From NCBI RefSeq assembly GCF_030286555.1, contig NZ_JASVWF010000005.1, forward strand, positions 248,001-312,000: 64,000 nucleotides of DNA, read 5' to 3'. This DNA comes from Actinomycetospora termitidis. Lineage in GTDB: Bacteria; Actinomycetota; Actinomycetes; Mycobacteriales; Pseudonocardiaceae. The position numbers were made by a program, and so were the translations under genes. Positions 1 to 64,000 of this stretch are shown in pieces (within the stretch, counting starts at the first letter, position 1; each line of letters opens with the position of its first letter). Under the pieces are notes generated by a model. That model searched no databases. It was not told the DNA's origin and saw only the letters and a list, made by a program, of their open reading frames with translations.

Positions 1-3000
1 CCCCGGCGCTGGCGAGGTGGCCGACGCCGGTGACGTCGAGCGACCACTCCGGCCCCGGCGGGTGGGCGAGGATCCGGCCCAGGACGTCGGCGCCGACGAG
101 GTCGAGGTCGCCGGTCACCTCGACGGTGGACCCGGTGACGTCCACCGACACGGCCTCGTCGGCGGGCACGACCTGGGGCGGCCGGATCCGGCCCCGGTCC
201 ACCGCGCGCCGTCCCGGCGGCACGGTGAACGAGACCGTGGTGCCGCCCGGTCCGCCGTCCACGACGACGTCGGAGGCCAGCGCGCGGATCATCGACAGTC
301 CCCGCCCGCGGTGTCCGGGATCCCGCGGGATGTCGCGCCACGCCCCGCGGTCGGTCACCCGCACCGCGACGCCGCCGTCGGGACGGGCGGCGACGTGCAC
401 GGTGACCTCCGACGACGAGGGCGGCACCGTCCCGTAGGCGTGCTCGACGGCGTTGGTGGCGGCCTCGCCGAGGGCGAGCTGCAGGTCCTCGACGACCTCG
501 TCGCGCAGGCCCGCGGGCACCGCCCACGCCCGCACCGCCCGGCGCAGCACCGCGAGCTCGGCCGGGTCGGCACGGAAGGTCGAATCGAGGGGGGCGGGGG
601 CGAGCCGGACGACGACGACGGCCACGTCGTCGATCGCCTCGGCCGGCGCGAGGGCGTCCAGGAGCACCGAGGCCACCGGCTCCGGGGCGACGTCGGTGCA
701 CGAGGCGGCGACCGCGAGCAGCCGGTCCAGCCCGTCGTCGAGGGACTCGCCGCGCCGCTCCACCAGGCCGTCGGTGTAGAGGACGATGTCGTCGCCCGGC
801 ACGATCCGGGTGACGCCCTCGGTGCGGGCGCGGCGCCGGTCGTGGGCGAGCCCGAGCAGGGGCCCGTGGCCGGCGGGGTCGGTGAGCAGCCGCGGGCCGT
901 CGGCGTCGACGAGCAGGGCGGGCAGGTGCCCGGCGCGCGCCCAGTGCACCTCGCCGCTGTCGGTGTCGACCACCAGGCAGATCGCGGTGGACGCCCGCGC
1001 GCCCGGCACCCGGGCCACGAGCCCGTCGAGCAGGTCCAGCGCCGGCCCGGGTCCGTGCCCCGCGAGCAGGTAGCCCGAGAGGGCGGTGCGCAGCTGTCCC
1101 ATCACCGCGGCCGCCGCGGTCCCCTGCCCCACCACGTCGCCGACGACCACCGCGACGTGGTGCGGGCCGACCTCCACGACGTCGTACCAGTCGCCGCCCG
1201 CCGAGGTCCCGACGGCGCCTGGCAGGTAGCGCACCGCGATGGGCAGCCGGGCCACCTCCGGCAGGGCCTGGGGCAGCAGCGACCGCTGCAGGGTCTGGGC
1301 GATCTCGTGCTCGGCGCGGTAGAGCCGCGCCCGGTCGAGGGCGACCGCACAGGGCTCGGCGAGGGACTGCAGCGTGAGCCGCTCGCCCGCGTCCAGTCGC
1401 CCGCGGGTGTCCCGGCCGACCGCGAGCGCCCCGACGACGCTGCCCGCCGCGATCAGCGGGATCGTCACCACCTTCTGCAGCCCGCGGTCGCGCATCAGCG
1501 CCACCAGCTCCGGGTCCTGCGCGTCCTCGGGCTCCCCCGGCTCGGGCTCGTGGACCCACAGCGAGCGTTCCGTGACGACGGCGCGGGTCAGCAGCGTGTC
1601 CGCCTCCAGCGGCACGACGTCGCCATGGGACCGGGCGGGCGCCACCACGGGGCGGCGGGTGACCATCCGCAGCTGTCGCTGGGCCGCGTCGTACTCGAAG
1701 ACGGCCACCTCGATGTCCTGTCCGAGCAGCTCCACGACGTGGTCGGTGGCGGCGCGGGCCACCTCGGCCGGGGTCGCGGCCGCGGAGAACGCGGCCGTCG
1801 CGTGGTGGACGATCGCGAGCCGGTGCGCGGCGCTGCGCTCGTCGGCGTAGAGCAGCGCGTTGTCCAGGCCGGGCAGGGTGCGGGCCACGACCTCGTCGAC
1901 GAGGGCCCGGTCGGCGTCCGTCCACGGCGCGCTGCGGCCGTCGCGGGCGAGCACGAGCACGCCGAGCGTGCGGTCGCGGACCCGGAGCACCCGCTGCAGC
2001 GTGCGCGGGTCGGGCTCCGGCTCGTCGTCGAGGACCGTGACGCGGTCGGCGAGGTGCGCGTCGTGCAGCACGCGGGACAGCTCACGCAGGCGTCCGGCCA
2101 CGGTGTCGGTGGACTCCATCGCCGCGCCCACCTCGGCGAGCAGCCGGGCCCGGTCGGCCTCCTGCAGGCGGGTCTCCACGTCGACGGCGGACCCGACCCA
2201 GCCGGTCGCCCGGCCGTCCGGTCCGGGCACGGGCGTCGCCTGCTCGACGAGCCGGTGGTAGGTCCCGTCGGCGTGCCGCAGGCGGAAGTCGGTCTCCCAG
2301 GCGCGGCCGAGCTCCCGGCCGCGCGCGACCAGCTCGTCGTAGCCCGCCCGGTCGTCGGGGTGGACCCCCTCGACCCAGCCCTCCCCGAGCTCGTCGGCCT
2401 GGTCCCGCCCCGTGAAGCGGCTCCACCCGGCGTTGAGGAAGACCCGCCGTCCGCGGGCGTCGGACACCCAGATCATGGCGGGCGCGAGGTCGGCCACCGC
2501 GGTGAAGCGGGCCTCCGCCTCGCGGCGCGACCGGCCGAGCTGCAGGTGCGCCTGCACGCGGGCCTGCAGCTCACCGGGTGAGAAGGGCTTCACCAGGTAG
2601 TCGTCGGCCTGGGCGGCCAGGCCCTCGACCGCGGCCTCCTCGCCGGCGCGGGCCGAGAGCAGCAGCACCGGGACCCGCGCCGTGCGGGGGTCCGAGCGCA
2701 GGGCCGTGAGCAGCGCCAGGCCGTCGCGGCCCGGCATCATCACGTCCGAGACGATCATGTCCGGCGGGTCGGCGAGGGCGAGCCGCAGGGCCTCCTCGCC
2801 GTCGGTCGCCGTCGTGACGGTGCAGCGCGGCGCGAGCAGGCGGGTGATGTAGGCCCGCATGTCCGCGTTGTCGTCGGCGACCAGGACCCGGCCGATGACC
2901 GCCGACCCGGCGGCGTCCGATCCGGAGGCGTCCGACCCGGTCGGCACCCAGAGCTCCGCCTCGTCGACGAGGGCGCGGGCGCGCTCCGTCGGGCCGGTGG

Positions 3001-4753
3001 CGTCGTCGTCGGTCGGGCCGGGCGCGGGGACCTCGCGGACCGGGAGCGTGACGGTGAAGGTGCTACCGACGCCGACCTCGCTGCGCACGTCGACCGACCC
3101 GCCGTCGAACTCGACGAGCTCGCGGACGAGGGCGAGCCCGATCCCGCTGCCCTCGGCGGAGCGGGCCCACGTGCCCTCGACGCGGTGGAACCGGTCGAAG
3201 AGCCGCGGCACCTCGTCGGCGGGGATCCCGATGCCGGTGTCGGTGACCGTGAGCACGGCGTGCCCGTCCTCGCGGCGCAGGCGGACCTCCACCCGACCCG
3301 TCCGCGTGTACTTCAGGGCGTTCGCGACGAGGTTGAGGACGATGCGCTCCCACCCGTCGCGGGCCACCGCCACGGGCACCGGCCAGGACGGCGCGTCGAC
3401 GACGTACTCCAGCCCTGCGCGCTGCATGGCCGAGGCGACCATCCCGGCGACGTCGACGGTGGCCCGCCCGAGGTCGAGCGGCAGCGGCGGCGAGCTCGCG
3501 CTGCCGGCCTGCAGCCGCGCCACCTCGAGCAGGTCGCCCACCAGCCGGGTCAGCCGCCGGGCGTTCCGGGCGACGACCTCGAGGTCGGCCCGCGCCCGGC
3601 CGGGAGCGAGGTCCGGGTCGGCGAGCAGCCCGTCGACCGGGCCGGCGATCAGCGTCAGCGGGGTGCGCAGCTCGTGGCTGGCGTCGGCGAAGAACCGCCG
3701 CCGGGCCTCGTCGAGCTCGGCGAGGGCCTCGGCGCGGCGCCGCTCGGACTCCGCGGCGCGCGCGTCGAGCACCCCCGAGGTGACCTGCCCCGCGACGAGC
3801 TCGACGAAGTCCCGGTACGGGTCGTCGAAGGCGAGGAAGCGGGAGAGGCCGACGACCAGGACGCCGAGCAGCTCCTCGGAGGCCGCGCCCGGCGCGCGCA
3901 GCGGCACCAGCGCCGCCCGGTCGCAGGTGTCGGGGACGTCCGCGCGCACGGACGACGGCAGGTCCACCACGGCGGTGCCCTCGCGGGCACGGGCCAGTGG
4001 CCAGGGGGATCCGGCGGCCGCGTCGGTCCGGCCGAGGTCGGCCGTCGGCGGCGCCGCGGCACCTCCCCGGGAGATGCCCATCGCCGCCGCCAGCTCCAGG
4101 ACGTCGGACGCCGCGCCGTCGGGGCGCAGGTAGACCAGGCCGAACGGCACGTCGCGGTGGTCGTCCCCGAGCACCTCCTGCGCGGCGCGGGCCACCTCGC
4201 CCGTGGTGCGCGCGGAGGTCATGGCCGAGGCGAGGTCGCGCAGGAACGCCATCCGACGCTCGGAGAGCACCCGCGGGGTGGTCTCGACGACCGCGCAGAA
4301 CAGCCCGTGCACGCGACCGTCCTCGTCGGCGAGCGGGCTGTAGGAGAACGTGTGGTAGGTCTCCTCGGGCCATCCGTGGCGTTCCAGGTGGAGCAGCAGG
4401 TCCTCGTCCCAGGTCGACTCGCCGTGGTCGATGACCGCCCGGACCTGCGGGGACACCGCGTCGTAGACCTCCGACCAGACCTCGCGGAACGGCCGGCCGA
4501 CGGCCCACGGGTGCTTCCCGCGCAGCGTGTCCCGCTGGTAGGAGTCGTTGTAGAAGAAGGTCAGCTCCGGGCCCCACGCCATCCACATGGAGAACCGCGA
4601 GGTCAGCAGCACCCGCACCACCGAGCGCAGGGACGTCGGCCAGTCCTGCGAGGGGCCGAGCGGGGTGGCCGCCCAGTCGACCGCCGCCATCGCCTCGGCG
4701 ACGCCCGCGCGTCCGGCGAACAGGGGGTCGACAGCCCCGTCCGTCCTGTCCAT
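1..4753 (-). CDS. Giant hybrid sensor kinase / PP2C phosphatase / RsbW-like / STAS protein (3' end outside window)
   Basis: The frame is open for 1584 codons from ATG 4753 to the window edge, so the C-terminus is missing. Reading it in order gives: N-terminal PAS-like region (about residues 40-150), GAF (160-330), HisKA with SHELRTPL (phospho-His about H360), HATPase_c, receiver with SDVMMPG (Asp about D670), PAS (740-865), two GAF-like segments (870-1130), SpoIIE/PP2C phosphatase with GGDWYD (about 1188), an RsbW-like ATPase with LGEAATNAVEHAYG, and the beginning of a STAS domain. PP2C, RsbW and STAS are the phosphatase, anti-sigma and anti-anti-sigma modules of stress-sigma partner switching; here they are fused to a two-component module. 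A -10 box TACTGT (about 4785-4790, minus) and a GGAG ribosome site precede the ATG. The protein is cytoplasmic, with no membrane segment seen. Function in general-stress signalling is inferred. Confidence 0.9.
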   Translation of the reverse strand, partial: MDRTDGAVDPLFAGRAGVAEAMAAVDWAATPLGPSQDWPTSLRSVVRVLLTSRFSMWMAWGPELTFFYNDSYQRDTLRGKHPWAVGRPFREVWSEVYDAVSPQVRAVIDHGESTWDEDLLLHLERHGWPEETYHTFSYSPLADEDGRVHGLFCAVVETTPRVLSERRMAFLRDLASAMTSARTTGEVARAAQEVLGDDHRDVPFGLVYLRPDGAASDVLELAAAMGISRGGAAAPPTADLGRTDAAAGSPWPLARAREGTAVVDLPSSVRADVPDTCDRAALVPLRAPGAASEELLGVLVVGLSRFLAFDDPYRDFVELVAGQVTSGVLDARAAESERRRAEALAELDEARRRFFADASHELRTPLTLIAGPVDGLLADPDLAPGRARADLEVVARNARRLTRLVGDLLEVARLQAGSASSPPLPLDLGRATVDVAGMVASAMQRAGLEYVVDAPSWPVPVAVARDGWERIVLNLVANALKYTRTGRVEVRLRREDGHAVLTVTDTGIGIPADEVPRLFDRFHRVEGTWARSAEGSGIGLALVRELVEFDGGSVDVRSEVGVGSTFTVTLPVREVPAPGPTDDDATGPTERARALVDEAELWVPTGSDASGSDAAGSAVIGRVLVADDNADMRAYITRLLAPRCTVTTATDGEEALRLALADPPDMIVSDVMMPGRDGLALLTALRSDPRTARVPVLLLSARAGEEAAVEGLAAQADDYLVKPFSPGELQARVQAHLQLGRSRREAEARFTAVADLAPAMIWVSDARGRRVFLNAGWSRFTGRDQADELGEGWVEGVHPDDRAGYDELVARGRELGRAWETDFRLRHADGTYHRLVEQATPVPGPDGRATGWVGSAVDVETRLQEADRARLLAEVGAAMESTDTVAGRLRELSRVLHDAHLADRVTVLDDEPEPDPRTLQRVLRVRDRTLGVLVLARDGRSAPWTDADRALVDEVVARTLPGLDNALLYADERSAAHRLAIVHHATAAFSAAATPAEVARAATDHVVELLGQDIEVAVFEYDAAQRQLRMVTRRPVVAPARSHGDVVPLEADTLLTRAVVTERSLWVHEPEPGEPEDAQDPELVALMRDRGLQKVVTIPLIAAGSVVGALAVGRDTRGRLDAGERLTLQSLAEPCAVALDRARLYRAEHEIAQTLQRSLLPQALPEVARLPIAVRYLPGAVGTSAGGDWYDVVEVGPHHVAVVVGDVVGQGTAAAAVMGQLRTALSGYLLAGHGPGPALDLLDGLVARVPGARASTAICLVVDTDSGEVHWARAGHLPALLVDADGPRLLTDPAGHGPLLGLAHDRRRARTEGVTRIVPGDDIVLYTDGLVERRGESLDDGLDRLLAVAASCTDVAPEPVASVLLDALAPAEAIDDVAVVVVRLAPAPLDSTFRADPAELAVLRRAVRAWAVPAGLRDEVVEDLQLALGEAATNAVEHAYGTVPPSSSEVTVHVAARPDGGVAVRVTDRGAWRDIPRDPGHRGRGLSMIRALASDVVVDGGPGGTTVSFTVPPGRRAVDRGRIRPPQVVPADEAVSVDVTGSTVEVTGDLDLVGADVLGRILAHPPGPEWSLDVTGVGHLASAG

Positions 4754-4844
4754 GCGTTCCGGCTCCTCAACTGCTCGGCGATCGACAGTACCCGCCGTCA
4801 CGGGGCACCCACTCGTGCGGCGACCCGGCGTCGGGACCGGGATC

Positions 4845-6593
4845 ATGCGTGCCATGACGGGACTGGGCGTCGACGGGACGTTCTCGGTGTGGGCTCCGGC
4901 GGCGGGGTCGGTGTCCGTGGTGGTCGACGGCGCGACCTGGCCGATGGCCGCCGACGAGGGGTGGTGGACCGCGACCGTCGAGGGGGCCGGGCCCGGCAGC
5001 CGCTACGCCTACGCGATCGACGGCGCCGACCCGCTGCCCGATCCCCGCTCCCGTCGGCAGCCCGACGGCGTCCACGCGGCCTCGCAGGTCTGGGCCCCTG
5101 GCTCCGTCCTTCCCGACGACGGGTGGACCGGCCGGTCCCTGGCGGGTTCGGTGATCTACGAGCTGCACGTCGGCACGTTCACCCCCGGCGGGACGTTCGA
5201 CAGCGCGGTGGAGCGCCTCGACCACCTCGCCGACCTCGGCGTGACGCTGGTCGAGGTGCTGCCCGTCAACGCCTTCGACGGCACCCGCGGCTGGGGCTAC
5301 GACGGCGTGCTGTGGTTCGCGGTGACCGAGAACTACGGCGGGCCGGACGCGTTCCGCCGGTTCGTCGACGCGTGCCACGAGCGCGGCCTGGGAGTCGTCC
5401 TCGACGTCGTCTACAACCACCTCGGGCCGTCCGGCGCCTACCTCGACCGGTTCGGCCCGTACTTCTCCGGGTCCAACGACTGGGGGTCCGCGCTCAACCT
5501 CGACGGGCCCGGCTCGGACACCGTCCGCGCCTACATCCTCGAGAACGTCGCGATGTGGTTCGCCGACTTCGGGGTGGACGCGCTGCGCCTGGACGCCGTG
5601 CACGCCCTGCGCGACAGCCGCGCGACCCACCTGCTCGAGGAGATGGCCGTCGTCGTACAGGGCCTGGAGGCGACGCTCGGTCGGCCGCTGACCCTCGTCG
5701 CCGAGTCCGACCTCAACGACCCGCGGCTGGTCACACCCCGCGAGGCGGGCGGGTACGGGCTCGACGCGCAGTGGTGCGACGACATCCACCACGCGCTGCA
5801 CTCCACCCTGACCGGAGAGACCCAGGGCTACTACGTCGACTTCGGCGAGCTGGAGACCCTGGGCCGGGTGCTGCGCGAGGCCTACGTGCACGCCGGGACG
5901 TGGTCGACGTTCCGCGGCCGCACCCACGGGCGGCCGGTCGACCTCGACCGTGTCCCCGGGTGGCGCTTCCTGGCCTATTTGCAGGACCACGACCAGATCG
6001 GCAACCGCGCCGGGGGCGACCGGCTCACCGCGACCCTCTCTCCCGGCCTGCTCGCCTGCGGGGCGGCGCTGGTGTTCTGCTCCCCGTTCACCCCGATGCT
6101 GTTCATGGGTGAGGAGTGGGGCGCGTCCACCCCGTGGGCGTTCTTCGTCGGGTTCGAGGACCCGGAGCTGCAGGACGCGGTGCGCGAGGGCCGGCGCCGG
6201 GAGTTCGCCGAGCACGGGTGGGGCGCCGAGGAGGTCCCCGATCCCACCGACGTCGCCACCTTCGAGCGCTCGCGCCTGGACTGGACCGAGGCCGAGGAGG
6301 GCCAGCACGCCTGGCTGCTCGAGGTGCACCGGGACCTGATCGCGCTGCGCCGCTCCGAGCGGGAGCTGGCCGACCCGCGCCTGGACCGGGTCCGGTGCGA
6401 CGTCGACGCCGGGGCGCGCACGCTGGTCCTGCACCGCGGGGCGCTGCGGCTCGTGGTCAACCTCGGCGCCGGTGAGGCCACCGTGGCCGTCGACGGGGCC
6501 ACCGAGGTGCTGTGGGCCCCGTTCGAGGTCGGGCTCTCCGAGGCCGCCGTCGTCCTGCCCGGCGAGTCGTGCGCGGTGGTCAGGACGTCCTGA
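4845..6593 (+). CDS. treZ: Malto-oligosyltrehalose trehalohydrolase
   Basis: This GH13 enzyme of 582 residues releases trehalose from maltooligosyl-trehalose, the second step of the TreY-TreZ route from glycogen. An N-terminal CBM48-like domain (FSVWAPAA) precedes the barrel. GH13 motifs are present: DVVYNHLGPSG, the nucleophile in LRLDAVHAL (about D250), the acid/base in LVAESDLNDPR (about E287) and LQDHDQIGNRAGGDR, all matching the family's spacing. Start ATG 4845 (alternatively 4854) fits the family length of about 580. It diverges from the signalling gene at 4753. No treY or treX lies nearby, which is unusual because they are commonly clustered; they may be elsewhere in the genome. Its 3' end overlaps the convergent acsA by 14 bp. 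Confidence 0.93.
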   Translation: MRAMTGLGVDGTFSVWAPAAGSVSVVVDGATWPMAADEGWWTATVEGAGPGSRYAYAIDGADPLPDPRSRRQPDGVHAASQVWAPGSVLPDDGWTGRSLAGSVIYELHVGTFTPGGTFDSAVERLDHLADLGVTLVEVLPVNAFDGTRGWGYDGVLWFAVTENYGGPDAFRRFVDACHERGLGVVLDVVYNHLGPSGAYLDRFGPYFSGSNDWGSALNLDGPGSDTVRAYILENVAMWFADFGVDALRLDAVHALRDSRATHLLEEMAVVVQGLEATLGRPLTLVAESDLNDPRLVTPREAGGYGLDAQWCDDIHHALHSTLTGETQGYYVDFGELETLGRVLREAYVHAGTWSTFRGRTHGRPVDLDRVPGWRFLAYLQDHDQIGNRAGGDRLTATLSPGLLACGAALVFCSPFTPMLFMGEEWGASTPWAFFVGFEDPELQDAVREGRRREFAEHGWGAEEVPDPTDVATFERSRLDWTEAEEGQHAWLLEVHRDLIALRRSERELADPRLDRVRCDVDAGARTLVLHRGALRLVVNLGAGEATVAVDGATEVLWAPFEVGLSEAAVVLPGESCAVVRTS

Positions 6594-8505
6594 GCGCCGC
6601 CCGGGCCTGGTCGAGCGCCGTCGGGTCGACGATGCTCGTCGTGTCCCCCGGCTCCCGGCCGGACGCGAGGTCGAGCAGGAGCCGGCGCAGGATCTTGCCG
6701 GAGCGCGTCTTCGGCAGCACCGACACCACGTGCACCCGCTGCGGCCGGGCGACCGGGCCGAGCTCGCGGGTCACGTGGGCGCGCAGGTCGGCGGTCAGGT
6801 CCTCGTCGGGCGTCGGCTCGCCGCGAGTGACGACGAAGGCTGTGACGGCCTGGCCCGTCGTCGGGTGCGGCGCGCCGATCACGGCCGACTCCCCGACCCG
6901 CGGGTGGCTGACGAGCGCGGACTCCAGCTCGATCGACGAGAGCCGGTGCCCGGAGACGTTCATGACGTCGTCCACCCGGCCCTGCAGCCAGACGTAGCCG
7001 TCGGGGTCGATCCGGGCGCCGTCGCCCGCGAGGTACCAGCCCTGCGCCCGGAACTTCTCGAAGTAGGACGAGACGTACCGGTCCGGGTCGCCCCACACGG
7101 TGCGCGCCGTCGCGGGCCACGGGCGGTCGACGACGAGCAGGCCGCCCTCGTCCGGCTCGGCGTCCGTGCCGTCCTCGCGCACCACCCGCACCGAGATCCC
7201 GGGCAGCGCCTGCGTGGCGGAGCCCGGCTTCAGCGGCGTCACCCCGGGCAGCGGCGCGACCATCGCCGCCCCGGTCTCGGACTGCCACCACGTGTCGACG
7301 ACCGGGCAGCGCCCGCCGCCGACGTGGGTGTGCAGCCAGCGCCACGCCTCCGGGTTGATCGCCTCGCCGACCGTCCCCAGCAGTCGCACCGACGACAGGT
7401 CGTGGCCGTCGGTGATCTCCGTGCCCCACGTCATGAACGTCCGCACCAGGGTCGGGGCGGTGTAGTACACGGTGACGCCGTAGCGGGCGATGATCTCGAA
7501 GTGCCGGCCGCGGTGCGGCGTGTCCGGGGTGCCCTCGTAGAGCACCTGGGTGACGCCGTTCGCGAGCGGGCCGTAGACCTCGTAGGTGTGCGCGGTGACC
7601 CAGGCGAGGTCGGCCTGGCACCAGTAGACGTCGTCCTCGCGGTGGTCGAAGCACGCCCACGCGGTCCACGCCGTCTGCGTGAGGTAGCCACCCATGGTGT
7701 GGACGAGGCCCTTGGGCCGCCCCGTCGTGCCGGAGGTGTAGATCAGGAAGAGCGGCGTCTCGGCGTCGAACGCCTCCGCCTCGTGGTGCTCCGGGCGGCC
7801 GTCGACGGCGTCGTGCCACCAGACGTCACGGCCGTCGGTCCACGGGACGTCCTGGCCGGTGCGGCGCACGACGAGCACGTGCTCCACGTCGGTGCCCGCC
7901 ACGGCTGCGTCCGCGTTCTCCTTCACGGCGACCGCCGTCCCGCGGCGGTACTGCCCATCGGTGGTGACGACGACCTTCGCCCGCCCGTCGGTCACGCGGA
8001 ACCGCAGCGCCTCGGCCGAGAACCCGCCGAACACCAGCGAGTGCAGCGCGCCGATCCGGGCGCAGGCCAGCATGACGACGACGGTCTCCACCAGCACGGG
8101 CAGGTAGACCACGACGACGTCGCCGCGCCGGACCCCGAGGTCGGTCAGGGCGTGGGCCGCCTGCGCGACCCGGCGCTGCAGGTCGGCGTAGGTGACCGCG
8201 ACCCGGTCCCCCGGCTCGCCCTCCCAGTACAGCGCGACCTTGTCCCCGCGCCCGGCCGCGACGTGCCGGTCGACGCAGTTGTGCGCGACGTTGAGGCGTC
8301 CGTCGGCGAACCAGGTGACGAATGGGTGGTCGGACCCGTCGTACCCGACCGTCGGCTCCCGCTCCCAGTCCAGCTCCCGGGCCCGCGCGAGCCAGAACGC
8401 GTCGAGGTCGGCGCCCGCCTCGGCGCGGAGCCGGGCGGCGTCGTCCGCGGTGACGTTGGCGGTGGCCGCGAGATCGGCCGGCGGGTCGAACAGCTCGTCG
8501 CTCAT
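6580..8505 (-). CDS. acsA: Acetyl-CoA synthetase (AMP-forming)
   Basis: A 641-residue ANL-superfamily enzyme converting acetate, ATP and CoA to acetyl-CoA, AMP and PPi; the length is typical of Acs. Visible motifs are the P-loop IYTSGTTGRPKG, the acetate-binding region around WWQSETG and the C-terminal PKTRSGKILRR, whose lysine (about K604) is the catalytic residue and the usual Pat acetylation target. ATG 8505 follows a purine-rich ribosome site (GGAGGGGAGG). A 27-bp inverted repeat lies 22 bp upstream. The small gene at 8578-8796 is co-directional upstream. Its end overlaps treZ tail to tail. Confidence 0.95.
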   Translation of the reverse strand: MSDELFDPPADLAATANVTADDAARLRAEAGADLDAFWLARARELDWEREPTVGYDGSDHPFVTWFADGRLNVAHNCVDRHVAAGRGDKVALYWEGEPGDRVAVTYADLQRRVAQAAHALTDLGVRRGDVVVVYLPVLVETVVVMLACARIGALHSLVFGGFSAEALRFRVTDGRAKVVVTTDGQYRRGTAVAVKENADAAVAGTDVEHVLVVRRTGQDVPWTDGRDVWWHDAVDGRPEHHEAEAFDAETPLFLIYTSGTTGRPKGLVHTMGGYLTQTAWTAWACFDHREDDVYWCQADLAWVTAHTYEVYGPLANGVTQVLYEGTPDTPHRGRHFEIIARYGVTVYYTAPTLVRTFMTWGTEITDGHDLSSVRLLGTVGEAINPEAWRWLHTHVGGGRCPVVDTWWQSETGAAMVAPLPGVTPLKPGSATQALPGISVRVVREDGTDAEPDEGGLLVVDRPWPATARTVWGDPDRYVSSYFEKFRAQGWYLAGDGARIDPDGYVWLQGRVDDVMNVSGHRLSSIELESALVSHPRVGESAVIGAPHPTTGQAVTAFVVTRGEPTPDEDLTADLRAHVTRELGPVARPQRVHVVSVLPKTRSGKILRRLLLDLASGREPGDTTSIVDPTALDQARAALRTS

Positions 8506-8526
8506 CGGGGATCCACCCTCCCCTCC

Positions 8527-8553
8527 GCGTCAGCAGTGCGGCCATGCTGACGC
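8527..8553. repeat. Inverted repeat upstream of acsA
   Basis: Perfect 9-bp arms GCGTCAGCA (8527-8535) and TGCTGACGC (8545-8553) are separated by 9 bases. It lies between the stop of the small gene at 8578 and the acsA ATG. It could be a terminator of the small gene, or an operator or leader hairpin for acsA. There is no T-tract, so I cannot decide. Confidence 0.5.
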
Positions 8554-8577
8554 CCGACGTCACAATCGGAGGGGGTA

Positions 8578-8796
8578 TCAGCCCGGGTCGCCGTCCCCGT
8601 CGATCAGCTCGTCGAGCGTGACGAAGAGCGGCTCGCCCCGTTCGGCCGCCCGTGCGCTCGCCCGGCGGGCGGCGGCCGCGATCCGGCCGAGCTCGTCGGA
8701 GGAGACCACCCGGGTCTGGACGACCTCGCCGTCGTCGTTCGTCAGGGTCACCGCGACGAGCCCGGTCTCGGGCTCCTCGGAGAAGGACAGGCCCAT
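8578..8796 (-). CDS. Small conserved-looking acidic protein, 72 aa
   Basis: I do not recognise this protein. It starts MGLSFSEEPETG, has a short beta-rich N-terminal half, then an alanine/arginine helix (IAAAARRASARAAERG) and an acidic end (DELIDGDGDPG). It is soluble and probably cytoplasmic. The start is well supported: a -10 box TAGGGT (8809-8804, minus strand) sits exactly 7 nt before ATG 8796, which predicts a leaderless transcript. It precedes acsA by 72 bp on the same strand and may be co-transcribed. It diverges from the acetyltransferase at 8825, so the two genes share a 28-bp intergenic gap. Confidence 0.7.
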   Translation of the reverse strand: MGLSFSEEPETGLVAVTLTNDDGEVVQTRVVSSDELGRIAAAARRASARAAERGEPLFVTLDELIDGDGDPG

Positions 8797-8824
8797 GACG
8801 GAGACCCTATCGGCGCGGGCGAGG

Positions 8825-9358
8825 ATGTCGGGCGTGACGACGACCCGGGAGACCCCGACCGACGGCGTCGTCACCCTGCGGGCGCTCGAGCCCGACGACG
8901 CCCCCGCCCTGCTCGCAGGCGAGGACGACGACCTCGTCCGGTGGCTCAGCGGCGCCCGCGGCACCGTGGACGGCGTGCGGCGCTGGATCGACGACTGCGC
9001 CGCCACGTGGACCGGCGACTGGTACGCGCCCGGCGCCGCGCTGGCCTGGGCGCTGTGCGACGCGTCGACCGCGGAGGTCGTCGGGACCCTGGAGGTGGAG
9101 CTCTCCGCCGTCGACCTCGAGCCCGGGGAGGCCAACCTGTCCTACGGCGTCCTCGCCGGCCGGCGCGGGCACCACTACGCGGCGCGGGGCGTGGCCCTCG
9201 TCCTGCCCTGGCTCGCGGCGCACACCGGCACCGCGACCGCCGTGATCCGGGTCGACCCGGCGAACGTCCACTCGCTGCGGGTGCCCCTCGACGCCGGGTT
9301 CCGGCGCGCCGGCCGGACCCGGCGGGGAGCCCGGTTCGTGGCACCGATCGCGCGCTGA
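8825..9358 (+). CDS. GNAT-family N-acetyltransferase (RimJ/RimL-like)
   Basis: A 177-residue acetyltransferase of the Acetyltransf_3 type. The N-terminal signature TLRALEPDDAPALLAGEDDDL, shortened here to its recognisable part VTLRALEPDD, is followed by beta strands with VGTLEVELS and an acetyl-CoA loop region (LSYGVLAGRRGHHYAARGV). A C-terminal VHSLRVPLDAGFRRAGR is the usual family ending, in which the residue normally read as Asn/Ser and the GF turn are kept. The canonical acetyl-CoA loop Q/RxxGxG/A is replaced by RRGHHYA. Substrate unknown; proteins or small amines are both possible. It is divergent from the 72-aa gene and tandem-facing with the patB-like gene, whose stop lies 5 bp beyond its own. 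Confidence 0.8.
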   Translation: MSGVTTTRETPTDGVVTLRALEPDDAPALLAGEDDDLVRWLSGARGTVDGVRRWIDDCAATWTGDWYAPGAALAWALCDASTAEVVGTLEVELSAVDLEPGEANLSYGVLAGRRGHHYAARGVALVLPWLAAHTGTATAVIRVDPANVHSLRVPLDAGFRRAGRTRRGARFVAPIAR

Positions 9359-9363
9359 CGTCC

Positions 9364-10530
9364 TCAGCCCAGCGCGGCCGCCATCCGCTCCAGCGCCTCG
9401 GCCAGCACCGGGCGGCCCATCGCGAGGTTCAACCGCATCCCGCCCGGGCCGGCGCACGCCGCGCCGTCGGTCATCACGACGCCGGCCTCCCGGGCGAAGA
9501 AGGCCGACGGCGGCTCGTCCAGGTCGAGGGCGGTGCCGTCCAGCCACGCGAGGTAGGTCCCCTCCGGCACCGTGACGCCGACACCGGGCAGCGGGGTGTC
9601 ACGCAGCCGGGCGCGGTTCCCGTCAAGGTAGGTCAGGACGTCGTCGAGCCACTCCCGGCCGTGGACGTACGCGGCCGTGGACGCCAGCACCCCGGGGGTG
9701 GCCGTGCTGTGCTCGGCCAGGTAGCCCCGCTCGCTCCAGCGCGCCGCGTCGGCGGCGTTCGAGAGGATCACCTGGCCGCACTTCAGGCCCGGCAGGTTCC
9801 AGGCCTTCGAGGCGGACGTCGCGGTGATCGTGTGGGCGGCGGCGGTGTCCGAGGTCGACGCGTACGGCACGTGGACCCGGCCGTCGAACGTCAGCGGCGC
9901 GTGGATCTCGTCCGCGAACACCCGGGCCCCGTGCCGCTCGACCACCGCGGTGATCCCCGCGAGCTCGTCGGCGGTGAACACCCGGCCGGTCGGGTTGTGC
10001 GGATTCGTCAGCACCAGCAGCCGTGAGCCCGACGCGGCGAACGCGGCGTCGAGGGCGTCCACGTCCAGCGCGAACGGATCCCTCGACATGGGGACGGGCA
10101 CCATCTCCCGACCGAGCCGCCCGGGCACCGTCAGGAACGGCATGTAGGCCGGCGTCGGCAGCAGCACCGGCGTGCCGGGCGGGGTGAAGTGCTCGATCGT
10201 CGCGACCAGGGCGGTCATGACGTCGGGGACCGGCCGGATCCGCTCCGGGTCCACCGACCAGTTGAACCGGTCGGCCCAGAACGCCGCGCACGCCGCCGCC
10301 AGGTCGGCGACCCAGGCGTCGGCCAGGTAGCCGAACCGCGACGCGTCGGCACTCGCGCGGACGGCGTCCGCGACCGGACCCGCCGTCGGGAAGTCCATCT
10401 CCGCGACGAAGGCCCCGATCAGCCCCCGGCCGTGCGCGTCGACGCCACCGCCGACCCCGGAGCCCGACCACTTCCACGAGCCACCGGCCCGCATCGCGTC
10501 GGCGGTCAGGGCGTCGAACGGGTGCGGCAT
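9364..10530 (-). CDS. patB: MalY/PatB-type PLP aminotransferase / cystathionine beta-lyase
   Basis: This 388-residue fold-type I PLP enzyme belongs to the MalY/PatB class, which mostly have C-S beta-lyase activity on cystathionine or cysteine conjugates. It shows RSGTMRWKW-class N-terminal features in the form GGSWKWSG, NPHNPTGRVF, ADEIHAPLTF and the Schiff-base lysine in SASKAWNLPGLK (about K242). The FVAEMDFPTAGPV segment is also typical. ATG 10530 is chosen because it begins directly before the conserved N-terminus; ATG 10539 is a possible alternative. It is co-directional with and downstream of pyk, from which it is separated by a hairpin. Lyase rather than aminotransferase activity is family inference. 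Confidence 0.87.
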   Translation of the reverse strand: MPHPFDALTADAMRAGGSWKWSGSGVGGGVDAHGRGLIGAFVAEMDFPTAGPVADAVRASADASRFGYLADAWVADLAAACAAFWADRFNWSVDPERIRPVPDVMTALVATIEHFTPPGTPVLLPTPAYMPFLTVPGRLGREMVPVPMSRDPFALDVDALDAAFAASGSRLLVLTNPHNPTGRVFTADELAGITAVVERHGARVFADEIHAPLTFDGRVHVPYASTSDTAAAHTITATSASKAWNLPGLKCGQVILSNAADAARWSERGYLAEHSTATPGVLASTAAYVHGREWLDDVLTYLDGNRARLRDTPLPGVGVTVPEGTYLAWLDGTALDLDEPPSAFFAREAGVVMTDGAACAGPGGMRLNLAMGRPVLAEALERMAAALG

Positions 10531-10552
10531 GGGCCCCATCCAAACGAACGAG

Positions 10553-10589
10553 CGGCACGCTCGCGCGCACAGATGCTGCGAGGGTGCCG
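10553..10589 (-). terminator. Imperfect hairpin between pyk and patB-like gene
   Basis: Arms CGGCACGCTCGC (10553-10564) and GCGAGGGTGCCG (10578-10589) pair over 12 positions with one mismatch and a 13-nt loop. It lies 12 bp past the pyk stop and would sit in the patB leader. It is a plausible terminator or attenuator, but lacks a U-tract, as is common in actinobacteria. Confidence 0.5.
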
Positions 10590-10600
10590 TTCGCAACGCC

Positions 10601-12019
10601 CTAGTGGGTGTCCTCGCCGAGCCGGTGCACGCGGATCAGGTTCGTCTTGCCGGCCTGCCCGGGCGGGGAGCCGGCGACGATGACGACGAGCTCGCCGGGC
10701 GCGAAGCGGCCGATCTGCTGGATGGACGCGTCGACCCGGGCGATCATCGCGTCCGTGGTCTCCTCCCACGGCACGAGGAAGGTCTCGACGCCCCAGGAGA
10801 GCGACAGCTGCGAACGGATCGCGGGCACCGGCGTGAACGCGAGCACGGGCAGCCGGGTGTGCAGCCGGGCGAGCCGGCGCACCGTGTCGCCGGAGCGCGT
10901 GAACGCCACCAGCGCGCGGGCGTTGAGCCGCTCGCCGATGTCCCGGGCCGCCGTGGTGACCACACCGCGCTGGGTGCGCGGCACGTGCTGGATCGCCGGG
11001 ACGGACGCCGGGCCGGACTCGACGGCCTCGACGATGCGCGACATCGTCTGCACGGTCTCGATCGGGTAGTCGCCGACCGAGGTCTCGCCGGAGAGCATCA
11101 CCGCGTCCGCGCCGTCGAGCACGGCGTTCGCGACGTCGCTCGCCTCGGCGCGCGTCGGGCGGAAGTTGTGGATCATCGACTCGAGCATCTGCGTCGCGAC
11201 GATCACCGGCTTGGCGTTCTCGCGGGCGATCTGCACCGCGCGCTTCTGCACCAGCGGGACGTCCTCGAGCGCGAGCTCCACGCCGAGGTCGCCGCGCGCG
11301 ACCATCACGGCGTCGAACGCGAGCACGATGGCCTCGAGCGCGTCGACCGCCTCGGGCTTCTCCAGCTTCGCGATCACGGGGAGCCGGCACTCGTACTCGT
11401 CCATGATCTTGTGGACGAGCTCCGCGTCGGCGGGCGAGCGCACGAACGACAGCGCGATCATGTCGACGCGCAGCCCGAGCGCGAAGCGCAGGTCGGCCTC
11501 GTCCTTCTCGCTCATCGCGGGGACCGAGACCGCCGTACCCGGCAGCGAGATGCCCTTGTTGTCCGAGACCTTCCCGCCCTCGACGACCCGGCAGACCACG
11601 TCCCGGCCCTCGACCGCGGTGACCTCGACCGAGACGTTGCCGTCGTCGATGAGCAGCGACTCGCCGGGGCGCACGTCGTCGGCGAGGCCCTTGTACGTGG
11701 TGGACACCCGGTCGTGCGTGCCGGCGACGTCCTCGGTGGTGATCCGGACGGTCTCGCCGGTGGCCCAGGTCTGCGGCCCGTCGGTGAAGCGGCCCAGGCG
11801 GATCTTCGGGCCCTGGAGGTCGGCGAGGATGCCGACCGCGCGGCCCTCGGCGTCGGCGGCCTCGCGCACGCGGGCGTAGACCTCCGCGTGCTGGGCGTGC
11901 TCCCCGTGGGAGAAGTTGAGCCGGGCGACGTCCATCCCGGCCCGGACGAGGGCTCGGATCCGCTCCGGGGACGACGTCGACGGACCCAGCGTGCAGACGA
12001 TCTTCGCGCGGCGGCTCAC
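10601..12019 (-). CDS. pyk: Pyruvate kinase
   Basis: Converts phosphoenolpyruvate and ADP to pyruvate and ATP, the last step of glycolysis. It is 472 residues long, the normal size for a bacterial PK. N-terminal RRAKIVCTLGPSTSS and MDVARLNFSHG, the catalytic lysine region VIAKLEKPEAVDAL, the MVARGDLGVE motif, the PK signature region KPVIVATQMLESM, and the C-terminal allosteric domain are all present. GTG 12019 is chosen because a TAGGGT -10 box (12032-12027, minus) lies exactly 7 nt upstream, predicting a leaderless mRNA; an upstream start would lie before the promoter. Two 11-bp direct repeats are found in the divergent promoter region shared with the transporter at 12144. Confidence 0.96.
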   Translation of the reverse strand: MSRRAKIVCTLGPSTSSPERIRALVRAGMDVARLNFSHGEHAQHAEVYARVREAADAEGRAVGILADLQGPKIRLGRFTDGPQTWATGETVRITTEDVAGTHDRVSTTYKGLADDVRPGESLLIDDGNVSVEVTAVEGRDVVCRVVEGGKVSDNKGISLPGTAVSVPAMSEKDEADLRFALGLRVDMIALSFVRSPADAELVHKIMDEYECRLPVIAKLEKPEAVDALEAIVLAFDAVMVARGDLGVELALEDVPLVQKRAVQIARENAKPVIVATQMLESMIHNFRPTRAEASDVANAVLDGADAVMLSGETSVGDYPIETVQTMSRIVEAVESGPASVPAIQHVPRTQRGVVTTAARDIGERLNARALVAFTRSGDTVRRLARLHTRLPVLAFTPVPAIRSQLSLSWGVETFLVPWEETTDAMIARVDASIQQIGRFAPGELVVIVAGSPPGQAGKTNLIRVHRLGEDTH

Positions 12020-12036
12020 GGGCCCCACCCTACGCC

Positions 12037-12079
12037 GTTCTGCACCGATCCAGGAGGCCGGGGACACAGTTCTGCACCG
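12037..12079. repeat. 11-bp direct repeat pair in the pyk / AI-2E promoter region
   Basis: GTTCTGCACCG occurs exactly at 12037-12047 and again at 12069-12079, a centre-to-centre distance of 32 bp (three helical turns). The pair lies just upstream of the pyk -10 box and between two divergent promoters. It may be a regulator-binding site, or chance. Confidence 0.4.
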
Positions 12080-12143
12080 GCTACCTCCCGGTCACGCGCT
12101 GGTCACCGGGCCCGTCGGTCGGGGTCCGACTACCGTGACGCCC

Positions 12144-13445
12144 GTGACGGCGCAGCGCGGGTCGGAACCGGGCGCCGGGGCGCCGGAGGTGGTCGGCACC
12201 CGCACCACGGACCCGGCCGCGGGTCGTGCCGCGCCCGACGCCGCCACCACCGCACCGACCCGCGACACCGCACCGCCACCGCGGGCCGCCCGCCCACGGT
12301 GGGCGATCCCGCACGGCCTCGACGTCGCCGCCGGGCTGGCCTGGCGCGTCGTGCTGATCGCCGCCGCCGTCGCGACGCTGATCTACGTCGCGGGCACGCT
12401 GTCCGTGGTCCTGGTGCCCGTGGTGCTGGCGCTCATCCTCGCGTCCCTGCTCGCGCCCGAGGCGCACCTGATGAGCTCGCGGGTCCGGTGGCTCCCGCAC
12501 GCCGTGGCCACGGCCGTCGTCATCATCGCGGGGCTCGCCGTCGTCGGGGGCGTCTTCACCGGGGTGGTGTACGCGTTCATCTCCGGCCTGCCCGACCTGA
12601 CCAGCGCCTTCACCAGCAGCCTCAGCGAGATCCAGAACTGGGTGCGGACCGGGCCGCTCGGGCTGAACAACCAGCAGTTCGCCCAGCTCGGGGACCAGAT
12701 CCTCGCGGGCATCCAGCAGAGCCAGGCCACGATCGCCGCGAGCGCGCTCGGCGCCGTCGGTACCGTGGGCGAGCTGTTCACCGAGGGCCTGCTCGCCCTG
12801 TTCACCCTGATCTTCCTCATCCACGACGGCGGGGCGATCTGGCGCTTCCTGCTCCGCGGTGTCCCGCGGACGGTCCGGGACCGGGCGGACGTGGCCGGGC
12901 GCCGCGCGTTCGCCTCGCTCGTCGGCTACACCCGCGCGATCGTCGTGGTGGCGTTCATCGACGCGGTGACGGCGGGACTCGGGCTCTGGCTGATCGGGGT
13001 GCCGCTCGCCGTCCCGCTGGCCGCCCTCATCTTCTTCGGCGCGTTCATCCCGACGCTGGGCGCCGTCATCTCCGGGGCCGTCGCCGCGCTGGTCGCCCTG
13101 GTGAGCGGCGGGATCACCGACGCCCTCCTGGTGGTGCTGCTGCTGCTCGCCGTCCAGAACCTCGAGGGCTACATCCTGCAGCCGCTCTTCCTGGGGAAGT
13201 CCATCAAGCTGCACCCGCTCGCCGTCGTGCTCCCGATCGCCTGTGGTCTGGTGGTCGCCGGCATCCCCGGGGCACTGCTGGCGGTCCCGCTGGTCACCGT
13301 GATCGACAACGGCGTCCGGTCGCTGACGCGACCCTCGGACGCCGATGTCGACCCGGCGACGGTGAACCCGCTCGACCCGCGGTCGGCGCGCCCGGAGTTC
13401 GGCGCCGACCCGGTCGTGAATGTGGCTCCGCCAGGTGAGCACTAA
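12144..13445 (+). CDS. AI-2E family (PerM/UPF0118-like) transporter
   Basis: A 433-residue integral membrane protein with about eight hydrophobic segments. After a disordered Ala/Pro/Thr-rich cytoplasmic N-terminus of about 60 residues come paired membrane helices (VVLIAAAVATLIYVAGTL and VVLVPVVLALILASLL), a soluble middle segment, and the conserved C-terminal region with FFGAFIPTLGAVISG and QNLEGYILQPLFLGK, typical of this family. Members export AI-2-like or lipidic solutes or act as Na+/H+ antiporters, so the substrate cannot be given. GTG 12144 is preferred over GTG 12135 because TACCGT at 12131-12136 lies 7 nt upstream. The TAA stop is inside a palindromic repeat shared with the convergent enoyl-CoA hydratase. 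Confidence 0.88.
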   Translation: MTAQRGSEPGAGAPEVVGTRTTDPAAGRAAPDAATTAPTRDTAPPPRAARPRWAIPHGLDVAAGLAWRVVLIAAAVATLIYVAGTLSVVLVPVVLALILASLLAPEAHLMSSRVRWLPHAVATAVVIIAGLAVVGGVFTGVVYAFISGLPDLTSAFTSSLSEIQNWVRTGPLGLNNQQFAQLGDQILAGIQQSQATIAASALGAVGTVGELFTEGLLALFTLIFLIHDGGAIWRFLLRGVPRTVRDRADVAGRRAFASLVGYTRAIVVVAFIDAVTAGLGLWLIGVPLAVPLAALIFFGAFIPTLGAVISGAVAALVALVSGGITDALLVVLLLLAVQNLEGYILQPLFLGKSIKLHPLAVVLPIACGLVVAGIPGALLAVPLVTVIDNGVRSLTRPSDADVDPATVNPLDPRSARPEFGADPVVNVAPPGEH

Positions 13446-13470
13446 CTGTCGCTATCGCGACACTTTCTGC

Positions 13471-13478
<8 letters not shown>
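13431..13478. repeat. Palindromic intergenic repeat, copy 1
   Basis: Outer arms CCAGGTGAGCA and TGCTCACCTGG frame an inner TGTCGC-TATC-GCGACA hairpin. It lies between convergent genes and contains both of their stop codons. Three related copies occur at 51773, 56855 and 60956. It probably works as a bidirectional terminator or a REP-like element; the sequence conservation between copies exceeds what a simple hairpin needs. Confidence 0.75.
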
Positions 13479-14254
<776 letters not shown>

Positions 14255-14268
<14 letters not shown>

Positions 14269-15889
14269 TCGTTCCTCCTCGCACGTCGGTGAACAGCCCG
14301 CCCGCGACGTCCGCGGCCGCCTGCTCGGTCGCCCGGTAGTGAATCTTCTTCCCGGTCGCGGTGAGCGGCAGCGTCTCGACGAACCGGTACGCCCGCGGCC
14401 GCTTGTAGCGCGAGAGCATCGGGTGGTCGCGGCAGTGCGCCTCGCACTGCTCGGCGGTCAGGCCCGGGTCGGCCCGCACGACGTACGCCACCACCCGCCG
14501 TCCCCACCGCTCGTCGGGCACGCCCACGACCAGGGAGTCCGCGACACCGGGGAGCTCGTTGAGGGCCTCCTCGACCTGGACCGGGTGCACGTTCTCGCCG
14601 CCGGAGACGAGCATGTCGTCGGCCCGCCCGACGATCGTCACGAACTCCCCCGCGTCCCACGTCGCGAGGTCGCCGAGGTGGATCCAGCCGTCGGCGTCGA
14701 ACTTCGCCGTCTCCTGGTCGGGGGCGTTGACGTAGCCGTAGCCGGCCTTCGGCGAGCGGACGATCACCTCACCGACCGTCGTCGCGTCCTTCGGCACCGG
14801 GTCCGACGCCCCGCCCCCGATCGAGACCACCCGCACCTCGTCGTCCGTGCACGCCCGCCCCGCCGCGCCGGCGTGCTCGGGCAGGTCGGCGGGGCGCAGG
14901 AACGTGTTCCAGAACGACTCCGTCGTCCCGTACCCGTTGAAGATGCGCTCGGTGAGCACGGATTGGTAGCGCAGGCACGCCTCCCGCTCCAGCGGCGCCC
15001 CCATCGTGACGATGCCGCGCAGCGTCGAGAGGTCCCGCGGGCGCAGCTCCTGGGCCGCCGCGAGCATCGCGAGGTTCGTCGGCGCTCCGACGAGGAACGT
15101 CAGGCCGTGCCGTTCGACCAGGTCGAGGACGTGCTCGGCGTCGAACGCCCGCAGCGGCACGACCTGCGCGCCGACGTAGAACGCCGGGTTCGGCCCGCCC
15201 GAGTACAGCCCGCCGCGGTGGAACCACGGCGTCATGTTCAGCGTGACGTCCTCCGGCCCGAGCGGGAAGTGCATCGCCACGTCGTGCGCACTGAACACCT
15301 CGACCAGGCTGTTCAGCGGGACGCCCTTCGGCATCCCGGTGGTGCCCGAGGTGTAGAGCCGGGTGGTCTCGTCGTAGACCGTCCGCTCCGGCGCCGGGAC
15401 CGGCCCACCGGCCGGCAGCAGGTCGGCGAGCGCCTCGCCCTCCCCCACCGCGATCACGACGTCGGGTCGGTGCGGGCTGCGGCGCAGGGCCTCGGCCACG
15501 GTCTCCTGCAACGAGGCGTCGTAGACGAACACCCGCGGCGCGCTGTCGGCGAGCACGTGCGCCACCTCGCCGGACGCCAGCCGGAAGTTGATCGGCGAGC
15601 CGACGGCGCCGAGGGCCTGGGTGGCGAGGTAGAGGCGCGCGAACTCCGGGGAGTTGTAGAGCTGGTACGTGACGACGTCGCCGGCCCGGACCCCGGCGGC
15701 CGCGAGCCCCGCGGCGAGGCGGACGACGTCGGCGGCGAGCTCGCCGTAGGTCCACGCGGTGCCGGTCGCCGGGTCGGTCATGGCTGTCCGCCCCGCGAAC
15801 CGGGATGCGGTCCGCCGGAAGCCGGCGAGGTAGGTGAAGGAGTGCTCGAAGAACCGGCGGTACGCGGTGGGGTCGTACGTGTAGGTCAT
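14255..15889 (-). CDS. Acyl-CoA synthetase (AMP-dependent), AliA-like in context
   Basis: A 544-residue ANL ligase. Motifs are the P-loop LYTSGTTGMPKG, NGYGTTESFWN (adenine-binding), GWIHLGDLATWD and the hinge/catalytic C-terminal segment ending PLTATGKKIHYR, whose lysine is the conserved catalytic one. It activates a carboxylic acid to its CoA ester. The neighbours (AliB-like dehydrogenase, BadH-like SDR and crotonase) suggest an alicyclic or short branched acid such as cyclohexanecarboxylate; that substrate is inference. It overlaps the upstream SDR stop by 4 bp (ATGA) and the downstream crotonase by 14 bp. Confidence 0.88.
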
Positions 15890-16626
15890 GACATCGACAT
15901 CCCGCCGCTGACGCTCACGGTCTGACCGGTGACGAAGCCGGCCTCGTCCGAGGCGAGGAACGCGACCATCGGGGCCAGGTCACCGGGCTGCGCGAGGCGG
16001 CGCAGCGGGATGGCCCGGATCAGCCCGTCGCGGAGCTTGTCGTTCCCCTCGACCACGGAGGCGAACAGCGCGGTGTCCGTCGGCCCGGGGCACACGCAGT
16101 TGGCCCGCACCTGGTGGCGGGCCATCTCCCGCGCGATCGTCTTGGTGAAGGCGATGACGCCGCCCTTGGCCGCGGAGTAGACCGCCTCGCCGGAGGACCC
16201 GACCCGGCCGGCGTCGGAACCGAGGTTGACCACCGCGCCGCCACCCTGCTCCACCATCACGGGCAGGACCGCGTGACAAGTGTTCAGCACGCCGTAGAGG
16301 TTGATCCCGACGATGCGGCCCCACCGGTCCGGGTCGGAGTCCACGAACGGCCCGACCTCGTCGTACCCGGCGTTGTTCACCAGGACGTCGATGCGGCCGT
16401 GCTCCGCGCGCACCTGGGCGACCAGGGCGTCGACCGCCGCGCGGTCGCTGACGTCGGCGGCGATCCCGGTGCCCCCGACCGCCTGCGCGGTGTCCTTCGC
16501 CGATCCCTCGTCGACGTCGGTCGCGACGACCGTCGCGCCCTCGGCCGCCAGTGTCTCCGCGATCGCCCGCCCGATCCCGCGCCCGGCGCCGGTGACGATC
16601 GCGACCTTCCCGTCGTGCCTGCCCAT
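15886..16626 (-). CDS. Short-chain dehydrogenase, BadH-like (2-hydroxycyclohexanecarboxyl-CoA dehydrogenase type)
   Basis: A 246-residue classical SDR: cofactor motif TGAGRGIG, NNAG (LVNNAGYDEVGPF), catalytic YSAAK and PGPTDTALF. Segments such as WGRIVGINLYGVLN, DAGRVGSSGEAVY, CPGPTDTAL and GFVTGQTVSVSGGMSM closely resemble my recollection of Rhodopseudomonas BadH, which oxidises 2-hydroxycyclohexanecarboxyl-CoA to the 2-keto ester with NAD+. It lies in an operon, 11 bp after the acyl-CoA dehydrogenase, and overlaps the ligase start by 4 bp. An ordinary 3-hydroxyacyl-CoA dehydrogenase role remains possible. Confidence 0.85.
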   Translation of the reverse strand: MGRHDGKVAIVTGAGRGIGRAIAETLAAEGATVVATDVDEGSAKDTAQAVGGTGIAADVSDRAAVDALVAQVRAEHGRIDVLVNNAGYDEVGPFVDSDPDRWGRIVGINLYGVLNTCHAVLPVMVEQGGGAVVNLGSDAGRVGSSGEAVYSAAKGGVIAFTKTIAREMARHQVRANCVCPGPTDTALFASVVEGNDKLRDGLIRAIPLRRLAQPGDLAPMVAFLASDEAGFVTGQTVSVSGGMSMS

Positions 16627-16637
16627 CCGTGGTCCTC

Positions 16638-17780
16638 CTAGGGTGCGAGCGCCCGGCCCACGCGCTGCCGGGCGATGACGAGCTTCATGATCTGGGCGGT
16701 GCCGTCGCCGATCTGCAGACCGAGGACGTCCCGCATCCGCTGGTCGAACGGCTTCTCCGCGCGGTAGCCGTACTGCCCGTGCAGCAGCAGGCAGGTGGTG
16801 ATCGCGTCGTGGGCGGTCTTCGGGGCCCACCACTTGCACATCGCGGCCTGCGCGGTGTGCGGGCGCCCGGTGTCCTTGCGCCACAGGGTCTCCAGGCACT
16901 GCAGGCGGGCGGCCGCGAGCAGGGTCTCCGCCTCCGCCAGCGGGAACGCGACGCCCTGCTGGGACGAGAGCGGCCGGTCGAACGCCTCCCGCTCGGAGAC
17001 GTAGGCCCAGGTCTCGTCCACCGACTGCTCGGCCGCCCCGAGACACTGCAGGCCGATCAGGGCGCGGCTGAAGTCGAAGCCCTGCATCACCTGGCTGAAC
17101 GCACTGCCCTCGGCGCCGATCAGGTTCTCCGCCGGGACGTGCACGCCGTCGAAGTGCACCGCCCCGCGACCCACGGCCGCCGTCCCGATGTCCGGGAAGG
17201 CTTCGCGCGTGACGCCCTCGGCGTCGAGCGGGACGAGGAACGCGCTGATCCCGCGGCCGCGCCCGGCCTCCTCGGTGCGGGCGAACACGACGACCGCGGC
17301 CGCGTCGGCGGCGAACGAGAGCGACTTCGTCCCGTGCAGCCGCCAGCCGGCGCCGTCACGAGCCGCCGTCATACGTGGCACCCCGGCGTCCGACCCGCCG
17401 TGCGGCTCGGTCAGCCCGATCCCGACGACCTGGTCGCCGGACGTGATCCGCGGGACCCACTCCGCCGCCAGCTCCGGGGCACATCCGACGAGGATCTGCC
17501 CGACGAGCGAGCCCACGACCTGCAGGTACACGACGTTCAGGTCGCCCCGCGCGAGCTCCTCACAGACCAGACCGGTCGTGACGCGGTCCGTGCCCCGGCC
17601 GCCCACCTCGACCGGCAGCTCCGGCGCGATCAGGCCGAGACCACCCAGCTCCCGGCGCAGGGCCGGCTCGACGCGGCCGGCGCGCGCCCGCTCGGCGTAC
17701 CCCGGCAGCAGCGTGCTCGTCGCGACCTCCCGGGCCGTGTCGCGGACGCGGCGTTGGGGGTCGGTGAGCTCGAAGTCCAT
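16638..17780 (-). CDS. Acyl-CoA dehydrogenase, AliB-like
   Basis: A 380-residue flavoprotein introducing a C=C bond alpha-beta to the CoA thioester. It shows GLTEPHGGSDAG, FDGVHVPAENLIG, QGFDFSRALIGLQCLG and DGTAQIMKLVIARQRVGR. The last two resemble AliB-type cyclohexanecarboxyl-CoA dehydrogenases. The position normally occupied by the catalytic Glu of straight-chain enzymes reads LQIGDGTAQ, that is an Asp, as described for alicyclic-specific members. It is the first gene of the operon, starting at ATG 17780, and diverges from the TetR gene across an 85-bp region containing a TTGAC-N6-GTCAA dyad. Confidence 0.87.
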   Translation of the reverse strand: MDFELTDPQRRVRDTAREVATSTLLPGYAERARAGRVEPALRRELGGLGLIAPELPVEVGGRGTDRVTTGLVCEELARGDLNVVYLQVVGSLVGQILVGCAPELAAEWVPRITSGDQVVGIGLTEPHGGSDAGVPRMTAARDGAGWRLHGTKSLSFAADAAAVVVFARTEEAGRGRGISAFLVPLDAEGVTREAFPDIGTAAVGRGAVHFDGVHVPAENLIGAEGSAFSQVMQGFDFSRALIGLQCLGAAEQSVDETWAYVSEREAFDRPLSSQQGVAFPLAEAETLLAAARLQCLETLWRKDTGRPHTAQAAMCKWWAPKTAHDAITTCLLLHGQYGYRAEKPFDQRMRDVLGLQIGDGTAQIMKLVIARQRVGRALAP

Positions 17781-17820
17781 CCTCGGCCTCCGTCCTCGGT
17801 GTCGACGAACGTGCCGAACT

Positions 17821-17836
17821 TTGACCCAAGAGTCAA
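17821..17836. promoter_or_regulatory. Candidate TetR operator between acyl-CoA operon and tetR
   Basis: TTGACCCAAGAGTCAA contains 5-bp inverted arms TTGAC/GTCAA with a 6-bp centre. It lies 40 bp upstream of the acyl-CoA dehydrogenase ATG and 17 bp upstream of the tetR -10 box (TAGGGT, 17853-17858), so a repressor bound here could affect both divergent promoters. Confidence 0.5.
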
Positions 17837-17865
17837 GAGATGACCGATGGGTTAGGGTGCAGGGC

Positions 17866-18465
17866 GTGAGCCGGGTCCAACGCAAGCGCGACGAGCGGGT
17901 CCGGCGCATCGTCGCGGTCGCGGCGGAGGTGTTCGGCGAGCGCGGCTACGAGGCGTCGACGCTCGAGGAGGTCGCGGAGCGGCTCGACGTCACGAAGGGG
18001 TCGCTCTACTACTACTTCGCGGGCAAGGACGAACTGGCGACGGCGGCGATCGAGACCCTCGGGACCGACTGGACCGAGCGGCTGGAGGCCCTGGCCACGT
18101 CCACGGGCGACCGACCCCGCGACGAGCGGCTCCGGGCGCTGCTGCGCGAGCACATCGCGATCGCGGTGCACGAGTACCCCGCGGCGCTGCGGCTCTTCCT
18201 GGTCCCGGACTCGTGGCCGGCCGCCCTCCGGATGCGCATCCGCGAGCTCCGCCGGCGCCACGACCTGGTCTTCCGCCGCGAGATCACCGCCGGGGTGGAG
18301 GCGGGCGATTTCGCGGTCGTCTCCGTCGACGCCACGCTGCAGGCGATGCACGCCACGATGAGCCAGGCCCCGCTGTGGTGCGCGCACCTGGCCGCCGAGG
18401 CCCGCGAGCAGGCGATCGACGACCTCGCGGACACCCTGGTCCGACTGGTCAGCTCGCCGAGGTGA
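17866..18465 (+). CDS. TetR/AcrR family transcriptional regulator
   Basis: A 199-residue one-component regulator. The N-terminal helix-turn-helix is typical: [18 protein letters not shown], then [19 protein letters not shown] and [10 protein letters not shown]. The C-terminal ligand domain has the pattern of FadR/FabR-like acyl-CoA-responsive members ([13 protein letters not shown]), but the ligand is unknown. GTG 17866 is supported by TAGGGT at 17853-17858, 7 nt upstream, so the mRNA is probably leaderless. It is divergent from the acyl-CoA operon at 13471-17780 and is its most likely repressor. It overlaps the convergent relA gene by 17 bp. Confidence 0.88.
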
Positions 18466-20869
18466 CCCGGTAGACGTCGTAGACGCCCTCGACGTTGCGC
18501 ACCACCCGCAGGACGTGCCCGAGGTGCTTCGGGTCGCCCATCTCGAAGCTGAACCGGCTCACGGCGACGCGGTCGCGCGACGTGGTCACCGATGCGGACA
18601 GGATGTTGACCTTCTCGTCCGCGAGGGCCTTCGTGATGTCGGAGAGCAGCCGGTGCCGGTCGAGCGCCTCGACCTGGATCGCGACCAGGAACACCGCGGT
18701 CGACGACGAGGCCCAGCTGACGTCCATGAGCCGCTCGGGCTCGGAGCGCAGGTCGTCGGCGTTGGTGCAGTCGGTCCGGTGTACCGAGACCCCGCCGCCG
18801 CGGGTGACGAAGCCGAGGATCTCGTCGCCGGGCACCGGCGTGCAGCAGCGGGCGAGCTTGATCCACATGTCGGTGGACGAGTCGCCGTCGTCGTCCATCC
18901 CGTTGATGACGACGCCGACGTCGCCGGTGCCGCGGCGGCGCTGGACCGTCGACGGCGTGGCGCGCTCGGCGAGCTCGTCCTCGTTCTGCTCGACGCCGCC
19001 GAGCAGCGCGACGAGGCGCTGCACCACGTGGCGGGCGGAGACGTGGTGCTCCCCCACCGCGGCGTACAGCGCGGAGACGTCGGTGTAGCGCAGCTCGCGG
19101 GCGAGGGCGCCCATCGAGTCCGCGCTGACGAGGCGCTGCAGCGGCAGCCCGGTGCGCCGCGCCTCGCGGGTGATCGACTCCTTGCCCTCCTCGATCGCCT
19201 CCTCGCGGCGCTCCTTGGCGAACCACTGCTTGATCTTCTGCTTCGCGCGCGGCGACGAGACGAAGCCGATCCAGTCCTTCGACGGCCCCGCGGTCTCGGC
19301 CTTCGAGGTGAAGATCTCGACGACCTCACCGTTCTCGAGCTGCCGCTCGAGCGCCACCAGCCGCCCGTTGACCCGCGACCCGATGCACTTGTTGCCGACC
19401 TCGGTGTGCACCGCGTAGGCGAAGTCCACCGGGGTGGACCCTGCGGGGAGCGTGATCACGTCGCCCTTCGGCGTGAACACGAAGATCTCGCGGGTCGCCA
19501 GGTCGTAGCGCAGCGACTCGAGGAACTCGCCCGGGTCGGCGGCCTCCCGCTGCCAGTCGAGGAGCTGGCGCATCCAGGCCATCTCGTCGAGCTCCAGCCC
19601 GCCGGCGGCCGCGATCCCCTTCGTCTCCTTGTAGCGCCAGTGCGCCGCGATGCCGTACTCGGCGGTCCGGTGCATCTCGTGGGTGCGGATCTGCACCTCG
19701 AGCGGCTGCCCGTCCGGCCCGATCACCGTGGTGTGCAGCGACTGGTAGACCCCGAAGCGCGGCTGGGCGATGTAGTCCTTGAACCGCCCCGGCATCGGCT
19801 GCCACAGCGCGTGGACCATGCCCATCGCGGCGTAGCAGTCGCGCACGTCCTCGACGAGGATGCGCACGCCCACCAGGTCGTGGATGTCGTCGAAGTCCTT
19901 CCCCTTGACGATCATCTTCTGGTAGATCGAGTAGTAGTGCTTCGGGCGACCGAGCACCTCGGCCTTGACCCGCGCGGCCTCGAGCTGGCCCGACACCTCG
20001 TCGATCACGGTGCGCAGGTAGGTGTCGCGCGACGGGGCGCGGTCGGCGACCAGGCGGACGATCTCGTCGTAGCGCTTCGGGTGCAGGATCGCGAACGCGA
20101 GGTCCTCGAGCTCCCACTTCACCGTGGACATCCCGAGCCGGTGGGCCAGCGGGGCGAGCACCTCGAGGGTCTCCCGCGCCTTCTTGGCCTGCTTCTCCGG
20201 CTTGAGGAAGCGCATCGTGCGCATGTTGTGCAGCCGGTCGGCCAGCTTGATGACGAGCACGCGCGGGTCGCGCGCCATCGCCACGACCATCTTGCGGATC
20301 GTCTCCGCCTCGGCCGCCGCACCGAGCTGGACCTTGTCGAGCTTCGTCACCCCGTCGACGAGGTGCGCGACCTCGGCCCCGAAGTCCGCGGCCAGCTTCT
20401 CCAGCGAGTAGTCGGTGTCCTCGACGGTGTCGTGCAGCAGCGCCGCCGTCAGCGTCGTGGTGTCCATCCCCAGCTCGGCGAGGATCGTCGCGACCGCGAG
20501 CGGGTGGGTGATGTACGGGTCGCCGGACTTGCGCATCTGGCCCTCGTGGGAGGCCTCCGCGGTGTCGTAGGCCCGCTGCAGGATCGCGAGATCCGCGCTC
20601 GGGTGCAGCTCCCGGTGGACCGTCGCCAGCGGCTCGAGGACCGGCTTGACCGGCCCGGTGCGCTGGGCGGTGATCCGCCGGGCGATCCGGGCGCGGACCC
20701 GCCGCGTCGCGGACCGCGGGCGTCCGCCGGCCGCACCACCCACGGGTTCCAGACGACGGGCCTCGCGCGGCTCGGCGTGCCCGACCTCGGGCAGGTCACC
20801 GCGCGCGTCGCCCTCGGCCGGGGCGGACTCGTCGCTGACCGTCTCGGCCGGTCCCAGGTCCTGGCTCAC
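18449..20869 (-). CDS. relA: Bifunctional (p)ppGpp synthetase/hydrolase (RelA/SpoT, Rsh)
   Basis: An 806-residue Rel that makes and degrades the stringent-response alarmone. After a disordered N-terminal tail it contains the HD hydrolase domain ([13 protein letters not shown] and [12 protein letters not shown]), the synthetase domain ([18 protein letters not shown] and [10 protein letters not shown]), the TGS domain ([20 protein letters not shown]), a zinc-finger-like [10 protein letters not shown] and a C-terminal ACT domain. Both catalytic halves look intact. GTG 20869 is selected because GGAGG lies 5 nt upstream; GTG 20875 is an alternative. A TAGGCT -10 element lies about 65 bp upstream. 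In many actinobacteria it directly follows apt; here a FUSC gene is between them. Confidence 0.95.
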
Positions 20870-21035
20870 GGTCACCTCCGCTGGTCCCGGCTCTCCTGCG
20901 TCTGCAGGACGCCGTCGTTCCCGGAATCAGTCCAGCCTAGGTCAGGACCGCGGCGGTGTCCGCCACGGTCGGTGTCCGGTCACCCACCGTCGGCGGCCCG
21001 TCGGGATCCCCGAGAGGCCGGCCGGCGGCGGGCGT

Positions 21036-23459
21036 TCAACGGCGGGCGGGCCCGGTCGGGCGGAGCACGACCTCGTGGGCGCCCGCACCGACCACCCGCC
21101 CGGCGTGCGGGGCGTGGCCGGCGGCCGCGACGACGAGCTGCCAGGACCTGCCGTCGGGCAGGGTCCCGACGGCGAAGCGGCCGTCCTCCCCCGAGCGCAC
21201 CCGGCCCCGCTGCACGCCGTTGGCGTCCACCACGGTGACGACGGCGGCCAGTCCCCGCCCGGCGTCGTCGGTGACCCGCCCGTGCACCCCGGTCCCGCCG
21301 GCGGGCGCGGTCGGGGTCGACGGGCCGGCCGGGGTCGCGGTCGGGTCGATCTCGTGCAGCGCGACGAGGGCGCCGTGCAGCGCGGACAGCTCGGTGAGCA
21401 GGTCGTCCGGGGACTCCTCCCACCGCCGGTGACGGTGCTCGCCGGGACCGTGGCCCGCGGCGAGCGCGTCGACCAGCCCCTGCACGGCCCGGGTGGCGGC
21501 CCCGACGCGCTCGTGACGCAGCCCGGGGACGGACCGTCGGGTGCGCTCGTACTCCGCGGCCGCGTCGACCAGCGCCCGCACCCGGACCGCGCACCGGACC
21601 CACGCGGCGAGGCGGCGGGCGAGCAGCGGGCGCCGCCGCGCTCCCCCGGGGGCGATCCGCAGCGAGAGCGGCACCCCGATCAGCGCGAGCTGGTGGACCG
21701 CGGCGTCGAGGGCCCGCGCCCGGGCGTGCAGGTCGGGCCGCTCCCCCGTGGCGTGGACGAGCGCCGCCACGTCCGCGGTCGCCGCGCGCAGCTCCTCGGC
21801 CAGGCGGGCCCGGGCCGCGTGCTCGGCCCGCACCGCCGTCGTCGGGAGGAAGGAGACCGCGACGATCCCGCCCACCAGCGCGCCCAGGGCGGTCTCCCCC
21901 ACGCGCAGCGCGAGCAGACCGCTGGAGTACGTCCCGAGCAGCTCGTAGAGCTCCGCCACGACCAGGGTGACCGCGAAGGCGAGCGACGTGTAGGAGACCC
22001 GGAACAGGTAGAAGCCGACGAAGATCGCCACCAGGATCACGGTGAGCGCGACCGTGGTCGAGTGCCCGAGCAGCGGCACGACGACGAGCGCGACCACCAC
22101 CCCCACGACGGTGCCGACGGTGCGCTGCACGGCCTTGCGGACGGTCTCGGCCGCGGTGGCGGTCCCGGTGAAGGCCAGGAAGCACGCGAGCACGGCCCAG
22201 TACCACCGCTGGCCGGAGACGGCGTCGCCCAGCGCGATCGAGAGCCCGCCGGCGAGCGTGATCTGCAGGGCCTGCCGGGTGCTGAGCAGCATCCCCTCCA
22301 GGGGCCGGCGGGCGCGGTCGGTCCGCCCGCCCCCGTCGCCGTCGGGCGGGGCGACCATCGGGCCCACCGTGGCCGCGCTGCCCGGCAGGAAGCCGGCGAA
22401 GAGCTCCGCGGCCGGCGCGAAGGGCGGGGGCTCCCCGTCGGCGGCGCCGCGACGGGGGCGCCCCCGCCGGTCGTCGTCGAGGACCGCCTCGAGGTCCGCG
22501 AGGGTGCGCTCGACCTCGGCGGCGGTCACGTCGTCACCCGCACCGTCCAGCGCCCGGGCGAGCGCCGCCTCCGCCCGCAGCACCGCGGCCCGGACCTCGC
22601 CGGCGCGGTGCGGGTCGGCCAACACCCCGGGGACGGCGAGCTGGCCGTCGACGAGCACCGCGGTCTCGTTGACCCGGAGCACGGCGCGGTCGTGCGCGGT
22701 GTCGTCCCCGCGGCGCCACGGGGGGCGCCGGGCGGGGTCGCGGTGCTCGGCGAGCGCGATCCGGGTGCGGGCCGCGAAGGAGCCCACCATCCGCCGCAGC
22801 CGACGGGCCGGGCGCTGGGGGGCGACGACCAGGGCGATGACGAGCAGCAGGACCGTCGTCGTGCCGACCGACGCCAGCACAACGGGGAGCTGGGCGAACG
22901 ACAGCTGCAGGAACAGGGCGATGAAGTAGCCCATCCACGCGACCATCCCGCAGGCGAACGCCCGCGGGCCGAACCGGCGCACCCAGACCGCCGCGAACAT
23001 CACCAGCACGAACACCAGCAGCGACAGCACCCGGTGCCGGTCGACCAGGGTGCTCAGCGTCAGGCCCACCAGCATCGCGACCGGCAGGCAGAGCTGCGTG
23101 ACCGCGCGCCCGGCCGGCGTCGGGTCGGACGCGGTGAAGGTCGTGATCATCGTCAGGACCGCGCCGAGCACGATCACGACGACGGCCGGCGTCCCGGCCA
23201 GTCCGAGCAGCCGGGCGAGCAGCGCCGAGCACCCCAGGGCGACGGCGAGCGTGACCGCCGCGCGGGTGGCCAGGGCGATCCGCACGTTGCCGGGGTCCGA
23301 GGCGAGCAGGCGGTCCCGGAGCCGGATCCGGGTCGGGGGTCCGACGCGGTCCGCGACCGCCCCCGGGTCCCGCCGTGCCGGGACCGCGGCCGGGGAGCCC
23401 GGCTCGTCGGGGTCGTCGGGTCCGATGCCCGCCCGGTGGCCGGTCGCCTGGATCGTCAA
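21036..23459 (-). CDS. FUSC-family membrane protein with C-terminal carboxypeptidase-regulatory-like domain
   Basis: About 807 residues. Two similar blocks of several transmembrane helices (for example AVVVIVLGAVLTMITTF and TVVGVVVALVVVPLLGHS), each followed by a soluble helical region, match the FUSC/YccS/aromatic-acid-exporter architecture. Roughly the last 75 residues (GVHGRVTDDAGRGLAAVVTV... and GEDGRFAVGTLPDG) form a carboxypeptidase-regulatory-like beta-sandwich, an unusual addition. TTG 23459 has GAGGGAGG 5 nt upstream and a TAACAT -10-like box at 23490-23485. ATG 23504 would add 15 residues but has no ribosome site and lies upstream of that box. Substrate unknown; efflux of aromatic acids is the family guess. 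It interrupts the usual apt-relA adjacency. Confidence 0.8.
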   Translation of the reverse strand: MTIQATGHRAGIGPDDPDEPGSPAAVPARRDPGAVADRVGPPTRIRLRDRLLASDPGNVRIALATRAAVTLAVALGCSALLARLLGLAGTPAVVVIVLGAVLTMITTFTASDPTPAGRAVTQLCLPVAMLVGLTLSTLVDRHRVLSLLVFVLVMFAAVWVRRFGPRAFACGMVAWMGYFIALFLQLSFAQLPVVLASVGTTTVLLLVIALVVAPQRPARRLRRMVGSFAARTRIALAEHRDPARRPPWRRGDDTAHDRAVLRVNETAVLVDGQLAVPGVLADPHRAGEVRAAVLRAEAALARALDGAGDDVTAAEVERTLADLEAVLDDDRRGRPRRGAADGEPPPFAPAAELFAGFLPGSAATVGPMVAPPDGDGGGRTDRARRPLEGMLLSTRQALQITLAGGLSIALGDAVSGQRWYWAVLACFLAFTGTATAAETVRKAVQRTVGTVVGVVVALVVVPLLGHSTTVALTVILVAIFVGFYLFRVSYTSLAFAVTLVVAELYELLGTYSSGLLALRVGETALGALVGGIVAVSFLPTTAVRAEHAARARLAEELRAATADVAALVHATGERPDLHARARALDAAVHQLALIGVPLSLRIAPGGARRRPLLARRLAAWVRCAVRVRALVDAAAEYERTRRSVPGLRHERVGAATRAVQGLVDALAAGHGPGEHRHRRWEESPDDLLTELSALHGALVALHEIDPTATPAGPSTPTAPAGGTGVHGRVTDDAGRGLAAVVTVVDANGVQRGRVRSGEDGRFAVGTLPDGRSWQLVVAAAGHAPHAGRVVGAGAHEVVLRPTGPARR

Positions 23460-23561
23460 TCGCCCTCCCTCGTCGTCGCCCTGAATGTTAGCTGTGGCAA
23501 CCATCGGGTCGCGACGAAGGATGAGGTGTGCGACAGGAGGTGTCGATCCCGCCGCGGGTGG

Positions 23562-24104
23562 TCAGCGCTCGAGGACGGCGTGCACCGCCCGCTCGCCGAG
23601 GCGGTCCCGGCCGTGGAGCGCGGGGAGCTCCAGCACCACGGAGAACGCGACCACCCGCGCTCCGCACTGCTCCACCAGCTCGCTCGCCGCCCCCGCGGTC
23701 CCGCCGGTCGCGAGGACGTCGTCGACGAGCAGGACGCGGGCGCCCGGGGCCAGCACGTCCGCGGGCAGTTCGAGGGTGGCCGACCCGTACTCGAGGTCGT
23801 AGGAGCGCGAGGCCGCCACGGCGGGGAGCTTGCCCTGCTTGCGCACGGGGACGATCCCGAGGCCGAGCGCCTGCGCGACCGCGGCGCCGAGCAGGAAGCC
23901 CCGCGCCTCGATCCCGACGACGACGTCGACCTCGGCGTCGACCCCGGCCGCGGCCGGCGCGCTGAGCAGACGCGTGGTGGCCGCGAGGCCCTCGGCGTCG
24001 GCGAGGACCGGTGTGAGGTCCCAGAAGCGGATCCCGGGCTCGGGGAAGTCCGGGACGTCCCGCAGCAGCCGCTCGACGGTGTCCCGGTCGGTCGCGGGGC
24101 TCAC
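23562..24104 (-). CDS. apt: Adenine phosphoribosyltransferase
   Basis: A 180-residue salvage enzyme converting adenine and PRPP to AMP. Motifs are VPDFPEPGIRFWDLTPVL, GIEARGFLLGAAVA, PVRKQGKLP and the PRPP-binding loop VLLVDDVLATGGTA. GTG 24104 overlaps the secF stop (GTGA), giving translational coupling and placing apt as the last gene of yajC-secD-secF-apt, the normal actinobacterial order. Confidence 0.95.
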   Translation of the reverse strand: MSPATDRDTVERLLRDVPDFPEPGIRFWDLTPVLADAEGLAATTRLLSAPAAAGVDAEVDVVVGIEARGFLLGAAVAQALGLGIVPVRKQGKLPAVAASRSYDLEYGSATLELPADVLAPGARVLLVDDVLATGGTAGAASELVEQCGARVVAFSVVLELPALHGRDRLGERAVHAVLER

Positions 24105-25450
24105 CGGCGGCGCTTGCCGCTGGGGCGGCCGGACTTCCCGGCCGGACGCGCCCCCGGACGCGGGGCCGTCGCCGTGCTGCGGGCGCCGGTGTCGCGCGCG
24201 GGACCGGCCGCCGCGGCGGCGACCGCCCGGGTGTCGAGCACGTCCGTGCTCTCCCCCGGGGCCGCGCCCCCGTCGTCCTGCGACCGCCGGGTGTTCTTCG
24301 CGCGTCGCGCGGCCACCCGCTGGGCCTGCTGGACCCACAGGCGGTCGCGCATCGCGAGGTCGACCACGATCGGCGTCGCGAGCAGCACCGAGGACGCCGC
24401 CCCGATGATCGTGCCGACGAGCTGGACCAGGGCGAGGTCGCCCAGGACGCCGACCCCGAGGAGCACGACCCCCACGACGAACAGCCCGATGAGGGGCAGT
24501 GCCGCGATGAGCGAGGTGTTCAGCGAGCGCATCAGCGTCTGGTTGACCGCGAGGTTCGCGGCCTCGGCGTAGGTCCGCCGTGTCGTGCTCTGCAGCCCGC
24601 GGGTGTTCTCCCGGACCTTGTCGAACACGACCACGGTGTCGTAGAGCGAGAAGCCGAGGATCGTGAGCAGGCCGATGACGGTCGCGGGTGAGACCTCGAA
24701 GCCGATCAGCGAGTACACGCCCGCGGTGACGATGATGTCGTTCGCCAGCGCGATGATCGCCGCGAGGGCCATCCGGCGTTCGAAGTAGAACGCCAGGTAC
24801 ACCGACACCAGCACCAGGAACACCACGAGCGCGATCAGCGCCTGCCGGGTGATCTCGCCGCCCCAGCTCGCGCTGACGGCGCTGTCGCTGACGGCGTTCT
24901 GGTCGGGCACGCCGGCGGCGTCCAGCGGCTGGAACCGGTCGAAGAGCGCCTGGCGCAGGGCGACGACCTCGGCCTGCGACAGGCGGTCGGACTTGATCAG
25001 GATCGTGGAGGTGTCGCCCGCGCCGGCGGTCTGCACGGTCTCCGCGGGGCGTCCGACGGACCGGTCGAAGACCTCCTGGACCTGGCTGACCTCGGCCACC
25101 CCGGTCGCGCCGCGGGCCGGGAACTGCACCGAGGTGCCGCCCTCGAAGTCGATCGAGAAGTTGAACCCGCGCAGGATCATCGAGAGCAGGCAGACCACGA
25201 CGATCGCGGCGAACACCGCGTACCAGGTCTTCGAGCGCCCGACGATGTCGAGCCCGCCGTTGCCCTCGTAGAGGGCGTCGAGCCGGCTGCGCCTCCCCCG
25301 GCGTCCGGCGGACCGCGCGGGGACCTCCTCCTCGGTCTCCCCGGCCTCCTCGGCGTCGAGGTCGGCATCGTCGGACACCAGGTCCTCGGGCTCGTCGACG
25401 TCGGGGTCGGCCCGGCCGTCCCGGGGGTCGCGGCCGCCTGCGCGGGTCAT
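24101..25450 (-). CDS. secF: Protein-export membrane protein SecF
   Basis: A 449-residue subunit of the SecDF-YajC complex that uses the proton-motive force to help pull proteins through SecYEG. An acidic cytoplasmic N-terminal tail precedes TM1 ([19 protein letters not shown]), the [15 protein letters not shown] motif that defines the family, a periplasmic domain and five more helices, including the conserved [17 protein letters not shown]. The C-terminal tail of about 100 residues is Ala/Arg/Lys-rich and longer than in enterobacteria, ending in a basic SGKRRR. The ATG overlaps the secD stop (ATGA). Confidence 0.95.
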
Positions 25451-27234
25451 CGGGCACCTCCGCGGCCGGAGCCGCTGCGCGTGGTCGAGCGGTTCGTCGT
25501 ACTGCTCCGGCTCCCACCGGGCCGGCTGCCGGCCGGCCGGGCGCCGACCCGGGGTGCGGACCCGCCCCGGGTCCCGGTGGTGCCGGTCTGGTTGGCCACC
25601 TTGCCCAGCCCCGACCAGGCCGGGCTCGCGAAGAGCTTCGAGTTCGACGCGAGGGCCAGCAGCGGGTGGGTGACCAGGAAGACGACGATCAGGTCGAGGA
25701 TCGTCGACATGCCCAGGGTGAAGGCGAAGCCGCGGACCTGGCCGACGGCGAGGACGTAGAGCACCACGGCGGCGAGGAAGCTCACCGCGTCGCCGGACAG
25801 GATCGTGCGCCGGGCCCGCGTCCAGCCGCGGGGCACGGCGGAGCGGAAGCTGCGGCCCTCGCGCATCTCGTCCTTGATGCGTTCGAAGAAGATGACGAAC
25901 GAGTCCGCCGTGATGCCGATGGCCACGATGAAGCCGGCGACGCCCGCGAGGTCGAGCGTGAAGCCGATCCCCCGGCCGAGCAGGACCAGGACCGCGTAGA
26001 CGATCAGGCCCGAGAGCACCAGCGACAGGATCGTCAGGACCCCGAGCGCGCGGTAGTAGAAGAGCGAGTAGACGAAGACCAGGATCAGCCCGATCACGCC
26101 CGCGATCAGGCCGGCCTGCAGCGAGGCCAGACCGAGGGTCGCGGAGATCGTCTGCGCGTCCGAGGTGTCGAAGGACAGCGGCAACGACCCGTAGCGCAGG
26201 ACGTTCGCCAGGTCCTGGGCGGACGCCTGGTTGAAGTTGCCGCTCACCTGCGAGTTGCCCGCGGGCTGCGCGGCCTGGATGACCGGCGCGGAGACGACCT
26301 CGGAGTCGAGCGTGAACGCCACGGCCTGGCCGATGTTCGCGCCGGTGTACTGCGCCCAGATGCCCGCGCCCGCCGACTTGAAGTCGACGTTGATGACGAA
26401 GCCCGCGCCCTGCGGGTTCGGTGCCGACGTCGCCCCCGCGACCTCGGTCCCCGACAGGATCGACGGGCCGAGCACGTACTTCGCCGTGCCCTCCCGGTCG
26501 CACGCGACCAGGGGCCGCGCCGGGTCGTCGTAGCCGCGGAGCGGATCGTCGGCCGCGCAGTTCAACGCGGTCAGGGCCTGGGCCTGCACGGCCGGGTCGG
26601 CGCTCTGACGGGTCTCCTTCGCCTGCGCGATCGCCGCCGCGAGCCGCGGGTCCTGCGACGTGCCGCCGCCGGGTGCGGGGGCGGGCGGCGGGGTCGGGTC
26701 CTGCGCGGGCAGGCGCACCGACTGCCCGCCGGGGGCCTGCCCGGGGGTCGCCGCGCCTCCGCCGCCACCGGCCTGGCCCGGCTGCTGTCCGGCCTGGCCC
26801 GGGGTGGCGCCCGGCTGGCCGGCCTGGCCCGGCTGCGCGCCCGGCGGGGTCGCCGCGACCGGGCCGTTCGTGACCGGCCGGAAGTAGAGCCGGGCGGTCT
26901 GACCGAGGCTCCGGGCCTGGTCGCCCGAGCTGCCCGGCACGGTGATGACGAGGTTGTTGCCGTTCTGCACGACCTCCGCGCCGGACACGCCCAGGCCGTT
27001 CACCCGCTGCTCGATGATCTGGCGGGCGAGGTTCAGCTGGTCGGGCGTCGGCGCCACACCGGTCTCGGTGCGGGCGGTCAGCGTGACCTGCGTGCCGCCC
27101 TGGAGGTCGATCCCGAGCTTCGGGGTCGGCCGACCGTCGCCGGTCAGGAACACCAGCCCGTACAGGACCGCCACGATGGCCACGAACACGGCCAGGTAGC
27201 GCCCGGGCCGGAACCGGACGGTGGGAGGGGCCAC
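25447..27234 (-). CDS. secD: Protein translocase subunit SecD
   Basis: A 595-residue partner of SecF. TM1 ([18 protein letters not shown]) is followed by [13 protein letters not shown], a large periplasmic region, and C-terminal helices with the conserved [17 protein letters not shown]. The periplasmic region carries a Pro/Gly/Gln-rich insert of about 60 residues with repeated PGQAGQ units, a low-complexity linker not found in E. coli SecD. GTG 27234 has GGAG 8 nt upstream. A TACCCT -10-like box at 27379-27384 (plus-strand coordinates, read on minus) gives a leader of roughly 140 nt. The C-terminal tail is basic and Gly/Arg/Ser-rich. Confidence 0.94.
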
Positions 27235-27453
27235 GCTGCGAACTCCAGGGTCAGACGGGGACGGGTCCTCGGATCGGTCCTCGCGGTGGGCGGCCCGGAC
27301 GAACCGGACGCCCGGGCCTCGGTGTCCCCGGGCGCCGCGACCACGTGGCCGCGGCCGCCCGCGAAGGACCTGACCGCAGGGTAGGACCACCCTCCGACGA
27401 CGACCGCACCCGGCCCGTGGCGGACGGCGACGAACCGTCCGCTACGGCACCCC

Positions 27454-27936
27454 TCAGTTGTTGCGCGACTCCTTCGAGCCCGCGGACACCCCGTTGGTGG
27501 TCGGCGCCGCCGTCGGGTCGGAGAGGTCGTCGCCGCGGGGCGCGTCCTTCGGCTCCGTGCCGGTCGAGGTGGTCGTCGCCGTCGCGGGCGCCTGCACCGT
27601 GGTGGACGGGGTCGGCTCCGCGGCGGGCTCGACCGCGTCGACGTCGTCGGCCTCGAGGGCGTCCGCGGCGTGGTCGGTCTCGGTCGAGAGCTTCTCCCGC
27701 ACCGCGGCCCGCAGCCAGGTGGTGATGACCTCGGGCGCGATCTCCAGGTCGATGGTCCGCTCGTCGTCGACGTCCACGACGGTGCCGCTGATGCCGCTGG
27801 TCATCAGGACGACGTCGCCGACCTGGATCGCGTTCTGCAGGTTCTCCTGCTGTTGCTGCTGCTTCTTCCGCTGACGGTTCGAGAAGAAGATCATGCCGAT
27901 CATGAAGACGATCAGCAGGGGGAAGAGGAGGTCCAT
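27454..27936 (-). CDS. yajC: Preprotein translocase accessory subunit YajC
   Basis: A 160-residue protein with one N-terminal membrane helix (DLLFPLLIVFMIGMIFF), a basic/Gln stretch (NRQRKKQQQQQ) and the conserved domain QVGDVVLMTSGISGTVVDVD. The acidic C-terminal tail of about 75 residues (Thr/Ala/Glu/Pro) is longer than in classic YajC of about 110 residues. It lies between ruvB and secD on the same strand, the standard order. The ATG has a purine-rich GGAGAGAG ribosome site. Confidence 0.93.
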   Translation of the reverse strand: MDLLFPLLIVFMIGMIFFSNRQRKKQQQQQENLQNAIQVGDVVLMTSGISGTVVDVDDERTIDLEIAPEVITTWLRAAVREKLSTETDHAADALEADDVDAVEPAAEPTPSTTVQAPATATTTSTGTEPKDAPRGDDLSDPTAAPTTNGVSAGSKESRNN

Positions 27937-27984
27937 CTCTCTCCGATCCGGGTACTTTGTGGTCTCGCCCCCGAGTCTGCCAGC

Positions 27985-29058
27985 TCAACCGAAGAGCGTC
28001 GGCGGGCCCTGCTCATCCGGTTCGTCCCGGGAGTCCGGTTCGGGGGGTTTCTCGCCGAGGTGTCGCCACGCCGCGGGCGTCGCCACGCGGCCGCGCGGGG
28101 TCCGGGCGAGCATCCCCGCGCGCACCAGGTAGGGCTCGCAGACCTCCTCGACGGTGCCCGGCTCCTCGCCGACCGCGACGGCCAGCGTCGAGACGCCGAC
28201 CGGGCCGCCGCCGAAGGACCGGACGAGCGCCGCGAGCACGGCACGGTCGAGCCGGTCGAGCCCGAGCTCGTCGACGTCGTAGACCGCGAGGGCCGCCCGC
28301 GCGATCTCGCGGGTCACCCGGCCGTCGGCCCGCACCTCGGCGTAGTCGCGCACCCGGCGCAGCAGCCGGTTCGCGATGCGCGGCGTGCCCCGGGACCGGA
28401 AGGCGATCTCGCGCCCGCCGTCGGGCTGCAGGTCGACCTCGAGGATCTGCGCGCTGCGGGCCACCACCAGCTCGAGGTCGGACGGCTCGTAGAACTCCAT
28501 GTGCCCGGTGAACCCGAACCGGTCGCGCAGCGGGCCGGTCAACGAGCCGGCCCGCGTCGTCGCCCCGACCAGCGTGAAGGGGGCGACGTCGAGCGGGATC
28601 GAGGTCGCCCCCGGGCCCTTGCCCACCACGATGTCGACCCGGAAGTCCTCCATCGCGAGGTAGAGCATCTCCTCGGCGGGCCGGGCCATCCGGTGGATCT
28701 CGTCGATGAACAGGACGTCGCCCTCGACGAGGTTGGACAGCATCGCGGCGAGGTCGCCCGCACGCTCCAGGGCCGGGCCGCTGGTGATCCGGACCGCGCT
28801 GCCGAGCTCGGTGCCGATGATCATCGCGAGGCTGGTCTTGCCGAGCCCGGGCGGCCCGGAGAGCAGCACGTGGTCGGGCGGGCGGCCGCGGCGCAGGGCG
28901 CCCTGCAGCACGAGGTCGAGCTGCTCGCGGACCCGTGGCTGCCCGATGAACTCCTCGAGCCGCGCGGGGCGCAGCCGGTTCTCCAGGTCGGACTCCCCGA
29001 CCTCCCGGGTGGCCGCGAGGGCGCGCTCGAGGTCGGCGGACAGCTCGTCGCCGCTCAT
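27985..29058 (-). CDS. ruvB: Holliday junction branch migration ATPase RuvB
   Basis: A 357-residue AAA+ motor that drives branch migration with RuvA. Visible are [15 protein letters not shown], Walker [10 protein letters not shown], Walker [10 protein letters not shown], sensor 1 [21 protein letters not shown] (Arg finger region) and the winged-helix C-terminal domain with [19 protein letters not shown]. The gene starts 19 bp downstream of ruvA and is co-transcribed with it. SOS control through the LexA box ahead of ruvA is inferred. Confidence 0.96.
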
Positions 29059-29077
29059 CGCGGCACCCCGACCCGCG

Positions 29078-29704
29078 TCACCGGTTCGGCCCCAGGCGGT
29101 GCAGGGCCGCCCGCAGCACCGCCGACGAGCCGGCGTCCTCGCCGAGGGCGCCCACGGTCTCGTCGACCGCCTTCTCCGCCGGCTTCGCGGCGAACCCGAG
29201 GCCGACGAGGGCCTCGACCACCTGGTCGCGCATCGTCCCCGACGCGACGACCGAACCGGACAGCACGTCCTCGACGCCGGCGTCGTCAGCTCCGGACGCG
29301 TCCGGCGGCGCCACCTTGTCGCGGAGCTCCACGACCAGGCGCTCCGCGCCCTTGCGCCCGATGCCGGGCACGCTCATCAGCGTGGTGAGGTTGCCGTCGG
29401 CGAGCGCCCGGGACAGGGCCGCCGGGTCGAGCACCGCGAGGGTGGCGAGCGCGAGGCGCGGCCCGACCCCCGTGACCGTCTGCAGCAGCCCGAACAGCTC
29501 GCGCTCGGCCGCGTCGGCGAACCCGAACAGGGTCAGCGAGTCCTCCCGGACCACCAGGGCGGTCTCGAGCCGGGCCGCCTGGCCGCGGCGCAGCCCGGCG
29601 AGCGTGGTCGGCGTGGCCTGCACGGCCAGCCCGACGCCGCCGACCTCGACCACGGCGTGGTCCAGCCCCACGGCGAGGACGTCCCCGCGCACCGACGAGA
29701 TCAT
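29078..29704 (-). CDS. ruvA: Holliday junction DNA helicase subunit RuvA
   Basis: A 208-residue junction-binding protein. The N-terminal OB fold begins [21 protein letters not shown]; the helix-hairpin-helix pair reads [14 protein letters not shown] and [20 protein letters not shown]; domain III ([13 protein letters not shown]) contacts RuvB. The acidic pin is represented by the E/D residues around [17 protein letters not shown] -10 box directly followed by a LexA box lies 34-58 bp upstream, in the gap after ruvC, so ruvAB has its own SOS-type promoter here. Confidence 0.95.
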
Positions 29705-29737
29705 CGCCTGCCCCTCCACCCGCTCACGACCATGCCC

Positions 29738-29762
29738 ACGAACACGTGTTCGACACGCTACC
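29738..29762 (-). promoter_or_regulatory. LexA (SOS) box and -10 element upstream of ruvAB
   Basis: ACGAACACGTGTTCGA at 29738-29753 matches the actinobacterial SOS consensus TCGAAC-N4-GTTCGA at all but the first base on this strand. On the minus strand TAGCGT (29762-29757) lies three bases upstream of it, so LexA binding would block the start region of ruvA transcription. Confidence 0.8.
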
Positions 29763-29826
29763 GCGAGGGTCCGACGGTCCCGGCCCGACCCGCCGTCGCG
29801 CGATCGGGCGACCTCGGGCCGTCGGT

Positions 29827-30396
29827 CTAGCGCGCCCGGCGTCGGGTCGCGGCGGCCACCTTGGCGGCGTGGACGCGCGCCACCTCCGCGGCCCGGGCCT
29901 CCGCCTGCGCCATCCGCGCGGCCATCGGGGCGCGCCAGCAGTGGCAGACCGCGAGGGCGAGCGCGTCCGCGGCGTCGGCCGGTCTCGGGGGCGCGTCGAG
30001 GGCGAGCACCCGGGTCACCATGGTGGTCACCTGGGCCTTGTCCGCGCGTCCGGAGCCGGTGACGGCCGCCTTGACCTCGGACGGCGTGTGGAACGCCACC
30101 GGGAGCCCGGCCCGCCCCGCGACCAGGGCGACCACGCCGCCCGCCTGGGCGGTACCGATCACCGAGCGCACGTTGTGCTGGCTGAACACCCGCTCCACCG
30201 CGACGACGTCCGGACGGTGCTCCGCGATCCAGCGCTCCACCGCGTCGGCGATCGCGCCGAGGCGGGCGGCGACCTCGTCGTCGGGCGGGGTGCGGACGAC
30301 GTCGACCGCGACGGCGCGGACCTCCCGGCCCCCGCCACCCTCGACCACCCCGAGCCCGCACCGGGTCAGCCCCGGGTCGACGCCCAGCACCCGCAT
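29827..30396 (-). CDS. ruvC: Crossover junction endodeoxyribonuclease RuvC
   Basis: A 189-residue Holliday junction resolvase. RNase H-like motifs are [18 protein letters not shown] (first catalytic Asp), [11 protein letters not shown] (Glu) and the C-terminal pair [14 protein letters not shown] (Asp-Asp). The family lysine-rich [10 protein letters not shown] loop is present. ATG 30396 has GGAG about 4 nt upstream. It precedes ruvA by 122 bp rather than being tightly coupled, and the LexA-box promoter lies in that gap. No yebC is present upstream; instead a divergent DUF1348 gene begins at 30500. Confidence 0.94.
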
Positions 30397-30499
30397 CCGT
30401 CGCTCCGCTCGTCCGGCTGGGCCGCACGCTACCCAGCGGACCCGGACGACCCGGGCGGTGACGCGCCCGGGACCGCCCCGTCGTGGTGAGCTGATCGTC

Positions 30500-30967
30500 A
30501 TGAGCAGCCCCGCCGAGGAGCCCCGGCCCCCCTTCCCCCCGTTCGACGCCGAGGCGGCCGCCCGCAAGGTGCGCGCCGCGGAGAACGCCTGGAACACCCG
30601 CGACCCGGAGAAGGTGTCGCTCGCCTACACCGCGGACACCGTGTGGCGGAACCGCGACGAGTGGGTGCAGGGACGCGCGGACGTCGTCGCGTTCCTGACC
30701 CGCAAGTGGGAGCGCGAGCTCGACTACGCGCTGCGCAAGGCGCTGTGGACCTTCGGCGGGAACCGGATCGCGGTCCGCTTCCAGTACGAGTGCCGCGACC
30801 CCGCCGGGCAGTGGTGGCGCTGCTACGGCAACGAGAACTGGGAGTTCGCGGACAACGGCCTCATGCGCCGCCGCGAGGCGAGCATCAACGACCTGCGCAT
30901 CGACGAGTCGCAGCGCCGCATCCACGGGCCCCGCGCCGAGGGGGACGAGTCGGAGATCCCGATCTGA
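30500..30967 (+). CDS. DUF1348 / nuclear-transport-factor-2-like protein
   Basis: A 155-residue soluble protein with the cone-shaped SnoaL/NTF2-like fold. DUF1348 hallmarks are [54 protein letters not shown] and [17 protein letters not shown]. No catalytic assignment is known for the family. It is on the plus strand, divergent from ruvC and convergent with alkB, whose stop lies 18 bp away. Confidence 0.87.
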
Positions 30968-30985
30968 GGACGACCGCGGCCGGGC

Positions 30986-31681
30986 TCAGCGCAGCGCCCA
31001 CGCCGGGACGTCCCGCGCGCGCTCCGAGCGGGCCGCGACCGGCCCGGGGTCGGAGTGCCGGAAGGTCACGCTGATCCGCGGGCCGGCGCCGGGCTCCTTC
31101 GGCACGGTGTGCTGCCACTCGTGCTGGCACCGGCCACCCATCACCAGCAGGTCGCCCCCGCACACCGTCAGCCAACGCGTCCCGCCGGCCCCGCGGGTGC
31201 GGTCGGTCGACGCGGCCGGCCCGACCGGCCGGAGGCCGAACCGCCGCGGGGCGCCGAGCGAGACGATCGCGACCACCGGTGCGGGGTGCGTGAACCGCAC
31301 CCGGTCGCCGTGCCAGGCCACCGAGTCCGCCCCGTCGCGGTAGAAGTTCGCGGACACCCGGTCGAACGCCTCGCCGTAGCGCTCGGCGAGTGCCGCCCCC
31401 AGCTCGGGCGCCCGGTCGGGCGCCTCGTCGAGGGCCCACCCGCAGGTCAGCCGCGGCTCGACGATCTCCTGGTCGAACATCCGGCGAAGCCGCTGGTTCC
31501 ACGGCACGTCCCGCACGAGGCGGTCGAACCACGCCTCGGCGCCCGGCAGCCAGCCGGGCACCACGTCCACCCAGGACCGCTCGTCGAGCCGGGTGCGGTG
31601 CGCACCGGCCCACGAGGGCCCGACCTCGGGACCGTCGAGCGCGACCTCGTCGAACAGGGAGGGGGTGAACACCGCCGTCAT
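30986..31681 (-). CDS. alkB: AlkB-type 2-oxoglutarate/Fe(II) dioxygenase
   Basis: A 231-residue oxidative DNA/RNA demethylase-like enzyme that removes alkyl groups from bases such as 1-methyladenine. The HxD iron motif is in DSVAWHGDRVRF, the distal His in WQHTVPK, and the 2-oxoglutarate arginine in RISVTFRH. FYRDGADS and ASLGAPRRF-like elements (IVSLGAPRRF) are standard. ATG 31681 starts 10 bp from a perfect LexA box at 31691-31706, and the box overlaps its promoter region, so DNA-damage induction is likely. The partner divergent operon encodes an acylphosphatase and an AlkZ-like glycosylase. Confidence 0.9.
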   Translation of the reverse strand: MTAVFTPSLFDEVALDGPEVGPSWAGAHRTRLDERSWVDVVPGWLPGAEAWFDRLVRDVPWNQRLRRMFDQEIVEPRLTCGWALDEAPDRAPELGAALAERYGEAFDRVSANFYRDGADSVAWHGDRVRFTHPAPVVAIVSLGAPRRFGLRPVGPAASTDRTRGAGGTRWLTVCGGDLLVMGGRCQHEWQHTVPKEPGAGPRISVTFRHSDPGPVAARSERARDVPAWALR

Positions 31682-31685
31682 GCGA

Positions 31686-31706
31686 TAGAGTCGAACACAT
31701 GTTCGA
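31686..31706 (+). promoter_or_regulatory. Perfect LexA (SOS) box between alkB and acyP-alkZ-like operon
   Basis: TCGAACACATGTTCGA (31691-31706) is an exact match to TCGAAC-N4-GTTCGA. On the plus strand TAGAGT (31686-31691) forms a -10 box abutting the box, the same arrangement as at ruvA. On the minus strand the box lies 10 bp from the alkB ATG. One repressor site could control both directions. Confidence 0.85.
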
Positions 31707-31756
31707 CGGCGGGGCAAGTCGCGTCACCCGGGCGCTCGCTGGGTACGGAGCACCCC

Positions 31757-32023
31757 ATGAGCGCACGGCACCTCGTCGTCCACGGCACCGTCCAGGGTGT
31801 GTTCTTCCGGGCGAGCGCGGAGCAGGAGGCCGCCCGGCTCGGCGTCGCCGGCTGGGTGGCCAACCGGTCCGACGGCACCGTCGAGATGGTCGTCGAGGGC
31901 GAGGACGACGCGGTGTCGGAGCTGGTGGCGTGGGCCCACGAGGGTCCGGCCCGGGCCGAGGTCACGGGCGTGGACGTCACCGACCGGCAGCCCGAGGGCC
32001 TCTCGGGGTTCGGTCAGCGGTGA
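31757..32023 (+). CDS. acyP: Acylphosphatase
   Basis: An 88-residue ferredoxin-like alpha/beta sandwich enzyme hydrolysing acyl phosphates such as carbamoyl- or acetyl-phosphate. The signature is complete: VHGTVQGVFFRAS with catalytic Arg18 and GWVANRSDGTVEMVVEG with Asn36. ATG 31757 follows a transcript start predicted near 31698, in the LexA box. It is 4 bp upstream of the AlkZ-like gene GTG, so the two are translationally linked; why an acylphosphatase should be in an SOS-type operon is unclear. Confidence 0.92.
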   Translation: MSARHLVVHGTVQGVFFRASAEQEAARLGVAGWVANRSDGTVEMVVEGEDDAVSELVAWAHEGPARAEVTGVDVTDRQPEGLSGFGQR

Positions 32024-32027
32024 GCGC

Positions 32028-33137
32028 GTGTCCGGGCTGACCGACGTCCCGCGCGTCCCGTGGTCGCACGCCCTGGCCCGGCGGCAGGCGCGGCACCTCC
32101 TGTCCGGCGACGGGGCCACCTCGCCCGTCGAGGTGGCCGGCCGGCTCCTCGGGGTGCAGGCGCAGGTGACCTCGTCCGCCGAGCAGGCCGTGGCGGTCCG
32201 CGGCCCCGCGGCGTCCTCCGTGCGCGACGGTCTGGCGGACGGCTCGCTGGTCCGGACGTGGGCGGCGCGGGGCACGCTCCACGTGCTCGACACCGCCGCC
32301 GCGCCCGACCTCCTCGCGCTGCTCGCCGCCGCACGGTCGTGGGAGAAGGGCGCGTGGCAGCGCGAGTTCGCGACGGCGGACGAGATCGCCAGGCTCGCCG
32401 ACCTCGTCGTCGACGTCGTCGCCGGGTCGAGTCCGACGCGGGACGAGCTCGTGGCCGCACTCGCGCCGCACGTCTCCCCCGAGCTCGCCGGCCGCCTGGC
32501 ATCCGGCTGGGGCACGCTCCTCAAGCCCCTGGCCTGGCAGGGACTGCTCGTGAACGGCGAGCCGCGCGGCTCCCGGCCGACGTTCACCGCACCGCCGTGG
32601 CGCGAGCTGCCCGACCCGGACACGGCCGCCCGCTCCGTCGTCCCCGCCTACCTCGACGTCCACGGGCCCGCGAGCCCGGAGACGTTCGACGCGTGGCTGC
32701 TGCGCGGCGCCACCCCGCGGCGCACCCTGCGCCGCTGGTTCGCCGAGCTCGTCGACGAGGGCGCGATCGTCCCGGTCGCGATGCACCCCGACGGCGCCCC
32801 CGATGCCGCCGAGACGCTGTACGCCCGGGCCGCCGACGTCCCCGGGCTGAGTGTCCCGCCCCCGCCGCAGGACTCCGTCCGCTTCCTGCCCGCGTTCGAC
32901 CAGTGGGTGCTCGGTCCCGGGACCCGGGACCCGCACGTCCTGCCGCCCGAGCACCGCTCCCGGGTCAGTCGCACCGCGGGCTGGATCGCCCCCGTGGTCA
33001 TCCGCTCGGGCCGGATCGTCGGGACGTGGTCGGGGTCCGACGTCGCCGACGTGGAGCTCTTCCCCGGCGAGACGGCCCTGCCCGACGACGACGTCGCGGC
33101 CGAGCAGGAGCGCTGGCGGCGTGTGCTCGGGCCGTGA
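32028..33137 (+). CDS. AlkZ-like (HTH_42) winged-helix DNA glycosylase candidate
   Basis: A 369-residue protein of the winged-helix HTH_42 superfamily, often annotated only as winged-helix DNA-binding protein. The superfamily includes Streptomyces AlkZ, which unhooks azinomycin interstrand crosslinks, and E. coli YcaQ/AlkX. Its catalytic QxQ (AlkZ type) or QxD (YcaQ type) motif is represented here by LLGVQAQV, with Q44 and Q46. Further family segments are VRTWAARGTLHVLD, LKPLAWQGLLVNGEPRG and the C-terminal FDQWVLGPGTRDPHVLP with GRIVGTW. GTG 32028 follows acyP by 4 bp. Placement under a LexA box and beside alkB supports a repair role. Substrate is inference. Confidence 0.82.
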   Translation: MSGLTDVPRVPWSHALARRQARHLLSGDGATSPVEVAGRLLGVQAQVTSSAEQAVAVRGPAASSVRDGLADGSLVRTWAARGTLHVLDTAAAPDLLALLAAARSWEKGAWQREFATADEIARLADLVVDVVAGSSPTRDELVAALAPHVSPELAGRLASGWGTLLKPLAWQGLLVNGEPRGSRPTFTAPPWRELPDPDTAARSVVPAYLDVHGPASPETFDAWLLRGATPRRTLRRWFAELVDEGAIVPVAMHPDGAPDAAETLYARAADVPGLSVPPPPQDSVRFLPAFDQWVLGPGTRDPHVLPPEHRSRVSRTAGWIAPVVIRSGRIVGTWSGSDVADVELFPGETALPDDDVAAEQERWRRVLGP

Positions 33138-33158
33138 GTCGCCCCTCCGACCGGGCAG

Positions 33159-33185
33159 GGTTGCCCCGACCCGTCGACTGGGTAC
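33159..33185 (+). promoter_or_regulatory. Stress-sigma (SigB/SigF-type) promoter of csbD
   Basis: GGTTG (33159-33163), 16 bases, then GGGTAC (33180-33185) match the G(G/T)TT-N14-17-GGGTA(C/T) consensus of group-3 stress sigma factors in actinobacteria. It lies 55 bp upstream of the csbD ATG, a gene family commonly in such regulons. Confidence 0.7.
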
Positions 33186-33239
33186 GTGATCACCGAGCGG
33201 ATCGACGTGATCCGAGGAGTACCTGCGGAAGGGGACGCC

Positions 33240-33413
33240 ATGAGCGACGCCGACAAGGTCGAGAACAAGGGCGAGGAGCTCAAGGGCAAGGTCAAGGAGT
33301 CCGCCGGCAGCGCGGTGGGCAACGAGTCCCTCGAGGCCGAGGGCAAGGCCGACCAGACCAAGAGCAGCCTCAAGCAGGCCGGCGAGAAGGTGAAGGACGC
33401 GTTCAAGTCCTGA
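33240..33413 (+). CDS. csbD: CsbD family stress protein
   Basis: A 57-residue hydrophilic, lysine/glutamate-rich protein: DKVENKGEELKGKVKESAG is the CsbD signature and the C-terminal SLKQAGEKVKDAF repeats it. Family members are general-stress proteins of unknown mechanism, often sigma-B dependent in Bacillus. ATG 33240 has GGAAGGGG 5 nt upstream. It is monocistronic, between a stress-sigma promoter and a strong terminator. Confidence 0.9.
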   Translation: MSDADKVENKGEELKGKVKESAGSAVGNESLEAEGKADQTKSSLKQAGEKVKDAFKS

Positions 33414-33427
33414 TCTCCCGCTCGTCC

Positions 33428-33464
33428 CGACGGCGCCCGTGACCTCTCGGTCCGGGCGCCGTCG
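33428..33464 (+). terminator. Strong hairpin terminator after csbD
   Basis: Perfect 12-bp arms CGACGGCGCCCG (33428-33439) and CGGGCGCCGTCG (33453-33464) with a 13-nt loop, 14 bp past the csbD stop, followed by a short T-containing tail. Confidence 0.8.
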
Positions 33465-33486
33465 TCGTTCACCACCGCTCACGGCG

Positions 33487-33556
33487 CACCGAATGTCCGG
33501 GAACCGCAACATTCGGTGAGCCACCCGCCGGTGGGGATGTCCGTTCGGGTGGCTCA
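33487..33556. repeat. Two overlapping inverted repeats before the amino-acid oxidase
   Basis: Repeat A has arms CACCGAATGT (33487-33496) and ACATTCGGTG (33509-33518). Repeat B has arms TGAGCCACCCG (33517-33527) and CGGGTGGCTCA (33546-33556). They overlap by two bases and are mutually compatible hairpins. They may be a terminator plus operator, or a REP-like element different from the 13431 family. Confidence 0.55.
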
Positions 33557-33603
33557 TGCGGGACTCCGACGCTGACGCCGCGGTGTACGGCTACTGTCCG
33601 TCC

Positions 33604-34602
33604 GTGCCGCTCGGCCCCGATCCCTCGACACCCCGGCCCGACGCCGTCGTCGTCGGAGCCGGCGTCGTCGGACTCACGGCGGCCGTCGCGCTGGCGGGAG
33701 CCGGGCACCGCGTCGAGGTGTGGACCGCGGACGACCCGGCCGGGACGCCCTCGGCCCGCGCGGCCGGCGTCTGGACCCCGAAGTCGCAGGCCCCGTTGGC
33801 GACGTCGGTGGCGTGGGCCCGGCAGTCCCTGCAGGACTTCTGCGGGCTCGCCCGGGTGGCCGGCTCCGGCGTCCGGCTCGTCGAGGGGCTGACGCTGACC
33901 GCCGAACCGGACGAGGTGCTCCCGCCCCTGACCCGCCTCTCCCCCGACCTGCGGCCCGCCGCCGCCGACGAGCTGCCCGCGGCGTACCGGGCCGGGCTCC
34001 GCTACCGGATGCCGGTCGTCGACATGGCCCGGTACGTCCCGTGGCTGCTGCAGCGACTCGACGCCTACGGCGGCCGCGTCCGTCGTCGGCGGGTGCAGGA
34101 CCTCGCCGAGCCCCTCGCGGTCGCGCCCGTGGTGGTCAACGCCGCCGGCCTCGGAGCCGGAGCGCTGGCCGGAGACACGACGGTCCGCCCGGTGTTCTCG
34201 CAGTACGTCGTCACCGACAACCCGGGCCTCGACCGGGTCCTCGTCGACACCTCCGACCCCCGGAGCTGGGTGTCGATCATCCCGCACCGCGACCGGGTGC
34301 ATCTCGGTGGCGTCCGGGTCACCGGGCGCGAGGACCCCCGCCCGGACCGCGAGCTCGCCGCCGACGTCCTGCGGCACTGCCGCGAGATCGAGCCGCGGCT
34401 GGTCGATGCCCGGATGCTGCGGGTGGACACCGGGCTGCTGCCCGGCCGCCCGACGATGCGGGTCCAGGCCGAGCAGCACGGGGACGGGACGGTGGTGCAC
34501 GCCTACGGGCACGCGACCGCCGGCGTGACGCTGAGCTGGGGCGCGGCCCGCGAGGTCGCGCGCCTGGCCGGGGAACCCCGGCGGAGCTCCCGGGTCGGCT
34601 AG
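33604..34602 (+). CDS. FAD-dependent D-amino-acid-oxidase-like oxidoreductase
   Basis: A 332-residue DAO-fold flavoenzyme. The N-terminal Rossmann motif DAVVVGAGVVGLTAAVAL binds FAD; SARAAGVWTPKSQAPLA lies in the FAD region where DAAOs have AGVxWxP; the C-terminal HAYGHATAGVTLSWGAARE resembles the DAAO signature (H-x-YGHxxxGxTLxWG). MRYR-like LRYRMPVVDM and HLGGVRVTG also fit. Oxidative deamination of a D-amino acid to a 2-oxo acid, NH3 and H2O2 is therefore likely, but the substrate is unknown. GTG 33604 is preferred to ATG 33556, which lies inside a hairpin; TACTGT at 33592-33597 sits 6 nt before the GTG. The gene ends tail-to-tail with the UDG-like gene, sharing a CTAG. Confidence 0.85.
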   Translation: MPLGPDPSTPRPDAVVVGAGVVGLTAAVALAGAGHRVEVWTADDPAGTPSARAAGVWTPKSQAPLATSVAWARQSLQDFCGLARVAGSGVRLVEGLTLTAEPDEVLPPLTRLSPDLRPAAADELPAAYRAGLRYRMPVVDMARYVPWLLQRLDAYGGRVRRRRVQDLAEPLAVAPVVVNAAGLGAGALAGDTTVRPVFSQYVVTDNPGLDRVLVDTSDPRSWVSIIPHRDRVHLGGVRVTGREDPRPDRELAADVLRHCREIEPRLVDARMLRVDTGLLPGRPTMRVQAEQHGDGTVVHAYGHATAGVTLSWGAAREVARLAGEPRRSSRVG

Positions 34603-35363
34603 AACGGCCTGCGGCCCGTGCCGGTCGCCCGCGGCGGGACGACCACCTCACCGCGCGCCCGGCGGGCGGCGTCGCGCAGGACCTCGACCAGACGGTCCCC
34701 GTTGCGCCGCCCGGTGAGCGGGTCGAGGCGGTCGTGCACCAGCGGGTTGGGGTGCGGCGCGCGGGACACGGTCGGGGTGGTGAGCTGCCAGGGCAGGCCC
34801 GCACGGCGGGCGAGGACGTCCCACGCCTTCGCCGCCGGGGCGCCGAGCAGCACCACCTCCGACGGCGGCCCGCCGAGCAGGTCGAGGAACTCCCCGATCC
34901 GGGGCTTCGCCCGCACGACCTCCGTCGTGAGCCGCCGGGGTCCGTGCGTCGGGTTGGACACCCACCAGGGCACGAGGTTCCAGTGCAGCGTCACCTCGTG
35001 GGCCAGCCCGGCCCGGTCCGCGGCGCGGTAGAGGTTCGCCGAGACCGCGTCGTTGGCGTAGCGGCTGACGAACCCGCAGTGGTCCTCGGCGTCGGCGGCG
35101 GGCTCGTGGAGCAGCACCAGCACCCGCACGCCGTCCGCGGCCGCCGTCGGGTCCACGTAGGGGACGTTCTCCAGCGTCGTGTCCCGCAGCCGGTCGACCC
35201 AGCGGTTCACGCGGCCCGCCCACCCGTCGTGCCGGCGCGCCCACCAGTGGGCGTGCCGCTCGGGGTCGAGCTCTCGGCTGAACAGCTCCCCGCGGCGCTG
35301 CGCGAGGCGGTTCCACACCACCCGCTCCGGCCGCGCCACCGGGCGTCGCTCGTCCTGCACCAC
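34599..35363 (-). CDS. Uracil-DNA-glycosylase superfamily protein
   Basis: About 254 residues. The motif region VLLHEPAADAEDHCGFVSRYANDAVSANLY and VTLHWNLVPWWVSN (only parts quoted: LHWNLVPWWV), the central EVVLLGAPAAKAW and the C-terminal SRAPHPNPL place it in the UDG superfamily; His-Pro-(N/S) near the end is the minor-groove loop. The catalytic water-activating residue is unclear, so it may be inactive or use another base. Start GTG 35363 is chosen because TAGGGT (35376-35371, minus) lies exactly 7 nt upstream, predicting a leaderless message; GTG 35372 would lie inside the promoter. It converges with the oxidase gene and diverges from the gene at 35388. Confidence 0.72.
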   Translation of the reverse strand: MVQDERRPVARPERVVWNRLAQRRGELFSRELDPERHAHWWARRHDGWAGRVNRWVDRLRDTTLENVPYVDPTAAADGVRVLVLLHEPAADAEDHCGFVSRYANDAVSANLYRAADRAGLAHEVTLHWNLVPWWVSNPTHGPRRLTTEVVRAKPRIGEFLDLLGGPPSEVVLLGAPAAKAWDVLARRAGLPWQLTTPTVSRAPHPNPLVHDRLDPLTGRRNGDRLVEVLRDAARRARGEVVVPPRATGTGRRPF

Positions 35364-35370
35364 GCGGTCC

Positions 35371-35380
35371 ACCCTAGGTG
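35371..35380. promoter_or_regulatory. Overlapping divergent -10 boxes
   Basis: ACCCTAGGTG holds TAGGGT (minus, 35376-35371), 7 nt before GTG 35363, and TAGGTG (plus, 35375-35380), 7 nt before ATG 35388. The two -10 elements share the CCTAGG core, so the two leaderless promoters should exclude each other. Confidence 0.5.
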
Positions 35381-35387
35381 CGCCACA

Positions 35388-35984
35388 ATGCGCGGCGTGC
35401 TGTTCGGCCTGCGCTTCGCGGAACCGATCGCCCGCGGGGAGGTCGACCTCACCTTCCGCCGGTGGACGCGGGCCCAGGTGCGCGTCGGGCGGCCCTACCG
35501 GACGGCGGTGGGCCGGCTGGAGGTCGACGAGGTCGGCGAGGTAGACCCGACGTCGGTCACCGACGCCGAGGCCCGCCGGGCGGGCTTCCCGACGGCGGCC
35601 GCGGCGCTGGCCGAGGCGGGGCGGCACGCCGACGACGGCACGCCGCTGTTCCGCGTGCGCTTCCACCTGCTCGACGAGCCCGACCCGCGCACCGAACTCG
35701 CGCAGGACCTGCCGTCGGGACCCGAGATCGAGCAGGTCGCCGGGAAACTCGACGCGATGGACCGGCGCAGCGCCCACGGGCCGTGGACCTGGGCGACCCT
35801 CCGGGCGATCGCCCGCGAACCCGGCCGCCGGGCCCCCGACCTCGCCGCGGCGGCCGGCCGCGAGACCGCGCCGTTCAAGATCGACGTCCGAAAGCTGAAG
35901 GCGCTCGGGCTCACGCTCTCGCTGCCGGTCGGCTACGAGCTCTCCCCGCGCGGGCGGGCCGTCCTGGACCACCGGGACGGCTGA
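35388..35984 (+). CDS. Hypothetical protein with ASCH-like N-terminal region, 198 aa
   Basis: I do not recognise this gene with certainty. The N-terminus reads MRGVLFGLRFAEPIARGEVDLTFRRW (part: LRFAEPIARGEVDLTFRRW), then RPYRTAVGRLEVDEVGEVD, which resembles ASCH/PUA-like RNA-binding beta barrels with a conserved GExxxTFRxW pattern. A helical C-terminal region looks winged-helix-like (WATLRAIAREPGRRAPDLAA, KLKALGLTLSLPVGYELSPRG). ATG 35388 lies next to the gene's own divergent promoter. The stop overlaps the next ATG (TGATG), so it is coupled with the gene at 35984. No catalytic residues can be assigned. Confidence 0.65.
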   Translation: MRGVLFGLRFAEPIARGEVDLTFRRWTRAQVRVGRPYRTAVGRLEVDEVGEVDPTSVTDAEARRAGFPTAAAALAEAGRHADDGTPLFRVRFHLLDEPDPRTELAQDLPSGPEIEQVAGKLDAMDRRSAHGPWTWATLRAIAREPGRRAPDLAAAAGRETAPFKIDVRKLKALGLTLSLPVGYELSPRGRAVLDHRDG

Positions 35985-36724
35985 TGGCCGACGCGGTGGT
36001 GGTCCGGCTGGTCGGCGGGCCCGATCATCCCGGGGAGCTGGACGCGGCCGGCTTTCGGGGGCTGCTGGCCGCGGTGCAGCTGCTGAGCACACGGGTCGGC
36101 CGGCACCTCGTGGACCAGGCCCGGCCGGGTCGCAGCGCCGGGGTCGTCGAGCGCTCCGCCCGCGTCCGCGTGGTCGGCCTGGACGGCGAGGGCACGGCGA
36201 CGGTGCTGCGGTTCGCGGTCGGTGAGGAGGGCGTGCTCGGCGACGGGCTGGAGCACGAGATCACCGACGCGCTGTTCGAGCTGGTCCGCGGCCTGTGGAA
36301 CGAGGAGCCGCCGTCGTGGACCACACCCCTGCTCGGCGAGGCGTGCGTCGAGCTGCTCGACGCCCTCGCCCGGGTCGCCCGGACCGCGGCCTTCGGCGGC
36401 GCCCGCTTCCGGGAGGTGAGCTTCGCGCCCGCGGCCCTGTCCCGGGAGGCGTGGCCGCGGGAGGACGCCCCGCGGCGCTACGGCGCGGCGGCCACCGTGC
36501 GGGGGCGGCTGGACCGGGTCGACCTGCGCCGCCGCGTGCTGCGCGTGCTGGACGAGAGCGGCGCGGACGTCGTCGTGGAGAGCGTCCTGGCCGGGTACGA
36601 CGTCGAGGGCGACCCGCTGGTCGCGGCCGCGCGGCTGCTCGGCAGCGAGGTCGTCGTGACGGGGCCCGCGAGCCGCGGACCGGGCGGGCTGCGGCTGCGG
36701 GGCGCGACGGTCCGCCCGGCCTGA
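35984..36724 (+). CDS. Hypothetical protein, 246 aa
   Basis: Unrecognised soluble protein, translationally coupled to the preceding gene (TGATG). N-terminal MADAVVVRLVGGPDHPGELD is followed by a helix (FRGLLAAVQLLSTRVGRHLV) and a beta strand region (ARVRVVGLDGEGTATVLRFA). The middle has a long helix around ITDALFELVRGLWNE; the C-terminal third has repeated strand motifs (GRLDRVDLRRRVLRVLDES and GADVVVESVLAGYD) suggesting a beta barrel. No membrane segment, signal peptide or metal motif is visible. It may be a partner of the 35388 protein. Confidence 0.6.
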   Translation: MADAVVVRLVGGPDHPGELDAAGFRGLLAAVQLLSTRVGRHLVDQARPGRSAGVVERSARVRVVGLDGEGTATVLRFAVGEEGVLGDGLEHEITDALFELVRGLWNEEPPSWTTPLLGEACVELLDALARVARTAAFGGARFREVSFAPAALSREAWPREDAPRRYGAAATVRGRLDRVDLRRRVLRVLDESGADVVVESVLAGYDVEGDPLVAAARLLGSEVVVTGPASRGPGGLRLRGATVRPA

Positions 36725-36725
36725 A

Positions 36726-36761
36726 CCGCCCGCGGGAAATCTCCCGGAACCGATCGGGCGG
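36726..36761. repeat. Nested inverted repeat
   Basis: Outer arms CCGCCCG (36726-36732) and CGGGCGG (36755-36761) enclose an inner hairpin CGGGA-AATC-TCCCG. It lies 2 bp past the stop of the gene at 35984 and is a plausible terminator or a regulatory element for the following gene. Confidence 0.4.
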
Positions 36762-36814
36762 CGGCGCACTCCAAGGGGATGACGACACACCCGTGGTCCC
36801 CGAGGAGGAACCCC

Positions 36815-37405
36815 GTGAGCGCGACCGTCCGGACCCGCCGACCTGCCCGCCCGTCCCGCCCCGACCGCTTCCCGCTGCCCCTGCCCGGGTGGGAGGGGGT
36901 GACCGTGACCGCATGCCTCCCGTCGGAGGCCGTGGATCCGCTGCGGGGCGTCCGGCGCGGCGACGTCGTCCGGCTCGCCCTCGCGATCGCCGCCGTCGAG
37001 TGGCGCGTCGCGTACGTCGGCCGGGACCGCTGGCGCACCGACGAGCGCGGTCGGCTCGACGCCCGGGGCACGTTCCGGCGCCCGGACGGGGACCCCTGCT
37101 GCTCCCCCGGCGCGCTGGAGGTCGTCGGGCGGAACTGGTCGCTCTCCGAGGGCGTCGACGCGCGGCCGGACACCCGGCTCGAGGTCTCGGGCCTCCTCCA
37201 CGTCGCGGCGACGACGCCCGCCGCAGGCGACGCGCGCGACTGGGTCGTCCGCGCCTGGCGGCGCTACCGCGGGCACGGCGACGGCGTGGTGGGGGTGCCG
37301 GTGCGCGAGCTCCCGGAAGCCGGGGACGACGACGCGCACTGCCTCTACCTCGTCGACCTCGCCGACGCCGGGGCCCACGCCGAGCCGGGCCGTGAGCCGG
37401 CGTGA
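36815..37405 (+). CDS. Unknown family member A (CCSP-motif protein), 196 aa
   Basis: No family is recognised. After a basic, Arg/Pro-rich N-terminus of about 25 residues it reads as an all-beta soluble domain: GVTVTACLPSE, RRGDVVRLALAIAAVEWRV, DARGTFRRPDG, CCSPGALEVVG, RLEVSGLLHVAATTP and a C-terminal HCLYLVDLADAG. The CCSP segment, the xLxVxGxLxV strand and the Y(L/V)VDL ending recur in the gene at 38093, and weaker equivalents occur in the one between. GTG 36815 has a strong GAGGAGG site 6 nt upstream, better than ATG 36779. The stop overlaps the next start (GTGA), so genes A and B are one operon. Confidence 0.65.
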   Translation: MSATVRTRRPARPSRPDRFPLPLPGWEGVTVTACLPSEAVDPLRGVRRGDVVRLALAIAAVEWRVAYVGRDRWRTDERGRLDARGTFRRPDGDPCCSPGALEVVGRNWSLSEGVDARPDTRLEVSGLLHVAATTPAAGDARDWVVRAWRRYRGHGDGVVGVPVRELPEAGDDDAHCLYLVDLADAGAHAEPGREPA

Positions 37406-38055
37406 GGGCCGGTCCGGGAGGGCGTCCCCGGCGGCGTCCGGTCCGCGTGGCGGGCGAGCGGTGGCGGCCCGAGCGGGCGGCCGAGCGGGCGGCCGCCCGG
37501 CACACGCGCGACGACGAGCTCGCCGTCCAGCTGCCGTCCACGTTCCTCGACGACCCGGAGTTGCAGGGGCTCGTGCCGGGCGCGGAGATCGACGTGGCGC
37601 CCGCGCTCTTCGTCGCGGAGACGTCGCCGCCCGACGGCGGGCCGGCCGGTTGGCGGCACGACGAGCTCGGGTTGGTGCACGCCCGTGGCACGGTGCTGAC
37701 GGCGACGCCGGCCTCCGGCGGGCCGCCGCCGGTCAGCGTGCTCGACACGGGCGAGCGGCTGTTCCCGCTGTTCTGGTCGACGACGCAGCCGGTGGAGGGC
37801 CCCGTCACGGTCGGCGGGGCGCTCTACCTCGACCCGGACCTCGCCGCCGGCAGTGCGCTCGGCGAGCAGGTGGCACTGTGCCGGGAGCGCTACCGGGTCA
37901 CCGGACTGCGGGTCTCGCCGCGGCTGTCGTGGCGCCCGGGGCCGGGCCTGCGGCTCACCGAGGTCCCGCGCGACCTCGACGACGATCTGGTCCTCGTCGT
38001 GGGGCTGCTCCCGGTGGGCGTGCCCGACACGCCACGGTTTCCGACCCTCGGATGA
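37402..38055 (+). CDS. Unknown family member B, 217 aa
   Basis: Unrecognised. A basic N-terminus (GGRPRRRPVRVAGERWRPERA) is followed by a beta-rich domain in which LVHARGTVLTATP, GPVTVGGALYLDP, RVTGLRVSPRLSW and LDDDLVLVVGLLP look like counterparts of strands in the flanking genes A (36815) and C (38093). It lacks the CC pair. GTG 37402 overlaps the stop of A. No signal peptide or membrane helix. The relationship to A and C is weak and needs profile comparison to establish. Confidence 0.6.
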   Translation: MRAGPGGRPRRRPVRVAGERWRPERAAERAAARHTRDDELAVQLPSTFLDDPELQGLVPGAEIDVAPALFVAETSPPDGGPAGWRHDELGLVHARGTVLTATPASGGPPPVSVLDTGERLFPLFWSTTQPVEGPVTVGGALYLDPDLAAGSALGEQVALCRERYRVTGLRVSPRLSWRPGPGLRLTEVPRDLDDDLVLVVGLLPVGVPDTPRFPTLG

Positions 38056-38092
38056 CGGGTTCCTGCTGGTGGGAGGTCCTACGGTGCTCGGC

Positions 38093-38569
38093 GTGCAGGT
38101 GGTCGCGGTCGTGCCGGCATGGATGCTGGCCGACGGGGAGTACGTCGGGCTCGCGGTGGGCGACGCGGTGAGCACGGGGTTCGCACTCCAGGTGACGGCG
38201 ACGGTCCCGGACGGCGCGGGCGTGCTCGCCCAGGACGCCGACCGGCCCGGCCTCACCACGGTCGGCGGGCGCACGGTCACCGTCGGGCGCACCACGGTCC
38301 TGTGCTGCTCGCCCTGGGTGCTGGCTCTGCTGGCGAGCCGGCGCGTGGACCCCGATGTGGACCTGTCGGTCGAGGGGTGGCTGACCGTGGAGCCCTATCT
38401 GTGGGCACCCGGCAGCGAGCTCGCCGACGCCGAACCGGAGGGGCGCTCGGACTGGACCGTCACGCGCCTGCGGGCGGTCGGCGAGGAGGCCGCGCACGAC
38501 ATCGACCGGCTGCCGGCGGTCGACGACGTGGATCCGGACGCGGTCTACGTCGTCGACCTGTCGCGCTGA
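38093..38569 (+). CDS. Unknown family member C (CCSP-motif protein), 158 aa
   Basis: Unrecognised beta-rich soluble protein related to A: GVQVVAVVPAWML, LAVGDAVSTGFALQVTATV, TTVLCCSPWVLALL, DLSVEGWLTVEPYLW and the terminal AVYVVDLSR correspond in order to strands in the gene at 36815. Acidic overall. GTG 38093 is supported by TACGGT (38080-38085) 7 nt upstream, so it has its own leaderless promoter inside the A-B-C cluster. No catalytic residues are apparent apart from the paired cysteines. Confidence 0.62.
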   Translation: MQVVAVVPAWMLADGEYVGLAVGDAVSTGFALQVTATVPDGAGVLAQDADRPGLTTVGGRTVTVGRTTVLCCSPWVLALLASRRVDPDVDLSVEGWLTVEPYLWAPGSELADAEPEGRSDWTVTRLRAVGEEAAHDIDRLPAVDDVDPDAVYVVDLSR

Positions 38570-38631
38570 CCCGCTCCCCACCCGCCCGATCGCCCGGATT
38601 GACGCATTGACGGTCCTGTGTCGCAATCCTC

Positions 38632-38655
38632 CCGGTCACCGGCGCGGGTGACCGG
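38632..38655. repeat. Inverted repeat upstream of the MatC-like gene
   Basis: Perfect 9-bp arms CCGGTCACC (38632-38640) and GGTGACCGG (38647-38655), 6-bp loop, ending 17 bp before the ATG. The position suits an operator or leader hairpin; a GntR-type site is possible but unproven. Confidence 0.5.
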
Positions 38656-38672
38656 TCGGCGGGAGGTGGCCC

Positions 38673-39980
38673 ATGGCACCGGAGCTCGTGTCGATCGTGG
38701 TGCTGATGGTGATGTTCGTGATCGCCACGGTCCTGCCGGTGAACCTCGGCGCGCTCGGCTTCGTGGCGGCCGCCGGTGTCGGGGTGCTCGTCGGCGGGCT
38801 GAGCCTGGACGACTCCCTGGCCGGCTTCCCCACCGACCTGTTCCTGATCCTGGTCGGGCTCATGTTCCTCTTCGGGATCGCCCAGCAGAACGGGACGATC
38901 GACCGGCTCGTGGAGTGGTCGATGCGGCTGGTGCGCGGCCACCTGGTGGCGGCGCCGTGGATCTTCTTCACCCTCGCGACGGTGTTCTCCGCCATCGGCG
39001 CGCTGTTCGCCGTCGCGATCGTCGCCCCGCTCGCGATGCCGTTCGCCCGTCGCTACCGGATCGACCTGCTGCTGATGGGCATGATGGTCGTCCACGGCTC
39101 CCTCGCCGGGGCGTTCTCCCCGATCAGCGTGTACGGCGTCGTGGTGAACGGGCTCGTGGCCGGGACCGCCCTGCCGTCGAGCCCGCTCACGCTCTTCCTG
39201 GTCCCGCTGGCGTTCAACGTGCTCGTCGCCGCCGTGGTGTTCGTGCTGCTCGGCGGGCGCGACCTCGTCGGTGTGCGCTCCCACCACGTCGAGGAGGAGG
39301 ACGAGGAACCCCCGGCCGACTCCGACGTGTCCGTCCCCGGGGGCGTCGGGGTGCGGGAGCGGACCAGGGCCGGCACGCGCGTCACCTACCCGCAGGTCCT
39401 CACGCTCGCGGCGATCGTGGTGCTCGCCGTCGGCACGGTGGGCTTCGGTCTGGACGTCGGCGTGCTGGCGATGTCGCTCGCGGTCGTGCTCGGCATCCTC
39501 TCCCCCGCCGGGAACGCCGAGGCGCTCAAGGGCATCAGCTGGTCGACCGTGCTCCTGGTCTGCGGGGTGATCACCTACGTCGGGGTGTTGCAGGAGGTCG
39601 GGACCACCGAGCTGGTCGGGCAGGGCATCGTCGCCCTCGGGGTCCCGCTGGTGGTGGCGCTGCTGCTGCTCTACCTCGGCGGCGTGCTGTCCGCGTTCGC
39701 GTCGTCGGCGGGGATCATCGGCGTCGCGATCCCGCTGGCCCTGCCGTTCCTGCTCCAGGGATCGGTGAGCGCGATCGGGATGGTGGCCGCGCTCGCCGTC
39801 GCGACGACGATCGTCGACGTCAGCCCGTTCTCCACCAACGGCGCCCTCGTGCTGGCGAGCACCCCGGAGGACGTCGACCGGGACGCCTTCTACCGGCGCA
39901 TGCTCGTGTACGCGGGGTCGGTCGTGGTGGCCGGTCCGCTGCTCGCGTGGGCGCTGCTGATCCTGCCCGGGTGGCTCTAG
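38673..39980 (+). CDS. SLC13/MatC-like dicarboxylate transporter
   Basis: A 435-residue membrane protein with about 11-12 helices. N-terminal half resembles the MatC_N domain (LVSIVVLMVMFVIATVLPVN, GLSLDDSLAGFPTDLFLILVG) and both halves end in motifs typical of the ion-transporter superfamily (LAGAFSPISVYGVVVNG and TTIVDVSPFSTNGALVLA). A long cytoplasmic loop rich in Glu (VEEEDEEPPADSD) separates the halves. The ATG has GGGAGGTGG 5 nt upstream. MatC carriers take up malonate or related dicarboxylates; the substrate is inferred only. No malonate-metabolising genes are adjacent. Confidence 0.83.
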   Translation: MAPELVSIVVLMVMFVIATVLPVNLGALGFVAAAGVGVLVGGLSLDDSLAGFPTDLFLILVGLMFLFGIAQQNGTIDRLVEWSMRLVRGHLVAAPWIFFTLATVFSAIGALFAVAIVAPLAMPFARRYRIDLLLMGMMVVHGSLAGAFSPISVYGVVVNGLVAGTALPSSPLTLFLVPLAFNVLVAAVVFVLLGGRDLVGVRSHHVEEEDEEPPADSDVSVPGGVGVRERTRAGTRVTYPQVLTLAAIVVLAVGTVGFGLDVGVLAMSLAVVLGILSPAGNAEALKGISWSTVLLVCGVITYVGVLQEVGTTELVGQGIVALGVPLVVALLLLYLGGVLSAFASSAGIIGVAIPLALPFLLQGSVSAIGMVAALAVATTIVDVSPFSTNGALVLASTPEDVDRDAFYRRMLVYAGSVVVAGPLLAWALLILPGWL

Positions 39981-40019
39981 ATCTTGACTCGGACGGGTGA
40001 TCGCCGTCACGCTGCCCCG

Positions 40020-40286
40020 GTGACGAAGGACCGGATCACGAACACGCTCGGGGTGCTCGGGGCGATCTTCTGTCTCGTGGCCGTCCTGACCGGCTTCGGC
40101 CACGCCGCCGAGGCCGACGACGATGACGACGACGCCCCGGCCGCCCCGCCGCCGACCAGCCAGGTCGTACCGGCCCCCGTCCCCGGGGGAAGCCAGCCGC
40201 AGGCGCCGGCGCAGAGCCAGCCGCCGGCGGCGCCCGCCGCGCCGGCGGCGCCGCAGGACGACGACGGGGACGACGACGACGGCTGA
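40020..40286 (+). CDS. Small membrane-anchored or secreted acidic Pro/Ala-rich protein, 88 aa
   Basis: No family is recognised. An N-terminal hydrophobic segment (LGVLGAIFCLVAVLTGFG) is followed by AAEADDDDDD, a Pro/Ala/Gln-rich linker and a second acidic run at the C-terminus. It is probably anchored or exported, with a low-complexity extracytoplasmic tail that could bind cations. GTG 40020 is 6 nt after CACGCT, with TTGACT (39984-39989) 17 bp upstream of it, so a leaderless promoter is plausible; this is the only near-consensus -35 that I found with correct spacing. Confidence 0.6.
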   Translation: MTKDRITNTLGVLGAIFCLVAVLTGFGHAAEADDDDDDAPAAPPPTSQVVPAPVPGGSQPQAPAQSQPPAAPAAPAAPQDDDGDDDDG

Positions 40287-40297
40287 GCGCCACGGCG

Positions 40298-40765
40298 TCA
40301 GTCGGGGCGGTCTCCCCGGCCGGAGCCGACGGAGCGCGTCCGCCAACCGCGATGCAGCGGTTCGCCCCCGTCGCACGGGAGGATCGACCAGGCCTCGGCG
40401 GTCCAACGGAAGATCGCATCCTGCCCGTAACGCGCCGCGAGCGCGACAGCGGTCTCGTCGCTGAGCCTGCGGACGACCACGCTCTCCTCGACGTGCGAAC
40501 CGTCGACGGCACCGGCGTCGCCGCACCAGGTCTCCACCTCGGCGGGCAGCTCGGCCACCAGCGCCTCCTGCCGGCGCTGGTTCTCCGCCGCGTCGAGCCG
40601 CTCCGGGCCCGGATTGTGGGCGGTGAGGACGTGGACGGGGCCGTCGAACGGGAAGTCCCCCGTGCCCTCGTCGGCCGGCCGGAGCTCCGTCGTCCCGCCT
40701 CCGTGCCACCGGACGCGGAGCCGCGCCTGCGCGTAGCCCGCGAACCGTTCGACCCGCTCCGCCAT
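40298..40765 (-). CDS. DUF3293-like protein, 155 aa
   Basis: Soluble protein with the DUF3293-type arrangement: FPFDGPVHVLTAHNPGPERLD (part), a helix with ENQRRQEALVAEL, a central GSHVEESVVVRRLSDETAVALAARYGQDAIFRW. The family is a small, widespread unknown of about 130-150 residues. It is on the minus strand, downstream of the toxin-remnant/DUF6247 pair, and convergent with the gene at 40020. ATG 40765 lies at the start of the domain. No function can be given. Confidence 0.75.
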   Translation of the reverse strand: MAERVERFAGYAQARLRVRWHGGGTTELRPADEGTGDFPFDGPVHVLTAHNPGPERLDAAENQRRQEALVAELPAEVETWCGDAGAVDGSHVEESVVVRRLSDETAVALAARYGQDAIFRWTAEAWSILPCDGGEPLHRGWRTRSVGSGRGDRPD

Positions 40766-40782
40766 GGGTCGAGGATGCCGCG

Positions 40783-40857
40783 ATCACCCCAGACGTCGGA
40801 ACGGGCCGCGATCGATTCGGCGACCGCGGTGTCATCGACCTGGTACACCGGCCTACC
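40783..40857 (-). pseudogene. Probable RelE/ParE toxin C-terminal remnant
   Basis: Between the DUF6247 stop and the DUF3293 gene, the minus strand reads GRPVYQVDDTAVAESIAARS followed by DVWGD. This resembles the C-terminus of RelE-family toxins (YRVVYxVDD...VxxVAHRxDVY), shortened in the strand that normally separates the two parts. No N-terminal half is present. Such toxins are often encoded directly after DUF6247 genes, so I infer a decayed toxin gene. The match is short. Confidence 0.4.
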
Positions 40858-40859
40858 GG

Positions 40860-41186
40860 TCAGAATCCCGCTTTGGCCCTGGTGACCTCGAACGGCTCGT
40901 CACGAGGACTCTCCTCACCCGTGGCCATCGCGGCTGCAGCCCGGATGACCCGGTGGTACGAGCCCCGGTTCGTCTGGAGGATGGCGAGTCGGCGGAACTC
41001 CTCCAGCACGGAGAACACCGGGGTCAGGTCCAACTCGCGACGCATCGACTCCGACGCCGTCTCGAGGGCTTGCCGGAAGCGGACCTGATCCTCGGGGTCG
41101 AGCGCCGCGTGGATCGACTCCGGGCTCGCACCTGCGCCGAGGGGCCGCGCGGGCGGGTCCGCGTCGATGCTCCACGAAGCCGACAT
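40860..41186 (-). CDS. DUF6247 family protein (likely orphan antitoxin)
   Basis: A 108-residue protein: SPESIHAALDPEDQVRFRQAL, DLTPVFSVLEEFRRLAILQ and DEPFEVTRAKAGF match my memory of DUF6247, a mostly actinobacterial family whose genes commonly precede RelE-like toxins. It is mostly helical and acidic, as expected for an antitoxin. ATG 41186 is preceded by TACTCT 8 nt upstream. The following toxin is only a fragment here, so the gene may be an orphan antitoxin; that role is inferred from context. Confidence 0.7.
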   Translation of the reverse strand: MSASWSIDADPPARPLGAGASPESIHAALDPEDQVRFRQALETASESMRRELDLTPVFSVLEEFRRLAILQTNRGSYHRVIRAAAAMATGEESPRDEPFEVTRAKAGF

Positions 41187-41334
41187 GCCCACGAAGAGTA
41201 CTGGCTCAGGGCGGAGGTGTCGGGCAGGAACGGGCTCGCGGGGCCGCGACGTCGACGTGGCGCAGGTGCGGCACCCCCCGAGACCTGCCCGACGTCGACC
41301 TCGACGAGCCGACCGCCCGGCCATACTGCGTGCC

Positions 41335-41709
41335 GTGAGCACGCTCCCCGACCTCGTGCGGCGCATCCTCGACGGCGAGCCGGCCGTCCCGGCCCCGGAG
41401 GCCGACCGGGACCTGTTCGCCCGACGGGCGGGCGAGGCCGGGGTCCCGGGCGCCGTCGTCGCCGAGCTCGTCGCGCTCTACGCCGTCCACGACGGGCTCG
41501 CCGACGAGACGAGCCTCGGCTTCCACCCGTGCGCGGACGTCGTGATCTTCGAGTGGTGGCCGGACGACGGGTTGTGGCTGGGGCAGCGGCACTTCCACAC
41601 CACCCGCTGGACCCCGGAGCACGGGTTCGCCCGGGGAGATGCGACGGACGTCATGTTCGGTCCGGACGACGCCTTCCCGACGCTGGTCGACCTCCTCGCG
41701 GCCTCCTGA
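41335..41709 (+). CDS. Hypothetical protein, 124 aa (SMI1/KNR4-like features)
   Basis: Not confidently recognised. The pattern AELVALYAVHDGLADETSLGF (part) followed by ADVVIFEWWPDDGLWLGQ and GFARGDATDVMFGPDDAF suggests a SMI1/KNR4-like fold, found in immunity proteins of contact-dependent toxins, but this is weak. GTG 41335 has CATACT (41322-41327) 7 nt upstream. It is tail-to-tail with the SDR gene, 1 bp between their ends. No toxin gene is adjacent. Confidence 0.55.
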   Translation: MSTLPDLVRRILDGEPAVPAPEADRDLFARRAGEAGVPGAVVAELVALYAVHDGLADETSLGFHPCADVVIFEWWPDDGLWLGQRHFHTTRWTPEHGFARGDATDVMFGPDDAFPTLVDLLAAS

Positions 41710-41710
41710 C

Positions 41711-42409
41711 TCAGATCTCCAGTCCCTTCGGCGGCCCGGCGAGCGCCTCCTTCAGCATGCGGCTCGGAGCGTCGACGAGGACCTCGTCGGTTCCCTCCGC
41801 GACGCCGTCGAGGATCCGGTCGGCGACCTCGGCGGCGGCAATCTTCGGGACGTCGAGGTGGGCGATCATGTCGGTGTCCATGAACCCGAGGTGGACGCCC
41901 AGGACGTGCACGTTCCGGACGCGGAGTTCGGCGCGGGCACCGTTGGTGAACGACCACGCGGCCGCCTTCGTCGCGGCGTACGAGCCGGCCCACGGCGCGG
42001 CGGCCCACGACAGCGCGGACAGCACCGTCACCGCCGTCCCTCCCCCACGGCGGGCGAGGACCGGCGCGAACTCCCGCAGCACCGCGACCGGACCCCAGAA
42101 GTTCGTCTCCATCTCCGCCCGGGCGCGCTCCGGGTCCGTCGTGAGCAGCGAGCCCGCGCCCCCGACCCCGGCGTTGTTGATCACGAGGTCGACGTCGGCC
42201 GCGCGGGCCGCCGCCTCCTTGATCGTCGACAGCTCGGTCACGTCCAGACGGACCGGGACGACCCGGGGATCGTCCAGACCGACGAGGAGGGGGTCGCGGG
42301 CGGCCGCGTAGACGGTGCTCGCGCCGCGGGCGAGCAGGCCGGTCACGAGGGCGGCGCCGAGACCGCGGTTCGCGCCGGTGACCAGGGCGTTCGCGCCGGA
42401 GAGGATCAT
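41711..42409 (-). CDS. Short-chain dehydrogenase/reductase
   Basis: A 232-residue SDR: cofactor motif TGANRGLG, DVDLVINNAGVGG, catalytic Ser in LSALSWAAAPW, and YAATKAAAW with Tyr-x-x-x-Lys. C-terminal VHLGFMDTDM. The TGxxxGxG variant suggests NADP(H) preference via ARDP at the end of strand 2, though this is only family reasoning. It is coupled to the upstream thiolase (ATGA overlap), so both act on a shared ketoacyl-type pathway; the substrate is unknown. Confidence 0.88.
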   Translation of the reverse strand: MILSGANALVTGANRGLGAALVTGLLARGASTVYAAARDPLLVGLDDPRVVPVRLDVTELSTIKEAAARAADVDLVINNAGVGGAGSLLTTDPERARAEMETNFWGPVAVLREFAPVLARRGGGTAVTVLSALSWAAAPWAGSYAATKAAAWSFTNGARAELRVRNVHVLGVHLGFMDTDMIAHLDVPKIAAAEVADRILDGVAEGTDEVLVDAPSRMLKEALAGPPKGLEI

Positions 42410-43617
42410 CGGACGACCCGCTCGAGGATCGTCGCGTTCGCGGTGCCGCCGGCCTCGCACATCGTCTGCAGGCCGAAGCGCCCGCCGGTCTGCTCGAGCA
42501 CGCCGAGCAGCGTCGTGGCCAGGCGCGCCCCGCTGGCGCCGAGCGGGTGCCCGATGGAGATCGCGCCGCCGTTCACGTTGACCTTCGTCGGGTCGGCGCC
42601 GGTCTCGGCGAGCCAGGCCAGCACGACGGACGCGAACGCCTCGTTGACCTCGAAGGCGTCGATGTCGTCGAGCGCGAGCCCGGCGCGGGCGAGCACCTTC
42701 GCGGTGGCCGGGATGATGCCGGTGAGCATGAGGACCGGGTCGTCGCCGGTGACCGTGGCGGTGTGCACGCGGGCCCGCGGGGTCCACCCGTGCGCGGCCG
42801 CGATCTCCGAGGTCGTGACGAGCAGGGCCGCGGCGCCGTCGTTGTAGGGGCTGGCGTTGCCGGCGGTGACGGTCCAGTCGATCTCCCCGAACCGCTCGCA
42901 CCACCGCGGGTCGGCGAACGGGGTGCGCAGGCCGGCGAGCGCCTCGGCGGTGGTGCCGGACCGGATCGTCTCGTCGGTCGCCAACTGGACCACGGAACCG
43001 TCGGGAAGGGGGCTCTTCAGCGGCACCGTCTCCGCGGCGAACCGGCCGTCGGCCCACGCCGCGGCGGCCTTCCGGTGGCTCTGCCGGGCGAACTCGTCGA
43101 GCTGCGTCCGGGCGAGGCCCCAGCGGCGCGCGATCAGCTCGGCGCTGACGCCCTGCGGGATCAGCCCGGGCGCGTAGCGGGCGGCGACGGACGGCCCGGC
43201 GACGTCCTGCGGGACACCGTCGACCCGGGTCTGGCTGCCGATCGGGATGCGCGACATCGACTCGACGCCGGAGGCGATCGCGATGTCGTAGGCCCCGGCC
43301 ACGACGCCCTGCGCGGCGAACGAGAGCGCCTGCTGGCTCGAGCCGCACTGGCGGTCGACGGTGGTGCCCGGGACCGACTCGGGGAAGCCGGCGGCGAGCG
43401 CGGCGAAGCGTGTGGTGTTGCCGCTCTGCTCGCCGACCTGGCCCACCGCGCCGCCGATGACGTCGTCGACCTCCGCGGGATCGAGGCCCGTCCGCTCGAC
43501 CAGCGAGCGGAGCACGTGCGCGTGGAGCTCGACCGGGTGCACGCCCGCGTACGCCCCGTCGGCCTTGCCCTTCGCCAGCGGCGTGCGGACCGCCTCGACG
43601 ATGACCGCGTCCCTCAT
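42406..43617 (-). CDS. Acetyl-CoA C-acyltransferase (thiolase)
   Basis: A 403-residue degradative-type thiolase. Active-site Cys in TTVDRQCGSSQQAL, the NEAFA motif in FEVNEAFASVVLAW, GGAISIGHPLGASGAR (His) and the final Cys in LQTMCEAGGTANATI are all present. It cleaves 3-ketoacyl-CoA with CoA in beta-oxidation, or runs in reverse; sequence features such as WDRFGEIDWTVTAGNASP-like regions (EIDWTVTAGNASPYNDGA) resemble steroid/fatty-acid thiolases of actinobacteria. ATG 43617 is just downstream of two tandem palindromic operators. First gene of a two-gene operon with the SDR. Confidence 0.93.
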   Translation of the reverse strand: MRDAVIVEAVRTPLAKGKADGAYAGVHPVELHAHVLRSLVERTGLDPAEVDDVIGGAVGQVGEQSGNTTRFAALAAGFPESVPGTTVDRQCGSSQQALSFAAQGVVAGAYDIAIASGVESMSRIPIGSQTRVDGVPQDVAGPSVAARYAPGLIPQGVSAELIARRWGLARTQLDEFARQSHRKAAAAWADGRFAAETVPLKSPLPDGSVVQLATDETIRSGTTAEALAGLRTPFADPRWCERFGEIDWTVTAGNASPYNDGAAALLVTTSEIAAAHGWTPRARVHTATVTGDDPVLMLTGIIPATAKVLARAGLALDDIDAFEVNEAFASVVLAWLAETGADPTKVNVNGGAISIGHPLGASGARLATTLLGVLEQTGGRFGLQTMCEAGGTANATILERVVR

Positions 43618-43637
43618 GACGTCCTCCTCCACGATGC

Positions 43638-43667
43638 GGACCGATCGGTCCCGGACCGCTCGGTCCG
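43638..43667. promoter_or_regulatory. Tandem TetR-type operators in thiolase/thioesterase promoter region
   Basis: GGACCGATCGGTCC (43638-43651), a perfect 14-bp palindrome, is followed after one base by GGACCGCTCGGTCC (43653-43666), flanked by C and G. GACCG-N2-CGGTC is the form of many TetR-family operators. The pair sits 21 bp upstream of the thiolase ATG, between divergent genes. No TetR gene is adjacent. Confidence 0.75.
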
Positions 43668-43761
43668 AATCGTGCGCCTCCGACCTCCGTGGGTCAACGA
43701 GGACGGTCGTGCTCCGCGCCACAGGACGGGTCGCCGGCACCTGCCTGGCGCCGATTTGACC

Positions 43762-44634
43762 ATGACCGGCCAGGTGCGTACGGGTACCGGGGTGCGAGCA
43801 TCCACGGCAGGGTCGGTCGACGGCTCCACGGCGTTCTTCCGGGCGGACGGCGAGCACCTCGTGCCGCTGCGGCGGGCGAGGAGCGGGTGGGGTGGATCGG
43901 ACGGACCCGACCAGATCCGCGGCACCGCGGTCAGCGCGATCCTCGCCCGCGCCGCCGAGCGTGCCGCTGACGAGCTGGAGCACCCGGCGTGGTTCCGCCC
44001 GGTGCGCTGGACGCTGGATCTCTTCCGTCCGGCCGCGATGGCTCCGGTCACGACGACGGCGGCCGTCGTCCGCAGTGGACGGCGGCTGCGGCTCGTGGAC
44101 GCGACGCTGGACCAGGACGGCCGCGCGGTCGCCCGGGCGTCGCTGCTGCTCCTGGCCACCGGTGGCCCGCGCGCCGGGACGACGTGGACCGCGCCCCTGC
44201 CGTCGACACCGGAACCGCCGCCCGCCGACCTCGTCCCCGACCCGGCGGAGCCGACGCTCTACCGCAGCGACGGCTGCTGGTCGGCCGACCGCCGGCTGCA
44301 CGCCAACGCGGCCCGGAAGGCGACGTGGTTCCCCGTCGCCCCGATCGTCGAGGGCGAGGAGCCGACCGGGCTGGCGCACGTCGCGGCCGTCGCCGACGCA
44401 GCCAACCTGACCTCGAGCTGGGGCACGCTCGGCGTCGAGTACATCAACGCCGACCTCACGCTCACGCTCACCCGCGTGCCCGACCGCGGTGCGGGCGTGG
44501 GCCACCACGCCGAGTCCCGGGTGGAGGACGACGGCATCGCCTGGGGCACGACGACGGTGTTCGACGAGCACGGCACGCTGGGGAGCGTCGTCGTGTCGAC
44601 GCTGGCCAACGGGGAGCGTGCGGTGACCGTCTGA
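43762..44634 (+). CDS. Acyl-CoA thioesterase-like (double hot-dog) protein
   Basis: A 290-residue protein with two hot-dog-like halves, as in TesB/ACOT-type thioesterases. The N-terminal half has RGTAVSAILARAAERAAD and PVRWTLDLFRPAAMAPVTTTA; the C-terminal half ends with EDDGIAWGTTTVFDEHGTLGS. The second half keeps WGTLGVEYINADLTLTLTR, a typical core strand/helix. Catalytic triad residues cannot be assigned, so activity is inferred from fold and context. It diverges from the thiolase-SDR operon, with which it probably shares regulation through the paired palindromes at 43638-43667. Confidence 0.77.
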   Translation: MTGQVRTGTGVRASTAGSVDGSTAFFRADGEHLVPLRRARSGWGGSDGPDQIRGTAVSAILARAAERAADELEHPAWFRPVRWTLDLFRPAAMAPVTTTAAVVRSGRRLRLVDATLDQDGRAVARASLLLLATGGPRAGTTWTAPLPSTPEPPPADLVPDPAEPTLYRSDGCWSADRRLHANAARKATWFPVAPIVEGEEPTGLAHVAAVADAANLTSSWGTLGVEYINADLTLTLTRVPDRGAGVGHHAESRVEDDGIAWGTTTVFDEHGTLGSVVVSTLANGERAVTV

Positions 44635-44700
44635 CGATGTGGCGTGACTGCCACTGGATGCCGGCAACGACGCTTCGCTGTCACCCCCGCGGCGGCGCGA

Positions 44701-45732
44701 TCAGTCCGCGGTCAGCTCCACGACGGGCTCCCGGACGTCGCGGACCCCGGCGTGCTCCGGCCGGAACGCCTGGCGGGCGCGCTTGTTCTCGTACATCGCG
44801 GCGTCGGCGGCCGCCACGGCCGCGGCGAACCCGCCGTCCACCCGGAACGGGGCCACACCGACGGAGCAGGGCACGCCGGCGTCGACGAGCACCGCCTGCA
44901 ACCGGTCGGCCAGGCGGGCGGCGTCGTCGGCCCCGACCGACGCGACCAGCCCGAACTCGTCGCCGCCGAGGCGCGCGAGCGGGTCACCGGCACGGACGGC
45001 CCCGAGCAGGGCGGTGGCCGTGCGGCGGAGGTGGCGGTCGCCGGCGTCGTGGCCCTCGGTGTCGTTCACCGTCTTCAGCCCGTCGAGGTCGACCATCACG
45101 ACCGAGGCAGGGTCGCCGAAGCGGCGGAACCGCTCCTCCTCGCGCGCGAGCCAGCGCTGCCAGCCGCGGCGGTTGAGCAGCCCGGTCAGTGCGTCGGTCT
45201 CGGCGTCGGAGACCGCCCGCTCGAGGGCCCGGGCGCTCTCCACGGCGGCGCCGTCGGCCTCGAGCACGCTGGAGAGCAGGCTCGACAGCAGGTCGAGCAG
45301 CGACTCGTGCCGCAGGAACTCGGCGGGCAGCGGGTCGGGGTTCAGGCCGACGACGGTGCCGAAGAGCGAGCCGTCGGGCCGCACGATCGGCGTCCCGACG
45401 TAGGCCCCGACCCGCACCGCGTGCGCCGCCTGCGCGCCGACCGCCGCAGCGAGGTCGGGGACGAGCGCGGTGTCCGGCACCACCCGCGGGGTGGTCCCCA
45501 GCGACATCGTCCGGCACAGCGAGGTCGACCACGCGACCTCGGCGCCGGGCCGCAGCCCGTAAGCGGTGTCCGCGGTGACCAGCATCGTCTGGCGCCGCCC
45601 GACCACGCGGGAGACGGCCCAGACGCCCATCGGCACGGTCGCCGCCAGGAAGTCCACGACCATGCGGCAGGCCGCGTCGAACGCCTTCTGCGGCGTCAGC
45701 TCCACCGCGACCTGCGCGCTCCGCGTCCGCAC
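44701..45732 (-). CDS. GAF-GGDEF diguanylate cyclase (copy 1)
   Basis: A 343-residue cytoplasmic cyclase. Residues 10-180 form a GAF-like sensor with TPQKAFDAACRMVVDFLAA and GAYVGTPIVRPDGSLFGTVV; the C-terminal GGDEF domain has DALTGLLNRRGW, MVDLDGLKTVNDTEGHDAGD and the intact active-site loop RLGGDEFGLV. The inhibitory I-site RxxD is present five residues before it (RAGDPLARL), so product inhibition by c-di-GMP is expected. GTG 45732 is a tentative start. It is a paralogue of the next gene at 45827, co-directional, 94 bp apart. Confidence 0.88.
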   Translation of the reverse strand: MRTRSAQVAVELTPQKAFDAACRMVVDFLAATVPMGVWAVSRVVGRRQTMLVTADTAYGLRPGAEVAWSTSLCRTMSLGTTPRVVPDTALVPDLAAAVGAQAAHAVRVGAYVGTPIVRPDGSLFGTVVGLNPDPLPAEFLRHESLLDLLSSLLSSVLEADGAAVESARALERAVSDAETDALTGLLNRRGWQRWLAREEERFRRFGDPASVVMVDLDGLKTVNDTEGHDAGDRHLRRTATALLGAVRAGDPLARLGGDEFGLVASVGADDAARLADRLQAVLVDAGVPCSVGVAPFRVDGGFAAAVAAADAAMYENKRARQAFRPEHAGVRDVREPVVELTAD

Positions 45733-45826
45733 TCCCGATCCCCTCGTCGTCGCCACCGGTCCCGGACTACCCCGCACCGGACGCCGAGGTGGCCCCGTGA
45801 GCGGGAGGACCACCCCGTCGGGCGGC

Positions 45827-46816
45827 TCACGATCCGGTGACGCGCGCTCCCTTGCGGGCCCGCTTGTCGGTGTACATCGCGGCGTCCGCCTCGGAGATCG
45901 CCTCGGAGAACCCGGACGCCAACCCCACCGGGGCGACGCCGATCGAGCACGGCGTCCCGGCGTCGTCGAGGACGCGCTGGAGCCGCGCCACCAGCGGGCC
46001 GGCGTCGTCGGGACCCACCGTGGCCACCATCGCGAACTCGTCGCCGCCGAGCCGGGCCAGCGGGTCGCCGTGCCGGGTCGCGGCGCGCAGGGTCTCCGCG
46101 GTGCGCTGCAGGAAGCGGTCACCGGCGTCGTGGCCCTGGGTGTCGTTGACCTCCTTGAGGCCGTCGAGGTCCATCATCAGGACGCAGGCGGGGTCACCGA
46201 ACCGTCGGAAGCGCTCCTCCTCGCGCTCGAGCCACCGGGTCCACCCGCGGCGGTTCAGCAGGCCGGTGAGCTGGTCGGTCTCGGCGTCGGAGACGGCCCG
46301 CTCGAGCTCGCGGGCGTGGTCCACGGCGTTCGTGTCGGCCTCGAGCACGCTGGACAGGAGGCTGGAGAGCAGGTCGAGCAGCCCCTCGTGGGACACGAAC
46401 CCGTCGCCCATCGGCTGCTTGTTCAGCCCGATCAGGGTGCCGAAGAGTTCGCCGCCGGGCTGGACGATCGGGGTCCCGACGTAGGCCGCGACCGGGAAGT
46501 CGAGCGCCGCGGCGGACTCCGCCGGCGCCTGCAGCTGCGGTACCGCGGACGTGTCCGGCACGACCCGTGGCGTGTCCCCGGTCACCATCGTCTGGCACAT
46601 CGTCTCGGTCCACCGGTTGCCGAAGCCCGGGGCGAGCCCGTAGTCCCGGTCGTGGGCCACCAGCACCGTCTGCCACCCGGCCGCCACGCGCGTCACCGCC
46701 CACGCGCCGAGCGGGACGGACTCGGCGAGGTAGTCCACGACCATCCGGCAGGCCTGGTCGAACGCTCGCGGCGGCGCCAGGTCGGCGATGACCGCGCCGT
46801 CGTCACTGCTGTTCAC
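45827..46816 (-). CDS. GAF-GGDEF diguanylate cyclase (copy 2)
   Basis: A 329-residue paralogue of the preceding gene product with the same GAF (PRAFDQACRMVVDYLAE, VAAYVGTPIVQPGGELFGT) and GGDEF (DQLTGLLNRRGW, MDLDGLKEVNDTQGHDAGD, RLGGDEFAMV) layout and an I-site RHGD. Active-site residues are intact. GTG 46816 has AGGGG 7 nt upstream; ATG 46858 is possible, but it overlaps a TAACAA -10-like sequence. The linker between the domains is nearly identical to that of copy 1 (LLDLLSSLLSSVLEAD), indicating fairly recent duplication. Confidence 0.88.
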   Translation of the reverse strand: MNSSDDGAVIADLAPPRAFDQACRMVVDYLAESVPLGAWAVTRVAAGWQTVLVAHDRDYGLAPGFGNRWTETMCQTMVTGDTPRVVPDTSAVPQLQAPAESAAALDFPVAAYVGTPIVQPGGELFGTLIGLNKQPMGDGFVSHEGLLDLLSSLLSSVLEADTNAVDHARELERAVSDAETDQLTGLLNRRGWTRWLEREEERFRRFGDPACVLMMDLDGLKEVNDTQGHDAGDRFLQRTAETLRAATRHGDPLARLGGDEFAMVATVGPDDAGPLVARLQRVLDDAGTPCSIGVAPVGLASGFSEAISEADAAMYTDKRARKGARVTGS

Positions 46817-46895
46817 ATCGATCCCCTTGCCACAGCCCGTGCCTCCCCCGGCACTCATTGTTACCGGAGCCGGGACGCCGCGCGGCAGGGGGCGG

Positions 46896-47330
46896 TCACG
46901 GAGGAGTGACCCTCCGCAGGTGGATCAGCGGGTGCGCCAGACCGTCGGAGTCGGTCTCGGACCGGCCGATCTCGACGAAGCCCCGGCGCCGGTACCAGTC
47001 GCGGGCGCGCGGGTTCTCCTCGTTGACGTCCACGGTGAGGATCGGGGCGCGGACGTCGTCGAGCAGGGCGGTCCCGATGCCGCGGCCGTGCGCGACGGGG
47101 TCGACGAACAGCATCGCCACGTCGCCGCCGCGCCCGCTGCGGAAGCCGAGCGGCCCGTCGTCGGGACCGGTCGCGACGCGCACCGCGGCCCGCGGCAGCT
47201 CGCCGCGCAGGCGGCGCTCGAACCCGTCGACCTCCGCGGTCGTCAGGAAGTCGTGCGTGGCCTCCACGGCGCGGCGCCAGACGCCGACGAGGGCGTCCAG
47301 GTCGGCCGGGACGGAATCTCGGATGTGCAC
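46896..47330 (-). CDS. YjaB-like GNAT acetyltransferase
   Basis: A 144-residue GNAT protein. VGVWRRAVEATHDFL, VAMLFVDPVAHGRGIGTALL (acetyl-CoA loop HGRGIG) and VDVNEENPRARDWYRRRGF with VEIGRSETDSDGLAHPLIHL match E. coli YjaB over the length, as I recall it. The substrate of YjaB is not established. GTG 47330 has a GAGGGT ribosome site and starts exactly where the divergent MerR promoter begins, so transcription of the two genes overlaps. Confidence 0.85.
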   Translation of the reverse strand: MHIRDSVPADLDALVGVWRRAVEATHDFLTTAEVDGFERRLRGELPRAAVRVATGPDDGPLGFRSGRGGDVAMLFVDPVAHGRGIGTALLDDVRAPILTVDVNEENPRARDWYRRRGFVEIGRSETDSDGLAHPLIHLRRVTPP

Positions 47331-47361
47331 TTGACCCTCACGCGACGTCAGCCCGGAACCT
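47331..47361 (+). promoter_or_regulatory. MerR-type promoter with 19-bp spacer
   Basis: TTGACC (47331-47336), 19 bases, then GAACCT (47356-47361), then 7 nt to ATG 47369. The long spacer containing an imperfect dyad (CTCACG...CGTCAG) is the hallmark of promoters activated by DNA distortion by MerR proteins, here most likely by the product of the gene itself. Confidence 0.7.
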
Positions 47362-47368
47362 GGCCATC

Positions 47369-48136
47369 ATGACCGGGATGACGGACACGGCGCTCACCGT
47401 CGGCCAGGTGGCCGAGCGCTACGGGCTGACGGTGCGGACCCTGCACCACTACGACGAGATCGGGCTGCTGCGCCCGAGCGGTCGCAGTGCGTCGGGCTAC
47501 CGCCTCTACGCCCCGTCCGACGTCACCCGCCTGCAGCACGTCGTGGTGTACCGGCGACTCGGGTTCGGCCTGGAGGACATCGCCGTCCTCCTCGACGACC
47601 CCGCGGCCGACGTCGGCGAGCACCTGCGACGGCAGCGGGACGCGGTCACCACCCGGCTCGACGAGCTGACCGACCTCGTCGTGGCCATCGACCGAGCCCT
47701 GGAGGCGGAGATGGACGGCATACAGCTGACCCGCGAGGAGCGCAGGGAGCTCTTCGGGGAGGGATTCAAGGATGAGTACCAGGCCGAGGCACGGGAGCGC
47801 TGGGGCGACACCGAGCAGTGGCGGCAGTCGCAGGAGCGGACCGCGCGGTACACGAAGGACGACTGGGTCGCGATCAAGGCCGAGACGGACGCGGTCAACG
47901 CGGCGTTCGTGGCGGCCAAGCGGTCCGGCGCCGCGCCGGACTCCGACGCGGCCCGCGCGGCCGCCGAGGCGCACGGCCGGCAGATCCACGAGCGGTTCTA
48001 CGACCTCTCGCCGGAGATGCACCGCAACCTCGCCTGCCTGTACGTGCAGGACGAGCGGTTCGCCAAGACCTACGACGACCTCGAGCCGGGCCTCGCGCAG
48101 TACGTCCACGACGCGATCAACGCCTATCGGAGTTGA
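47369..48136 (+). CDS. MerR family regulator with TipAS effector domain
   Basis: A 255-residue regulator. Residues 1-75 are the winged-helix DNA-binding domain (LTVGQVAERYGLTVRTLHHY, GLLRPSGRSASGYRLYAP), followed by a dimerising coiled coil and a C-terminal TipAS antibiotic-recognition domain of about 120 residues (RERWGDTEQWRQSQERTARY, QIHERFYDLSPEMHRNLACL). TipAL-type proteins are induced by thiopeptides and activate their own promoters. ATG 47369 is 7 nt after the -10 box. The neighbouring acetyltransferase is a possible target. Ligand unknown. Confidence 0.92.
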   Translation: MTGMTDTALTVGQVAERYGLTVRTLHHYDEIGLLRPSGRSASGYRLYAPSDVTRLQHVVVYRRLGFGLEDIAVLLDDPAADVGEHLRRQRDAVTTRLDELTDLVVAIDRALEAEMDGIQLTREERRELFGEGFKDEYQAEARERWGDTEQWRQSQERTARYTKDDWVAIKAETDAVNAAFVAAKRSGAAPDSDAARAAAEAHGRQIHERFYDLSPEMHRNLACLYVQDERFAKTYDDLEPGLAQYVHDAINAYRS

Positions 48137-48230
48137 TCGGAACCGATCGCGGGGACCGTGCGTCGCCCCGTCCGACGAGCCACGTCGGAAGGGGCTGGGA
48201 TGGAGGAACCGTGCGACCTACCCTCGAGCC

Positions 48231-48746
48231 ATGAGAGCCGTCGTCCCGGAGGTGCTGCTCGACGAGCGGCGCCGCCTGGGCCTGGACCGGAAGGACGAGC
48301 TCTGGGACGGGGTCCTGCACATGGTGCCCCCGCCCGGTGACCCCCACCAGGGGCTCTCCGCGGAGCTGTTCCTCGTCCTCGGCCCCCTCGCGAAGGCGCG
48401 GGGTCTCGTCCCGCGGATGGAGACGGGCCTGTTCCGGACCCGGGACGACTACCGGGTCCCCGACCAGCTCTACCGTCGTCCCGACGCCGGATCCTCCCGC
48501 GGCGCCGAGAGCGCCGAGCTGGTCGTGGAGATCCTGTCGCCGGGCGACGAGACCGTCGCGAAACTCCCCTGGTACGCCGAGCTCGGTGTGCGGGAGGTGC
48601 TGGTCCTCGACCCCGATGACCGCACCGCCCGGCTGTTCCGCGGGGCCACCGAGGTCGACGCCATGTCCGAGGTCCTCGGTGTCGCGTTCGCGTCCGTCGA
48701 GCAGGCCCTGTGCCTGTCGTGGGACGGCGGGTCGTCGACGCTCTGA
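48231..48746 (+). CDS. Uma2 (DUF820) family protein, copy 1
   Basis: A 171-residue PD-(D/E)XK-fold protein. Features are DELWDGVLHMVPPPGDPHQGLS (part), VPDQLYRRPD, ELVVEILSPGDET and KLPWYAELGVREVLVLDP, matching Uma2. The usual catalytic pattern D...ExxSP...K(xx)Y is only partly kept: VEILSPGDE is present and K precedes LPWYAE. ATG 48231 is preceded by TACCCT (48219-48224) 6 nt upstream, suggesting a leaderless mRNA. A second, divergent copy follows in tandem. Confidence 0.86.
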   Translation: MRAVVPEVLLDERRRLGLDRKDELWDGVLHMVPPPGDPHQGLSAELFLVLGPLAKARGLVPRMETGLFRTRDDYRVPDQLYRRPDAGSSRGAESAELVVEILSPGDETVAKLPWYAELGVREVLVLDPDDRTARLFRGATEVDAMSEVLGVAFASVEQALCLSWDGGSSTL

Positions 48747-48791
48747 GGGGTGTCGCGGAACGGCCCCACGCAACGTCGGGGAGGTGCGAGC

Positions 48792-49334
48792 ATGAGCAGC
48801 GACCGGGGAGGTGACATGAGCATCAGCTACTCCGCTCCCTCGCGGCTGCTCGAGCTCGCCGACTGGGACGCGCTCCCGGAGGACGAGCTCCATCACGTCG
48901 AGCTGGTGGAGGGGGTGCTGGTCGTGTCGCCCAGGGCGCAGTTCCAGCACGGGCACGCTGTCGTCCGGGTCGCCTCGGCGCTGCACCACCAGCTGCCGCC
49001 GCACCTCGCTACGTTGATCGAGGTCGAGATCGTCGTCGAGGGCGACCCCTTCCCGACGGTGCGGGTGCCCGACGTCGTGGTGGTCCCGGCCGACATCGTG
49101 GACCGGCGGGCGCGGTGCGACGCCGACGAGGTCCGGGTCGCCGTCGAGGTCCTCTCCCCCGGTTCCCGGCGGACCGATCGGATCATGAAGGCGGCCGAGT
49201 ACGGGTCGGCGGGCATCGCGCACTACGTCCTGGTGGACCCGGAGGGCGCCACCCTCGTGCTGGCGCTGCGCGACGGCGCGTACGAGGAGGTCGACGTCCT
49301 GGAGCTGGACGGCGTGCGGATCGACCTCGGCTGA
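48792..49334 (+). CDS. Uma2 (DUF820) family protein, copy 2
   Basis: About 180 residues; typical Uma2: DWDALPEDELHHVELVEG, VSPRAQFQHGHAVVRVASAL, VPDVVVVPAD, VAVEVLSPGSRRTDRIMKAAEYG with the catalytic-type E...SP...K-AEY, and HYVLVDPEG. The ribosome site and start are duplicated: GGGGAGGTG (48778-48786) precedes ATG 48792 and the same 9 bases (48805-48813) precede an in-frame ATG at 48816. Either start could be used; I list the longer. Function of the family, thought to be nuclease-like, is unproven. It is co-directional with copy 1 and 1 bp from the FGGY kinase gene. Confidence 0.85.
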   Translation: MSSDRGGDMSISYSAPSRLLELADWDALPEDELHHVELVEGVLVVSPRAQFQHGHAVVRVASALHHQLPPHLATLIEVEIVVEGDPFPTVRVPDVVVVPADIVDRRARCDADEVRVAVEVLSPGSRRTDRIMKAAEYGSAGIAHYVLVDPEGATLVLALRDGAYEEVDVLELDGVRIDLG

Positions 49335-49335
49335 G

Positions 49336-50787
49336 ATGCCCACCTACCTCGGCATCGACATCGGGACGTCGAGCTCGAAGGGTGTGCTCGTCGGCGACGA
49401 CGAGACCGTCCTCGCGCGGGCCCAGGTGGAGCACGCGACGTCGTACCCCGCGCCGGGGCACGTGGAGCACGACGCCGAGGCCGTGTGGTGGCACGACCTC
49501 GTCCACCTCGTCCGCGAGCTCGGCGGGAGCCCGGACGCGGTCGGGGTGAGCGGCATCGGCCCGGTGCTGCTGCCCGCCGACGCCGCGGGCCGGCCGCTGC
49601 GTCCGGCGATCCTCTACGGGGTCGACACCCGGGCCACCCGCGAGATCGCGGAGCTGACCGAGCGGTTCGGCGCCGCGGAGATCCTGCGCCGGGGCGGGAC
49701 ACCGCTGTCGAGCCAGGCGGTCGGCCCCAAGATCGCGTGGCTGCGTCGGCACGAGCCGGAGGTGTGGGACGCGACGGCGATGCTGCTCATGGCGAGCTCG
49801 TTCCTGGTGCACCGGCTGACCGGCGAGTACGTGCTCGACCACCATTCGGCCAGCCAGTGCGACCCGCTGTACGACCTCGACGCCGCGGACTGGGCGGCCG
49901 ACTGGGCGGACGAGGTCGCGCCCGGCCTCGCGCTGCCCCGGCTGGCGTGGCCCACCGAGGTCGCCGGGCACGTCACCGCGGCCGCCGCGGCGGAGACCGG
50001 GCTGCGGGAGGGCACCCCGGTCACCGTCGGGACCATCGACGCGTGGGCCGAGGCCGCGTCGGTGGGCGTCGAGGGGCCGGGCGACACCATGGTCATGTAC
50101 GGCACGACGATGTTCCTGGTCCAGACCGCCGATGCGCCCGCGCGGCACGAGACGCTCTGGTCCACCCGCGGCGTGACGCCGGGTTCGTTCACGACGGCGG
50201 CCGGGATGGCGACCGGCGGGGCGGTCACCACGTGGCTGCGCGACCTCGTCGGCGGTGACCACACCTCGTTGACCGCCGCGGCCGGTGAGGTCCCGGCCGG
50301 CGCGGGCGCTCTGCTGCTCCTCCCCTACTTCGCCGGTGAGCGCACGCCGGTGTTCGACCCCGACGCCCGCGGGGTGCTGATCGGCCTGACCACCCAGCAC
50401 GGCGCGCCGGAGATCTACCGCGCCGCGCTGGAGGGCATCGCCCACGGTGTGCGGCACAACCTCGCCGCGTTCCCCGCCGCCGATGCCCGCCTCGTCGCCG
50501 TGGGCGGGGGCACGACCGGCGGGGTGTGGACGCAGATCGTCAGCGACGTGACCGGCCTTCGCCAGGACGTCCCGGCCGACACCACCGGCGCGGCCCTCGG
50601 CGACGCCTGGCTCGCGGCCGTGGCGACGGGGGCCGAGCCCGACATCGCGGCGTGGAACCCCGTCGTCGGGACCGTGGAGCCGGACCCGGCCACCCGGGAG
50701 GTCCACGACGCGATGCACGAGCACTACCGCGCCCTCTACCCGGCGACCCGGGAGACGGCGCACTTCCTGGCCGGCCTCAGACGGTGA
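49336..50787 (+). CDS. FGGY-family carbohydrate kinase
   Basis: A 483-residue kinase. Phosphate-1 loop YLGIDIGTSSSKGVLVGDD (part: GIDIGTSSSKG), adenosine/phosphate-2 region TVGTIDAWAEAASVGV with MVMYGTTMF, LPYFAGERTPVFDP and the C-terminal adenosine motif AVGGGTTGGVWTQIVSDVTG place it near xylulokinases. Catalytic Asp is probably in GTIDAW. The exact sugar cannot be named. ATG 49336 lies just after the Uma2 stop, so the gene may be in an operon with Uma2 copy 2. Its 3' end overlaps the convergent oxidoreductase by 11 bp. Confidence 0.86.
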   Translation: MPTYLGIDIGTSSSKGVLVGDDETVLARAQVEHATSYPAPGHVEHDAEAVWWHDLVHLVRELGGSPDAVGVSGIGPVLLPADAAGRPLRPAILYGVDTRATREIAELTERFGAAEILRRGGTPLSSQAVGPKIAWLRRHEPEVWDATAMLLMASSFLVHRLTGEYVLDHHSASQCDPLYDLDAADWAADWADEVAPGLALPRLAWPTEVAGHVTAAAAAETGLREGTPVTVGTIDAWAEAASVGVEGPGDTMVMYGTTMFLVQTADAPARHETLWSTRGVTPGSFTTAAGMATGGAVTTWLRDLVGGDHTSLTAAAGEVPAGAGALLLLPYFAGERTPVFDPDARGVLIGLTTQHGAPEIYRAALEGIAHGVRHNLAAFPAADARLVAVGGGTTGGVWTQIVSDVTGLRQDVPADTTGAALGDAWLAAVATGAEPDIAAWNPVVGTVEPDPATREVHDAMHEHYRALYPATRETAHFLAGLRR

Positions 50788-51754
50788 TGGCGACCTTGCC
50801 GGTCATGCGTCCGCTCTCCACCATCTCGTGGGCGCGCTGCAGGGTCTCCGGGGTGAGCCCGTCGAGGCGCTCGGAGAGCGTGGTACGGATCGACCCGCCC
50901 TCGATCAGCTCGGCCGTGCGGTCCAGCAGCTCGTGCTGGGCGACCATGTCCGGCGGCGCGAACATCGGGCGCGTGAACATCAGCTCCCAGTGCAGGGCCA
51001 GGCTCTTGTCCTTCAGCGGCAGCGTCTCCAGGCCCTCCGGCTCGTCGATCGCGACGATGCCCCCGCCGGGGTTCAGCAGCTCCGCGTAGGCCTCGATCAT
51101 CCCGGCGGTGGCGGGCGAGAAGACCAGGTCGACGCCGTCGGGGGCGACCTCCCGGACCGAGGCGACCAGGTCGTGGTGGTCGGCCAGGTGGTGGGCCCCC
51201 ATCGCGGTCGCCCAGTCGCGGGAGGCCTCGCGCGACGCCGTCCCGACCAGGGTCAGATCGGTCAGGGCGCGGGCATACTGCAGCACCATCGACCCGACCC
51301 CGCCGGCCGCGCCCAGCACGAGCAGCGTGCGCGACCGGCCGTCAGGAAGACGGAAGCGGTCGAAGAGCGACTCCCACGCCGTGATCGACGTGAGCGGGAG
51401 CGCCGCCGCCTCCGCCCAGTCGAGGGTCGACGGCTTGCGGCCGACGATCCGCTCGTCGACGACGTGGTACTGCGCGTTCGTGCCCGGCCGGGTGATCGAC
51501 CCGGCCTCCATGACCTCGTCGCCGACGGCGAACAGGGTCACCTCGTCGCCGACCGCGGTGACCACCCCGGCGGCGTCGAACCCGAGGACCTTCGGCTCGC
51601 CGCCGGGGTCGACGCCGTGGTGGAGCTTCGTGTCGACGGGGTTCACCGAGACCGCACGGACCTCGACGACGAGGTCCCGCGGACCGGGGGTCGGCTCGGG
51701 CAGGTCGATCTCGGTGAACGGGCCGGACGTCTGGTGGTAGGCGATCGCCTTCAT
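50777..51754 (-). CDS. Zinc-independent MDR-family oxidoreductase (quinone-oxidoreductase-like)
   Basis: A 325-residue medium-chain reductase. N-terminal GroES-like domain (MKAIAYHQTSGPFTEIDLP, VSVNPVDTKLHHG) and a Rossmann domain with VLGAAGGVGSMVLQYARAL; SREASRDWATAMGAHH fits NADP specificity. The cysteine zinc ligands of alcohol dehydrogenases are absent, so it belongs with zinc-type-like alcohol dehydrogenases / ZADH2 or quinone reductases. It lies after palindrome copy 2 and may be separately expressed from the aldehyde dehydrogenase upstream. ATG 51754 is at the family N-terminus. Confidence 0.87.
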   Translation of the reverse strand: MKAIAYHQTSGPFTEIDLPEPTPGPRDLVVEVRAVSVNPVDTKLHHGVDPGGEPKVLGFDAAGVVTAVGDEVTLFAVGDEVMEAGSITRPGTNAQYHVVDERIVGRKPSTLDWAEAAALPLTSITAWESLFDRFRLPDGRSRTLLVLGAAGGVGSMVLQYARALTDLTLVGTASREASRDWATAMGAHHLADHHDLVASVREVAPDGVDLVFSPATAGMIEAYAELLNPGGGIVAIDEPEGLETLPLKDKSLALHWELMFTRPMFAPPDMVAQHELLDRTAELIEGGSIRTTLSERLDGLTPETLQRAHEMVESGRMTGKVAITV

Positions 51755-51772
51755 GGGTGTGCGGTACCCGCA

Positions 51773-51814
51773 GGTGAGCACTTGTTGTCGCCATGGCGAC
51801 AACAAGTGCTCACC
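51773..51814. repeat. Palindromic intergenic repeat, copy 2
   Basis: A perfect 42-bp palindrome with 21-bp arms that begin GGTGAGCACTTGTTGTCGCC and meet at the central AT. It lies between two co-directional genes, downstream of the aldehyde dehydrogenase stop (9 bp) and upstream of the oxidoreductase. Related to copies at 13431, 56855 and 60956. Confidence 0.8.
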
Positions 51815-51822
51815 AGCGCAGC

Positions 51823-53286
51823 TCATCCCAGCGTGAACGGGTCCCGCGTGCCGCCGGTCAGCTCGACCCACACCGCCTTGGTCTCCAGGTAGGCGTCGAT
51901 GCCGTGCAGGCCGTTCTCGCGGCCGAGGCCGGACTGCTTGAACCCGCCGAACGGGACGCTCGGTGAGAGCACGCGGTAGGCGTTGATCCACACCGACCCG
52001 GCCCGGATGCGCGCGGCGACCCGGTGCGCCCGGTGCACGTCCTTGGTCCACACCGCGCCCGCGAGGCCGTACGGGGTGTCGTTCGCGAGCTTGATCGCCT
52101 CCTCCTCGTCGGTGAAGGTGACCGCCGAGAGGACCGGCCCGAAGACCTCCTCGCGGTAGACGGTGTCCGTCGGCTTGACGCTCAGGACGGTGGGGCGCAC
52201 GAAGTAGCTGCCCAGCGACTCCTCGGCGACGCCGCCGTAGGCGATGGTCGCGCCCTCCTCGCGGGCCTTGTCGAGGTAGCCGAGCACCTTCTCGTACTGC
52301 GGCTGGTTGGCGACCGGCCCCATCTCGGTCTCGGCGTCCATCGGGTTGCCGAGCTTGATCGACGCGGCGCGCTCGGCGACCAGGCGCACGAGCTCGTCGT
52401 GGACGTCGGCGTGCACGATCAGCCGCGATCCGGCCATGCAGGTCTGCCCGGTCGCCGCGAACACGCCGGCGACCAGCCCGTTCGCGGCGGCCTGCAGGTC
52501 GGCGTCGGCGAACACGACCTGCGGCGACTTGCCGCCGAGCTCCAGGGTGACCGGGTTGAGGTTCTCCATCGCGGCCTGGCCGACGTGCCGGCCGGTCGCG
52601 GTGGAGCCGGTGAACGCGACCTTGTCGACGCCGGGGTGGGCGGCCAGGTGGGCACCGGTCTCGCGGTTCAGCCCGGTGACGACGTTGACGACGCCGGCCG
52701 GGATGCCGGCCTGCTCGATGAGGTCCGCGAAGCCCAGCGTCGACGCCGGCGCGTGCTCCGACGGCTTGACGACGACGGTGCAGCCGGCGGCGAGCAGCGG
52801 CGCCAGCTTGAACGTCATCAGCAGCAGCGGCGAGTTCCACGGCGTGATCGCCGCGACGACGCCGATCGGCTCGCGGCGGGTGTAGACGAGATAGTTCGGG
52901 TTCGGCGAGGGGATCTGGGCGCCCTCGATCTTGTCGGCCAGCCCGGCGAAGTAGTGGTACCAGCCGCCGAGGCCGTTGAGCTGGCCGAGCATCTCGCGGT
53001 AGAGCTTGCCGGAGTCGTTGACCTCCAGGGTCGCGAGGCGCTCGGCGTTCTGGCCGATCAGATCGCCCAGGCGGCGCAGGCACGCGGCCCGCGCGAACCC
53101 CGTCATCGCGCCCCACTCGCCGTCGAAGGCCGAGCGGGCGGCCGCGACGGCGGCGTCGACGTCGTCCGGACCGCCGTCCGGGATCGTCGCCCAGCTCTCG
53201 CCGGTGTAGGGGTTCTGCGACTCGAAGGTCGCCCCCGAGATCGCGTCGACGGACCGACCGCCGATCAGCATGCGGAACGTCTCCAT
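51823..53286 (-). CDS. NAD(P)-dependent aldehyde dehydrogenase
   Basis: A 487-residue ALDH. The catalytic Cys is in GVFAATGQTCMAGSR and the Glu in VTLELGGKSPQ; VAAITPWNSPLLLMTFKLAP, FTGSTATGRHV (cofactor) and the C-terminal FGGFKQSGLGRENG are standard. ATG 53286 is chosen over GTG 53295 because GAGGTG lies 7 nt upstream. Third gene of the operon FMN reductase, RibB-like, ALDH; oxidises an aldehyde probably released by the neighbouring LLM monooxygenase. The substrate is inferred only from this context. Confidence 0.93.
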   Translation of the reverse strand: METFRMLIGGRSVDAISGATFESQNPYTGESWATIPDGGPDDVDAAVAAARSAFDGEWGAMTGFARAACLRRLGDLIGQNAERLATLEVNDSGKLYREMLGQLNGLGGWYHYFAGLADKIEGAQIPSPNPNYLVYTRREPIGVVAAITPWNSPLLLMTFKLAPLLAAGCTVVVKPSEHAPASTLGFADLIEQAGIPAGVVNVVTGLNRETGAHLAAHPGVDKVAFTGSTATGRHVGQAAMENLNPVTLELGGKSPQVVFADADLQAAANGLVAGVFAATGQTCMAGSRLIVHADVHDELVRLVAERAASIKLGNPMDAETEMGPVANQPQYEKVLGYLDKAREEGATIAYGGVAEESLGSYFVRPTVLSVKPTDTVYREEVFGPVLSAVTFTDEEEAIKLANDTPYGLAGAVWTKDVHRAHRVAARIRAGSVWINAYRVLSPSVPFGGFKQSGLGRENGLHGIDAYLETKAVWVELTGGTRDPFTLG

Positions 53287-53291
53287 GGTGC

Positions 53292-53879
53292 TCACCTCGT
53301 GATCAGATCGGTGACGGCGAGGAACGCGAGTCCCTCCACCCGGGCGAAGGCGGCGGCGGAGGACGGGGGCACGAGGTCCCCGGTCTCCTCGTCGAGCAGC
53401 GTGCAGGTGACCGCGACGGGCCCGAGGCCGGCGAGCTCCGCGAGCGCCGACGCGGCCTCGGGAGCGCCGGCACGGCCGGGCCGGACGGTGGTGGCCACGA
53501 CGTGCCCGGGCCGGGTCAGGTCGACGGGCCGGCTGCCGGGGTCGGCGAGCACGGCGAGGGTCCGGGCACGGTCGGTCGCGCTGATGCCGGTGGTCACGCC
53601 GTGCGCCGCGTCGAACGGGACCGTCCGCGCGCTCCGCCCCCAGGCCGGGGCGAGGTCGAGCGCGGCGAGGGTCGCCTCCGGCGCGGCCGCCTCCAGGAAG
53701 CCGCTGCCGTAGCGCACGAGGAAGGCGACCGTCGCGGGCTCGATCCCCGCAGCGGCGGCGACGAGCACCGCGCCCTGCGATCCCGCGGACACGACGACGG
53801 GGCGGCCGCGCCGGGTCTCGGCGACCGCGTGGTCGACGAGATCGGGGGCGGCGGGGGGCGCGACGAGGGCGCAGGTCAC
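53292..53879 (-). CDS. Degenerate RibB-like (DHBP synthase fold) protein
   Basis: A 195-residue protein aligning with E. coli RibB over its length: AVAETRRGRPVVVSAG, RYGSG (RHGSG in RibB), FDAAHGVTTGISATDRARTL, DLTRPGHVV and the C-terminal AFARVEGLAFLAVTDL. The RENEGD catalytic loop is missing (SAGSQGAV occupies the place) and the second conserved His (GGHTE in RibB) is absent. Canonical 3,4-dihydroxy-2-butanone 4-phosphate synthesis is therefore unlikely. GTG 53879 is 24 bp past the FMN reductase stop and its own stop overlaps the ALDH ribosome site. Its place in a flavin-monooxygenase operon suggests flavin- or sugar-phosphate-related binding, a hypothesis only. Confidence 0.75.
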   Translation of the reverse strand: MTCALVAPPAAPDLVDHAVAETRRGRPVVVSAGSQGAVLVAAAAGIEPATVAFLVRYGSGFLEAAAPEATLAALDLAPAWGRSARTVPFDAAHGVTTGISATDRARTLAVLADPGSRPVDLTRPGHVVATTVRPGRAGAPEAASALAELAGLGPVAVTCTLLDEETGDLVPPSSAAAFARVEGLAFLAVTDLITR

Positions 53880-53903
53880 GGTGGATCCTTCCGGACGGCG
53901 GGT

Positions 53904-54446
53904 CTAGAGCAGCGGAGCGAGCGCGGTGATGGCGGGCGAGGCGCGCACCGCCGCAGTGAACTCCCCGAAGGCCCGCCCGTGCGCGGCGACGAGGGCGCGG
54001 GCCTCGTCACCCAGGTCGCCGTCGGGGCCGAAGTGGCCGCCGTGCAGGAAGAGCCCGGGCGAGAGGACCTGGGCCGCGAAGAACCCGGCCAGCACGGAGC
54101 GCAGGTCGTCGACGGCGAGGAAGTGCTCCGCGGCGTTGCCGGTGTGCAGGATCGCGGTCGCCTTCCCGCGCAGCGGAGCACGTCGCTCCCCCGTGGCCCC
54201 ACGCTGGGTGTTCTCCAGCAGGGCCTTGACCAGCCCGGACGAGCGGGCGCGGTAGGTCGGGGTGGCGATGACGACGCCGTCGGCGGCCTCGATCGCGCGC
54301 TGCACCTCCTCCGGGTCGGGCCCGTCTCCGAGCTCGATCACGGTCGTCGTGAGGCCGGTGGCGTCGAGGAACGCCGCGAGCGCGGTGGAGCTGCGCCCGC
54401 CCGCGTTCGGCGACCCGCCGATACCGACGACCGTGTGCTGGCTCAC
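53904..54446 (-). CDS. NAD(P)H-dependent FMN reductase (flavodoxin-like)
   Basis: A 180-residue reductase supplying reduced FMN to the partner monooxygenase. It resembles SsuE/MsuE: VVGIGGSPNAGGRSSTALAAF, GVVIATPTYRARSSGLVKALLE, LHTGNAAEHF and a C-terminal LFLHGGHFGPDGDLGDEA. GTG 54446 is supported by TACCGT (54459-54454, minus) exactly 7 nt upstream, with two tandem direct repeats (54481-54495 and 54502-54516) above it. First gene of the operon with the RibB-like and ALDH genes. Confidence 0.88.
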   Translation of the reverse strand: MSQHTVVGIGGSPNAGGRSSTALAAFLDATGLTTTVIELGDGPDPEEVQRAIEAADGVVIATPTYRARSSGLVKALLENTQRGATGERRAPLRGKATAILHTGNAAEHFLAVDDLRSVLAGFFAAQVLSPGLFLHGGHFGPDGDLGDEARALVAAHGRAFGEFTAAVRASPAITALAPLL

Positions 54447-54480
54447 GGCGTCGACGGTAGGCACGGCCCACGCCCCGCCC

Positions 54481-54516
54481 CATCCGCCGTGCGCACCGCG
54501 GCAGCCGATTCACGCA
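54481..54516 (-). promoter_or_regulatory. Candidate AraC operators upstream of the FMN reductase operon
   Basis: On the minus strand TGCGTGAATCGGCTG (54516-54502) and TGCGCACGGCGGATG (54495-54481) form a direct repeat with a 21-bp period. The inner copy ends 21 nt before the -10 box TACCGT (54459-54454). The motif matches TGCGCnnnnCGGaTG at the LLM promoter. Confidence 0.65.
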
Positions 54517-54578
54517 GGCGCCGCACGTTTGCGCGACGATCCCCCTGCGTGCAACCGTGTGTCCCACCACACAATGGC

Positions 54579-55589
54579 GTGATCGAGCAGAAGGTCTCGC
54601 AGGTGAGCCCAGCCGAGGAGCCCCTCGCGGCGCACACGGTGATGAACACCGCCGACGTCGACGAGGCGCAGCACGTCGTGTCGGAGGTCTACGTCCGGCA
54701 CGAGCTCGACTCCCTCGGCGGCCGGCCCCTCGACGCGCGGCTCAACAGCATCGCCTCGGAGCGCCTCACCCTGGGCTACCTGGTGTACGGGGCGCACGCC
54801 GCGCTGGACCTCCCGCCGCTCGAGCACTGTTACCACGTGAACCTGACCCTCTCCGGGCGCACCGAGGTCACCCGCCGTCGGGGGAAGGAGCGGGCGGTCA
54901 CGGAGGGCGGGCGCAGCGGGGCGGTCCTGATCCCCACCGAGGACTCCACCGTGCAGTGGACGCCGGAGGCGACGCAGTTCGCGATGAAGTTCCCGCGCGC
55001 CCCGCTCGAGGAGCACCTCGGCGGCCTGCTGGGGCACCCCATCCACGACGCGCTCGACTTCGACGTCTCGATGGACCTGACGGCGGGTCCCGGGGCGGCG
55101 CTGATGGGCGCGGTCCGGTTCCTGCAGACCGAGATGGACCGGCCGGGTGGGATCGCCGCCGCCCCGCTCGCCCGCGCCCAGCTCGAGACGTACGTGATGA
55201 CCGCGCTGCTGCACGGGGTGCGGCACCAGTACACGAACGAGCTCGTCGCCCCGCGCACCGAGGACCGGCCGGCGCTCGTGCGCCAGACGCAGGACTACAT
55301 CGACGCCCACGCCGGCGAGCCGTTCAGCATCCCGCAGCTCGCACGGCGGATGGGCGTCTCGACGCGGACGCTCCAGGTCACCTTCGCCCGGCACGTCGGC
55401 ATGACGCCGAGCGAGTACGTCCGCGACGTCCGACTGGCGCGCGCGCACGCCGACCTGCTGGCCGCCAACCCGGCCGACAGCTCGGTCACCGAGCTCGCCG
55501 CGGCCTGGGGCTTCCTGCACCAGGGCCGGTTCTCCGAGCAGTACCGCGCGAAGTACGGCCGCCTGCCGTCGCAGACGCTGCGTTCCTGA
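54579..55589 (+). CDS. AraC-family transcriptional regulator
   Basis: A 336-residue activator. The N-terminal AraC_binding_2-type cupin (DVDEAQHVVSEVYVRHELDS, part) is followed by the C-terminal double helix-turn-helix: EPFSIPQLARRMGVSTRTLQ, TFARHVGMTPSEYVRDVRLARA and SVTELAAAWGFLHQGRFSEQ with the final YRAKYGRLPSQTLR. GTG 54579 or GTG 54603 may be the start. It diverges from the FMN reductase operon and is 109 bp upstream of the LLM gene on the same strand. Tandem 21-bp-spaced repeats at both target promoters fit the family's mode of binding. Confidence 0.88.
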   Translation: MIEQKVSQVSPAEEPLAAHTVMNTADVDEAQHVVSEVYVRHELDSLGGRPLDARLNSIASERLTLGYLVYGAHAALDLPPLEHCYHVNLTLSGRTEVTRRRGKERAVTEGGRSGAVLIPTEDSTVQWTPEATQFAMKFPRAPLEEHLGGLLGHPIHDALDFDVSMDLTAGPGAALMGAVRFLQTEMDRPGGIAAAPLARAQLETYVMTALLHGVRHQYTNELVAPRTEDRPALVRQTQDYIDAHAGEPFSIPQLARRMGVSTRTLQVTFARHVGMTPSEYVRDVRLARAHADLLAANPADSSVTELAAAWGFLHQGRFSEQYRAKYGRLPSQTLRS

Positions 55590-55598
55590 CGGGTCGGT

Positions 55599-55662
55599 TG
55601 CGCACTTCGGATGTTCGGCTGCGCCTCACGGATGTCCTCCCCGCCCGGCGCCTTCCTACCGT
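55599..55662 (+). promoter_or_regulatory. AraC operators and promoter of the LLM monooxygenase
   Basis: TGCGCACTTCGGATG (55599-55613) and TGCGCCTCACGGATG (55620-55634) are direct repeats with a 21-bp period. The inner copy ends 22 nt before the -10 box TACCGT (55657-55662), overlapping the place of the -35. The same arrangement occurs at the FMN reductase operon, so one AraC protein probably activates both. Confidence 0.7.
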
Positions 55663-55698
55663 GATCCCGATCACCGACGACGCCGCTGGAGGTCCCCC

Positions 55699-56841
55699 AT
55701 GGTCCAGACGATCACGTACGGCCGCGAGCAGACGCTGCCCCTGGAGCACCCGCGTACCGGGCCGTCGATCTTCAACGACCAGAAGATGAAGCTCGGTCTG
55801 TTCGGCTCGAACTGTTCCGGCGGTCTGTGCATGACCGACGCGCCGACGACCTACGAGATCACCTGGGACCACACCAGGTCCATCGCGCAGAAGGCCGACC
55901 GGCTCGGGATGGAGGCGATGGTCCCGGTCGCGCGGTGGAAGGGCTTCGGCGGCAACGTCAACTTCAACGGCACGAACTTCGAGACGTTCACCTGGGCCGC
56001 CGGCATCGCCGAGGCCACCGAGCAGATCACCGTCTTCACCACCACCCACATCCCGACGGTGCACCCCGTCGTCGCCGCGAACATGGCCGTCACCAACGAC
56101 CACATCGCGAAGGGCCGGTTCGGGATGAACCTGGTGATGGGCTGGTTCACGCCGGAGATGGGGATGTTCAACCCGAAGCAGCTCGAGCACGACGAGCGCT
56201 ACGTCTACGGCGGGGAATGGCTCGAGTTCGTGGAGCGCCTCTGGACCGCGGAGGGTGAATTCGACATCGACGGCACGTACTTCCAGGCGCAGAACCTGGA
56301 GTCCGAGCCGAAGCCGGTCCAGAACCCCAGGCCGGTCCTCATCAACGCCGGCAACTCGAAGTCCGGCACGGACTTCTCCGCGAAGTACGTCGACATCAAC
56401 TTCGCCTCGCTCGACATGGAGAAGATGGCCGACTACACGAAGGACATCAAGCGCAAGGCACGCGAGGACTACCAGCGACAGATCTCGACGATGACCTACG
56501 GGCTGGTCGTCTGCCGGGACACCGAGGCCGAGGCCAAGCGCGACCACCAGCGGATCATCGACGAGGGCGACTGGCCGGGCGCCCGCAACCTCATGTCGAT
56601 CATCGGCATGGAGTCGCAGTCGTTCAACGAGCAGATCGAGAAGTTCCAGGAGCGCTTCATCGCTGGCTGGGCCGGTCAGCCGCTGGTCGGCACGCCGGAG
56701 CAGGTCGTCGAGGGGTTCCAGCAGCTCTCCGACCACGGCATGGAGGGCATGATCATGGGCTTCCTCGACTACAACGAGGAGATCGACCAGTTCGGCGAGC
56801 AGGTCATGCCGCTGATGCGCGAGGCGGGCCTTCGCCACTGA
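55699..56841 (+). CDS. LLM-class flavin-dependent monooxygenase (RutA/SsuD-like)
   Basis: A 380-residue bacterial-luciferase-like monooxygenase that uses reduced FMN and O2. KMKLGLFGSNCSGGLCMT, AVARWKGFGGN-like VARWKGFGGNVNFNGTNFET (part), TTTHIPTVHPVVAANMAV, KGRFGMNLVMGWFTPEMGMF and the end GMEGMIMGFLDYNEEIDQFG are shared in pattern with RutA- and DmoA-type enzymes. The ATG has GGAGG 6 nt upstream in a leader of about 30 nt after TACCGT. It is the likely partner of the FMN reductase in the divergent operon. Substrate unknown: candidates are heterocycles, sulfones or other compounds whose oxygenation releases an aldehyde. Confidence 0.9.
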   Translation: MVQTITYGREQTLPLEHPRTGPSIFNDQKMKLGLFGSNCSGGLCMTDAPTTYEITWDHTRSIAQKADRLGMEAMVPVARWKGFGGNVNFNGTNFETFTWAAGIAEATEQITVFTTTHIPTVHPVVAANMAVTNDHIAKGRFGMNLVMGWFTPEMGMFNPKQLEHDERYVYGGEWLEFVERLWTAEGEFDIDGTYFQAQNLESEPKPVQNPRPVLINAGNSKSGTDFSAKYVDINFASLDMEKMADYTKDIKRKAREDYQRQISTMTYGLVVCRDTEAEAKRDHQRIIDEGDWPGARNLMSIIGMESQSFNEQIEKFQERFIAGWAGQPLVGTPEQVVEGFQQLSDHGMEGMIMGFLDYNEEIDQFGEQVMPLMREAGLRH

Positions 56842-56854
56842 TGTGGGCGGAGCC

Positions 56855-56900
56855 CAGGTGAGCACTTCTTGTCGCCATAACGACAAGAAGTGCTCACCTG
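56855..56900. repeat. Palindromic intergenic repeat, copy 3
   Basis: Perfect 20-bp arms CAGGTGAGCACTTCTTGTCG (56855-56874) and its complement (56881-56900) around a 6-nt loop, 14 bp past the LLM stop. The TGA of the convergent DUF885 gene (56894-56896) lies inside the right arm. Confidence 0.8.
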
Positions 56901-58564
56901 CGAAGCTCACTCACCAGGTCGTCCAGCCCCAGCGAGCCCTGCGCCAGGGCGTCGGCGTGCCAGCGGCGCACGTCGAAGCCGGGGCGGGCGGCGGCCTCGG
57001 CGCGCCCGGCCAACCACGCCCGCTCGCCGAGCTTGTAGCCGATCGCCTGCCCCGGGCCGCCGAGGTAGCGCAGCAGCTCCGAGTCCGCCATCGCGTCGCC
57101 CCGGCCCACGTGCATCCCGAAGAACTCCCGGCCGAGCTCCGGGGTCCACCGCTGCCCGGCGCCGACCGGTGAGTCGGCCGGGACGTCGAGCTCCAGGTGC
57201 ATCCCGAGGTCGATGACGACGCGGACCGCGCGCAGCATCTGCCCCTCCAGGTACCCGAGCCGCGACGCCGGGTCGGCGTGGAAGCCGAGCTCGTCCATCA
57301 GCCGCTCCGCGTACAGGGCCCAGCCCTCGACGTTCGCGCTGACCATGCCGACCGCCGAGGTCTGGAACGTCGACAGCGTCTCCGCGTGCAGCGGCCACGA
57401 CGCGAGCTGCAGGTGGTGGCCGGGGACGCCCTCGTGGTACCAGGTGGAGATCAGGTTCCACATCGGGTAGCGGTCGTCCGGGGTCGCGGGTAGCCACGTG
57501 CGGCCGGGCCGGCTGAAGTCCAGCGTCGGCGGCGTGTAGTACGGCGCGGCGGCGCTCCCGACGGGCGCGAGGCGGGCCTCGACGGCACGGATGGGGCCGG
57601 AGAGGTCGAAGTGGGTGCCGTCGAGCGCGTCGATCGTCGCGTCCATCAGCGCCTGCAGGTGCTCGCGGGCCGCCTCGCCGCCGGAGATCACCTCGCCCTC
57701 GGTCTCGAGGAGGTCCATCGCCTCGCGCGGGGTGGCGCCGGAGCGCACGCGGTCGGCCTCGACGACCATCTCGTCGCGCAGGCGCCGGAACTCCTCCCAG
57801 CCCCAGGCGTAGACCTCGTCGACGTCGATGTCCGCGCCGTTCCAGAAGCGGGTCGCCACGCGGTAGCGGTCCGGGCCGACGGCGTCCGGCGTCCCCTGCG
57901 TGTCCGGCAGGTAGTCCTCCAGCAGCCGGGTCCGCAGCTCCGCCAGCCCACCGGCCGCGGCGGCGGCCCCCTGCTCCAGGTCCTTCCGGACGGCGGGTCC
58001 GACGTCCGCCTCGCGGGCGAAGGCGGAGAACCAGCCGCGCCCGCCGTCGTCGTCGAGCCAGGTCCGCAGCTGCTCGCCCACGCGCGCCACCTGGCGGGGA
58101 GCGGCGAGCAGACCGCGCCGGCGGCCCTCGTCCAGCGAGCGCCAGTAGCCGTCGAGCGCCTCCGGGACACGCGCCATGCGCGCCGCCACGGTGGCCCAGT
58201 CCTCCTCGGTGGCGAGCGGCATCAGCGCGAACGCCATCCGCACCCCGGCGGGCGGCCCGAACAGCTCCTGCACCGCGCGCAGCGGCTCCCCACTCCCGCT
58301 GTACGCGAGCTCGGCCTCCAGCCGCTCGCGCAGGAGCCGGGCGCAGCGGCGCTCATCGGCGTCCGTCGGCTCGGACAAGGCGTCGAGACGGGTCAGGGTC
58401 TCGCGCCGCAGGGCGTCGCCGGCGGCGATCCCGTCGGGCGAGAGGTCGGGCAGCTGGTCCTGCCCCTCGCCCAGGCCGAGTTCGCCCGCGACGATCGGGT
58501 CGAGCGCGGCGAGCCGACGCACGTGGTCGTCGGCGAGGTCTCGAACAGCCCGGCTGGAGTTCAT
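56894..58564 (-). CDS. DUF885 family metallopeptidase-like protein
   Basis: A 556-residue protein. The defining zinc-binding motif appears in WYHEGVPGHHLQL (HExxxGHH), with the companion segment ANVEGWALYAERLMDELGF and ENWN-like features in the N-terminal helical region. DUF885 members are predicted intracellular dipeptidases or carboxypeptidases related to M32-type enzymes. No signal peptide is present. ATG 58564 fits the domain start. It is convergent with the LLM gene (palindrome copy 3) and divergent from the ThDP enzyme at 58621. Confidence 0.88.
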   Translation of the reverse strand: MNSSRAVRDLADDHVRRLAALDPIVAGELGLGEGQDQLPDLSPDGIAAGDALRRETLTRLDALSEPTDADERRCARLLRERLEAELAYSGSGEPLRAVQELFGPPAGVRMAFALMPLATEEDWATVAARMARVPEALDGYWRSLDEGRRRGLLAAPRQVARVGEQLRTWLDDDGGRGWFSAFAREADVGPAVRKDLEQGAAAAAGGLAELRTRLLEDYLPDTQGTPDAVGPDRYRVATRFWNGADIDVDEVYAWGWEEFRRLRDEMVVEADRVRSGATPREAMDLLETEGEVISGGEAAREHLQALMDATIDALDGTHFDLSGPIRAVEARLAPVGSAAAPYYTPPTLDFSRPGRTWLPATPDDRYPMWNLISTWYHEGVPGHHLQLASWPLHAETLSTFQTSAVGMVSANVEGWALYAERLMDELGFHADPASRLGYLEGQMLRAVRVVIDLGMHLELDVPADSPVGAGQRWTPELGREFFGMHVGRGDAMADSELLRYLGGPGQAIGYKLGERAWLAGRAEAAARPGFDVRRWHADALAQGSLGLDDLVSELRR

Positions 58565-58620
58565 CGCCGTGCAGTGTGCCCCCACCCGGGCCGGGGCACT
58601 CAGCGGACGTGTCGACGACG

Positions 58621-60963
58621 ATGCCTGCCGCCAGCACCGACCTCGACACGCTGCGCGAGGTCGAGCAGCGGGTCCTCTGGCTCTCGACCGCGATCGTCGA
58701 CCACGCCAACCGCGTCCGCGAGGCCACCGGCGGGGTGAAGGTGGGCGGGCACCAGGCGTCGTCCGCCTCGATCGTCTCGATCATGACGGCGCTGTGGTTC
58801 GGCACGCTCCGCCCGGAGGACCGGGTCTCGGTCAAGCCGCACGCCTCGCCCGTGCTGCACGCGGTCAACCACCTGCTCGGCCGGCTGGACGCCCGGTACC
58901 TGACGACGCTGCGACAGAAGGGCGGGCTGCAGTCCTACCCGTCGCGCTCCAAGGACCCCGACCCCGTCGACTACTCCACCGGCTCGGTCGGCATCGGCGC
59001 CACCGCCCCGATCTGGGGGGCGATCGCCCGCCGCTACGCCCACGGGCTCGGGACGCGTGCGGGCACGGGTCGGCAGTTCTCGCTGGTCGGCGACGCCGAG
59101 CTGGACGAGGGCGCGGTGTGGGAGGCGGTGCTGGACCCGGTCGTGCGCGAGCTCGGCGAGGTCACCTGGATCGTGGACTTCAACCGACAGTCGCTGGACC
59201 GGGTCGTCCCGGACATCTCCGTGACGCGGCTGCAGGGCCTGTTCGAGGCCGCGGGCTGGCAGGTGATCATCGTCAAGTACGGGCGCCTGCTCACCGACCT
59301 CTACGCCCGCGAGGGCGGGGACGCCCTGCGCCGGCGCATCGACACGATGTCGAACCCGGAGTACCAGCGGCTGCTGCGCTGCACCGCGGCCGAGCTGCGC
59401 GAGCGGTTGCCGCAGGCGTCGGAGGACTTTCCCGACGACGGCCGTCTGGTCGCGTCCCTGCTGGAAGCACTCGACGACGACGCCGTCCACGCCGCCATCC
59501 GCAATCTCGGCGGCCACGACCTCGGCGCCCTGCTCGACGCCTACGCCCGCATCGACGACACCCGACCCACGGTGATCTTCGCCTACACCGTCAAGGGCTA
59601 CGCGCTCCCGACCCAGGGGCACCCCCAGAACCACTCCTCGCTGCTCACCGAGGAGCAGATGCGCGAGCTCGCGGCCTGGGCGGGCACGGACCTGGACGAG
59701 CCGTGGACTCCCCTGCCGCCGGACTCGGACGCGGCCCGGCTCTGCGCCGAAGCGGCAGAGCGCCTCGCGCGCCCGGACGAGACCGAGCGCGCCGGCTCGC
59801 GGCCCGCGAGCCAGGACCACGGGCCGGACCTCCCGGAGATCCCGACCGACGTCGGTCGCACCCCGTCCGGCACCGGCACGACGCAGCAGGCCCTCGGTCG
59901 GGCCCTGCTCGACCTCACCCGCTCCGCGCCCGAGGCCGCCCGCCGGGTCGTCACCTGCTCCCCCGACGTCGCCAGCTCGACCAACCTCGGCGGCTGGCTG
60001 AACAAGGTCGGCACCTGGTCGCCGCGGGAACGTCGCGACTGGTTCGAGGACGACGCCGAGACGATCCTGCACTGGAAGGAGCGCCCCACCGGTCGCCACA
60101 TCGAGCTGGGGATCGCCGAGACCAACCTCGTCGGGCTGCTCGGCGAGCTCGGGGCGACGTGGTCACGCTGGGGCGAGCCGCTGCTGCCGATCGGGGTGCT
60201 CTACGACCCCTTCGTCGCGCGGGCCCTCGAGCCGTGGGCGTTCGGGATGTACGCCGGCGGGCAGTCGATCCTGGTCGGCACACCGAGCGGGGTCTCGCTC
60301 GCCCCGGAGGGCGGCGCGCACCAGTCGATCACCACCCCGTCGATCGGGCTCGAACAGCCCGGCTGTGTCGCCTTCGAACCTGCCTTCGCGGTCGAGGTGA
60401 CGTGGTGCCTGCTCGACGGGCTCGGACGGCTCGGTCGCCCCGACGGGTCGTCGACGTACCTGCGGCTCTCCACCCGGCCGATCGACCAGTCCCTCGCCGC
60501 CGTGCCCGAGGACCCGGCCGCACGCGAACGCCGCCGTCGTCAGGTGGTCGGCGGCGGGTACCTGTTGCGACGCAGCGAGCGGCGGCCGCAGGTGACGATC
60601 GCGGCCACGGGGGCGGTCGTCCCGCAGGCGCTGGACGCCGCACAGCGGTTGGACGCGCTCGGGCACCCGGCCGACGTCGTCGTCGTGACCAGCGGGGACC
60701 TGCTGTTCCGGGCCCTCGACACCGGTGACCGGGCGGTGCTCGACGCGGCGCTGCCGGCCGACCGGGCCGCCCCGCTCGTGACGGTGCTCGACGGGCACCC
60801 GCACACGCTGGCGTTCCTCGCCGGGGTGCACCGGGTGCCGGCGAAGCACCTCGGCGTGCGGACCTTCGGCCAGTCCTCCGACCTCGCGGACGCCTACGCC
60901 GTGCACGGCATCGACGCCGACGGGATCGTGACGGCGGGTCTGGATGTGGCTGACGCCAGGTGA
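58621..60963 (+). CDS. Transketolase-like / pyruvate dehydrogenase E1-like ThDP enzyme
   Basis: A 780-residue fusion of the two transketolase-type domains. The ThDP motif is GDAELDEGAVWEAV ending IVDFNRQ (GDxxLxEG...NRQ), as in AceE. N-terminal GGHQASSAS, SRSKDPDPVDYSTGSVGIG and VKGYALPTQGHPQNHSSLL are E1-like; the C-terminal pyrimidine-binding domain has the Glu in HIELGIAETN. It is shorter than AceE (about 890-920) and lacks a lipoyl-linked partner nearby, so the acceptor is unknown; the family is often annotated transketolase-like. ATG 58621 is used (GTG 58609 possible). Its stop lies in palindrome copy 4. Confidence 0.85.
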   Translation: MPAASTDLDTLREVEQRVLWLSTAIVDHANRVREATGGVKVGGHQASSASIVSIMTALWFGTLRPEDRVSVKPHASPVLHAVNHLLGRLDARYLTTLRQKGGLQSYPSRSKDPDPVDYSTGSVGIGATAPIWGAIARRYAHGLGTRAGTGRQFSLVGDAELDEGAVWEAVLDPVVRELGEVTWIVDFNRQSLDRVVPDISVTRLQGLFEAAGWQVIIVKYGRLLTDLYAREGGDALRRRIDTMSNPEYQRLLRCTAAELRERLPQASEDFPDDGRLVASLLEALDDDAVHAAIRNLGGHDLGALLDAYARIDDTRPTVIFAYTVKGYALPTQGHPQNHSSLLTEEQMRELAAWAGTDLDEPWTPLPPDSDAARLCAEAAERLARPDETERAGSRPASQDHGPDLPEIPTDVGRTPSGTGTTQQALGRALLDLTRSAPEAARRVVTCSPDVASSTNLGGWLNKVGTWSPRERRDWFEDDAETILHWKERPTGRHIELGIAETNLVGLLGELGATWSRWGEPLLPIGVLYDPFVARALEPWAFGMYAGGQSILVGTPSGVSLAPEGGAHQSITTPSIGLEQPGCVAFEPAFAVEVTWCLLDGLGRLGRPDGSSTYLRLSTRPIDQSLAAVPEDPAARERRRRQVVGGGYLLRRSERRPQVTIAATGAVVPQALDAAQRLDALGHPADVVVVTSGDLLFRALDTGDRAVLDAALPADRAAPLVTVLDGHPHTLAFLAGVHRVPAKHLGVRTFGQSSDLADAYAVHGIDADGIVTAGLDVADAR

Positions 60964-61003
60964 GCACTTGGTGCGGCTATAGCCGCAACAGGTGCTCACC
61001 TGG
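60956..61003. repeat. Palindromic intergenic repeat, copy 4
   Basis: Arms of 24 bp with two mismatches: the left half begins CCAGGTGAGCACTTGGTGCG and the right half ends GGTGCTCACCTGG; the centre reads GCTA/TAGC. It lies between convergent ThDP-enzyme genes and contains the TGA of the left gene. The middle differs from copies 1-3 in a compensated way, keeping the stem. Confidence 0.8.
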
Positions 61004-61015
61004 GCGCATCCCACA

Positions 61016-62776
61016 TCAGCGCAGCGGGTGCCGCGGGATCGAGCGCAGGTTCGACCGGGCGAGCTGGACCATCTTCCCGACGCCGCCGGAGAGCACCGTC
61101 CGCATCCCCGCCAGCGCGAACCCGCGGACCTGCTCGGCGGTGATGTGCGGCGGGATCGACAGGGCGTCGGGGTCCGTGCGCACGTCGACCAGGGACGGAC
61201 CGCGGTGATCGAGCGCCGTCCGGAGGGCGGCGCGCAGCTCGCCGGGCTCGCGGACCGTCACCGCGTGCAGCCCGGCCGCGGCGGCGATCGCACCGAGGTC
61301 GGCGGGGCCGTGGTCGGTCTGGAACGAGGGGAACCCGGCGACCATCATCTCCAGCCGGATCATCCCGAGCGCGCCGTTGTTGAACGCGACGACCGTGAGG
61401 TCCAGGTCGTGCTCCGCGGCGGTCAGCAGCTCTCCCAGCAGCATCGTCAGCCCGCCGTCCCCGGACATCGACACGACCTGCCGTCCCGGGAACGCCGTGG
61501 CCGCGCCGATCGCGTGCGGCAGCGCGTTCGCCATCGTGCCGTGGCGGAACGAGCCGAGGATGCGTCGGCGCCCGGTCGGGGTGATGTACCGCGCGGCCCA
61601 CACGTTGCACATGCCGGTGTCGACGGTGACGACGGCGTCGTCGGCCAGCTCGTCGTCGAGCACGTCCGCGACGTACTCCGGGTGGATCGGGGTGCGCTCG
61701 GCGACGTTCGTCGTGTACGCGTCCACGACGTGCTCGAGCGCGCCCGCGTGGTGGCGCAGCATCTCGTCGAGGAAGTCGCGGTCGGTCTTCTCGTGCACCA
61801 GCGGCAGCAGCATCCGCAGGGTCTCGCCCACGTCGCCCTCCACCCCGAGGTCGAGCACCGAGCGGCGGCCGAGGTGCCTCCCGTCGGCGTCGACCTGCAC
61901 GGTGTGCGCCTGCGGGAGGAACCCGTCGTAGGGGAAGTCGGTGCCGAGCAGAACGAGCAGGTCGGCCTCGTGCGACGCCTCGTAGCAGGCGCCGTAGCCG
62001 AGCAGCCCGCTCATCCCGACGTCGTACGGATTGTCGTACTGGATCCACTCCTTGCCGCCCAGGGAGTGCCCGACCGGGGCCTTCACCTTCTCGGCGAGCT
62101 GGAGGACCTCGGGGCGCGCGTCCCGGGCCCCGGCGCCGACGAACAGCGTGATCCGACGGGCGCGGTTCACGTGCTCGGCGAGCGCCTCGACCCGGTCGCG
62201 GGCCGGGACGACGACGGACGACGGCGCGACGAGGTCGCCGGTGGCGGTCGGGTGCGCGGCGGCCTCGGCGGTGACGTCGCCGGGGACCACCAGCACGGCG
62301 ACGCCGCCGTCGGCCAGCGCGGTCTGCATCGCGACCCGCTGCAGCCGGGGCAGCTGCGCGGACCGGGAGATGAGCTCCACCCACGACGAGCACTCGGCGA
62401 ACAACGCCGTCGGGTGCGTCTCCTGGAAGTAGTTCGTCCCGATCTGGGTCGACGGGATGTGCGAGGCGATCGCGAGCACGGGCGCACCGGAGCGGTGCGC
62501 GTCGTAGAGGCCGTTGACCAGGTGGGTGTTGCCCGGGCCGCAGCTACCGGCGCACACCGCGAGGGTGCCGGTCAGCTGCGCCTCGGCCGCGGCCGCGAGC
62601 GCCCCGGCCTCCTCGTTGTGCACGTGGATCCAGTCGATCCCGCCCTGCGCGGACCCACCGGAGCGGCGGACCGCGTCGACGATCGGGTTGAGGCTGTCCC
62701 CCACCAGCCCGTAGATCCGGCGGACGCCGGCCTGGACGAGCAGTTCGATCATCTGGTCGGCGACCGTGGATGCCAT
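61016..62776 (-). CDS. poxB: Pyruvate dehydrogenase/oxidase (PoxB-like) ThDP enzyme
   Basis: A 586-residue ThDP enzyme of the acetolactate-synthase/pyruvate-oxidase class. It shows VYGLVGDSLNPIVD-like YGLVGDSLNPIVDAV, the ThDP-binding glutamate in HVHNEEAGALAAAAE, AGSCGPGNTHLVNGL, and the C-terminal ThDP-binding motif GDGGLTMLLGELL...VAFNN. PoxB decarboxylates pyruvate to acetate and CO2 with a quinone or O2 acceptor, peripherally at the membrane. The C-terminal lipid-binding helix of E. coli PoxB is not clear here. Next to the E1-like gene, both would draw on pyruvate or another 2-oxo acid. Confidence 0.88.
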   Translation of the reverse strand: MASTVADQMIELLVQAGVRRIYGLVGDSLNPIVDAVRRSGGSAQGGIDWIHVHNEEAGALAAAAEAQLTGTLAVCAGSCGPGNTHLVNGLYDAHRSGAPVLAIASHIPSTQIGTNYFQETHPTALFAECSSWVELISRSAQLPRLQRVAMQTALADGGVAVLVVPGDVTAEAAAHPTATGDLVAPSSVVVPARDRVEALAEHVNRARRITLFVGAGARDARPEVLQLAEKVKAPVGHSLGGKEWIQYDNPYDVGMSGLLGYGACYEASHEADLLVLLGTDFPYDGFLPQAHTVQVDADGRHLGRRSVLDLGVEGDVGETLRMLLPLVHEKTDRDFLDEMLRHHAGALEHVVDAYTTNVAERTPIHPEYVADVLDDELADDAVVTVDTGMCNVWAARYITPTGRRRILGSFRHGTMANALPHAIGAATAFPGRQVVSMSGDGGLTMLLGELLTAAEHDLDLTVVAFNNGALGMIRLEMMVAGFPSFQTDHGPADLGAIAAAAGLHAVTVREPGELRAALRTALDHRGPSLVDVRTDPDALSIPPHITAEQVRGFALAGMRTVLSGGVGKMVQLARSNLRSIPRHPLR

Positions 62777-62816
62777 GGCCGTGATCGTGTCAGGTGGCCG
62801 CGCCTCGTGACGCGAC

Positions 62817-63098
62817 CTATTCGAACGGACCGTCCTTCAGGAGCCCACCGGCCGGGCCCTCGACGAAGCGGGGGTCGGCGTTCGGCACGCGGGTGTCGGT
62901 GCCGTCGGCGGTGTCGGGGCGGTCGCCCTGGACGTTCGACGCGTCGGCGCCCTGCGCCAGGAGGTCGGTGCCGATCGCGGTCACGGCGGACACCCCCTGG
63001 AGCGGGCTCTGGGTCTCGTCGGCCTGCGCCACGCCCGCGAGCAGCGGGAGGGCGGCGCCGGCCAGTCCGAGGGCGGCGAGGGGCTTGCGGAAGGTCAC
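62817..63098 (-). CDS. Small secreted protein, 93 aa
   Basis: Starts VTFRKPLAALGLAGAALPLL, a Sec-type signal peptide with probable cleavage after GVAQA, leaving a mature protein of about 67 residues (DETQSPLQGVSAVTAIGTDLLA and acidic, NPR-containing C-terminus). No cysteine or lipobox is present. GTG 63098 has GGAG 6 nt upstream. It resembles small exported proteins of unknown role in related genomes. It is co-directional with, and 24 bp downstream of, the [2Fe-2S] subunit gene. Confidence 0.72.
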   Translation of the reverse strand: MTFRKPLAALGLAGAALPLLAGVAQADETQSPLQGVSAVTAIGTDLLAQGADASNVQGDRPDTADGTDTRVPNADPRFVEGPAGGLLKDGPFE

Positions 63099-63121
63099 GG
63101 TGTCTCCTGGTCTTCTCGACG

Positions 63122-63601
63122 TCACATGTTCTCCGCGCCGGCCTTGATGGCCTCGCGGATGCGGTTGTAGGTGCCGCAGCGGCAGATGTTGCGGAGCTCC
63201 TCGATGGCCTCGTCGTCGACCTCGCGGCCCTCCGCCCGGCACTGCCGCACCTTCGCGACGGCGGCCATGATCTGGCCGGGCTGGCAGTAGCCGCACTGGG
63301 CGACGTCGTTGGCGATCCACGCGTCCTGCATCGGGTGCAGGCCGTCACCGGGCGCGGTGTCGGCGAGGCCCTCGATCGTGGTGACCTGGTCGTTCGGCTG
63401 GATCGCCCCGACCGGTACCGAGCACGGGTTGAACGCCTTGCCGTTGATGTGGCTGGTGCACGCCTTGCAGACGTTGATGCCGCAGCCGTACTTCGGGCCG
63501 GTGACCCCGAGCAGGTCGCGGAGCACCCAGAGCAGGCGGACGTCGTCCTCGACCTCGACGGTCACCGACTCGCCGTTGAGTTGGAAGGTGTGGTTCGGCA
63601 C
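63122..63601 (-). CDS. [2Fe-2S] subunit of a molybdenum hydroxylase (IorA/XdhC-type)
   Basis: A 159-residue small subunit of the xanthine-oxidase family. Plant-type cluster motif CGINVCKACTSHINGKAFNPC is summarised by Cys at CGxxxCKAC and the distant C; the second domain has CGYCQPGQIM and CRCGTY. It transfers electrons from the molybdenum cofactor of the large subunit. GTG 63601 is 12 bp from the large-subunit stop. IorA-type small subunits pair with a single IorB-type large subunit, as the gene order suggests; the substrate is an N-heterocycle or aldehyde in known homologues. Confidence 0.9.
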   Translation of the reverse strand: MPNHTFQLNGESVTVEVEDDVRLLWVLRDLLGVTGPKYGCGINVCKACTSHINGKAFNPCSVPVGAIQPNDQVTTIEGLADTAPGDGLHPMQDAWIANDVAQCGYCQPGQIMAAVAKVRQCRAEGREVDDEAIEELRNICRCGTYNRIREAIKAGAENM

Positions 63602-63613
63602 GGGGGCTCCGTC

Positions 63614-64000
63614 TCAGAACGTGGTCTCGAGGCCGTTGGTCGGCGACGGCGGAACGGGCGGCGACGTCGGGTAGGGGGTGAAGGGCAACGGGTCCTTGTG
63701 GTCGAGCGGGAAGTAGGTCGGCTGCTCCCCCGTCGCCCGCGCGTAGGCGCAGGCGATCGCCCCGCAGGTCGCGGCGACGCCGAACTCGCCGACGCCGCCG
63801 GGCTCCGGGGCGTCCGAGTCGTCGACGACGATGATGTTCATCTCGGGCGGGGTGTTCCACTGCCGGGTGTAGAAGTAGTTGTCCCAGCTGGCCTCGACGA
63901 AGTGCCCGTCGGTGAGGTGCAGGCTGGAGGTCAGCGTCATCGCGAGGGCGTCGTTGATCCCGCCCATCATCTGGGCGCGGACGCCGCGCGGGTTGATGAC
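63614..64000 (-). CDS. Molybdopterin-binding large subunit, C-terminus (partial at window edge)
   Basis: The last 128 codons of a larger gene that continues past 64000. The sequence GGINDALAMTLTSSLHLTDG, then DNYFYTRQWNTPPEMNIIVV and PGGVGEFGVAATCGAIACAY, is the C-terminal domain of IorB/CoxL-like subunits, in which the catalytic glutamate is the E of GVGEFG. It is upstream of the [2Fe-2S] gene in one operon. The N-terminus and start are outside the window. Confidence 0.85.
   Translation of the reverse strand, partial: VINPRGVRAQMMGGINDALAMTLTSSLHLTDGHFVEASWDNYFYTRQWNTPPEMNIIVVDDSDAPEPGGVGEFGVAATCGAIACAYARATGEQPTYFPLDHKDPLPFTPYPTSPPVPPSPTNGLETTF

Follow-up and report, generated by a model that had tools for sequence, protein, structure and literature searches.

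The stretch of DNA analysed here, referred to as the window, is a 64-kb (64,000 nucleotides) piece of the Actinomycetospora termitidis genome. A gene for an AraC/XylS-family regulator lies in it between a luciferase-like (LLM) monooxygenase gene and an operon on the opposite strand. The genes of this locus are the following:

51823..53295, minus strand: aldehyde dehydrogenase (ALDH), PF00171 by domain match, third in the operon, with an overlap into the RibB-like gene
53292..53879, minus strand: RibB-like protein, PF00926 by domain match, without the DHBP-synthase catalytic motifs (motif check)
53904..54446, minus strand: NADPH-dependent FMN reductase, PF03358, probable start reassigned to GTG 54446
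54579..55589, plus strand: AraC/XylS-family regulator of 336 aa, PF14525 (AraC_binding_2) plus HTH_18, GTG start, the proposed activator
55699..56841, plus strand: LLM (luciferase-like) FMN-dependent monooxygenase, PF00296 by domain match

The first-pass annotation had placed an AraC gene between two promoters, and we indeed find it there, from the GTG at 54579 to the stop at 55589. Its product carries PF14525 at the N-terminus and a double helix-turn-helix at the C-terminus (HTH_18, E 6e-23; HTH_AraC in two stretches). The nearest solved relatives of the LLM monooxygenase are dimethylsulfone monooxygenase (SfnG-type) and RutA, but it scores below the NCBIfam curated cut-offs of both families (196 versus 383 bits for SfnG, 173 versus 498 bits for RutA). 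For the FMN reductase, the mechanical open reading frame has its start codon at 54464, on the upstream side of the -10 box described below; because of this, and in agreement with the orthologs, the true start is probably GTG 54446. This codon follows the -10 box by only 7 nt, so the transcript is probably leaderless in the window. Most relatives have an FMN reductase gene with a GGAGG site and a longer leader; the window leader (54446-54579 region) is shortened, with the start codon nearly abutting the -10 box, and the GntR/FCD gene that relatives carry between the FMN reductase and AraC genes is missing from 54446-54579. A 40-bp palindrome (GTGAGCA...TGCTCAC) was also observed four times in the window (13435, 51774, 56858 and 60960) and at 39 sites in the genome, with none for the reversed pattern. 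Its two arms covary, and three of the copies (51774, 56858 and 60960) are found at gene ends; it may be a REP-like or terminator element.

Both promoter regions contain the same arrangement of two 15-bp direct repeats separated by a 6-bp gap, giving a period of 21 bp. The repeat pair of the LLM gene spans 55599-55634 on the plus strand, and that of the FMN-reductase/RibB-like/ALDH operon spans 54516-54481 on the minus strand. All half-sites listed here were established by letter-for-letter match and by conservation:

55599..55613, plus strand: distal half-site of the LLM operator, TGCGCACTTCGGATG
55620..55634, plus strand: proximal half-site of the LLM operator, TGCGCCTCACGGATG, at the 21-bp period
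55657..55662, plus strand: TACCGT, the LLM promoter's -10 box, 22 nt downstream of the proximal half-site; orthologs have TAGCGT
54502..54516 (54516-54502), minus strand: distal half-site of the FMN-reductase operator, TGCGTGAATCGGCTG
54481..54495 (54495-54481), minus strand: proximal half-site of the FMN-reductase operator, TGCGCACGGCGGATG
54454..54459, minus strand: TACCGT, the -10 box for the FMN-reductase operon, 21 nt downstream of the proximal half-site

The four repeats had been reported by eye, two before the LLM gene and two on the opposite strand before the FMN reductase operon, and all four are exact. The common TACCGT reported 21-22 nt past the inner repeat is likewise present, at 22 nt (LLM) and 21 nt (FMN reductase); the minus-strand box lies slightly beyond the start coordinate that had been given. 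When repeats and -10 box were combined into one pattern with up to 3 mismatches, the window yielded two matches, both with 0 mismatches, while shuffled sequences gave a mean of 0.13 matches and two matches in one of 100 runs.

The first-pass annotation had named a lack of conservation at orthologous loci as grounds for refuting its reading; in this test, conservation was clear. The sample comprised 18 genomes, assigned to Actinomycetospora by matching GTDB records, with the window genome as G000. Close orthologs of the regulator (81-90%) were found in five other genomes, and all five retain both the LLM and the FMN-reductase operators. The zero-mismatch pattern occurs ten times in the 18 genomes, always at these two promoters and twice each in G000, G001, G003, G014 and G016, and G015 has both operators with one mismatch each. 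Across the six loci, 73% of the half-site columns are invariant in the LLM operator and 80% in the reductase operator. The flanks are 0-30% invariant in most blocks, with about 1% over the 80 upstream bp and 0-30% on the downstream side, although the comparison is ungapped and the upstream flank of the LLM operator is mostly the 3′ end of the AraC coding region sliding out of register, so the upstream figure overstates the contrast there; on the reductase side, the comparison is cleaner.

With the -10 box placed at offset 21 or 22, the patterns gave 13 and 8 matches, respectively, in the 18 genomes (21 in total), and the reversed pattern gave 0. All but one of these matches are at loci of this regulator clade, the sole exception (G014:C13) having no real -10 box. 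By these pattern searches, on which membership of the regulon in its own genome is based, the window genome has three such matches, one at each window promoter and one at an LLM paralog on contig C11.

In the relatives, at least one gene lies between the AraC gene and the reductase operon, and yet the operators are kept at both promoters. The intervening gene is a GntR/FCD regulator where checked; G016 additionally has a second LLM gene. No zero-mismatch pair was found in those of the 18 genomes that have no close ortholog of the regulator. That the repeats persist despite the intervening genes, and are absent in this form where the ortholog is absent, supports the proposal of one AraC protein for both promoters. 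In Actinomycetospora soli (G016; locus L061, 4639-5881), this second LLM gene (58%) stands between those for the FMN reductase and AraC and comes with an operator of its own, whose -10 box is at offset 22.

A wider GTDB genome scan with a regulator alignment led to 58 loci, 57 of which were used. These come from Pseudonocardia, Nocardioides, Streptomyces, Klenkia, Williamsia, Arthrobacter, Bacillales and others, and ALDH and LLM genes commonly adjoin the regulator. We scored 114 regions upstream of ALDH, LLM, FMN-reductase or RibB matches with a half-site threshold of 16 of 20. At a period of 21, 53 of the 114 regions reached at least 16, against 3-16 regions at other periods. Of these 53 regions, 49 have the start of a TANNNT box at offset 21 or 22, and a start at any other offset within the next 60 bases was seen only once; the -10 box is not part of the half-site score, so this agreement is independent support. 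Random-window controls held true sites from the same loci and were not used as a false-positive rate.

Building a motif from orthologous loci had been proposed as a check, and the matrix made from the 53 sites answers to it. A scan of 757 kb (0.76 Mb) of related loci at a threshold of 20 bits gave 106 sites, 84 of them with a -10 box at 21/22, and none in the reversed sequence. The period and matrix scans together define a half-site syntax of TGCR-N6-GGMTR with a period of 21. The matrix was trained on 53 of the regions later scanned, and the independent evidence is therefore the -10 offset and the sites upstream of AraC genes. There are 23 of the latter, all outside the training set, and 22 of the 23 have the -10 box at 21/22. 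Further sites outside the training set precede CoA-transferase III, HMGL-like and HpaC-type flavin reductase genes. Overall, the sites lie before genes for monooxygenase, ALDH, flavin reductase of two unrelated types, RibB(A), CoA-transferase and lyase, and often before the regulator gene itself. The repeat arrangement is real, and about fifty related gene clusters conserve it. Such sites are absent at loci whose regulators and LLM genes are the most distant (Bacillales, Prescottella, Nocardia); the rule therefore belongs to one clade and not to all AraC_binding_2 proteins. At some distant loci (L085, L066, L078, L087 and L092), the same operators were seen before CoA-transferase III and HMG-CoA-lyase-like genes, and these targets hint at a pathway ending in CoA-thioester cleavage.

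The regulon initially proposed consisted of AraC, the LLM monooxygenase, the FMN reductase, the RibB-like protein and ALDH. The proposal fits for the target genes, but nothing points to control of the AraC gene by its own product: no site of at least 14 bits was found upstream of the window AraC gene, in contrast to the 23 sites before AraC genes of related loci. The RibB-like protein keeps its predicted co-regulated position, but not the catalytic motifs of DHBP synthase. The RENEGD acidic loop is missing (a gap plus SQGAV stands in its place) and GHTEA is replaced by APEA; the ortholog in G003 is likewise without the acidic loop and the GHTEA segment, while the catalytic motifs are intact in the RibBA of relatives. 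Values of dN/dS against four relatives are 0.22-0.33, so the gene is maintained as a protein under purifying selection. In G015, the RibB-like gene is missing between the FMN-reductase and ALDH genes. More distant loci have an intact bifunctional RibBA, in some cases with its own operator, which suggests that the original role of the RibB gene in the regulon was flavin supply.

The binding pattern had been read as that of AraC-type activators, with their 21-bp period over the -35. The geometry holds and matches the studied XylS/Pm operator, so that the assignment can be refined from a generic AraC to a XylS type. XylS (pWW0) has the same Pfam architecture as the window regulator (PF14525 plus HTH_18) at 28% protein identity. 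The Pm promoter of pWW0 reads TGCAAGAAGCGGATA-CAGGAG-TGCAAAAAATGGCTA-N21-TAGGCT, and the layout 15-6-15-21-(-10) is common to Pm and the window promoters, as are the positions of the TGC and GG/T boxes within the half-sites. XylS/Pm uses two 15-bp repeats, each with a box A (TGCA) and a box B (GGTA), 6 bp apart (PMC5481539). In the window clade, box A is TGCG more often than TGCA; because the fourth position is more often G than the A of XylS, the case for DNA recognition is one of analogy. With a -10 box 21/22 nt away, comparable to Pm, the proximal repeat lies across the predicted -35 region; transcription starts are predicted near 55669 for the LLM gene and beside GTG 54446 for the FMN-reductase operon. 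By the features that can be compared (helix-turn-helix, PF14525, operator and -35 overlap), the window regulator is a XylS-type member. There are also differences, in that one window regulator would serve two or more separate promoters per locus, unlike XylS/Pm, and its predicted targets are an LLM monooxygenase, a reductase and an ALDH, whereas XylS/Pm drives a meta-cleavage operon.

Among actinobacteria, CphR of Rhodococcus sp. YH-5B is an AraC-type activator of the cphA2A1 promoter that likewise combines tandem repeats with a two-component monooxygenase, and promoter mutation showed that it acts through TGCA-N6-GGNTA repeats at -35 to -69; its monooxygenase belongs to the 4-chlorophenol class and it has a single divergent promoter (PMC6205950). 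The SsuD/SsuE, SfnG and RutA systems resemble the window in pairing an LLM oxygenase with an FMN reductase; the window LLM differs from them in its XylS-type regulator and in falling under the SfnG and RutA family cut-offs. In the literature searched, no regulon of this make-up was described, the nearest being the ipp cluster of Rhodococcus sp. D-6, where a RibB-type gene lies beside, and is co-induced with, a two-component flavin monooxygenase, but the oxygenase is HsaA-type and the text of the paper does not mention AraC (PMC12442392).

Directly observed are the sites with their spacing and conservation, the fact that they are confined to loci of this regulator clade, and the correspondence with XylS/Pm. 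A XylS-type activator that would switch on both promoters through the shared operators explains these observations with high confidence. The AraC gene product is predicted to be a XylS-type transcription activator whose N-terminal PF14525 domain would sense a small-molecule inducer. A dimer would occupy the two tandem 15-bp TGCR-N6-GGMTR half-sites at their 21-bp period. With its end 21-22 nt before the -10 box, the proximal half-site touches the -35 position, so contact with RNA polymerase would be possible. One operator type at two promoters would then co-activate the LLM monooxygenase and the FMN reductase/RibB-like/ALDH operon. We infer that this protein binds the sites, that it activates rather than represses, and that an inducer exists.

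The main rival concerns which protein reads the sites. The window genome has a second AraC gene on contig C11, 74% identical to the window regulator, with near-identical DNA-reading helices and an identical recognition-helix segment (STRTLQVTFAR). Its locus (L035, G000:C11:247000-260000) also contains a GntR gene, an HpaC-type flavin reductase gene, an LLM paralog (88% to the window LLM) and two operator-like sites. These sites precede the flavin reductase and LLM paralog and score 22.7 and 25.2 bits, the 25.2-bit site being the one also found in the -10-pattern search. Both window operators could thus be read by the two regulators together, or mainly by the paralog, in a regulon with cross-regulation between two loci, and with such a paralog and similar sites at hand the exclusivity of the window regulator stays a candidate reading. 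We consider shared reading possible but rather unlikely, as the C11 sites match the window consensus more weakly, the regulator adjoining the window sites is the simpler candidate, and G001, G003, G014 and G016 keep both window-type operators with a single close ortholog.

Repression or dual regulation at these sites is very improbable. Direct repeats near the -35 could obstruct polymerase, and AraC itself is a dual regulator, but tandem repeats close to the -35 are the arrangement of XylS-type activation, and both window promoters lack a good -35 hexamer 17-18 nt away from the -10 box. It is less probable still that another regulator uses the repeats, such as the GntR/FCD protein whose gene, in several Actinomycetospora genomes, stands beside the FMN-reductase operon. 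Short palindromes are the usual targets of GntR proteins, not direct repeats with a 21-bp period, and similar sites occur at dozens of loci gathered by their AraC gene; we rejected GntR as the reader because the window locus keeps the sites where the GntR gene is missing. Chance matches, for which GC-rich composition is the only argument, are ruled out by the shuffles, the reversed-sequence controls and the conservation.

Very probably, then, one AraC/XylS-type regulator of this soil actinomycete turns on a monooxygenase gene and a separate helper operon through the same repeat pairs. Its mode of control is, as a well-supported prediction, like that of the well-known XylS switch and not a new kind of system. 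More tentatively, and with the odds somewhat against it, the locus may be one branch of an apparently undescribed actinobacterial regulon in which a XylS-type regulator with identical operators ties an LLM monooxygenase and the enzymes of its pathway to the supply of flavin, by way of RibBA and a flavin reductase that belongs to one of two unrelated types. In the window lineage, the enzyme of flavin synthesis would then have turned into a conserved RibB-fold protein that lacks the catalytic motifs of DHBP synthase and has taken on a new, non-biosynthetic role.

An observation made by eye has thus become a strongly supported predicted regulon, and the matrix together with the spacing rule finds the operators of this clade in many actinobacterial genera. 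In the predicted regulon, genes for a monooxygenase, a reductase, an ALDH, RibB(A), a CoA-transferase and a lyase would fall into a single pathway, which eases the search for the substrate of the uncharacterised LLM monooxygenase. Moreover, it offers a predicted inducible promoter for actinobacteria with XylS-like logic.
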